Shown: piece by piece, positions 1 to 27,415 of the stretch
How the letters are laid out: each line of letters begins with the position of its first letter
Numbering within the stretch: position 1 is the stretch's first letter
Source: a virus
Virus record (IMG/VR): IMGVR_UViG_3300017917_003557
Span: 1 to 27,415 of that record
Reading direction: 5' to 3' (one strand)
Length of the DNA: 27,415 nt
Position numbers and translations under genes: made by a program
The notes under the pieces: generated by a model
What the model was told of the DNA's origin: nothing
The model's database searches: none
Seen by the model: the letters and a program-made list of their open reading frames with translations, nothing else

Positions 1-123
1 GAAAAGTTCGCCCAGTTGATTGTAGAAGAATGTGCTAATGTCGCCGATGAGAATTACATTCATCGCGGAAGTAGAACTTGTGGGCTAGCGATTAGACTAC
101 ACTTCGGAGTTGAATGTGATTAG
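1..123 (+). CDS. Small conserved phage protein, C-terminal part (5' end outside window)
   Basis: The frame is open from base 1 to a TAG at 121-123 and gives 40 residues starting EKFAQLIVEECANVADEN and ending in an HFGVECD tail. The pattern F-A-x-L-I-V-x-E-C-A followed by a short basic turn and H-F-G-V-E is a very common small phage protein of unknown function (family knowledge, from memory). The start is off the left edge. The stop overlaps the GTG start of the next gene. A distant relative seems to lie at 13879-14106 (same FFELTVEACA-type helix). Confidence 0.75.
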   Translation, partial: EKFAQLIVEECANVADENYIHRGSRTCGLAIRLHFGVECD

Positions 124-265
124 GTGGTACTGGGATAAGTTTATGCAGCACCTTGGTTACAGAAAAGTCTGGTACTTTCCTACCCGCCACATGTCAGGCC
201 TAGCCGACTTTTGGTGCTGGGAATACAGACCCGACCTAGCCCCTGGCGTCTATGCACGTCTGTAA
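116..265 (+). CDS. Hypothetical 49-aa protein (GTG start)
   Basis: GTG at 116 overlaps the previous stop (GTGATTAG) and opens a 49-codon frame rich in aromatic residues (WYWDKF, WYFPTRH, FWCWEYRPDL). No family is recognised. It is supported by the overlapping-start architecture seen throughout the window and by its filling of the space up to the promoter at 287. The evidence is only positional and compositional, so it may not be translated. Confidence 0.45.
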   Translation: MIRWYWDKFMQHLGYRKVWYFPTRHMSGLADFWCWEYRPDLAPGVYARL

Positions 266-286
266 CCGAGCATAAAGACCCGTTGC

Positions 287-315
287 TTGACTCGGGTATA
301 CAAAGGTGCTATAAT
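287..315 (+). promoter_or_regulatory. Sigma70-like promoter with extended -10
   Basis: TTGACT at 287-292, a 17-nt spacer, and TATAAT at 310-315 preceded by GGTGC (extended -10 TGC). It is almost identical over about 40 bp to the promoter at 15493-15521, including the upstream AAAGACCC and the CTCGGG after the -35. The predicted start is about 321, so transcripts begin near ATGTTAGATAAA, the same initial sequence as downstream of the promoter at 20978. Confidence 0.88.
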
Positions 316-345
316 CGTAGCATGTTAGATAAAAAAGGAACTGCA

Positions 346-576
346 ATGCGCATCATACGAGACCTGGGGCTAGTTCGAGTCATTAGTCTACAGCTAGACC
401 CCCGTGTTCACGGAGCTGACATTTTGGTTCAGACCCGTGAAACTGCTGATTCAGACTGGGTCGTAGCCCGCAAATTCAACAGTTTTACTTCGGACAGTGC
501 CTATACCAATGCTGTTGAAGCAGCGTTTGATTGTGTGCAGGAGCTAGCCCGAAAAAAGGCTCAGGCTTTTGCTTGA
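346..576 (+). CDS. Hypothetical 76-aa phage protein
   Basis: The start at 346 is preferred because AAAAAAGGAA (331-340) is well spaced as a ribosome binding site and because the promoter at 287-315 lies inside any longer version of the frame. The predicted protein begins MRIIRDLGLVRVISLQLD and looks like a small beta-strand domain followed by a helix (TNAVEAAFDCVQELARKKAQ). No function is recognised. It is the first gene of the unit driven by the promoter at 287. Its last codons overlap the -35 box of the next promoter. Confidence 0.75.
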   Translation: MRIIRDLGLVRVISLQLDPRVHGADILVQTRETADSDWVVARKFNSFTSDSAYTNAVEAAFDCVQELARKKAQAFA

Positions 577-601
577 CAGACCATTGTGCTGGTGCTAGAA
601 T
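573..601 (+). promoter_or_regulatory. Sigma70-like promoter with extended -10
   Basis: TTGACA 573-578, 17-nt spacer, TAGAAT 596-601 preceded by GGTGC. Same design as the other seven promoters. It overlaps the stop codon of the 346-576 gene and drives the small-gene string that starts at 631. Confidence 0.85.
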
Positions 602-630
602 CCTAGTATAGTAAATCCAAGGAGTTCGAA

Positions 631-930
631 ATGGCCAAGTTGTTGATTGTTACCCAGATTTTAGAAAACTATGGTTCTGAGGCCAACCCATTCTGGAAAG
701 CCAAGGGCAGCAGCGAGTACGTCATTAAAAACTTTACGGCCTTCACGGCTGTCAACGCTAAGGTGCAGAGTCTACGTAGCGAAATCGAAATCGACAATCC
801 CCTGTACTCTGAGTACATAGTCAGCTGGGAAGTGGTCGACAATGACTACTTGACCGACTTCGAACGTAGTCAGCTTGAGTATGAGGGTCGTATTGACTTT
901 CCGGCTATAGAACTGCAGCTAGCAGCCTAA
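631..930 (+). CDS. Conserved phage protein, 99 aa, unknown function
   Basis: A strong AAGGAG (619-624) lies 6 nt before ATG, and this is the first gene after the promoter at 573. The N-terminus MAKLLIVTQILENYG and the segment FWKAKGSSEYVIKNF resemble a small protein seen in many unrelated phages (recognised by pattern; no function known to me). The C-terminus is acidic (DFERSQLEYEGRIDF). There is no membrane segment or obvious catalytic motif. Confidence 0.8.
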   Translation: MAKLLIVTQILENYGSEANPFWKAKGSSEYVIKNFTAFTAVNAKVQSLRSEIEIDNPLYSEYIVSWEVVDNDYLTDFERSQLEYEGRIDFPAIELQLAA

Positions 931-949
931 TTCAAATTACGGAGATCGT

Positions 950-1156
950 ATGATTACCATTCAGGGTCTTAGCCCCACCCAATACGCAATCGCAGATAAA
1001 CTCTGGACTGCAGAAAGTGCTGATGCCATAACTGCACTCATGCTGGTATTCGGCAAAGCACAAGTAAAGGTTGTTCAGGAAATGATGACCCTGGCTGCTT
1101 TGGATCAGATTGAACCTGACCTTGAAGCCATTACCAACTACTTGAGAAAATTCTAA
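950..1156 (+). CDS. Small helical phage protein, 68 aa
   Basis: GGAG (941-944) lies 5 nt before ATG. The protein is almost entirely helical in character (ADKLWTAESADAITALMLVF, VVQEMMTLAALDQIE). Short A-D-x-L-W plus M-x-x-L-A-A-L-D proteins of this kind occur in many phages and bacteria, with no known role. Its stop directly abuts the next ATG at 1157. Confidence 0.75.
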   Translation: MITIQGLSPTQYAIADKLWTAESADAITALMLVFGKAQVKVVQEMMTLAALDQIEPDLEAITNYLRKF

Positions 1157-1444
1157 ATGAAATTCATATTTAGTTACAAAAAACCTGACCGTGATCGACT
1201 CTGGGGAATGTCAGCCAGTCAGTTCAAGACCTTACTCAAGCGTCAGGGATTCAAGGTTGACCGAGACTTCTTCAAGATGGGTGCTACGGCCCAGCTGGGT
1301 AATCGCCTGTATCGCTTTCGTTACTGGGCATGGCCCGACTTCTTTGTAGACATTAGCTGCCCTCTCAACGAATTCGATCGCTGGGCCAACAGTACAGATC
1401 GAACCATTAACTTTCACAATTTTTTAGAGGAACATCGTGCATAA
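1157..1444 (+). CDS. Hypothetical 95-aa protein
   Basis: ATG directly follows the previous TAA (TAAATG), so translation is probably coupled. The protein is basic at the N-terminus (YKKPDRDRLWGMSASQFKTL) and aromatic in the middle (RLYRFRYWAWPDFFVDIS). No family is recognised. The reverse-strand frame at 1232-1417 is its shadow. Confidence 0.7.
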   Translation: MKFIFSYKKPDRDRLWGMSASQFKTLLKRQGFKVDRDFFKMGATAQLGNRLYRFRYWAWPDFFVDISCPLNEFDRWANSTDRTINFHNFLEEHRA

Positions 1445-1655
1445 AGTCTGGATTCTGGAACAAACAGATCATGATGCTGACGCCGACGTCAGCAGCACCA
1501 TACTCAACGTTTTTAGTAATCGAGCCAGTGCTGAAGCCTGGCGTGATCGCTACATACGTGAAGAGTTTGACATCGCTGACGATTTTGCCGGAGACCTTGA
1601 AGCCGAAGTTCCGGATCTGGAGTTTAGCATTCATGCCTACTACGTTCTAGACTAA
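1437..1655 (+). CDS. Hypothetical acidic 72-aa protein (GTG start)
   Basis: GTG at 1437 with AGAGGA (1426-1431) upstream, overlapping the previous gene by 8 nt. The product starts MHKVWILEQTDHDADADVSS and is strongly acidic, with a central helix (FSNRASAEAWRDRYIREEFD). The layout resembles small phage proteins made of one strand, one helix and then strands. No function is recognised. Confidence 0.7.
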   Translation: MHKVWILEQTDHDADADVSSTILNVFSNRASAEAWRDRYIREEFDIADDFAGDLEAEVPDLEFSIHAYYVLD

Positions 1656-1656
1656 C

Positions 1657-1956
1657 ATGTCTGCTAGGTATTTCATAGTAGCCGGTACACATGCCGAATA
1701 CCAACGCTGGGTCATGTCCAATGTTTTTAGATTTCCGCCTTCAACGGATTTTATGTGGGTACAGGGTTCCGTCGTATTTCGTGGTTATACAAACCCCCAT
1801 GGATTTTTTGTAGGCACTTTTCGGGACCGATCCGACCTATATGAAATTGTTAGTACCATTATTATTTGTAGCCCTGACATGGCCAAACAGGCCAAATTAA
1901 ATTTAGTCAACAGTATTCTATCAGCAAAAAGATTACACCATGACCGACTTTGCTAA
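1657..1956 (+). CDS. Conserved phage protein, 99 aa, unknown function
   Basis: ATG starts one base after the previous TAA. The order of elements (YFIVAGTHAEYQRWV, then an FRGYTNPHGFFVGTFRDRSD core, then an isoleucine-rich strand and a helix) matches a small family often found in large phages beside PhoH or RNase H modules. This is recognised by pattern only, and its role is unknown. The last 17 nt overlap the next gene. Confidence 0.72.
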   Translation: MSARYFIVAGTHAEYQRWVMSNVFRFPPSTDFMWVQGSVVFRGYTNPHGFFVGTFRDRSDLYEIVSTIIICSPDMAKQAKLNLVNSILSAKRLHHDRLC

Positions 1957-2191
1957 ACGCAGATGGGAACTAGACAGAGCTCGCCAAAAAAAGATGTCTG
2001 AGCTCATGGCCGAATATGATAAGATGGTCTATTATCCTGCCAAAATCGCCTTAATTGAAGACTGCAACAAGATTGGACATTATGGCGGAAAGTATCATGA
2101 CAATGGATTCGGTTGGTCCTGGTACTATTGTTCGGGCTGTGGCGTACGTTACAATATAACCGGTCCTAATCAAGAGACCAATCATGCATGA
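1940..2191 (+). CDS. Small putative zinc-binding protein, 83 aa
   Basis: The basic N-terminal helix (FAKRRWELDRARQKKMSEL) is followed by C42, H47, H53 and a C64-x2-C67 pair inside WYYCSGCGVRY, which looks like a zinc-ribbon-like site. C64/C67 are the most convincing ligands. The first ligands are less certain. It overlaps both neighbours, so it is part of the coupled string. It could bind nucleic acid, but that is inference. Confidence 0.7.
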   Translation: MTDFAKRRWELDRARQKKMSELMAEYDKMVYYPAKIALIEDCNKIGHYGGKYHDNGFGWSWYYCSGCGVRYNITGPNQETNHA

Positions 2192-2513
2192 ATATCTGGA
2201 TGATGATGGCTATCCGACCGATCATGCACTGGATCGGATAGAACACTGGCCTTATACTGCTGATCCCCGGGGTTGGTTTGAGTTTATTCGGTCTATTTGG
2301 AATTTTGGTGACTGGGGTTGGAAAGAACTGACTGAACCCTCAGATTGGAAAGAAAACAGCCAGGTTCTGAGATACTACGTTTCAACTGGCGGATGGTCTG
2401 GCAACGAGGACATTATCAGAGCCATGCAACATAATCACATTCTTTGGTCTACGACCTGGGTACAGACTCGGCGCGGCGGACACTATATTTTTGAGGTAAA
2501 CCATGAGCATTGA
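2184..2513 (+). CDS. Conserved phage protein, 109 aa, tryptophan-rich
   Basis: The protein begins MHEYLDDDGYPTDHALDRIE and is rich in Trp (WFEFIRSIWNFGDWGW). The whole pattern, ending in a WSTTWVQTRRGGHYIFEV strand, is one I recognise as a recurring phage/bacterial small family without a known function. It overlaps its neighbours by 8 and 11 nt. No catalytic motif is visible. Confidence 0.78.
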   Translation: MHEYLDDDGYPTDHALDRIEHWPYTADPRGWFEFIRSIWNFGDWGWKELTEPSDWKENSQVLRYYVSTGGWSGNEDIIRAMQHNHILWSTTWVQTRRGGHYIFEVNHEH

Positions 2514-2718
2514 ATCACAGGCCCGATGGTATGCTACCAAGTTAATCTTAACATATCTAAGCATTATAGCGACTCTTGTTGTCATAGGTTATATTGATCT
2601 ATTTTATTTGTTCGTTGTAGTTATGACGTTATTTGCTTTAAGTATAGCAGGTGCCATATTCAGTGATGCTTACTATTCCAAACTTGTAGAGTTACAGGTA
2701 AAGAAATATGAAAAATGA
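2503..2718 (+). CDS. Small membrane protein with two TM segments, 71 aa
   Basis: Two hydrophobic stretches at about residues 17-34 (LSIIATLVVIGYIDLFYLF) and 35-52 (VVVMTLFALSIAGAIF) suggest two membrane helices, with a basic C-terminal tail (VKKYEK). It overlaps both neighbours. Size and topology would allow a holin or inner-membrane effector, but nothing in the sequence proves either. Confidence 0.68.
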   Translation: MSIESQARWYATKLILTYLSIIATLVVIGYIDLFYLFVVVMTLFALSIAGAIFSDAYYSKLVELQVKKYEK

Positions 2719-2875
2719 ACGTCTGGAACGGCTAAGTGATCAGGTTCGCCGGGGCATCCCCATTGACTTTAGCGAGGCCATTGAAGTCATAGACTATCAG
2801 CAGCGATTGCAACAGGAACGAAAGAACAATTCTTGGATGAACCGAGTGCGAAGATTTTTTGGATTTGAATCATGA
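2708..2875 (+). CDS. Small conserved phage protein, 55 aa
   Basis: ATG at 2708 overlaps the end of the previous gene, and the TGA at 2873-2875 overlaps the next ATG (ATGA). The product reads MKNERLERLSDQVRRGIPID then FSEAIEVIDYQQRLQQERK. An amphipathic helix, then R-x-G-x-P-I-D/x-F-x-E-A-I-x-V-I-x-Y-Q, is a motif I have seen in many small phage proteins. It ends in a basic helix (RVRRFFGF). Function unknown. Confidence 0.7.
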   Translation: MKNERLERLSDQVRRGIPIDFSEAIEVIDYQQRLQQERKNNSWMNRVRRFFGFES

Positions 2876-3084
2876 ACACAATTAGATTATGTCGGAGAGA
2901 AGTAGAGAGAATTAAAGAACTCTTTGATACCATTCATACCACTGGCAATGTAGGATTTGTTACTCTCACTCAACACGAAGAAGACTCTGGCATAGGCTAT
3001 GAACTTAGAGCCACCTTCCAGATCACTCACCGAGACACCAATGGTGATTTTGTCGTCACTATCACTGATCATAGAGATTGGTAA
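2872..3084 (+). CDS. Hypothetical 70-aa protein
   Basis: Starts in an ATGA overlap with the previous gene and ends in a TAATG overlap with the next. It begins with a basic helix (RLCRREVERIKELFDTIH), followed by beta strands (GNVGFVTLTQ, YELRATFQITHR, GDFVVTITDHRDW). This helix-then-strands design is common among small phage proteins. No function is recognised. Confidence 0.68.
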   Translation: MNTIRLCRREVERIKELFDTIHTTGNVGFVTLTQHEEDSGIGYELRATFQITHRDTNGDFVVTITDHRDW

Positions 3085-3248
3085 TGGGAAATACCTACGA
3101 AGTTAAAGTATGGGAAGCAGCAGAAGGTAGTGACCACTTTTACTGGTTAGAGATATACCGAGGAGAGAGCTTACTTAAAGCGTTATATAAGCTTTGGTGG
3201 TGTAAACGCAATGGTTGGAAGTGTATAAAATTAGAATATCGCCCATGA
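3084..3248 (+). CDS. Hypothetical 54-aa protein
   Basis: ATG at 3084 overlaps the previous TAA, and the TGA at 3246-3248 overlaps the next ATG (ATGA). The product starts MGNTYEVKVWEAAEGSDHFY and contains ALYKLWWCKRNGWKCIKLEY. Short strands around a helix with Trp/Cys resemble another common phage micro-protein (strand, G-x-S-L-x-x-A, helix, strand). Function unknown. Confidence 0.65.
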   Translation: MGNTYEVKVWEAAEGSDHFYWLEIYRGESLLKALYKLWWCKRNGWKCIKLEYRP

Positions 3249-3481
3249 ATAAATTCAAACACTATTGTCCTGACTGGGACTTCATGCAGATTGATAGACA
3301 TGATGCAGAGTTTACGAGCTGTACCTGTGTGTTTTCTGACATTCCCAGAGTTCTAGAAGTGCTGGAAGATCTAAGAGGCTACAGTGGTGTAGGAATCGAC
3401 GGTAATCCTTACGATACTAGCTCCTGGAATGCTGCTCTGGACGCAGTCAAACAAACCCTCAGAGACAGGAATGTCTTTTAG
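3245..3481 (+). CDS. Hypothetical 78-aa protein
   Basis: The ATG at 3245 is chosen because it forms an ATGA overlap with the preceding stop. A GTG-type start at 3215 is possible but would overlap the upstream gene by 34 nt. The protein begins MNKFKHYCPDWDFMQIDRHD, has a Cys-containing strand (FTSCTCVF), and ends in helices (SSWNAALDAVKQTLRDRNVF). No family is recognised. Confidence 0.65.
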   Translation: MNKFKHYCPDWDFMQIDRHDAEFTSCTCVFSDIPRVLEVLEDLRGYSGVGIDGNPYDTSSWNAALDAVKQTLRDRNVF

Positions 3482-3965
3482 CAGACAACAATCTAACCAA
3501 ATATTAGTTCTGGATAATGTTCTTACTGATACAGACTGTTCAGACCTAATCGGCTTTTATCAGACTGTTGGTCCTAGTCATGACTACAGATCAACAAAAG
3601 TACGCCCTCTGAGACCCGGTCAGGGCGTTGACACATACGTAGCAAAAATTGTTCGTGCTTTTAATGAGTTCAGTCGTTTTAGCATAGGCATAAGCTGGTG
3701 CGAAATTGTTGAATGGCCCAAGAATGCCAGTCACGCTTTGCATGTCGATAAAACTGATCCAGTTGCTGCTTTTACTAGTATAACCTATCTTAACTCAGAC
3801 TATACTGGTGGCTGTACATATTTTAAAAATGATCTAAGCATAACGCCCAAGACCGGTCGAACCATTTATTTCGATGGCATGTACTATGTACATGGCGTTA
3901 CAACTGTAGAAACCGGCACCAGATATACCCTGCCTATCTGGTACAGTTTTTATGAAAAGGTTTAA
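3471..3965 (+). CDS. 2-oxoglutarate/Fe(II)-dependent oxygenase (prolyl 4-hydroxylase-like)
   Basis: This 164-aa protein has the double-stranded beta-helix signature of the Fe(II)/2OG oxygenases: H91-x-D93 (ALHVDKTDP), distal H141 (YYVHGVTTV) and R151 (GTRYTLPIW), which would bind 2-oxoglutarate. The expected spacing of about 50 residues between the first and second His is kept. The strand LVLDNVLTDTDCSDLI at the N-terminus is typical of P4H-like members. Start 3471 is preferred over the longer frame at 3429 because it gives a full-length domain with less overlap. It is the last gene before the RNA region. The substrate is unknown; protein hydroxylation is the usual reaction of this subfamily. 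Confidence 0.85.
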   Translation: MSFSRQQSNQILVLDNVLTDTDCSDLIGFYQTVGPSHDYRSTKVRPLRPGQGVDTYVAKIVRAFNEFSRFSIGISWCEIVEWPKNASHALHVDKTDPVAAFTSITYLNSDYTGGCTYFKNDLSITPKTGRTIYFDGMYYVHGVTTVETGTRYTLPIWYSFYEKV

Positions 3966-3972
3966 CGAATGC

Positions 3973-4001
3973 TTGACAACAGCATGCAAAGGTGCTAGAA
4001 T
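3973..4001 (+). promoter_or_regulatory. Sigma70-like promoter of the RNA/tRNA region
   Basis: TTGACA 3973-3978, 17-nt spacer, TAGAAT 3996-4001 preceded by GGTGC. There is no coding region directly downstream. The first products are the hairpin-rich RNA and tRNA-Ile, so this is an RNA promoter. A second AT-rich patch (TATAATAAATA, 4010-4020) follows and marks the likely 5' end region. Confidence 0.88.
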
Positions 4002-4237
4002 TATGATTGTATAATAAATAAACGTCATCCCCGGTCCTATGTCGGTTATACATGGGCGCGACAAGACCAGCGTTAGGGGTCTTAGGCCATCCATGAGGCC
4101 TCCAATCGGGCCAAATCCGATTCGGTAAAACCAACCCATGGAATCGCTGATCCTTCGACCAAGGATACGGACAGGGCAACACCTCACGTCGGGGCTTCTG
4201 GGAAGAAGTAGCCGACACCATATTGAAGTACATTGAG

Positions 4238-4259
4238 TTGGACTTTGTACAAAGTCCAA
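4238..4259 (+). repeat. 22-bp perfect palindrome
   Basis: TTGGACTTTGTACAAAGTCC followed by AA is a perfect 11+11 inverted repeat. It may form an RNA hairpin with a small loop, or act as a DNA operator. It lies in the middle of the hairpin-rich RNA and has no following T-run, so it is not a classical terminator. Confidence 0.7.
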
Positions 4260-4356
4260 TGGGGAGTTGAAGGTAGAAGAACCGGCCGGTCTGGCTATCA
4301 CATACACTTCGAGTCGAAGATATACAAAAAGTTCATTAATAATTTAGCGTACCAAT

Positions 4357-4431
4357 ACCAGGTTAGCTCAGAGGTAGAGCAGTGGATCGATAATCCATTG
4401 GTCAGTGGTTCAATCCCACTACCTGGTACCA
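4357..4431 (+). tRNA. tRNA-Ile (GAU)
   Basis: The cloverleaf is clear: acceptor ACCAGGT/ACCTGGT, D-stem GCTC/GAGC, anticodon stem GTGGA/TCCAT with loop TCGATAA (anticodon GAT), T-arm AGTGG-TTCAATC-CCACT, discriminator A and encoded CCA. The base at position 33 is C instead of the nearly universal U. The CCA also forms the start of a long inverted repeat (4429-4443/4481-4495). It lies inside the candidate structured RNA. Confidence 0.9.
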
Positions 4432-4669
4432 TAGTGAAGTGCATTGCCGAACAGACAAATGGTGGCGAGCCGATGAGTAGTGTACTTCACTATGGTAGAT
4501 GGTCGTTGTTAAAGGTGGGTATTAAGAGTATCCGCTCCTGAAAGGTGCAAATCCTGATTCAGCAGAGTGCCAGGTAATAAAAACATTGACCAGCCATATT
4601 GAAGCATATTCTATCAGGGCAGAATTGTTCAGCGGTTTAGAGCCGTGAGTATGTTTCAATATGGTAATT

Positions 4670-4744
4670 TGGGGATTAGTATAGTTGGGAAAACACCGCG
4701 CTTGCACCGCGGAGTCATCGGTTCGATGCCGTTATCCTCCACCA
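4670..4744 (+). tRNA. tRNA-Ala (UGC)
   Basis: The anticodon stem CCGCG/CGCGG and loop CTTGCAC give anticodon TGC. The acceptor TGGGGAT/ATCCTCC keeps the G3:U70 pair, the hallmark identity element of tRNA-Ala, but position 1 is T facing C72, an end mismatch like that of initiator tRNA. The D-stem has one mismatch and the T-stem one T-T mismatch. Discriminator A and CCA are encoded. It is probably functional but somewhat eroded. Confidence 0.85.
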
Positions 4745-4752
4745 AAGAATTT

Positions 4753-4827
4753 GGTTTGTTCGTCTATCGGTTAGGATAGGGCACTGTCACTGCCCAGAGA
4801 CGGGTTCGACTCCCGTACAGACCGCCA
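4753..4827 (+). tRNA. tRNA-Asp (GUC)
   Basis: Acceptor GGTTTGT/ACAGACC with a G-U pair, anticodon stem GGGCA/TGCCC with loop CTGTCAC (anticodon GTC), a canonical T-arm CGGGTTCGACTCCCG, discriminator G as expected for Asp, and encoded CCA. It starts 8 nt after the previous CCA. Confidence 0.93.
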
Positions 4828-4833
4828 GTATAT

Positions 4834-4910
4834 GCACCGTTCGTCTAGCGGCCAAGGACAACGCCCTTTCACGGCGTAGATCACGGGTTCGAATCCCGTA
4901 CGGTGTGCCA
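4834..4910 (+). tRNA. tRNA-Glu (UUC)
   Basis: Acceptor GCACCGT/ACGGTGT, anticodon stem CGCC/GGCG around CTTTCAC (anticodon TTC), T-arm CGGGTTCGAATCCCG, discriminator G and encoded CCA. It lies 6 nt after tRNA-Asp, so the two are probably cut from one transcript. Confidence 0.93.
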
Positions 4911-4946
4911 GATGAATGTAAATAAAAACATTTTAAAATTGTTTAT

Positions 4947-5024
4947 ATGAGGGTGCCTGAGTGGTCCAAAGGAGCAGTCTGCAAAACTGTAAAGCCATCG
5001 GTTCAAATCCGATCCCTCATTCCA
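4947..5024 (+). tRNA. tRNA-Cys (GCA)
   Basis: Acceptor ATGAGGG/CCCTCAT, anticodon stem GCAGT/ACTGT with loop CTGCAAA (anticodon GCA), T-arm ATCGG-TTCAAAT-CCGAT, discriminator T (U73 is the main tRNA-Cys identity element) and encoded CCA. An apparent reading frame starting at 4947 is this tRNA and not coding. Confidence 0.92.
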
Positions 5025-5039
5025 AATTCTTACTTAATA

Positions 5040-5186
5040 ATGAATTCAGTTAAAAGACTAATAAATAACCTTTACGTTGCTACAGGCTTTACAGTCATTG
5101 AACTTTTTGCCATGGTCGGGCTCATGGCTTATATTGCCTATGTCATTTACGAATTTCTCATAGTATTCAGGAGTATACATGGCTAA
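5040..5186 (+). CDS. Small single-TM membrane protein, 48 aa
   Basis: The frame is real only from ATG 5040, because the upstream part is tRNA-Cys. The product begins MNSVKRLINNLYVATGF and has one long hydrophobic helix (about residues 16-43: FTVIELFAMVGLMAYIAYVI). No strong ribosome binding site is visible. It is sited between tRNA-Cys and tRNA-Asn and overlaps the next gene by 8 nt. Function unknown. Confidence 0.6.
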   Translation: MNSVKRLINNLYVATGFTVIELFAMVGLMAYIAYVIYEFLIVFRSIHG

Positions 5187-5358
5187 GAAAGTATCAGAAA
5201 AACCTGCCAAGGTTCGCAAAGTAAAAAGTAAACCAGAAGAAGCTTCTCGCATAGAAACTGGTCTGTATACTACCAGTACCTTTGAAGCCGGTAAGCTAGT
5301 AAATTTCGACATTGATTGGGATAAACTTCGAGAACATGTCAAACAAGCAACCGTATAA
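5179..5358 (+). CDS. Small basic protein, 59 aa
   Basis: AGGAG (5169-5173) precedes ATG 5179. The N-terminal half is lysine-rich and probably unstructured (MAKKVSEKPAKVRKVKSKPE). The C-terminal half is a short domain (GLYTTSTFEAGKLVNFDIDW then DKLREHVKQATV). It is too short for an obvious family. It ends 3 nt before tRNA-Asn. A nucleic-acid-binding role would suit its charge but is inference. Confidence 0.7.
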   Translation: MAKKVSEKPAKVRKVKSKPEEASRIETGLYTTSTFEAGKLVNFDIDWDKLREHVKQATV

Positions 5359-5361
5359 TAT

Positions 5362-5437
5362 TCACCAGTAGCTCAGTCGGTAGAGCAGCAGACTGTTAAT
5401 CTGTTGGTCAGTGGTTCTAACCCAAGCTGGTGAACCA
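5362..5437 (+). tRNA. tRNA-Asn (GUU), with weakened T-arm
   Basis: Acceptor TCACCAG/CTGGTGA, D-stem GCTC/GAGC, anticodon stem GCAGA/TCTGT with loop CTGTTAA (anticodon GTT), discriminator A, CCA encoded. The T-arm AGTGG-TTCTAAC-CCAAG has only three pairs and a T at the normally purine position 57, so it may be decaying or specialised. The next gene's ATG follows 7 nt after the CCA. Confidence 0.82.
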
Positions 5438-5444
5438 AGATACT

Positions 5445-6056
5445 ATGTTTGAAATAAATCAAAAACTACATATCAAAGAAGAGAAGTTCGAGGATTCAAC
5501 ATTTCTTATAATTGATAACATTTTTAAAGACCCACAATTTATTGTTGATTGGTTAAAGCGCAATGAACCCAAGAATTTGTGGAAAGATGATGTGGAACCT
5601 AGTTATAACGGTAAGTATTTTGTTGATAAACGACATAACATACAACATCATAGTTTAGATAATTTTTTTTGGTTAATAGAATCTTTAACAAATAGAGTTA
5701 TAAAACAACGAGAAATTTATTCTAACTACACTATTTTAAAAGATAAAAATTTTAATGATTATAAAAACAATTATTGGTTTCCACATGTTGATTTTGGTTA
5801 CAATGCTATAGTTTACTTAAATGAATTTGATTGTGATGGAACTAATATTTACTACAATGATGCTCGTGATACTTACTCAGGCCCAGAGCATTTCGAGAGT
5901 TGGCGACCAAAAAATCTTTATAGATTAAAATATACATCAAAGGCTAAATTTAATAGGTTGTTTATTTTTGATGGAAACTTACTTCATGGAATGGCTATGA
6001 ATACTGATGTATTTTTTAATACACATAGATTAAATCTAGTTACCTTCTCGGTGTAG
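5445..6056 (+). CDS. DUF6445-like 2-oxoglutarate/Fe(II) oxygenase
   Basis: This 203-aa protein starts at ATG 5445, just after tRNA-Asn. The fold signature is H114-x-D116 (WFPHVDFGYNAIVYLN), H181 (FDGNLLHGM) and R195 (NTHRLNLVTF). The sentence-like order N-terminal LIIDNIFKDPQFIVDWL, then Y-L-N, then FNRLFIFDGNLLHG, fits the DUF6445 family of oxygenase-like proteins. Base composition is much more AT-rich than the flanking genes, which suggests recent acquisition. The TAG stop (6054-6056) lies inside tRNA-Trp. Substrate unknown. Confidence 0.82.
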   Translation: MFEINQKLHIKEEKFEDSTFLIIDNIFKDPQFIVDWLKRNEPKNLWKDDVEPSYNGKYFVDKRHNIQHHSLDNFFWLIESLTNRVIKQREIYSNYTILKDKNFNDYKNNYWFPHVDFGYNAIVYLNEFDCDGTNIYYNDARDTYSGPEHFESWRPKNLYRLKYTSKAKFNRLFIFDGNLLHGMAMNTDVFFNTHRLNLVTFSV

Positions 6057-6120
6057 TATAATGGCATTACGTTGGTCTCCAAAACCAGCTATGGCGGTTC
6101 GAATCCGTCCACCGAGGCCA
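6047..6120 (+). tRNA. tRNA-Trp (CCA)
   Basis: Acceptor CTCGGTG/CACCGAG, anticodon stem TTGGT/ACCAG with loop CTCCAAA (anticodon CCA), T-arm GCGG-TTCGAAT-CCGT, discriminator G and encoded CCA. Its first 10 bases are also the last codons of the upstream gene: the conserved T8-A9-G10 serves as that gene's TAG stop. Confidence 0.92.
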
Positions 6121-6126
6121 GTTTAT

Positions 6127-6198
6127 GCGGGTTGTTAGAGGAATACGTTTGGCCTTCCAAGCCGAAAGATGCAGGTTCGATGCCTGTAGCCCGCTCCA
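6127..6198 (+). tRNA. tRNA-Gly (UCC)
   Basis: Acceptor GCGGGTT/AGCCCGC, anticodon stem TTGGC/GCCGA with loop CTTCCAA (anticodon TCC), T-arm GCAGG-TTCGATG-CCTGT, discriminator T and encoded CCA. The D-arm is short and irregular, and position 8 appears to be G rather than T. Length 72 nt. Confidence 0.87.
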
Positions 6199-6203
6199 GT
6201 TAT

Positions 6204-6277
6204 GCCTTCGTCGGTTAGTGGTAAACCAACGGTTTTGTAATCCGTGACTGTCTGTTCGATTCAGACCGAAGGCACCA
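6204..6277 (+). tRNA. tRNA-Thr (UGU)
   Basis: Acceptor GCCTTCG/CGAAGGC, anticodon loop TTTGTAA (anticodon TGT) on stem ACGGT/TCCGT, T-arm GTCTG-TTCGATT-CAGAC, discriminator A, encoded CCA. It lies 5 nt after tRNA-Gly. Confidence 0.92.
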
Positions 6278-6281
6278 AATT

Positions 6282-6356
6282 ACCACCTTAGTATAACGGA
6301 GAATACAGCTTTCTTCTAAAGAGCGAATGTAGGTTCGATTCCTGCAGGTGGTGCCA
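6282..6356 (+). tRNA. tRNA-Arg (UCU)
   Basis: Acceptor ACCACCT/AGGTGGT, anticodon stem GCTTT/AGAGC with loop CTTCTAA (anticodon TCT), T-arm GTAGG-TTCGATT-CCTGC, discriminator G, encoded CCA. It reads AGA, a codon used often in the AT-rich genes nearby. The next ATG is only 3 nt beyond the CCA. Confidence 0.92.
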
Positions 6357-6359
6357 GAT

Positions 6360-7283
6360 ATGAAAAAAATTCTTTTATTAGGCGGTAATGGTTACATTGG
6401 ATCTAAATTTTATCTAGACAGCTGTAACAGATATGCTCTAACCAGCATAGATTTATGTTTGTTTGGTCAGGATCTGGGTTATTCTGTAAAGTTAGATTAT
6501 AGAGATTTAACTGCTGAATTTATTTGGTATTTTGATTGCATTGTTTGTTTGGCAGGACATAGTAGTGTTCAGCTATGCAGCTCCAGTCCTGATAGATCCT
6601 GGAAAAATAACGTAGATGGTTTTAGACAGTTATGTGAAAAAATTGATAAACGTCAACTTTTAATCTATGCCAGCAGTGCTAGTGTATACGGTAAGACTAA
6701 AAATGCCACAGAAAATTCTAGGTTATCTGTAAACAGTATATCAGATTATGATCTTCAAAAATCTATCATAGATCTTATAGCAAATCGTTTTATAAATCAA
6801 CAAAAAAGAATTATTGGGCTTAGGTTGGGCACTGTAAATGGTCTATCACCAAACACTAGATCAGAGCTTTTAATAAATGCCATGACACAGGATGCTATAG
6901 GAACTGGTTTGATCCATGTTAAAAATCGAAGCACACACAGAGCAGTTTTAGGTATAAATGATCTTACCAGAGCCTTGCAATGCATCATAGACACAGGGTT
7001 ACCCTATGGACAGTATAATTTAAGTTCTTTTAATACTACCATAGATAGTGTGAGCCGAACTATTAGTAAACTTACAAAGGCCAAAATTTTATTACAGCCA
7101 GACGATCCTACAACCTATGATTTTACTATGTCAACTAAAAAGTTTGAAAACTTAACTGGATTTGTATTTACTGATACTGTAGAAACACTAGCTACTGAAT
7201 TCATTAAGGGTTATGGTAACTCAAATTTAAGCACTAGACTAAACGAAAAACCTTTTGAAGACCATTATAACACATTTTTATAA
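6360..7283 (+). CDS. NAD-dependent epimerase/dehydratase (extended SDR)
   Basis: This 307-aa protein has an N-terminal Rossmann nucleotide site (G8-G-N-G-Y-I-G14), the active-site region LLIYASSASVYG (Ser at 105-108) and the catalytic Y130-x3-K134 (YDLQK). This is the pattern of UDP/dTDP-sugar 4-epimerases and dehydratases such as GalE and WbpP relatives. The conserved LRLGTVNG segment that contacts the nucleotide sugar is also present. It starts 3 nt after tRNA-Arg and overlaps the downstream glycosyltransferase by 29 nt. Together they suggest modification of a sugar for phage or host glycans. The exact sugar cannot be told. AT-rich relative to the core genes. Confidence 0.9.
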   Translation: MKKILLLGGNGYIGSKFYLDSCNRYALTSIDLCLFGQDLGYSVKLDYRDLTAEFIWYFDCIVCLAGHSSVQLCSSSPDRSWKNNVDGFRQLCEKIDKRQLLIYASSASVYGKTKNATENSRLSVNSISDYDLQKSIIDLIANRFINQQKRIIGLRLGTVNGLSPNTRSELLINAMTQDAIGTGLIHVKNRSTHRAVLGINDLTRALQCIIDTGLPYGQYNLSSFNTTIDSVSRTISKLTKAKILLQPDDPTTYDFTMSTKKFENLTGFVFTDTVETLATEFIKGYGNSNLSTRLNEKPFEDHYNTFL

Positions 7284-8046
7284 CGAAGAATTTTTGTTGC
7301 CCTGGTGGCTTAACCATCATAAAGATATCTTTGATCATGGTATTTTAATTGACTATGCAAGTACAGACCGCTCCAGAGCAATTATCAAAGATATTTGCCC
7401 TGATTGGATTGTTCTAAACAGTAAAGAACGAGACTTTGGTGCCGAAGCCTGCGATAGACAAGTTACAGAAATCGAACGAAACCTCAGGGGTTGGAGAATA
7501 GCATTAAATGTAACTGAGTTCATAGTTGGTAATACAAATAAATTAATGTCAACGACCGGTATATGTCAGTATTTGCTACCAAGTTATAAATTTTATGATT
7601 GGAACCCTACAGGGACTTTAGATAAAAATCTGCCGTTGTGGCATCAGTTATCTCGGGCCATATCATACAAGACAAACTTTCATGCCAGACGTGCCAGAAG
7701 TTTACATAATTTTAATGATATTATCTATGACACTGGCAGACACTGGAATAACTATAACTGTGAAGAAGCTGTTATTTTTCATGTTGCTAATTGTATTTCA
7801 TGTCCTGAAATGCTAAATAGAAGACTTCAGATTCAGTATAAAGTTCCTATTACAGATTTACTTAGAAATTATGGTTGGCAGCATACGAATAAATTTCTAT
7901 TTAGATCTTTTATTCCTTGGTTATCGGGTCAAAGTATATCAAATTCATTTTTAGATGCTGAATCATTAAAGAAAGAATTCGATTTAGATGCTTCACAAAT
8001 TACAGACATTAGTAAAGATATAAGTAAATATACAAACATTGGATGA
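7255..8046 (+). CDS. Glycosyltransferase family 2-like protein (TTG start)
   Basis: The 263-aa protein opens with MKTIITHFYNEEFLLPWWLN, then DHGILIDYASTDRS (residues 28-40), the usual N-terminal half of a GT-A transferase that keeps its acceptor-side NEE-x-x-L-P-x-W motif (Glyco_tranf_2_4 / DUF4238 style). At the place where a DxD metal motif is expected it has ALNVTEFI (83-90), so the first acidic residue is replaced and activity is uncertain. The TTG start lies within the epimerase gene. The TGA stop (8044-8046) falls inside tRNA-Tyr. It probably works on the sugar made by the epimerase. Confidence 0.75.
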   Translation: MKTIITHFYNEEFLLPWWLNHHKDIFDHGILIDYASTDRSRAIIKDICPDWIVLNSKERDFGAEACDRQVTEIERNLRGWRIALNVTEFIVGNTNKLMSTTGICQYLLPSYKFYDWNPTGTLDKNLPLWHQLSRAISYKTNFHARRARSLHNFNDIIYDTGRHWNNYNCEEAVIFHVANCISCPEMLNRRLQIQYKVPITDLLRNYGWQHTNKFLFRSFIPWLSGQSISNSFLDAESLKKEFDLDASQITDISKDISKYTNIG

Positions 8047-8125
8047 CGAGCAGCATTGGCGACTGCAGCAGACTGTAAATCTGTAGCCTCTGGCATACGG
8101 GGTTCGATTCCCTGGTCATCCACCA
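8041..8125 (+). tRNA. tRNA-Tyr (GUA)
   Basis: A class II tRNA with a long variable arm: acceptor GGATGAC/GTCATCC, anticodon stem GCAGA/TCTGT with loop CTGTAAA (anticodon GTA), T-arm CGGGG-TTCGATT-CCCTG, discriminator A, encoded CCA. The first six bases GGATGA also end the upstream transferase gene. Confidence 0.92.
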
Positions 8126-8131
8126 AATTAT

Positions 8132-8223
8132 GGAAGTGTGGCCGAGCGGCTTAAGGCAGCAGGTTGCTAACTTGTCGATTCAGGAAACTGGGTCCGTGGG
8201 TTCGAATCCCACCGCTTCCACCA
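8132..8223 (+). tRNA. tRNA-Ser (GCU)
   Basis: Class II: acceptor GGAAGTG/CGCTTCC, anticodon loop TTGCTAA (anticodon GCT), long variable arm (about 8175-8194), T-arm GTGGG-TTCGAAT-CCCAC, encoded CCA. Its 92 nt length suits tRNA-Ser. Confidence 0.92.
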
Positions 8224-8227
8224 AATT

Positions 8228-8306
8228 CCGGGTGTAGCTTAGTCTGGCTTAAAGCGCCTGCTTTGGGAGCAGGAGATCGTGAGTTCGAATCCCACTTCCC
8301 GGACCA
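8228..8306 (+). tRNA. tRNA-Pro (UGG)
   Basis: Acceptor CCGGGTG/TTCCCGG (one T-T mismatch), D-stem GCTT/AAGC, anticodon stem CCTGC/GCAGG with loop TTTGGGA (anticodon TGG), T-arm GTGAG-TTCGAAT-CCCAC, discriminator A, encoded CCA. This is the last of the 13 tRNAs seen. Confidence 0.9.
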
Positions 8307-8317
8307 ATATATACGGC

Positions 8318-8869
8318 ATGAAATTAATTTTTAAAAATTCTGGCTTAAATTATTCTTTGTACAAATCATCATATATAACAAAAAATTATGATGATATTGT
8401 TAGAGATTGTTATTCAACGCATGCCAAATTCAAAAAAATGTTTTCTGGGGATTCAACATGGTCGTTTAGTTGCTATAACATTTTTAATTTATCGTCAACT
8501 TCGTTACATTTTTATAACATATACAAAGATTTGATCGCAGTCATTAAAGATTTTAGAATTATACAGGAACCATTATGGGTTCAATCTTGGATCAATTTTC
8601 ATAAATCAAATGAAGTTCTTGATTGGCATGATCATTATTGGTGCTATCATGGATACATATGTATTGACCCTAAAGAATCTGAAACTCAATTTGAGCAGTA
8701 TAGTATAAAAAATGAGGTCGGTCTTATTTACATTGGCCCCTGTGAAAGAAAACATAAAGTTAATATTCTAAAAAATTATGATGGTGAAAGGATTACACTG
8801 GGATTTGATGTTACACGATTAATAAATTTACATCGTGATCTGTTTAATTCTTTTATACCTATCATTTAA
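8318..8869 (+). CDS. Putative 2-oxoglutarate/Fe(II) oxygenase-like protein (PF13759-like)
   Basis: A 183-aa AT-rich gene 11 nt after tRNA-Pro. The segment LWVQSWINFHKSNEVLDWHD (86-105) matches in style the TQSWINYSNQGDYHHRHNH segment of the oxygenase at the right edge of the window. A H104-D105-H106 cluster, H146 (CERKHKV) and R158 (GERITLGFD) could be the metal and 2-oxoglutarate ligands. It is shorter and more diverged than typical family members, so activity is unsure. It is probably part of the same acquired block as the other AT-rich genes. Confidence 0.68.
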   Translation: MKLIFKNSGLNYSLYKSSYITKNYDDIVRDCYSTHAKFKKMFSGDSTWSFSCYNIFNLSSTSLHFYNIYKDLIAVIKDFRIIQEPLWVQSWINFHKSNEVLDWHDHYWCYHGYICIDPKESETQFEQYSIKNEVGLIYIGPCERKHKVNILKNYDGERITLGFDVTRLINLHRDLFNSFIPII

Positions 8870-8883
8870 AACCTGCTTGTGGT

Positions 8884-9519
8884 ATGAAAAACAAAGTTGC
8901 TGTTTTTGTTAACCACCCTCAGTGTAGCGTACAAAGCGCACATGGCATAGTTAGGACACTGCAGGACTACAGCATAGACTGCATAGGTCGTCAGCATCTA
9001 AGAGATAAAGTCCTAAAAAAATACGATCTATTGTGTATACCTGGTGGATTGGGAGATAGTGACACCTGGCATAGCATCATGGAACCTTTTGTTGATAGCA
9101 TAACTAATTTTGTAGCTTCAGGCCGTCGATATCTGGGCATTTGCATGGGTGCCTATTGGGCAGGCCCTTACTATTTCAATCTACTTCAAAACATAGAGCC
9201 CGTTCAGTATATCAAAAGAGCCGATGCCGAAGTTCGTAGAAGTTTTGGCACAGTAGTAGACATAGATTGGTCTGGACAAACTGAGACCGTTTATTTTTAC
9301 GACGGTTGTTGTTTTATTGGCAAAGGTCCTAGGCAGGTACTGGCTACCTACAGTAACGGTGAACCAGCTGCCATAATACAGGACAACCTGGGTCTAATAG
9401 GCCCCCATCTAGAAAGTGATATTTACTGGTACTCTAAACCCTACATGAAGCCCTATTGGCATGACTACAGGCATCATGATCTGTTGAAAAAATTTGTTGA
9501 TCAGTTATTTGCCAATTGA
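8884..9519 (+). CDS. Biotin-protein-ligase N-terminal-like (class I amidotransferase fold) protein
   Basis: This 211-aa protein has PGG (53-55) and the nucleophile-elbow motif Y-L-G-I-C87-M-G-A-Y, as in class I glutamine amidotransferases. The downstream pattern (aromatic-rich, DIDWSGQTETVYFYDGCCF, then ATYSNGEPAAIIQDNLGLIG, then GPHLESD) is that of the BPL_N domain, the amidotransferase-like N-terminal half of fungal biotin-protein ligases. The free-standing form occurs in bacteria and phages with unknown role. It lacks a ligase catalytic domain. The GC level is closer to the core genes than that of its left neighbour. Confidence 0.8.
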   Translation: MKNKVAVFVNHPQCSVQSAHGIVRTLQDYSIDCIGRQHLRDKVLKKYDLLCIPGGLGDSDTWHSIMEPFVDSITNFVASGRRYLGICMGAYWAGPYYFNLLQNIEPVQYIKRADAEVRRSFGTVVDIDWSGQTETVYFYDGCCFIGKGPRQVLATYSNGEPAAIIQDNLGLIGPHLESDIYWYSKPYMKPYWHDYRHHDLLKKFVDQLFAN

Positions 9520-9521
9520 TC

Positions 9522-9550
9522 TTGACATCTAGCAATTAAACTGCTACAAT
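9522..9550 (+). promoter_or_regulatory. Sigma70-like promoter
   Basis: TTGACA 9522-9527, 17-nt spacer, TACAAT 9545-9550 preceded by CTGC. It fits the shared design except for C instead of GG before TGC. It drives the gene at 9569, whose AAAAGGAG (9555-9562) lies right behind it, so the 5' leader is very short. Confidence 0.82.
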
Positions 9551-9568
9551 TCCAAAAAGGAGTGAACC

Positions 9569-9829
9569 ATGTACAAATGGCAAGATACCAATGTAATGAG
9601 TTACTACTACAGAGAATCTGATGGTAGACTTATGGGTGCAGCATGGCATGCTGCATTGAATTCGCATTTTTATAGTTCTAAGATTTATACGGAGACTTTT
9701 CCATTCACTAATGAATCTGAGAAATATTTGGGTCATTATATTAATGAAGGCGCAGCTAAGAAATCTGTGGAAAAATATTGGCTACAACAATCTAATACTT
9801 TAGAATACGATGAAAATAGTAATCAATAG
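9569..9829 (+). CDS. Hypothetical 86-aa protein
   Basis: ATG preceded by AAAAGGAG and by the promoter at 9522. The protein is rich in aromatics and polar residues (MYKWQDTNVMSYYYRESDGR; SEKYLGHYINEGAAKKSVEK). No membrane segment or known motif is seen. It overlaps the following gene by 20 nt. Function not recognised. Confidence 0.72.
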   Translation: MYKWQDTNVMSYYYRESDGRLMGAAWHAALNSHFYSSKIYTETFPFTNESEKYLGHYINEGAAKKSVEKYWLQQSNTLEYDENSNQ

Positions 9830-10136
9830 ATGTTTTGGTGGATTTGGTCTGTCGACAGAAGCTCATGCACTAATTGCTAATCGAAAAGGTTGGCAGCACG
9901 CTTGTGATGACTGGGATAAAGATTATTGGTACAGTGAACCCGGTAAGGCAGTTTATTCGTTGGATTTACTTCGAAACGATCCTGATCTTGTAGCTGCTAT
10001 AGAAACATTAGGTGCAGACGCTAATGGTCATTACTCAGAACTTAAAATTGTAGATGTACCTGATGAAGTAGACTGGTACATACACGAATATGATGGGCTA
10101 GAAGAAGTACGAGAAAGGCATAGATCGTGGTCATGA
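9810..10136 (+). CDS. Conserved phage protein starting MKIVINRCFGGFGLS, 108 aa
   Basis: The N-terminal pattern M-K-I-V-I-N-x-x-x-G-G-F-G-L-S and the C-terminal EVDWYIHEYDGLEEVRERHR are highly typical of a small protein found in many phages and some bacteria (recognised by pattern; function unknown). The intermediate part contains RNDPDLVAAIETLGADANG and IVDVPDEVDW. It ends in an ATGA overlap with the next micro-ORF. Confidence 0.82.
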   Translation: MKIVINRCFGGFGLSTEAHALIANRKGWQHACDDWDKDYWYSEPGKAVYSLDLLRNDPDLVAAIETLGADANGHYSELKIVDVPDEVDWYIHEYDGLEEVRERHRSWS

Positions 10137-10213
10137 CTAAAGTAGAATTTAGGCTGTTTATTGCTGCAATTTTTACCTTTTGTCTTTATGTAAGTATATT
10201 AGTATTTCTATAA
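10133..10213 (+). CDS. 26-aa membrane micropeptide
   Basis: ATG in an ATGA overlap with the upstream stop opens 26 codons encoding MTKVEFRLFIAAIFTFCLYV and a short hydrophobic tail: one basic residue pair, then a single membrane helix. The arrangement is typical of coupled phage micropeptides. There is no proof of expression, and conservation in relatives would decide. Confidence 0.5.
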   Translation: MTKVEFRLFIAAIFTFCLYVSILVFL

Positions 10214-10223
10214 GTTGATAAAA

Positions 10224-11051
10224 ATGAAATTAGCAATCTGCTCCGATCTCCATCTTGAGTTTGGAGACATTACCCTCAAGAATGAGGGTGCCGACGTTTT
10301 AATTCTTGGCGGTGATATTATGACCGCACAGGAGTTACATGATTTCAAAGCAGATGATACTAAATTTGCCGATGAGCTAACTCGTCGTGCTACTGCAGAA
10401 CGATACAGAGAATTCTTAGCTAGGTGCAGTTCTGAATTCCCGCACGTAATCTATATTGCCGGCAATCATGAGTTCTATCATGGTAAGTATCCTGATGCTT
10501 ACAATTACTTAGAAGAAGAATGCCAAGCGTTTAACAATGTATACTTCTTAGAGCAAAACAAAAAGGAGATCAATGATATTACTTTCATCGGTGCTACGTT
10601 GTGGACCGACATGAATCGCGGAGATCCAGTTACTCTACACGCAGTTGCAGATATGATGAACGATTATCGAATTGTTAGAAACAGTGAACAGGGCTATACA
10701 AAACTACGTCCTGCTCATACACTGTCTAGACATCGTAAAACTCTTGCTTATATCAAGCAGGTAGTAGAGGCTGATCCTACAAAAAAATATGTTGTTGTTG
10801 GTCATCATGCTCCTAGTAAGAAAAGTATCAAACCTAGATATGCAGAAGATATTGAAATGAATGGTGCATATAGTAGTGATCTAGGATATTTTATAGCCAA
10901 TCATCCTCAAATTGTTCTTTGGACTCATGGTCATACACATGATCAGTTTGATTATTACGTATGCGATACCAGAATAGTTTGCAATCCCCGAGGCTATGAT
11001 GGATGGGAGGCATGCGCAGACAATTTTCAACTTAAGTATGTGGACATATAA
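10224..11051 (+). CDS. Calcineurin-like metallophosphoesterase, 275 aa
   Basis: All five metal-binding motifs are present: D8-x-H10 (CSDLHLE), G30-D31 (LILGGDI), G80-N-H-E83 (IAGNHEFYH), G193-H-H (VVGHHAPS) and H235-G-H-T-H239. Proteins of this type hydrolyse phosphomono- or diesters, for example cyclic nucleotides, nucleotide ends or phosphoproteins; the substrate here is unknown. ATG 10224 is chosen over a TTG at 10215. A second, unrelated phosphoesterase lies at 14099. It overlaps the next frame in a TAATG. Confidence 0.9.
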   Translation: MKLAICSDLHLEFGDITLKNEGADVLILGGDIMTAQELHDFKADDTKFADELTRRATAERYREFLARCSSEFPHVIYIAGNHEFYHGKYPDAYNYLEEECQAFNNVYFLEQNKKEINDITFIGATLWTDMNRGDPVTLHAVADMMNDYRIVRNSEQGYTKLRPAHTLSRHRKTLAYIKQVVEADPTKKYVVVGHHAPSKKSIKPRYAEDIEMNGAYSSDLGYFIANHPQIVLWTHGHTHDQFDYYVCDTRIVCNPRGYDGWEACADNFQLKYVDI

Positions 11052-11089
11052 TGGGTGCAGGATTTAATTTTAAACGAAGGCAAAATGCC

Positions 11090-11254
11090 ATGAAAGCTAC
11101 TGTTGAAATTCAATATGATGAATACACTGGAGATTATTTTATTGAATTGCCTCCAGACATTCTTGATGCAGCAAACCTAGTTGTGGGTGATACTATTCTT
11201 TGGGAAAAATTAGACGAAAGCAGTTGGTCTATAAAAAGAAATGCAGAATCTTAA
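11090..11254 (+). CDS. Small AbrB-like (swapped-hairpin) protein, 54 aa
   Basis: The ATG at 11090 follows GAAGG (11076-11080). An in-frame ATG at 11051 would add 13 basic residues and form a TAATG overlap with the phosphoesterase, so the start is not settled. The sequence ATVEIQYDEYTGDYFIELPP followed by DILDAANLVVGDTILWEKLD resembles the AbrB/MazE fold: strand, L-P-x-x-x-L, V-G-D-x-L/I. Such phage proteins probably bind DNA or act as antitoxin-like regulators. It overlaps the halogenase gene by 14 nt. Confidence 0.72.
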   Translation: MKATVEIQYDEYTGDYFIELPPDILDAANLVVGDTILWEKLDESSWSIKRNAES

Positions 11255-12713
11255 TTCGGTTATAGTAGTAGGAGCAGGAACAGCTGGGCTGATTTCTGCT
11301 CTAATGCTTCATGAAAAGTATCCGCATTTAAACATACAAATTGTCAAATCAGACAAAATTGGTATAGTTGGTGTAGGTGAAGGCTCAACAGAACATTGGA
11401 GAGCCTTCATGGAATTTTGTGGTATAAACCAACGTGAATTGATTTACAAGACAAAAGCTACAGTAAAATTAGGTATAGTCTTCAAGGATTGGAACCTTGG
11501 AGATACCTTTGTTCATTCTCTATCAGAAATTGAAACTAATTTGTCTGGGCTTAACAGATTAGATTATTTAAATGTACTATATCTTAACAATAAAAACTTA
11601 AGTCAGCTAGAACCCGGAGATCATGAATTAAGTTTTAAATCAGAAAATATTTCAAATCAGTTTCATTTCGACACTTTCAAACTTAATGAATTTTTGGTTG
11701 AACAGTGTAAAAACAAAGAAATAAATTTTATAATAGGTGAGGTACAGGATGTAATTCTAGATCATATGGGCTGGGTTCAGAGTATTTCTACTTCTATTGG
11801 TGAACTTACAGCTGATTTCTTCATAGATTGTACGGGTTTTCATAGAATTTTTTCTAAGGCTATGAATAATGCTTGGATTTCTAAAGCAGAATATCTGCCC
11901 ATGAATAGAGCCATAGCATTCCCAACGTCCATTGAAGAAAATGTTTCTTTAGAACCTTATACATTAGCTACAGCACTATCAGCTGGCTGGTCCTGGCGTA
12001 TTCCAACACAGGAAAGATATGGTAATGGTTATGTTTTTGATAATAGATACATTTCTGCAGATCAGGCACTTGAGGAGATATCAAAACATTTAAAATTATC
12101 TAACATAAAGCCCGGACGTGACATACCTTTCGAAGCTGGTAAAATTGATAAAATCTGGAATAAAAATGTATTACATGTTGGTCTATCAGGAAGTTTTGCT
12201 GAGCCTCTAGAAGCTCAAAGCATAGGTTTTACTATAGTTCAGATGTATACGTTTTTAAACTATTCTGACTTGTATGACTTTAATCTAGAATATCAGATTC
12301 AAAGATATAACAATGAGATGGATGGTGTTTTTCAAAATGTTATTGATTATCTACAGGCACATTATTTTACTAAAAGAGACGACAGTAAATTTTGGAGGGA
12401 TAAACCTTTTAAGTTAACTGATTTTAATCGTTGTTATTTGGATGCCTTTAAAGCAGGTTCTATAGTGCCCCAAATGTTTGAGAAAAACGTAATGTTTAGG
12501 GAAGCAAATTGGTATCAGATAATTGGTGGGCTTAAGTTAATTGATAAACTTAAACTATTGAGCAATATCAATAAAAATCGATCAAGTTTTAATGAATTTA
12601 ATGTGACATTTTTAGAAAGTTTATTAAAAAATAATAAAAACACTATAAGAATATCTCATAGGGAATATCTTAAAATTATGAATAATTCTTTTTTGAGGGA
12701 CCAAAATGGTTAA
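11241..12713 (+). CDS. Flavin-dependent tryptophan halogenase-like protein, 490 aa
   Basis: The FAD-binding G11-A-G-T-A-G16, the family hallmark W250-x-W252-x-I-P255 (GWSWRIP), the region of the catalytic lysine (K76 in TVKLGIVFKDW) and the glutamate of F-x-E-P-L-E324 (FAEPLEAQSIG) are all present in the right order. So the enzyme looks intact and near full length (family about 500-540 aa). These enzymes chlorinate or brominate tryptophan or related aromatics using reduced FAD from a partner reductase; none is seen here. AT-rich codon use suggests acquisition. It overlaps the AbrB-like gene upstream and the MbcA/ParS-like gene downstream. Confidence 0.9.
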   Translation: MQNLNSVIVVGAGTAGLISALMLHEKYPHLNIQIVKSDKIGIVGVGEGSTEHWRAFMEFCGINQRELIYKTKATVKLGIVFKDWNLGDTFVHSLSEIETNLSGLNRLDYLNVLYLNNKNLSQLEPGDHELSFKSENISNQFHFDTFKLNEFLVEQCKNKEINFIIGEVQDVILDHMGWVQSISTSIGELTADFFIDCTGFHRIFSKAMNNAWISKAEYLPMNRAIAFPTSIEENVSLEPYTLATALSAGWSWRIPTQERYGNGYVFDNRYISADQALEEISKHLKLSNIKPGRDIPFEAGKIDKIWNKNVLHVGLSGSFAEPLEAQSIGFTIVQMYTFLNYSDLYDFNLEYQIQRYNNEMDGVFQNVIDYLQAHYFTKRDDSKFWRDKPFKLTDFNRCYLDAFKAGSIVPQMFEKNVMFREANWYQIIGGLKLIDKLKLLSNINKNRSSFNEFNVTFLESLLKNNKNTIRISHREYLKIMNNSFLRDQNG

Positions 12714-12918
12714 TAAAATTCAACAAAAAATTTGGGCTAAGAATAAATCTAATCAGATACTTAAGGCGGTGATAGGGTCCGATGAACTTGTAGATCGTTG
12801 GTGGGTAAGCCCCAATCTAGCTTTTGATTCTAAAACACCACAGGAAGTATGGGATACAGATGATTGGGTAACGGTATTTAATTATGTAAAAGGCCAACTA
12901 AATAGTGATTACAGTTAA
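12706..12918 (+). CDS. MbcA/ParS (DUF2384)-like protein, 70 aa
   Basis: The segment ELVDRWWVSPNLAFDSKTPQ (26-45) followed by EVWDTDDW matches the toxin-binding domain of MbcA/ParS/Xre antitoxins, where W-x-x-x-P-N-x-x-F-x-x-x-T-P is the core. Phage-encoded solitary copies without an obvious toxin are known to me as a pattern. It starts inside the halogenase gene, and no toxin is next to it. It may act as a decoy antitoxin or regulator; this is inference. Confidence 0.7.
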   Translation: MVNKIQQKIWAKNKSNQILKAVIGSDELVDRWWVSPNLAFDSKTPQEVWDTDDWVTVFNYVKGQLNSDYS

Positions 12919-12931
12919 CTAAGGAAATATT

Positions 12932-13207
12932 ATGGCTTATTATGTTCGTAACGGTGAAATTGTCCCGGTAGCTGTACCTTTAGGTAAGCGTGTCAAAATT
13001 GGCAGCGCCTACCTGACTCCACTGGAAAACCATATTGCTAATGATCAGTTATGGATACAGGATGTCTTTACTTTTAATTCAATCCCCTGGTATGCCATCA
13101 AAAATAGATTAGAAAAATGGTTGGTCATGGCTGTGCTCTGGGGTAGTTGTTTTTACATACTGACTTTCATAGGCAGATATCTGGGCGCCAAGCCAGGTTG
13201 GTTTTGA
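12932..13207 (+). CDS. Small membrane protein, 91 aa
   Basis: AAGGAAA precedes ATG. The N-terminal part is soluble (YYVRNGEIVPVAVPLGKRVK). One hydrophobic helix at about residues 65-83 (LVMAVLWGSCFYILTFIG) is followed by a short tail. No family is recognised. The stop overlaps the TTG start of the next gene (TTGA). Confidence 0.7.
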   Translation: MAYYVRNGEIVPVAVPLGKRVKIGSAYLTPLENHIANDQLWIQDVFTFNSIPWYAIKNRLEKWLVMAVLWGSCFYILTFIGRYLGAKPGWF

Positions 13208-13476
13208 ACAACTATTGGATCAACTACTTTCATAATCGCATAGAAGAACTATGGATGTTCATTGCTGTTCTATCTGGCGTAACTATTCTGGTTTTCCTAT
13301 TGCTGGTCGTCATTACTTTTCTCCAGATTCGCTCAGAGAAAGTTAAGATTTTACAAATAAAGGCTGCCTTAGCTCAGGATCTGGAGAGGCTACAAAGGCT
13401 GGTCTCTAGAGTAGATAGTCTGGAATCCAATCAAAGAAATCTAAGCGACAAACTGGACAGAACCCGGGGGTTCTAA
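13204..13476 (+). CDS. Membrane-anchored coiled-coil protein, 90 aa (TTG start)
   Basis: The TTG start at 13204 forms a TTGA overlap with the upstream stop. The longer frame from 13147 would overlap by 61 nt. One strong membrane helix (about residues 17-40, FIAVLSGVTILVFLLLVVIT) is followed by a heptad-like helix (LAQDLERLQRLVSRVDSLES). The topology resembles an inner-membrane spanin or other envelope protein, but no specific motif settles it. Ends 29 nt before the next promoter. Confidence 0.68.
   Translation: MNNYWINYFHNRIEELWMFIAVLSGVTILVFLLLVVITFLQIRSEKVKILQIKAALAQDLERLQRLVSRVDSLESNQRNLSDKLDRTRGF
13459..13474 (+). other. Hairpin before promoter, weak terminator candidate
   Basis: AGAACC-CGGG-GGTTCT is a perfect 6-bp hairpin over the last codons and stop of the upstream gene. 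The T-rich run comes only after about 10 nt, so the termination signal is weak. Similar short hairpins sit just upstream of promoters at 15493 (15462-15478) and 20978 (20965-20979). Confidence 0.35.
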
Positions 13477-13504
13477 CTCTTTGATTTTTAAGTACTTTTT
13501 TTGC

Positions 13505-13533
13505 TTGACATTTTCGTGAAATGGTGCTACAAT
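13505..13533 (+). promoter_or_regulatory. Sigma70-like promoter
   Basis: TTGACA 13505-13510, 17-nt spacer, TACAAT 13528-13533 preceded by GGTGC, directly followed by AAGGAG at 13545-13550 and the ATG at 13557. It matches the shared promoter design. Confidence 0.87.
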
Positions 13534-13556
13534 CAAGTACCATTAAGGAGTCATAA

Positions 13557-13886
13557 ATGAAAGCCCAGTTCATTAATTCTCAAGAAGCCGATAACAAAGT
13601 TGCCGCCTTCTTTAAATCTCAACTTATTAGTACTGTCAATTCTAGTGCTTATAGCACCAAACAAAAGGCTAAAGCCGAGGGCATGCTATATGCTCTTCAG
13701 CTAGCCTATGCGTCAAGTCGTTCATACATAAATTATAGAAAAGGTTTTGTCGCCATAAAGTTTGAGAATGCCAAAGTCAAGAATCGCCAGATTTTAAAAG
13801 AGCTAGAATCAGATTTTGAGACTCAGGGCATCAAAAAAGTAGTCTCAGGTCAGGGCATCATCTATAGGTTACCAAAAAATGTTTAA
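13557..13886 (+). CDS. Hypothetical 109-aa protein
   Basis: The AAGGAG (13545-13550) is 6 nt before ATG and 12 nt after the -10 box, so it is the first gene of its unit. The product is Ser/Lys-rich with a central helix (STKQKAKAEGMLYALQLAYA) and ends KKVVSGQGIIYRLPKNV. No known motif is seen. It overlaps the next gene by 8 nt. Confidence 0.72.
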   Translation: MKAQFINSQEADNKVAAFFKSQLISTVNSSAYSTKQKAKAEGMLYALQLAYASSRSYINYRKGFVAIKFENAKVKNRQILKELESDFETQGIKKVVSGQGIIYRLPKNV

Positions 13887-14106
13887 ATATATTGAGCTAC
13901 TAGAAAAATCGGGTTTTGTTCTTTGGGAAAACGAAGAATGGGGACCTGGTCCTAATCAGGTAGACTGGGCAATTAACTATGAAAACGAGCTCAAGAAATT
14001 TTTTGAACTCACAGTAGAGGCCTGTGCTCAGCAAGTAGATCATATTCAGGTCTGGGGTACAGAAACTCTTGGTGATGGTATCAGAAAGAAAATGTTTGAT
14101 GAGTAA
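13879..14106 (+). CDS. Small conserved phage protein, 75 aa
   Basis: The helix YENELKKFFELTVEACAQQV and the C-terminus TLGDGIRKKMFDE parallel the F-A-x-L-I-V-x-E-C-A ... I-K/R-x-x-F pattern of the partial protein at 1-123. So these two probably belong to the same widespread phage family (function unknown). It overlaps the phosphoesterase gene by 8 nt. Confidence 0.75.
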   Translation: MFKYIELLEKSGFVLWENEEWGPGPNQVDWAINYENELKKFFELTVEACAQQVDHIQVWGTETLGDGIRKKMFDE

Positions 14107-14668
14107 TCAATTCTACATAAGTGATCTGCATTTTGGACATGCCAACATACTTACGTTTAAACGTGCAGACGGTACGCCCCTTCGGGATTTTACTGACCTA
14201 GAGCACATGCATTCCACCATGGAAGAACGTTGGAACGCAGTTGTTCGTGAGCGCGATACTGTTTACGTGCTGGGCGATGTAGCCATAGCTAGAAGAGGTC
14301 TGCAAATGCTAAGCAGGCTTCGTGGTCGAAAGGTACTGATCAAGGGCAACCACGATATCTTCAAACTTGCAGACTACACAGAGCATTTTGCTGACATCAG
14401 AGCCTATGACGTCAAACAAGGGCTGGCCTTTAGCCATATACCAGTCCATCCCGAAAGTCTTTCTAGATTTGGCTGTAACGTTCACGGTCATTTGCACTAT
14501 AGAGAAGTTCTGGATGATGCAGGCGATCCCGATCCCAGATACTTCAATGTTAGTTGCGAACGTCTGGATTTTATACCTCTTAGCAGAGAAGATCTGCACA
14601 AAGCCATAGTGGCTAGAGGTGGCGTCATAGGATTTAAAAACGGTAATGGTCCACAGGAGGCTACATGA
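14099..14668 (+). CDS. Calcineurin-like phosphoesterase, 189 aa
   Basis: Starts MSNQFYISDLHFGHANILTF (D9-x-H11), then YVLGDVAI, IKGNHDIF, FSHIPVHPE and VHGHLHYRE, the complete set of metal ligands. The short form with an FGHANIL segment is typical of phage and bacterial phosphoesterases distinct from the 275-aa enzyme at 10224. ATG 14099 gives full coverage of the domain. The substrate is unknown. The gene ends in an ATGA overlap with a micro-ORF, where AGGAGG (14655-14660) serves as ribosome binding site. Confidence 0.9.
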   Translation: MSNQFYISDLHFGHANILTFKRADGTPLRDFTDLEHMHSTMEERWNAVVRERDTVYVLGDVAIARRGLQMLSRLRGRKVLIKGNHDIFKLADYTEHFADIRAYDVKQGLAFSHIPVHPESLSRFGCNVHGHLHYREVLDDAGDPDPRYFNVSCERLDFIPLSREDLHKAIVARGGVIGFKNGNGPQEAT

Positions 14669-14838
14669 CCAGCGAAGAAATTTTACAACAGATTCGTAAC
14701 ATGCTGGTTCAGCTGAACGGAGGATCGCTCAGTGAACAGGACGCTCGTGCTCTGGAATTCGCTGAAACTCAGGATCTGGAATTTCAGCGAAGAATGATGG
14801 AAAACGTTTATTTAAGTTACAAGACCTGGAAGAATTAA
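14665..14838 (+). CDS. Small helical protein, 57 aa
   Basis: The AGGAGG ribosome binding site lies in the end of the phosphoesterase gene, and the ATG overlaps its stop (ATGA). The product is a pair of amphipathic helices: MTSEEILQQIRNMLVQLNGG, then SLSEQDARALEFAETQDLEF and a tail. No function is recognised. The next ATG is 2 nt after its TAA. Confidence 0.68.
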   Translation: MTSEEILQQIRNMLVQLNGGSLSEQDARALEFAETQDLEFQRRMMENVYLSYKTWKN

Positions 14839-14839
14839 A

Positions 14840-15250
14840 ATGGCTGACAATAACGGCGAGTTTCGCAGATGGGTCAATACTGGGGCTAATGTAAGTAAAG
14901 CAAAAAGTCTTGAGCGCATGGCCGATGCAACTCAAGCGCGTTTGCGAATGGCTCAGGAAAAACGTCAGCGTGAAGAAGACGCCGCCTATCAAAGATGGAT
15001 GGATTCTCATATCGGCACCAAAGAACAGAAAATTATACGTGATAAATGTTTTGAATATCTGCCTGAATTGTTTGAACAAGATCGGTTAAGGAAATGGAAT
15101 CTGAGAGAAGATTTCATAGAAAAAGTCAGATATGAAGACCCACTTATTAGATGGTGTAGAGATAACCAAATAAACGGATATCTAATCTTTTTAGTTGGTG
15201 CTGTTGCCGGATGGTTGGTAACTTTAATTGCCAAGATGGTGATAATGTAA
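14840..15250 (+). CDS. Tail-anchored membrane protein with coiled coil, 136 aa
   Basis: A charged helical N-terminal half (KAKSLERMADATQARLRMAQ; KRQREEDAAYQRWMDSHIG) is followed by a C-terminal hydrophobic helix (about residues 113-134, GYLIFLVGAVAGWLVTLIAK). Stop and next start overlap (TAATG). No family is recognised; the topology (cytoplasmic coil, C-terminal anchor) is the main information. Confidence 0.7.
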   Translation: MADNNGEFRRWVNTGANVSKAKSLERMADATQARLRMAQEKRQREEDAAYQRWMDSHIGTKEQKIIRDKCFEYLPELFEQDRLRKWNLREDFIEKVRYEDPLIRWCRDNQINGYLIFLVGAVAGWLVTLIAKMVIM

Positions 15251-15474
15251 TGGACATTGTAAAAGACAGATTAGACTCACTAAGAGAACAATTTCTTAAG
15301 CTTGAAGATCAGGGGTTGATTGACGATGAGCAACTCGAAGCAACACTTGACATTATTAAAAAAGCAGAATTTGATATTCGAATGCAGATTGGTGGGATTT
15401 CTAAACCTGATATCTGGACGCCTGCATTTTTAGGGCTTTTCGTAGGTGTATTCGTAGCTCTTGCCTTTTTTTAA
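15250..15474 (+). CDS. Small membrane protein with coiled coil, 74 aa
   Basis: ATG overlaps the previous TAA. The N-terminal helix MDIVKDRLDSLREQFLKLED is followed by a second helix (DDEQLEATLDIIKKAEFDIR) and a C-terminal membrane segment (about residues 54-74, WTPAFLGLFVGVFVALAFF). Its design mirrors the preceding protein, so the two may work together. The end overlaps a TGCCTT/AAGGCA hairpin (15462-15478). Confidence 0.68.
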   Translation: MDIVKDRLDSLREQFLKLEDQGLIDDEQLEATLDIIKKAEFDIRMQIGGISKPDIWTPAFLGLFVGVFVALAFF

Positions 15475-15492
15475 GGCACAAAGACCCTTTGC

Positions 15493-15521
15493 TTGACTCG
15501 GGCTTTGAAAGGTGCTATAAT
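15493..15521 (+). promoter_or_regulatory. Sigma70-like promoter, near-copy of the one at 287
   Basis: TTGACT 15493-15498, 17-nt spacer, TATAAT 15516-15521 preceded by GGTGC. AAAGACCC upstream and the CTCGGG spacer start are shared with 287-315. It drives the gene at 15551, whose AAAGGAG is at 15538-15544. Confidence 0.88.
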
Positions 15522-15550
15522 CACGATAAATAAAGTTAAAGGAGAATACC

Positions 15551-15739
15551 ATGGGAATTTTGAAAAACCTATACGATTTGCGTGATAAAGCCGAAATTCA
15601 GCGTGAAACCGACGAAGCAGTTCAAAAGTTCCTGGCTTCGGGTGGGTCCGTAACTACTGTCAAAGGTAAGCGTGTGCCTGCTAAACTTACTGCTAATGGT
15701 AAGACTTCTGGTCAAGTATTCACTAATCTATACAACTGA
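15551..15739 (+). CDS. Hypothetical 62-aa protein
   Basis: A strong AAAGGAG and the promoter at 15493 support it. The helix GILKNLYDLRDKAEIQRETD is followed by KFLASGGSVTTVKGKRVPAK and a C-terminal SGQVFTNLYN. The G-G-S-V-T-x-V-K-G-K-R-V-P-A-K stretch may be a nucleic-acid-contacting hairpin, but no family is named. It is followed by the WYL_2-like gene. Confidence 0.72.
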   Translation: MGILKNLYDLRDKAEIQRETDEAVQKFLASGGSVTTVKGKRVPAKLTANGKTSGQVFTNLYN

Positions 15740-15761
15740 TAACATCATACCGGACTATATC

Positions 15762-16070
15762 ATGAAAGATGCGACCAAGTTTGCGGCCCCTCGATACTCT
15801 ACCTGGAACGAAACAGATCAAAAATCGTTTCGGGTCTGGCTCTACAATCTCTTGACAACCAATGTCGTTTCTGTTACATTTACTAAACGTGATGGAACCG
15901 AAAGACTTATGCGTTGCACATTGAAATCCGACAAATTACCAGCCGTCGATCGTCGTGATGAACGACAGGTATCTGATACTGCTATCAGTGTCTGGGATAC
16001 AGAAAAGGATGCCTGGCGCAGTTTTAGATTTGCCAACGTTACCAGTATTTCATTTACTTTAGGTGAATAA
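15762..16070 (+). CDS. WYL_2 (DUF2693)-like Sm-fold protein, 102 aa
   Basis: The ATG at 15762 is preferred; the longer frame from 15672 overlaps the previous gene and adds hydrophobic noise. The order LLTTNVVSVTFTKRDGTERL, MRCTLKSDKLPAVDRRDERQ and SVWDTEKDAWRSFRFANVTS is the WYL_2/DUF2693 pattern found in T4-type phages, an Sm-like SH3 barrel. T4-like relatives are small early proteins of unknown role, possibly nucleic-acid binding. Confidence 0.85.
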   Translation: MKDATKFAAPRYSTWNETDQKSFRVWLYNLLTTNVVSVTFTKRDGTERLMRCTLKSDKLPAVDRRDERQVSDTAISVWDTEKDAWRSFRFANVTSISFTLGE

Positions 16071-16071
16071 C

Positions 16072-17163
16072 ATGGCTGAAAAAGTAGCTGATCCTCGCAA
16101 GACTAAAATGGCAGATCATGAGCCTGCGGTTGCTAGCATCCAGGCTGGAGATACTGGCTACAAGGTTGAGCTCATGAAGGCTCTGAACTGGTATCATTCC
16201 GAACAAGAACGCAAGGATGCTACTAGACACGCCCGAGCCTATGTCAAAAGCAACATGCCCAAGATGCTGCAGGCTTTTGACAAAGCCAAGGGTGAGGTAA
16301 GTCCTACCTTTGGCTTTATGGCCAGACTCAGCATGCGTGGTGCTAAACTTTCTGAGTATCATACCAATGAGCTCAATGGATACTTAATGGGGTACAGCAA
16401 GATCAAAGAGCCTGTAGAAGTTGCTAGCGCACCAGCTCGTCCTAGCATTCAAGAGAACATGGATGTTAAGGCTCGAGAGTACATGGGCAACATCGAAGGA
16501 GCCCTAGACGACTTCGTTACCGAAGGCAAAGACTTTAATCTAGAAGCCGATCTCAAGGCTCGGGAAATTCCCAAGGCCTATGCTCCCAAGATTGAAGTCT
16601 TTCTCAAGAAGAAATTACGCGAGATCATAGAAGTTATCGAAGCCAAGGATCGTGATCTGGTCGAAGGCTACAGTAACATTAAAAAGAAACATCAGAAGGA
16701 CTATGCTAAGTTTCTGGCTGGCATGATCGAAGGGCTAAATCGTTATGCTGCATTTAAGCAAGCCAATCGTAAGCCCAGAGTCAAGAAGGCTAAGCCGCCC
16801 AGTGTGCAGATTGCCAAGCTTCAATTCCTCAAGGAATTCCAGGCTCTGAGCTTGACCAGCATCAGTCCAGTTGACTTAATTGGCGCCCAGCAGGCCTGGG
16901 TCTATAATACCAAGAACAAGAAGCTCAGTGTCTACAGAACCGACAGTAGTCAGGGCATTCAGTGCAAGGGCACCAGGCTTCAGAACTATGATCCCGAAAT
17001 GTCCGAGACCAAGACTCTTAGAAAGCCTGCAGAGCAGACCCAAAGTGTGCTGGCAGCAGGCAAGGTTCAGCTTCGTAAGTTCATGGATGGGTTAACTACT
17101 AAACCCAATGTGCCTAATGGCATTATAAATTCTGATTGCATACTTCTAAGAGTAGTAAAATGA
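16072..17163 (+). CDS. Conserved T4-like phage protein, 363 aa, unknown function
   Basis: ATG 16072 lies 2 nt after the upstream TAA, and a MNN extension from 16063 is not needed. The N-terminal half has a helix ELMKALNWYHSEQERKDATR and the segment PTFGFMARLSMRGAKLSEYH. This 'A-L-N-W-Y ... K-x-x-A ... P-T-x-G-x-x-A-R-x' pattern recurs in T4-like cyanophage and related phage proteins (recognised from memory). The C-terminal half is basic and may bind nucleic acid (NRKPRVKKAKPP), with QQAWVYNTKNKKLSVYRTD near the end. The gene overlaps the GIY-YIG-like gene by 4 nt. No enzyme motif is visible. Confidence 0.75.
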   Translation: MAEKVADPRKTKMADHEPAVASIQAGDTGYKVELMKALNWYHSEQERKDATRHARAYVKSNMPKMLQAFDKAKGEVSPTFGFMARLSMRGAKLSEYHTNELNGYLMGYSKIKEPVEVASAPARPSIQENMDVKAREYMGNIEGALDDFVTEGKDFNLEADLKAREIPKAYAPKIEVFLKKKLREIIEVIEAKDRDLVEGYSNIKKKHQKDYAKFLAGMIEGLNRYAAFKQANRKPRVKKAKPPSVQIAKLQFLKEFQALSLTSISPVDLIGAQQAWVYNTKNKKLSVYRTDSSQGIQCKGTRLQNYDPEMSETKTLRKPAEQTQSVLAAGKVQLRKFMDGLTTKPNVPNGIINSDCILLRVVK

Positions 17164-17633
17164 AAATTATTGACAGTAATGTTGCTGATGCCTGTAAATT
17201 TCTTGACATGGCCGAACCCAGCTTTCTAGAGTTTAAGTTTTCAGAACGCAAGGGCAAGATTAATAGTCTTGTTGGTCGAGGTGTATACACGGTGTTCGAT
17301 GAAAACGAAGTATACTATGTAGGCATGAGCAATACTGCTAAGACCGGTGGCATGCGATTACGTTTCCTAAGCCACCTAAGAAAATTGAAACGATCTCCCA
17401 GCACCTTTAAGGTCTATGGTACTAGTAAGAACATGACAGCCAGTTGGGCCTATTTCCTAGACGAATATGTGCAGGCCATGGATATAAAACTTGACAATCT
17501 GGCATTTAGAGCCTATCATATGTTGGACTACAAGCCCAGTAAAATTTTAGCCCTAGAAAGTATTTTAATTGATAGACTTCAGCCAATAGCTAACGATGAA
17601 GTTTATCTGCATATCATGGAGTCAAACAAGTGA
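17160..17633 (+). CDS. GIY-YIG-like nuclease domain protein, 157 aa
   Basis: The GIY-YIG core is visible: G41-V-Y (GVYTVF), Y53-V-G (VYYVGMSN), R66/R68 and H72 (MRLRFLSHLR), and the metal-binding Glu133 with the closing Asn145 (ALESILIDRLQPIAND). So a single catalytic domain fills most of the protein. There is no homing-endonuclease DNA-binding tail, so the protein may act as a repair or restriction-type nuclease. It overlaps the RNase H gene (GTGA), which suggests co-translation with it. Confidence 0.75.
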   Translation: MKIIDSNVADACKFLDMAEPSFLEFKFSERKGKINSLVGRGVYTVFDENEVYYVGMSNTAKTGGMRLRFLSHLRKLKRSPSTFKVYGTSKNMTASWAYFLDEYVQAMDIKLDNLAFRAYHMLDYKPSKILALESILIDRLQPIANDEVYLHIMESNK

Positions 17634-18508
17634 TTGTAATCGATTATAGTCAGACTGCTATTAGCAATCTCATGGCAGAGCTGCAGGGTCGTACCGATGT
17701 AGAAATTAACCTGCCGCTACTTAGGCACATGATTGTCAACAGCATTCGTGGCTATAAGAAAAAGTTTGGCGAGCAGTATGGCGACATGGTATTGGCCTGC
17801 GACAGTAAGAACTATTGGCGCAAGGAAATTTTTCCTTTCTACAAGAAGCATCGTAAAAAGGACCGTGAAGAATCGGGCTTTGACTGGAAGGCTATCTTTG
17901 AAGCTCTAGATACTATTCGTGACGAAATTAAAAATTTCTTTCCCTATAAGGTCATGTGGGTTGAGGGTGCCGAGGCCGATGACATCATTGCAGTCCTGGC
18001 TAAATACTCTCAGCAGACGCTATCAGAGAATCCTTTATTTTCTGAACCAGAACCATTTCTGGTTATTAGCGGTGATCATGATTTTGTACAGCTACAGAAA
18101 TATGCCAACGTCAAACAGTTCTCGCCAACTCAGAAAAAATTTGTGGTCCCAGACTCAACGCCGGAGAGAGCTTTACTGGAACACATTATCAGGGGCGACA
18201 AAGGAGACGGAATCCCCAATGTACTTAGCCCCGACCAAAGTGTATACGAAAACATTCGGCAGCGTCCAATCACCAGTAAAAAAATAGACGAGTGGTCTGA
18301 CATCAATCGTCGTCCTCAGGATCTGGAATTTTCTGCACGCTGGATTCGTAACCAGACACTAGTCGATTTTGATCATATTCCTGCTAAGGTTACTGACGAT
18401 ATCTTAAATACCTATTTGGCTTTGCCTGATAAGGATCGCAGTAAGTTGTTTAATTATTTCATTAATAATAAGATGAAAAACATGATGGAACTGATCGAGG
18501 AGTTTTGA
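17630..18508 (+). CDS. rnh: T4 RNase H-like 5'-3' exonuclease (GTG start)
   Basis: This 292-aa FEN/5'-nuclease family member shows D5, the E115-A-D-D118 pair (GAEADDIIAVL), G148-D-H-D151 (SGDHDFVQ) and the H3TH-like G189-D-K-G-D-G194-I-P-N. The RKDREESGF stretch is also typical of phage RNase H. In T4 the enzyme removes RNA primers from lagging strands and cooperates with ligase and the single-strand binding protein. GTG at 17630 overlaps the upstream TGA. The DNA ligase at 21279 would complete Okazaki fragment maturation. Confidence 0.92.
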   Translation: MIVIDYSQTAISNLMAELQGRTDVEINLPLLRHMIVNSIRGYKKKFGEQYGDMVLACDSKNYWRKEIFPFYKKHRKKDREESGFDWKAIFEALDTIRDEIKNFFPYKVMWVEGAEADDIIAVLAKYSQQTLSENPLFSEPEPFLVISGDHDFVQLQKYANVKQFSPTQKKFVVPDSTPERALLEHIIRGDKGDGIPNVLSPDQSVYENIRQRPITSKKIDEWSDINRRPQDLEFSARWIRNQTLVDFDHIPAKVTDDILNTYLALPDKDRSKLFNYFINNKMKNMMELIEEF

Positions 18509-19092
18509 TGAAGACTACTGTCCCTCAGATTCTGGAAATGGTCGAAAAGGCCAAGACCCAAGAAGATAAAGTTAAAATTTTACAGGAATATAATTCGCCA
18601 TGCTTGCGTGGCTGTTTAAACATTAATTATAATCCTAATCTTAGTTTTGGGTTGCCCGAAGGTGAACCACCTTTCAAGAAAGACACTAGCAGGCCTCTGG
18701 GCACAGCCGAATCCACTCTGTATACAGAATACAAGCGCTTTTATATCTGGGTACGTCCTCAGACACCATTACCCAAAATGAAACTAGAAAGTCTGTTCAT
18801 ACAGATGCTAGAAGGACTGCATCATACCGAAGCAGCCCTGGTCATAGCTGTCAAGGACAGGAAACTTTCGCATTCCTATCCTAGTGTAACTCCCGAACTG
18901 GTCCGTGCAGCGTTTCCAGAACTTCTGCCCGAAAAGACAGCCGATATTCCGGCTCTACCTAAAAAAGAAAAGAAGGCTGAAAAGCCAAAAAAGGAATCTG
19001 GAGTTGGGTCAAAACCCTTACCAGCAGCTTTAAATACCCTGGGCGATCTGGAGAAACAACTCCTGGAACAGCAACTCAAGGGTGGCATGTAG
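18508..19092 (+). CDS. DUF6433-like phage protein, 194 aa
   Basis: GAGGAG (18496-18501) lies 6 nt before ATG 18508, which overlaps the previous TGA. The region KVKILQEYNSPCLRGCLNIN and LSFGLPEGEPPFKKDTSRPL matches a family of uncharacterised T4-like/cyanophage proteins (DUF6433: helix, L-R-G/x, then L-P-x-G-E-P-P). The C-terminus is a Lys/Pro-rich linker (PKKEKKAEKPKKES) and a final helix (LGDLEKQLLEQQLKGG). The location right after RNase H suggests a replication or late-transcription role, but this is inference. Confidence 0.78.
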   Translation: MKTTVPQILEMVEKAKTQEDKVKILQEYNSPCLRGCLNINYNPNLSFGLPEGEPPFKKDTSRPLGTAESTLYTEYKRFYIWVRPQTPLPKMKLESLFIQMLEGLHHTEAALVIAVKDRKLSHSYPSVTPELVRAAFPELLPEKTADIPALPKKEKKAEKPKKESGVGSKPLPAALNTLGDLEKQLLEQQLKGGM

Positions 19093-19155
19093 ACAAAAAG
19101 GATCTGATACGTCGCCCTTTTATCCCTTATTTTACTTTTACTCGGAGAAAAAGGC

Positions 19156-19365
19156 ATGAAGATAGAAGCTCTGTATAAGGTTTTTCCCAGTACAGTTTTT
19201 AGATATCCCTATCAGAATTACAGTCAGGATATACTGGTAAACAGTATATCTGGTAGACCTACGAATCGCAGTTACAGAGACGTAAACAATCCCATTCATG
19301 TTGAACCAGCTGCTAAGTTATTTCTTAGCCCTGAAGCTCTGGCTACACTGACCAAAAATGTATAA
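19156..19365 (+). CDS. Hypothetical 69-aa protein
   Basis: GGAGAAAAAGG upstream of ATG gives a reasonable ribosome binding site. The protein is basic and aromatic (KVFPSTVFRYPYQNYSQDIL; NRSYRDVNNPIHVEPAAKLF). No function is recognised. It overlaps the next gene by 8 nt. Confidence 0.65.
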   Translation: MKIEALYKVFPSTVFRYPYQNYSQDILVNSISGRPTNRSYRDVNNPIHVEPAAKLFLSPEALATLTKNV

Positions 19366-19591
19366 CTATGCTCTGCCTAGAATTTACTTTGATCTAAACT
19401 GGAAACGAAGATCCAGTAAGAAGGTGTTGATAGAGGAAACTGGATCTCCTAAATCGATCGAGTTAGAAATATCTACACCTACAATGCCAGAATCGACATT
19501 CGAGGCAATTTTAGAAACACCTGTACCAAGCCCAGATACGCCTAATACATCTGCAAAGCGCTCAAAGAAAAAGTCAAAAAGGTCTGAATAG
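19358..19591 (+). CDS. Hypothetical 77-aa protein with basic tail
   Basis: The N-terminus (MYNYALPRIYFDLNWKRRSS) looks folded, while the rest is Ser/Thr/Pro/Glu-rich and probably disordered (TPVPSPDTPNTSAKRSKKKS). The tail ends in basic residues just before the promoter at 19595. Low sequence complexity makes recognition impossible. Confidence 0.6.
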   Translation: MYNYALPRIYFDLNWKRRSSKKVLIEETGSPKSIELEISTPTMPESTFEAILETPVPSPDTPNTSAKRSKKKSKRSE

Positions 19592-19594
19592 GTA

Positions 19595-19623
19595 TTGACA
19601 CACCTAGTTAAAGGTGCTATACT
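19595..19623 (+). promoter_or_regulatory. Sigma70-like promoter
   Basis: TTGACA 19595-19600, 17-nt spacer, TATACT 19618-19623 preceded by GGTGC. The last base pairs of the -10 differ from the others (TATACT). It drives the gene at 19656 with AAAGGA at 19643-19648. Confidence 0.86.
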
Positions 19624-19655
19624 ACGTACTGTGACACTGAAGAAAGGACTATATT

Positions 19656-20030
19656 ATGACCATGCATCTAGAGCATCCTAAATTCACTACTACTGGTAAG
19701 AAGAAGGGTCGATTTAAATGGGCTTCAGCCGAGGCCAAGCGCCAGGCCGAAGAATTGAAGAATAACTGGAATCAGATTGTCGAACAGACTCGTATTCCAG
19801 TACCAAGCGCCAGACCACTGACCAGACCTTTTCCCAAGTTAGTCCCACCGCCAGGTCGTGAGACCCCGCATATTCCTAGTCATGACTCTGGTGCAGGCAT
19901 AGCTGCCAAAAAAGCATCACCTGTATATACTGGTACCAAGATCAAGGGTATAGGTACCATGCACAAGAGTAATGCTGTTCCTATCTTCAGTGACGAAGAA
20001 GCCATTGCCATTAGTCAGATGCGCAGATGA
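19656..20030 (+). CDS. Conserved phage protein ending in GIGTMHKSNAVPIFS, 124 aa
   Basis: The C-terminal part (AKKASPVYTGTKIKGIGTMH, KSNAVPIFSDEEAIAISQMRR) is a near-universal signature of one uncharacterised family in large phages, where it follows a Pro-rich linker (PFPKLVPPPGRETPHIPS). The N-terminal helix is basic (SAEAKRQAEELKNNWNQIVE). The gene is first behind the promoter at 19595 and ends in an ATGA overlap. Function unknown. Confidence 0.85.
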   Translation: MTMHLEHPKFTTTGKKKGRFKWASAEAKRQAEELKNNWNQIVEQTRIPVPSARPLTRPFPKLVPPPGRETPHIPSHDSGAGIAAKKASPVYTGTKIKGIGTMHKSNAVPIFSDEEAIAISQMRR

Positions 20031-20227
20031 GGCCGCAATACAGTCCCAACCCTAACCTATGCGAAATCTGGCCCTATGATCCCTGGAGTCGAGGACGCAT
20101 AACTGAGCTGGCCAGTATACTAGGTCTGAATTGGACCGAAGTACCTACTACCATGGGTACGCCAGCTTTAAAATTTGATCCCGTAGCCTTTGACCATTTA
20201 TTATTTTTTCTCAAGGAATTAACATGA
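20027..20227 (+). CDS. Hypothetical 66-aa protein
   Basis: Starts in an ATGA overlap with the upstream gene and overlaps the DsbA-like gene by 4 nt. Sequence MRPQYSPNPNLCEIWPYDPW, then TELASILGLNWTEVPTTMGT, ends in a helix (FDHLLFFLKELT). A similar short arrangement is common in phage gene strings, but I cannot name a family. Confidence 0.65.
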   Translation: MRPQYSPNPNLCEIWPYDPWSRGRITELASILGLNWTEVPTTMGTPALKFDPVAFDHLLFFLKELT

Positions 20228-20499
20228 CCGTACCCAGTAGCCCAGCAGATCGCAGAGCCATTAAAAGTGCTCTGGAAGAAATTTCGGCGAGCCTTACTCG
20301 AATCGAAGCCGAGCGTGACCTAATCAAAGAAGCCATAGGCAATACCTGTGACAGTTTCAACCTAAATAAAAAGACCTTTAGACGCATGGCCAAGGTCTAC
20401 CACAAGCAAAATTTTAGTCAGGAACGTGAAGAGCACGAAGAATTCGAAACTCTGTACGAGACCATTACTAATACTACTACCATGAAGGACGTAGCATGA
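20224..20499 (+). CDS. dsbA: DsbA-like dsDNA-binding / late transcription protein, 91 aa
   Basis: The protein is mostly helical. The C-terminal half (KKTFRRMAKVYHKQNFSQER, EEHEEFETLYETI) matches the C-terminus of T4 DsbA (K-x-F-x-R-L/M-x-x-x-Y-H-K-x-N ... E-x-x-E-x-x-x-E-L-Y-D/E-T). T4 DsbA binds double-stranded DNA and stimulates late transcription. In T4 it sits next to rnh; here it is 1.7 kb downstream, with several small genes between. No cysteine-redox site: the name should not be confused with the periplasmic oxidase. Confidence 0.82.
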   Translation: MTVPSSPADRRAIKSALEEISASLTRIEAERDLIKEAIGNTCDSFNLNKKTFRRMAKVYHKQNFSQEREEHEEFETLYETITNTTTMKDVA

Positions 20500-20762
20500 A
20501 GTATACAGTAAAGGCCGACGATTTCGAATATACGTTCTATGCTTTAAAAAAAGAAGAAGCTGTTGGTAAATTCATCAAGGCTGTAGATCTTACCTGGAAC
20601 GATAATGCTGGTCTGCACATAGGCAATATTCAGCAACGAATGAACAACATTCCAACAACAACTGGTATAGTATCAAGTAGCCCTATATCTGGTTATACAC
20701 TAACAGGAACTGGCTTAGGCATAGGCACAGCCCTGAATACCACCATGCAGGATACACCCTAA
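20496..20762 (+). CDS. Hypothetical 88-aa protein
   Basis: ATG in an ATGA overlap with the DsbA-like gene. The N-terminal part (MKYTVKADDFEYTFYALKKE) looks like strand-helix. The second half is Gly/Thr/Ser-rich and low-complexity (SGYTLTGTGLGIGTALNTTM). No family is recognised. It ends in a TAATG overlap. Confidence 0.65.
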   Translation: MKYTVKADDFEYTFYALKKEEAVGKFIKAVDLTWNDNAGLHIGNIQQRMNNIPTTTGIVSSSPISGYTLTGTGLGIGTALNTTMQDTP

Positions 20763-20947
20763 TGGAACGTTACATACTAGAAGTCCAGAAGCTAGACAGC
20801 ATGCGTAGAGTCAAGCATAGCACCATAGCCGGAGTTTTTCGTAGTCTCAAGGAAGTTGAAGCCTACAAGCAGCATGCAGATCCAGTGCTGGTTTTTAGCA
20901 TAAAATGCTGGACCGACCCTGCGCACAGCTGGTCTGTAAATCATTGA
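20762..20947 (+). CDS. Hypothetical 61-aa protein
   Basis: ATG overlaps the preceding TAA. The sequence MERYILEVQKLDSMRRVKHS, then a helix (AGVFRSLKEVEAYKQHADPV) and an aromatic tail (SIKCWTDPAHSWSVNH) is compact and non-repetitive. Function unknown. The unit ends here, 17 nt before the AAGCCC/GGGCTT hairpin at 20965-20979. Confidence 0.62.
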   Translation: MERYILEVQKLDSMRRVKHSTIAGVFRSLKEVEAYKQHADPVLVFSIKCWTDPAHSWSVNH

Positions 20948-20977
20948 TTTTAAAGTAACCTTTAAAGCCCCTAGGGC

Positions 20978-21006
20978 TTGACAGGTCTTTGCAAAGGTGC
21001 TAGAAT
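20978..21006 (+). promoter_or_regulatory. Sigma70-like promoter
   Basis: TTGACA 20978-20983, 17-nt spacer, TAGAAT 21001-21006 preceded by GGTGC. The -35 box overlaps the 3' arm of an AAGCCC-CTA-GGGCTT hairpin (20965-20979). The transcript start is near GTATGTTAGATAAA, resembling the one at 321. Confidence 0.86.
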
Positions 21007-21033
21007 ATGGGTATGTTAGATAAATATGAAATC

Positions 21034-21174
21034 ATGAATAAGCCCATCAAAAAGCGTAATCCTCTGGCACGTGAACTCTGGTCTGCTAGGTTTCGCAGAA
21101 CCGTGGAGAACAAACTTGTCTACAAACGCAGACCCAAACACGCCCATCGCTCTAGTGAGCTGGTACAGCACTGA
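21034..21174 (+). CDS. Small very basic conserved phage protein, 46 aa
   Basis: The ATG at 21034 is preferred over 21013, which would be nearly at the transcript start. The product MNKPIKKRNPLARELWSARF then RRTVENKLVYKRRPKHAHR is the R-N-P-x-A-R ... K-x-Y-K-R-x-x-K-H signature of a tiny Arg/Lys-rich protein conserved across many large phages (pattern from memory; function unknown). It is likely nucleic-acid-associated because of its charge. It is first gene after the promoter at 20978. Confidence 0.75.
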   Translation: MNKPIKKRNPLARELWSARFRRTVENKLVYKRRPKHAHRSSELVQH

Positions 21175-21307
21175 AGATCGATGCTGGAAGCTAGAAGCCA
21201 GACAGGGATCTGTAGTTCTAAAGGCTCTTGTTGCCAATACCTTTGCTGAAGTTTATACACTTGGGAATCAATTACACAATGAATACCGTATACACCGTCC
21301 TAGATAA
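21155..21307 (+). CDS. Hypothetical 50-aa protein (start uncertain)
   Basis: The open frame gives MSWYSTEDRCWKLEARQGSV then VLKALVANTFAEVYTLGNQL, a plausible strand-helix protein. I prefer GTG 21155 because an earlier GTG (21071) would overlap the previous gene by 104 nt. There is no strong ribosome binding site. It overlaps the DNA ligase start by 29 nt. Confidence 0.5.
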   Translation: MSWYSTEDRCWKLEARQGSVVLKALVANTFAEVYTLGNQLHNEYRIHRPR

Positions 21308-22607
21308 ATTAGCTGCCGACAACAGTCGTCTGGCCAAAGAAGCCATTCTGCGTGCTGAACTCAACAATGCAGATTTTTGGGAGACTGCCAGACTGGCTCT
21401 AGATCCTTTTATAAATTTCTACATCAAAAAAATTCCTGCATATACGCCTAGTAAAAGAGCAAACCTGAGCTTGTCCGAAGCCCTCCTGAGCCTAGGACGA
21501 CTCAGTCGTCGTGAAGTTACTGGCAACGCAGGCATCGAACATCTTGTACATATTCTGGAGAACGTGAGTGAAACAAACTGCCTGGTTATTGAGCGAATCA
21601 TTGCAAAAGACCTCAAGTGTGGCGTCAGTGAAGCTACCATCAACAAAATTAGACCGGGATTCATTGCAACCTATCCGGTCATGCTGGCTTCAGCCTACGA
21701 CCAACGACTCATTGACCGGTTCGACTGGCCAGGCATGTGTCAGCTCAAGCTGGATGGCATGCGCTTTAACGCGATCGTCCGTGGTGAAAACGTAGAGTTT
21801 CGCAGTCGCAATGGCAAAGAAATTAGCATACCCAGTGACCTGTTTCCCCGGGCCTTTGTTGCTTTGGCCAAGGAGTATGGTGCTGACTATGTTTTCGATG
21901 GTGAACTACTGGTAGTAGATGCTGCAGGCAGACCTCTGGATCGCAAGACTGGCAACGGCATACTCAACAAGGCGGTCAAGGGTACAGTAAGCAAGTCAGA
22001 AGCTGCTCGGATTCGTGCTACTGTCTGGGATGCTATTCCTGTAGAAAATTTTGTCGAGGGTATTTATTCAGTAGCCTACGAAAGTCGCTTTACCAGACTC
22101 GTAGGTGCACACAAGCAGTTTTCAGAGTCTAGCAGACAATTGAGTCATTTAATTAGTCCGGTACTTACCGAATATGTAAAAAATGACTATGAGGCTCGCA
22201 GAATGTTTGAAAGATTTTTAGCCGAAGGTCAGGAAGGTACGATTCTTAAGGATCGTAATGCCATCTGGGAAGACAAGCGCAGCAAGGGCAGTATAAAGTT
22301 CAAAGGCGAACTCGAGGCTGACATGCGCATCATAGGCTGGGAGTTGGGCACTGGCAAGAACAGTAATCGTTTGGGCGCACTGGTGGTTAGCTCCGAAGAT
22401 GGTAGAATTGTTGTCAATGTAGGCACGGGCTTTACGGATCTAGATCGCGACACCATCAAACCCGATGTTGTAGGTAAAATTGCCAGCATCAAATACAATG
22501 CTCGCATACAGGATAAAAAGGGCAATACCGAGAGTCTATTTCTTCCGGTATTTGTAGAAATTCGAGAAGATAAAGACATGGCAGACACTAGCCTGGTAAT
22601 GAAATGA
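21279..22607 (+). CDS. ATP-dependent DNA ligase (T4 gp30-like), 442 aa
   Basis: The nucleotidyltransferase signature K157-x-D-G (QLKLDGMRF) is intact, followed by FRSRNGKE (motif III), FDGELLV (IIIa), E319-G-T-I-L-K324-D (motif IV) and a KFKGE-type motif V. The N-terminal helical region (FINFYIKKIPAYTPSK; IERIIAKDLKCGVSEATINK) is typical of T4-type ligases. The enzyme seals nicks after the RNase H and polymerase have finished Okazaki fragments. ATG 21279 is chosen because the upstream part of the frame lies inside the previous gene. The stop overlaps the next gene (ATGA). Confidence 0.93.
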   Translation: MNTVYTVLDKLAADNSRLAKEAILRAELNNADFWETARLALDPFINFYIKKIPAYTPSKRANLSLSEALLSLGRLSRREVTGNAGIEHLVHILENVSETNCLVIERIIAKDLKCGVSEATINKIRPGFIATYPVMLASAYDQRLIDRFDWPGMCQLKLDGMRFNAIVRGENVEFRSRNGKEISIPSDLFPRAFVALAKEYGADYVFDGELLVVDAAGRPLDRKTGNGILNKAVKGTVSKSEAARIRATVWDAIPVENFVEGIYSVAYESRFTRLVGAHKQFSESSRQLSHLISPVLTEYVKNDYEARRMFERFLAEGQEGTILKDRNAIWEDKRSKGSIKFKGELEADMRIIGWELGTGKNSNRLGALVVSSEDGRIVVNVGTGFTDLDRDTIKPDVVGKIASIKYNARIQDKKGNTESLFLPVFVEIREDKDMADTSLVMK

Positions 22608-22828
22608 CAAAATTCTGGATAGACCCGCCTAGCGGTTGGCAATGGGGATTCCCCAAGATCTGGGACAGTAATCTGCATCCTAATTGTCAGGCCTGGCTCA
22701 TAGAGCAGGGGTACCCACAGTCCCAGATAGATTTTTTGGGTAGACATTTTTACATTAGAACCTGGGAGGTAGAACATGAGCCACGAGCAGGACAAGATCA
22801 AGAACAGTCGTCGCAGACTCAAGGATGA
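22604..22828 (+). CDS. Conserved phage protein (KFWIDPPSGW family), 74 aa
   Basis: The opening MTKFWIDPPSGWQWGFPKIW and the following AWLIEQGYPQSQIDFLGRHF, then FYIRTWEV, are recognisable as a small protein repeatedly found beside ligase or other replication genes of large phages. Function unknown. It starts in an ATGA overlap and overlaps the zinc-binding gene after it by 53 nt. Confidence 0.82.
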   Translation: MTKFWIDPPSGWQWGFPKIWDSNLHPNCQAWLIEQGYPQSQIDFLGRHFYIRTWEVEHEPRAGQDQEQSSQTQG

Positions 22829-23024
22829 AAACGCCATACACAAACAGGTCAAGATAGCCAAGGCCAAGGGCGTCAAGATAGATGAGCCACATAAGTTAGC
22901 CAAGCACCATGCTCTGGATTGCGGCAATCCTGTTTGTCCTGTCTGTTCTAGCCCCCGAAAATTGTATGGTGAGAAAAGTATTCAGGAACGCAGATTTTTT
23001 CAGGATCTAAAAGAAGATGAATGA
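22776..23024 (+). CDS. Conserved phage protein with Cys motif, 82 aa
   Basis: The segment KHHALDCGNPVCPVCSSPRK (43-62) with C49, C54, C57 is characteristic of a widespread phage and bacterial small family (H-A-L-x-C-G-x-P-x-C-x-x-C-x-N/S-P-R-K). The N-terminal half is highly charged helical (SRRRLKDENAIHKQVKIAKA). The three Cys plus nearby His could bind metal. GGGAGG before ATG is an evident ribosome binding site. Function unknown. Confidence 0.83.
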   Translation: MSHEQDKIKNSRRRLKDENAIHKQVKIAKAKGVKIDEPHKLAKHHALDCGNPVCPVCSSPRKLYGEKSIQERRFFQDLKEDE

Positions 23025-23433
23025 TTGGGTCAAAAGTTTTGGTAATAACCTAGTAGGATTTTTTCATTACGTAGCATTATTTGCCATAGGCAGCATGACT
23101 GTGTATAGTGCTGTCATGGCTTTCATGGTCATGGGCATGCAGGGCTATGCTGGCATCAACGACATACTGCTACTGTTTATTTACCTGGAAATTGGCGCCA
23201 TGGTAGGCATTTATTTCAAGACCAATCGCATGCCTGTTAGGTTCCTGATCTACATAGGCATAACTGCCATGACTCGTCATTTAATAGAAGTCATGACCGA
23301 AGCCGACGATCATGGCATGGAAGTCTTGACAACCAGCATAACTATCTTTATACTGACACTAAGTGTACTTATTGTTAAATATGCCAGTTCTCGTTTCCCT
23401 GGCTCTAAGGAGGATATAGATGATGTTCGATGA
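23017..23433 (+). CDS. psiE: PsiE-like phosphate-starvation-inducible membrane protein, 138 aa
   Basis: Four predicted membrane segments (about residues 15-38, 47-65, 77-92, 105-125) and the PsiE signature KTNRMPVRFLIYIGITAMTR are in place. Length (138 aa versus about 136 in E. coli) is normal. In bacteria PsiE belongs to the phosphate-starvation response, and its biochemical role is unknown. The phage copy, with PhoH downstream, suggests a link to phosphate stress. It overlaps its neighbours by 8 and 14 nt. Confidence 0.85.
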   Translation: MNDWVKSFGNNLVGFFHYVALFAIGSMTVYSAVMAFMVMGMQGYAGINDILLLFIYLEIGAMVGIYFKTNRMPVRFLIYIGITAMTRHLIEVMTEADDHGMEVLTTSITIFILTLSVLIVKYASSRFPGSKEDIDDVR

Positions 23434-23812
23434 TCCAGAAAAACAGGCCGCCTGGGACGAACTCCGAGACAGCATGAAAGAAAACATGCTTATAGATAAA
23501 GATCGTAGCGAGAAACTTTGGGACAGCCTAAGCGTAGACGAACAGATCGACGTTTTTTGTGCTGTGGTTCGAAGGATATGCAAAGCCGAGCTCGATGATC
23601 AGGGATCTTACAGATATGCCTTGTACAATGTATTTGGCTTTCACAAGGGTAGTTATTCACGGGCATTGGATGCTGGTTACATGTCTCTACACAACAGTAT
23701 CTTTACCGACGCAGGCGTTAATACTTTGATTAAAAACTTTTGTAAAGATCATGAACTCGAGTTCACTCCTGAACAGATCCAGTCCTGGACCTTCAAACAC
23801 AGATACTACTAA
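23420..23812 (+). CDS. Conserved phage protein, 130 aa
   Basis: AAGGAGG (23408-23414) sits before two adjacent ATGs (23420, 23423). The protein is helical and acidic (AAWDELRDSMKENMLIDKDR; SVDEQIDVFCAVVRRICKAE), then RYALYNVFGFHKGSYSRALD. The pattern 'E-x-I-x-x-x-C-x-V-x-R-R-I ... G-S-Y-R-x-x-x-Y-x-x-x-G-F' is one I associate with uncharacterised phage proteins in this neighbourhood. The stop overlaps the next ATG (TAATG). Confidence 0.75.
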   Translation: MMFDDPEKQAAWDELRDSMKENMLIDKDRSEKLWDSLSVDEQIDVFCAVVRRICKAELDDQGSYRYALYNVFGFHKGSYSRALDAGYMSLHNSIFTDAGVNTLIKNFCKDHELEFTPEQIQSWTFKHRYY

Positions 23813-24942
23813 TGCCTACTAGACAAGAAATTGACCACTTTCTTAAGATTGCACGAGGTAATCCTTACAGAGGTTTGTCTCGTAAACGCAACAAACGAAA
23901 AGACAGTCTTATGCCTCAACACTATACCGATGACATACCAGGACCGCACATGTTTGATGACCTAACCCATAACCCCTTTCACATGGCGGCCAGCAGTGTA
24001 GACGATATTATTACCAGTCAGATACTGCAGAAAAGATTCTTGGCCAACAAAGATGTTGAGCTGGAGCGCATCTATTTGCTGACCGATGTTCGTACAGTCA
24101 GAAAGTTTATTGCAGCTCTTAAAGAGCCCAAACGTATCTTTAGCATGAGCGAAGATCATGGCTATGTGTTCTTTGCAGACGATTGCTACTGGGAATATGG
24201 TGCAGACTCCAACATGGTCAGAGTCAAGTTCGTAGGCGGCAAAGATTTCGTTGGCTCTTGGAGCAAGAAGCTCAGCGAAGAATTTACCATTGCCAAGAGC
24301 TTTGTTGAATGGATGTATACTTCGGACGGCAACAGTGCTACTGTTCCCATTACCGACGAAAAGCAGCCCTTGCCCGAAATGTATCCATTCCTTAGCAAGG
24401 ACTTGTTCGAATATTACGATGACTACATGGACAGTTCGGCTAGTGTGCTGGTACTGTTAGGTCCTCCGGGCACAGGTAAGACCAGTTTTATTCGTGGCTT
24501 ACTTCAGTATACCAAGACCAATGCTCTGGTAAGCTATGATGCCAGCATCCTGGAAAAGGATTATATCTTTGCTCGCTTTGTCGAAGGACAGAACAATGTC
24601 ATGATACTGGAAGACGCCGATACCTTTTTAGGCAGCAGAACCGAAGGTAACGATGTCATGCACAAGTTCCTAAACGTTGGTGATGGCCTAATTACCAGCA
24701 AGGGTAAGAAAATGATCTTTAGTACTAACCTGCCCAGCATCAAGGACATAGATCCAGCACTAATTCGCCCAGGTCGTTGTTTTGATGTTCTAGAGTTTCG
24801 TGCCATGCAGGAAACCGAGCATCAGGTCCTGGCTGACAAATTGGGCATAGATCGCATGACCGGAGAAAAGACTCTGGCTGAGCTTTTCCATAGTCAGATC
24901 CATGCGCCCAAAGTTAAACGTCGTAACATGGGATTTTATTGA
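23812..24942 (+). CDS. AAA+ ATPase, 376 aa
   Basis: The AAA domain is in the C-terminal half: Walker A G217-P-P-G-T-G-K-T224, Walker B M264-I-L-E-D268 (note ED, not DE) and the C-terminal LIRPGRCFD sensor/arginine-finger region. The N-terminal half (about 190 aa) has no recognised domain but contains a K/R-rich start (GLSRKRNKRKDSL). The AAA part resembles BCS1/proteasome-type ATPases. Partner and target are unknown. It sits between a small conserved gene and UvsE, which it overlaps (TTGATG). Confidence 0.85.
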   Translation: MPTRQEIDHFLKIARGNPYRGLSRKRNKRKDSLMPQHYTDDIPGPHMFDDLTHNPFHMAASSVDDIITSQILQKRFLANKDVELERIYLLTDVRTVRKFIAALKEPKRIFSMSEDHGYVFFADDCYWEYGADSNMVRVKFVGGKDFVGSWSKKLSEEFTIAKSFVEWMYTSDGNSATVPITDEKQPLPEMYPFLSKDLFEYYDDYMDSSASVLVLLGPPGTGKTSFIRGLLQYTKTNALVSYDASILEKDYIFARFVEGQNNVMILEDADTFLGSRTEGNDVMHKFLNVGDGLITSKGKKMIFSTNLPSIKDIDPALIRPGRCFDVLEFRAMQETEHQVLADKLGIDRMTGEKTLAELFHSQIHAPKVKRRNMGFY

Positions 24943-25970
24943 TGAAAATTGGATTTTGCTGTAAGTGGATTGACACCGTCGAACAAATTGACGGATTCAA
25001 ACCCAAGGATGCTGCCAAGCAACTAAATACCAGAGTCACGACTATTACCTGGTTGAACAGACAGACTCGTGAAGTTGCCGAACAATGTCTCTGGGATCTC
25101 ATGGTCCATAACATTGAGAGTATAAGACTCTTGGTGGAAAGGGTTGGTAATCTAGATGCACATCTTAGGATGGTTCGTCTTGGTAGCGATATCTTGCCTG
25201 CTTATACCGAACCTACTTGGAGCTATTTTTGGCGTCGTGCTGACGTTAGGGATTATTGCGAGCGCCATTTTCCTGTTGTGGGCGAGCTTGCTCGTAGGCG
25301 GAACGTTCGCCTTGATTTTCATCCTGGTCAGTTCTGTGTACTGGCTAGCACAGATCCTGGTATTGTTAATCGCTCGCTAGAAGAATTCGAATACCATGTT
25401 GACATGGCTCGTTGGATGGGCTATGGTCGTAGCTTCCAGGATTTTATGATCAATGTTCATATTGCTGGTCGCGAAGGTGCTGCGGGTATACTTAAAGTTT
25501 GGCCCAGGCTCAGCACCGAGGCTCGTAACTGCATAACCATAGAAAACGACGAAACTCGTTGGGGATTAGATGAAAGCCTTAAGCTCAAAAATACTTGCGC
25601 TCTTGTTCTTGATATTCATCATCATTGGATCCGTACTGGAGAGTATATTCAGCCCACAGATCCAAGAGTACACCAGGTCATTGATTCCTGGCGCGGCGTG
25701 CGTCCGGCCCTGCACTACAGTGTCAGTCCAGAAAACATAGTTGGCGATCATTGTACAGATACCCTACCCTGTTTGGATACACTGGTAAAGTCCGGTAAGA
25801 ATCGCATGAAGCTCAGAGCGCACAGTAACTTTTACTGGAACGAAGCCTGCAATGATTGGGCCCTGGCCTTTACAGATTTCGATATCGAATGCGAATCTAA
25901 AGCCAAAAATCTGGCTAGCTTTAAATTGGCTGAAAGGCTAAATAAAAATATACTTAAACAAGCAGCTTAA
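24942..25970 (+). CDS. uvsE: UV damage endonuclease UvsE/UVDE-like, 342 aa
   Basis: The TIM-barrel UVDE pattern is complete: MKIGFCCKW start, VRLDFHPGQFCVLASTDPG (first metal His), INVHIAGREGAAGILKVWP, the ITIENDETRWGLDE motif with its conserved Glu, and LVLDIHHHWI followed by ALHYSVSPEN and the KLRAHSNFYW motif. This family nicks DNA 5' of UV photoproducts (established knowledge). ATG 24942 is used because it overlaps the upstream TGA. A hydrophobic overlapping frame (25156-25380) is discussed in the findings. Confidence 0.9.
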   Translation: MKIGFCCKWIDTVEQIDGFKPKDAAKQLNTRVTTITWLNRQTREVAEQCLWDLMVHNIESIRLLVERVGNLDAHLRMVRLGSDILPAYTEPTWSYFWRRADVRDYCERHFPVVGELARRRNVRLDFHPGQFCVLASTDPGIVNRSLEEFEYHVDMARWMGYGRSFQDFMINVHIAGREGAAGILKVWPRLSTEARNCITIENDETRWGLDESLKLKNTCALVLDIHHHWIRTGEYIQPTDPRVHQVIDSWRGVRPALHYSVSPENIVGDHCTDTLPCLDTLVKSGKNRMKLRAHSNFYWNEACNDWALAFTDFDIECESKAKNLASFKLAERLNKNILKQAA

Positions 25971-25971
25971 T

Positions 25972-26229
25972 ATGCCAACCTATAGTTTTAAATGTGATAC
26001 TTGCGAACATGAATTCGAAGTTATTTGTCGAATGTCTGAACGTGAATCTCAAACCTGTCCAACTTGTGGTAGTGCCAACTACCACAGCCATTTTACCAGC
26101 CCCATGTCCTTAGGCGATCCTGTACGCTTAGGCGTCAGAACCATGGACGGGGGTTTTCGAGAGGTACTCAGTAGGATCGGACAAGCAAATCCAAGGTCTG
26201 ACCTCGGGTCCAAACTAAGTAGAAAATGA
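25972..26229 (+). CDS. FmdB-like zinc-ribbon protein, 85 aa
   Basis: C8-x2-C11 and C29-x2-C32 in TYSFKCDTCEHEFEV and SQTCPTCGS form a zinc ribbon of the FmdB/regulatory family, often seen next to phoH or uvsE in phages. The C-terminal half is unrelated and mostly polar. The start is 1 nt after the uvsE TAA, so it is translated with it. Its stop overlaps the ATG of the phoH leader ORF (ATGA). Confidence 0.85.
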   Translation: MPTYSFKCDTCEHEFEVICRMSERESQTCPTCGSANYHSHFTSPMSLGDPVRLGVRTMDGGFREVLSRIGQANPRSDLGSKLSRK

Positions 26230-26267
26230 ACAATAATAACAATCCGCTGGGAGGGCAAGTCTACTAA
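26226..26267 (+). CDS. Leader peptide candidate of phoH, 13 aa
   Basis: ATG at 26226 (ATGA overlap with the preceding stop) opens MNNNNNPLGGQVY then TAA. It has five consecutive Asn codons (AAC/AAT) at 26229-26243. Its end covers one arm of the alternative hairpins described next. The placement and the codon run resemble attenuator leaders; translation is not proven. Confidence 0.45.
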   Translation: MNNNNNPLGGQVY

Positions 26268-26296
26268 GACCTATGCCCTCTCCTACTTAAGAGGGC
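26249..26296 (+). promoter_or_regulatory. Mutually exclusive hairpins in the phoH leader
   Basis: Arm A (GAGGGCA, 26251-26257), arm B (TGCCCTC, 26274-26280) and arm C (AGAGGGC, 26290-26296). A pairs with B over 7-9 bp, and B (GCCCTCT, 26275-26281) pairs with C over 7 bp with an 8-nt loop, so the two hairpins cannot both form. Arm C contains the likely ribosome binding site of phoH (GAGGG, 26291-26295, 5 nt before ATG), so the B:C hairpin would hide it. Confidence 0.6.
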
Positions 26297-26300
26297 TTAC

Positions 26301-27032
26301 ATGGCAAGAAAATTAACGGTTTTAAACCTTGATAAATCTACCACTGTCACCAATAAATTAAAAATTAGATTGGATGACATGGATACAATACAGCCATTGA
26401 CAGAGAACCAACGGAGGTTTTTTGAGATTTATGAAAACAGTCAGATCATGCTATTGCATGGTGTAGCTGGTACAGGTAAGAGTTACATAGCTCTGTATAG
26501 AGCTCTAGAAGAAGTCCTAGATAAAAATAATTTTTATAACCAAGTAGTCATAGTAAGGAGTGCAGTACCTAGCCGGGAAATTGGTCATTTACCTGGCGAT
26601 GAAAAAGAAAAGACCGAAGTGTATCAGCAGCCCTACATAGACATTTGTGCTGATCTGTTTGATCGATCCGATGCCTATCAAAGATTAACAGAGCAGGGTG
26701 CTATAAAATTTATGATTACAAGTTTTGTTCGAGGTATTACTCTAGAGAATAGCATCATCATTGTAGATGAAGCACAAAACATGACCGACATGGAATTAAA
26801 CTCCATAATTACCAGAGTGGGTTCAAGATCAAAAATTATTTTTTGCGGAGACTTTAGACAGACCGACCTTTACAAGAAAACTGATATGTCAGGACTAAAA
26901 AAATTCATGGTCATAGCAGACATGATGCCTAGCTTCAAGGTCATAGAATTTGATGTCAAAGATATAGTCAGATCTGATATTGTAAAAGAATATATTTTGG
27001 CCCGATTAAGTTACGAAGATCAATACGCATAG
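26301..27032 (+). CDS. phoH: PhoH-like ATPase, 243 aa
   Basis: The PhoH ATPase domain is complete: Walker A G54-V-A-G-T-G-K-S61, the PhoH-specific IVRSAVPSREIGHLPGD, and V155-D-E-A-Q Walker B (IIIVDEAQNM), then FCGDFRQTDL and the final DIVRSDIVKEY. Known PhoH proteins bind and hydrolyse ATP and are linked to phosphate stress, possibly as RNA helicase/nuclease partners. Phage copies are very common in marine and environmental T4-like phages. Controlled, by inference, by the leader upstream, and followed by a terminator. Confidence 0.95.
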   Translation: MARKLTVLNLDKSTTVTNKLKIRLDDMDTIQPLTENQRRFFEIYENSQIMLLHGVAGTGKSYIALYRALEEVLDKNNFYNQVVIVRSAVPSREIGHLPGDEKEKTEVYQQPYIDICADLFDRSDAYQRLTEQGAIKFMITSFVRGITLENSIIIVDEAQNMTDMELNSIITRVGSRSKIIFCGDFRQTDLYKKTDMSGLKKFMVIADMMPSFKVIEFDVKDIVRSDIVKEYILARLSYEDQYA

Positions 27033-27037
27033 GAGCT

Positions 27038-27059
27038 GGGGGCAAAGGCCCCCTTTATA
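27038..27059 (+). terminator. Rho-independent terminator after phoH
   Basis: A GGGGGC stem (27038-27043), AAAG loop and GCCCCC (27048-27053) followed by TTTATAT give a compact GC-rich hairpin with a T-rich tail, 6 nt after the phoH stop. The tail is only moderately T-rich, so termination may be partial and the next gene may be transcribed by read-through. Confidence 0.68.
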
Positions 27060-27415
27060 TGAATATAATAAATATTATGCCCATAGCCATGGGGCTTTTT
27101 AAACATACTGGTATAACCAATGACCAAAAAAAGTTTATAAAGAATCTTGCACGTAAGAGAAATAAGGGTAACAACTATACCAAAAATAGTTTTGTGCTGA
27201 ATGCAATAGAATTAACTGATTTAAAGGCATTTGTACAACAAAGTCTAAATGAATACTTTCTTAACATTGTAAACCCAAAGCACGATGTAAATCCAGTACT
27301 TACTCAATCTTGGATCAATTATAGTAATCAAGGCGATTATCATCATAGACACAATCATCCAAACAGTTATCTGTCTGGTGTTTATTACATAGATGTAGAT
27401 GATACTGATAGTATA
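27059..27415 (+). CDS. 2-oxoglutarate/Fe(II) oxygenase (PF13759-like), 5' part
   Basis: Open to the right edge from ATG 27059: MNIINIMPIAMGLFKHTGIT, with the LTQSWINYSNQGDYHHRHNH segment (81-100) and SYLSGVYYIDVDD as in the 2OG-FeII_Oxy_5 family. The H-x-H cluster (96-100) is the expected metal site. The 3' end is outside the window, so the distal His and Arg cannot be seen. ATG 27077 is an alternative, but the first gives the normal N-terminal strand. AT-rich like the other accessory genes. Confidence 0.82.
   Translation, partial: MNIINIMPIAMGLFKHTGITNDQKKFIKNLARKRNKGNNYTKNSFVLNAIELTDLKAFVQQSLNEYFLNIVNPKHDVNPVLTQSWINYSNQGDYHHRHNHPNSYLSGVYYIDVDDTDSI

Follow-up and report, generated by a model that had tools for sequence, protein, structure and literature searches.

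A conserved pseudoknotted RNA of about 195 nucleotides near the tRNA genes of uncultured phages

The window, by which we mean the whole 27,415-base IMG/VR virus fragment analyzed here, carries 13 tRNA genes, all on the + strand. A tryptophan halogenase-like gene (11241-12713) and a UvdE UV-endonuclease-like gene (24939-25970) are encoded in the same phage window. In an earlier note the region 4008-4664 had been described as a single, hairpin-rich RNA of about 650 nt, preceded by its own promoter and enclosing a tRNA-Ile gene. Rfam matches in and around this region were tRNAs only. The following features were mapped.

3973-4001, + strand: promoter TTGACA-N17-TAGAAT, 11 of 12 consensus positions matched
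4024-4219, + strand: conserved pseudoknotted RNA of about 196 nt (covariance model R1, 4019-4219; nhmmer homology, 4027-4215)
4217-4234, + strand: orphan left arm of an H spacer hairpin, 15/16 pairing possible with 4481-4496, across tRNA-Ile
4357-4431, + strand: tRNA-Ile(GAU), found by ARAGORN; Rfam 65.5 bits
4427-4497, + strand: H spacer hairpin 2, 21-bp stem 4427-4447/4477-4497 (21/21), takes in the CCA end of tRNA-Ile
4593-4665, + strand: H spacer hairpin 3, 19-bp stem 4593-4611/4647-4665 (19/19), ends just 5' of tRNA-Ala

The strict promoter noticed before just upstream of the region is indeed present, and it belongs to a phage-wide family with the extended motif TTGAC..GGTGCTAnAAT, which has further sites in the window at 287, 573, 13505, 15493 and 20978. 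The same motif also stands immediately 5' of the RNA in the loci L062, L073 and L077, and promoters were located 8-30 nt 5' of the RNA in the window and in L041, L062, L073, L077 and L131. The absence of a plausible gene from the region was borne out: no conserved open reading frame was detected in the six frames of 61 family members, the longest stop-free runs, including those open at both ends, being 29-69 codons. Sequence changes among the members track base pairs, not codons.

Relatives of the region were collected with a 22-mer taken from tRNA-Ile. Nine were obtained, all of which keep the tRNA-Ile, and most of which keep its immediate flank. In four of the nine a clear homologue of 4027-4234 occupies a different array position, following tRNA-Tyr and close to tRNA-Cys, and the conserved unit is therefore a segment of approximately 4024-4219 that is not tied to tRNA-Ile. 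These observations rule out one 650-nt RNA enclosing the tRNA: the homologues delimit a much shorter RNA, and the suggestion that tRNA-Ile is embedded in it or processed out of it is not supported, as the tRNA with its flank and the RNA move separately. Approaches through neighboring proteins were less productive. The protein encoded at 3429-3962 led to a single relative (39%) without tRNAs, and the protein encoded at 5445-6053 led to 25 loci, none of which contained the RNA. Between the RNA and tRNA-Ile lies the perfect 22-nt palindrome TTGGACTTTGTACAAAGTCCAA (4238-4259), which was found as described, its reverse complement matching itself; it was not seen in the aligned relatives.

Fold and covariation

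Taken together with its homologues, the segment 4024-4219 is predicted to specify an RNA of about 195 nt made of interlocking folds, just 5' of the tRNA genes of this phage. Its elements, all on the + strand, are listed below; all of the helices, pseudoknots included, were checked as paired in the window sequence.

4028-4031, +: 5' strand of P10 (UCCC), pairs with the P9 loop at 4200-4203; long-range pseudoknot joining both ends
4031-4056, +: Pseudoknot 1, P1 (4031-4033/4043-4045) interleaved with P2 (4036-4042/4050-4056; E=1e-6)
4057-4083, +: P3 hairpin, 4063-4068/4078-4083, covariation E=1.9e-8
4057-4059 with 4070-4072, +: P11, pairing of the P3 loop; outside the model, held-out set CG25/GC20, E=0.0055
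4084-4142, +: Pseudoknot 2, P4 (4084-4088/4097-4101) interleaved with P5 (4090-4095/4137-4142)
4104-4109/4117-4122, +: P6 hairpin, inside Pseudoknot 2
4144-4166, +: Pseudoknot 3, P7 (4144-4146/4156-4158) interleaved with P8 (4150-4153/4163-4166)
4169-4186, +: most conserved stretch, GGACAGGGCAACACCUCA, near-invariant in groups A and B
4188-4216, +: P9 terminal hairpin, 4188-4191/4213-4216 and 4195-4198/4205-4208

Covariation was measured with a tree-aware test, a script of our own modeled on R-scape (R-scape itself was not used). In an alignment of 33 members made from sequence only, the top eight covarying column pairs were all helix pairs (E from 8e-4), and with 61 members aligned to the model the same was true of the top 20, with a best E value of 1.9e-8. 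For the whole structure with its pseudoknots, 85.5% of cells were paired, compared with 59.7% after shuffling and at most 44.5% after sliding, and the covariation score was 0.636 (0.203 shuffled, at most 0.119 slid). Double-sided changes were seen in 49 of 52 pairs, counting the pseudoknots. The covariation was repeated in held-out members found with an independent pattern, including the pseudoknot helices outside the model.

Individual helices gave similar results. P5 covaries with E=3e-6 and P9 with E=5.7e-7 to 3e-5 (8e-7 in the held-out set), and P4 is paired in 89.8% of cells. For P8, a helix outside the model, permutation gave z=8.8, and the pair 178-204 had E=0.076 in the held-out set. 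The P10 strands of a given member are more complementary to each other than to permuted partners (z=6.3; 14-221 CG25/UA6), the pairings changing between members from UCCC/GGGA to CCUC/GAGG, CACU/AGUG, CCCUG/CAGGG and so on. An alternative use of the 5' end, helix P0 (5' ACCC with the GGGU after P2), was weaker than P10 and was dropped. The stretch at 4169-4186, which possibly forms a small hairpin, reads mostly GGACRGNGUAACNRCYCA in members retrieved independently; part of the near-invariance of the 18-mer comes from the search pattern.

The local helices that the first inspection had reported are present, and the two long ones among them are real (21/21 pairs at 4427-4497 and 19/19 at 4593-4665). 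An outer helix thought to close two hairpins fared less well: CAGCG and CGCTG do pair in the window (around 4068-4072/4145-4149), but both strands were found in none of the four close relatives checked, and the helix clashes with covarying ones. Energy folding of the downstream half (4430-4669) was far better than that of shuffled sequences (z=-6.8). Upstream it was weak (z=-1.5 for 4012-4356 and -1.8 for 4024-4219) because the fold is pseudoknotted and cannot be formed by plain energy folding; the proof for the upstream half is comparative.

These data bear directly on the notion that the RNA is a degenerate or mobile repeat of no function, shuffled with the tRNAs through recombination. Its position does differ between closely related arrays, but the notion is refuted by hundreds of compensatory changes (852 cells), which require selection on the folded RNA, and we leave it next to no probability. 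The earlier suggestion of a structured, possibly functional RNA, perhaps of a new class, is thus strongly supported by the covariation, its replication in held-out members, the dedicated promoter and the lack of an Rfam match (see below). Once homologues had been gathered into a family, the covariation by our own tree-aware script was overwhelming.

Family members and comparison with known RNAs

A query pattern from the 3' part of the RNA had at least 119 matches among viral contigs, and one from its 5' end had 17; iterated nhmmer yielded 132 matches at E<0.01. The covariance model R1, built from relatives and containing nested helices only, matched the window over its full length (4019-4219, 51.8 bits, E=4e-14). 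Full-length matches were obtained in four types of the RNA, namely A (window-like), B (L042-like), C and D, the last two partly paralogous. Another pattern, drawn from a separate domain, occurred in 102 stretches, and the RNA was present in 59 of the 64 contigs newly fetched with it. With all patterns together, R1 matched at least 155 fetched viral loci. Searches over the full length of 25 records showed one or two copies per genome. A single array or contig contained two copies, frequently differing in type, in L122, L050, L061, L067, L079, L116, L134 and L249.

A T4-type Gp23 capsid protein is encoded in 7 of the 20 carrier records tested, so that some of the carriers, at the least, belong to the T4-like myoviruses. 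Blastn of the RNA against the isolate phages of a phage collection gave no match, and in 324 kb of negative controls, which included isolate tRNA arrays and E. coli rrnB, the best E value was 0.15. Bacterial genomes contained 16 pattern matches; the best by the model (L163, 17 bits, E=0.0022) is not claimed as a member. Its absence from the isolate phages examined may be the reason why Rfam lacks the RNA.

Rfam 15 (4227 families) was searched with the RNA itself to E<=10, and no family rose above chance level for the copy in the window or for the other types; the window as a whole scored above gathering with tRNA models only. A gathering-level scan of 13 loci returned tRNAs only among the best 150 of 207 matches. 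Several consecutive pseudoknots are also a property of tmRNA, which is tied to the translation apparatus. The new RNA differs from it in having neither a tRNA-like domain nor a tag reading frame; ARAGORN found tRNAs only in the window, and there was no Rfam match to tmRNA. Bacterial RNase P RNA, which is pseudoknotted and acts on tRNA precursors, gave a chance-level fragment match only (8.7 bits, the cut-off being 100).

The earlier note had likened the RNA to GOLLD and ROOL. GOLLD is a structured RNA of phages and prophages found near tRNA islands, with an elaborate fold; it forms a large RNA-only multimer (nanocage) and was reported to bind ribosomes (PMC12286853). ROOL likewise occurs near phage and prophage tRNA islands and has a complex fold with several predicted pseudoknots (PMC12286853). 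Like the new RNA both are found near phage tRNA islands, and ROOL also shares the presence of pseudoknots. In contrast, GOLLD is often longer than 800 nt and differs in architecture, and the new RNA has no tRNA placed in a linker; ROOL is much larger than about 195 nt and its consensus is unrelated. The Rfam models of GOLLD and ROOL did not match the window or the other types at E<=10 (E<=5 in one scan), hence the RNA is neither. Of the proposed likeness the phage tRNA-island setting stands, whereas no match of sequence or model was found, and this setting is the only trait common to all three. In sequence, fold and architecture the RNA appears to match no known family, and an earlier listing in a large-scale prediction set is possible.

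tRNA arrays and spacer hairpins

All tRNAs counted at the tallied loci are on the strand of the RNA (1194/1194, with 87 instances of the RNA tabulated, and 792/792 in an independent set). In about half of the cases the first model position falls where the preceding tRNA ends, often directly after CCA (40/77 within 15 nt), and the next tRNA often begins 2-15 nt past the last position. The nearby tRNA types vary between loci, and the place of the RNA differs among related arrays. No tRNA was detectable in L101, in L141 and in 2 of the 61 matches of the independent set, thus the tie is not absolute. In L101, a 27,970-base contig, the RNA is present and no tRNA was detected in the 11.3 kb fetched; the RNA may stand there without a tRNA array. 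With one or two copies per genome at varied positions in the arrays, the RNA behaves as an independent gene and not as a repeated processing signal. The array context would fit the gene of a mature RNA in a processed polycistron, processing and function being predicted here from sequence.

A second element, distinct from the RNA, also recurs, and the helices at 4427-4497 and 4593-4665 are examples of it. The 5' arm of such H hairpins begins either within a tRNA's CCA or at the RNA 3' end; the 3' arm stops shortly 5' of the next tRNA. Closing stems were found in 45 of 159 gaps of 45-180 nt, as against 0.4% of shuffles, and in 19 of 29 gaps after the RNA. A close homologue of H hairpin 3 lies immediately 3' of the RNA in L013 (3097-3170). 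In the same locus the counterpart of the 4217-4234 arm closes a complete hairpin immediately 3' of the RNA, and the arm in the window has apparently been left without a partner of its own. With stems of 18-23 bp, a size suited to RNase III, the H hairpins are likely to serve in separating the members of the array. No 20-mer of the region between the two hairpins of the window (about 4500-4592) was matched exactly among viral contigs. Further H hairpins were seen at L007 5352-6011 (several) and L042 8016-8141, with variable apical domains, some of which are common to several phages.

One can also envisage the RNA itself as a cis-acting element for processing or folding of the tRNA precursor, shielding or positioning RNase sites and having no role after release. 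Its constant location on the tRNA strand, often abutting tRNAs, and the flanking spacer hairpins of RNase III-substrate size agree with this, but arrays of up to 29 tRNAs contain only one or two copies, the RNA is not tied to one tRNA, and in some loci it leads the array, with a promoter of its own. Taking into account also that so elaborate a fold goes far beyond the needs of processing, and that the H hairpins suit such a role better, we regard a cis element as unlikely.

Another conserved module (UGUAAGCC..GAUCAUGCCUGAGUAACUAUGUAC..CCGUUGAGCAUAGCAAAUAGUGCA) was noticed at L140 3513-3636, L118 2719-2842, L056 (about 9974), L077 and L105. It has an H-type closing stem and shows ACGG/CCGU versus GCGG/CCGC changes, it had no Rfam match, and it is possibly another new RNA family.

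Proposed role

The explanation we favor, and hold to be probably correct, is that the RNA represents a new class of phage RNA that is co-transcribed with tRNAs, matured like them and active in trans. Homology, fold, array context, promoter sequence and copy number are its basis, and from these we infer the expression, the processing, the action in trans and the target. The segment 4024-4219 would be transcribed from the promoter at 3973-4001, and in many relatives within the transcript of the tRNA array. It would probably be freed by the enzymes that mature the adjacent tRNAs, with the long spacer hairpins assisting, and would then act independently. With its pseudoknots interlocked and its 5' end fastened in the 3' hairpin loop, the RNA could adopt a rigid closed fold presenting the conserved GGACRGNGUAACNRCYCA to a partner. 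Because the RNA travels with tRNAs, this partner would most likely be part of the translation apparatus, which, as GOLLD was reported to bind ribosomes (PMC12286853), is a reasonable guess and no more. Pairing of the conserved segment with rRNA was considered and dropped, since its complementarity to E. coli 16S and 23S rRNA was at chance level.

The conserved, mostly unpaired segment within a compact pseudoknotted fold, and the location of the RNA 5' end at a tRNA 3' end, could also be expected of a self- or trans-cleaving ribozyme with the array transcript as its substrate. Such a function is very doubtful: no Rfam ribozyme match at E<=10 exceeded chance-level noise, arrays contain no more than one or two copies, and bacterial RNases suffice for tRNA maturation. 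Some probability, if a low one, is left for a decoy or antagonist of host defenses (anticodon nucleases, toxins) directed at tRNA or the ribosome, placed beside replacement tRNAs. The linkage to the tRNA arrays of large phages speaks for it, as do paralogous types within one genome, which would be expected with several targets; however, Rfam and ARAGORN detected no tRNA-like domain, and the fold is conserved over a very wide range of phages, where decoys would as a rule diversify.

The trans-acting RNA that we prefer can be given a wider formulation, which we offer tentatively and rate as possible rather than probable: a widespread class of pseudoknotted phage RNA, its 5' end locked in a 3' hairpin loop, would work on the host translation machinery as a partner of the tRNA arrays, and these, given their spacer hairpins and one or more additional conserved modules, would be multi-RNA operons and not tRNA clusters. 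RNA classes that are new and have deep covariation support are rare, and the present one occurs in at least 150 uncultured phage contigs. Its unambiguous consensus can now be used for probing, cryo-EM and pull-downs, and it poses a testable question, namely what besides tRNAs phages place in their tRNA arrays and whether it acts on translation. Homing-endonuclease-like reading frames were noticed by eye just 5' of the RNA, near tRNA-Cys, at L007 4361-4994 and L005 8382-9008.
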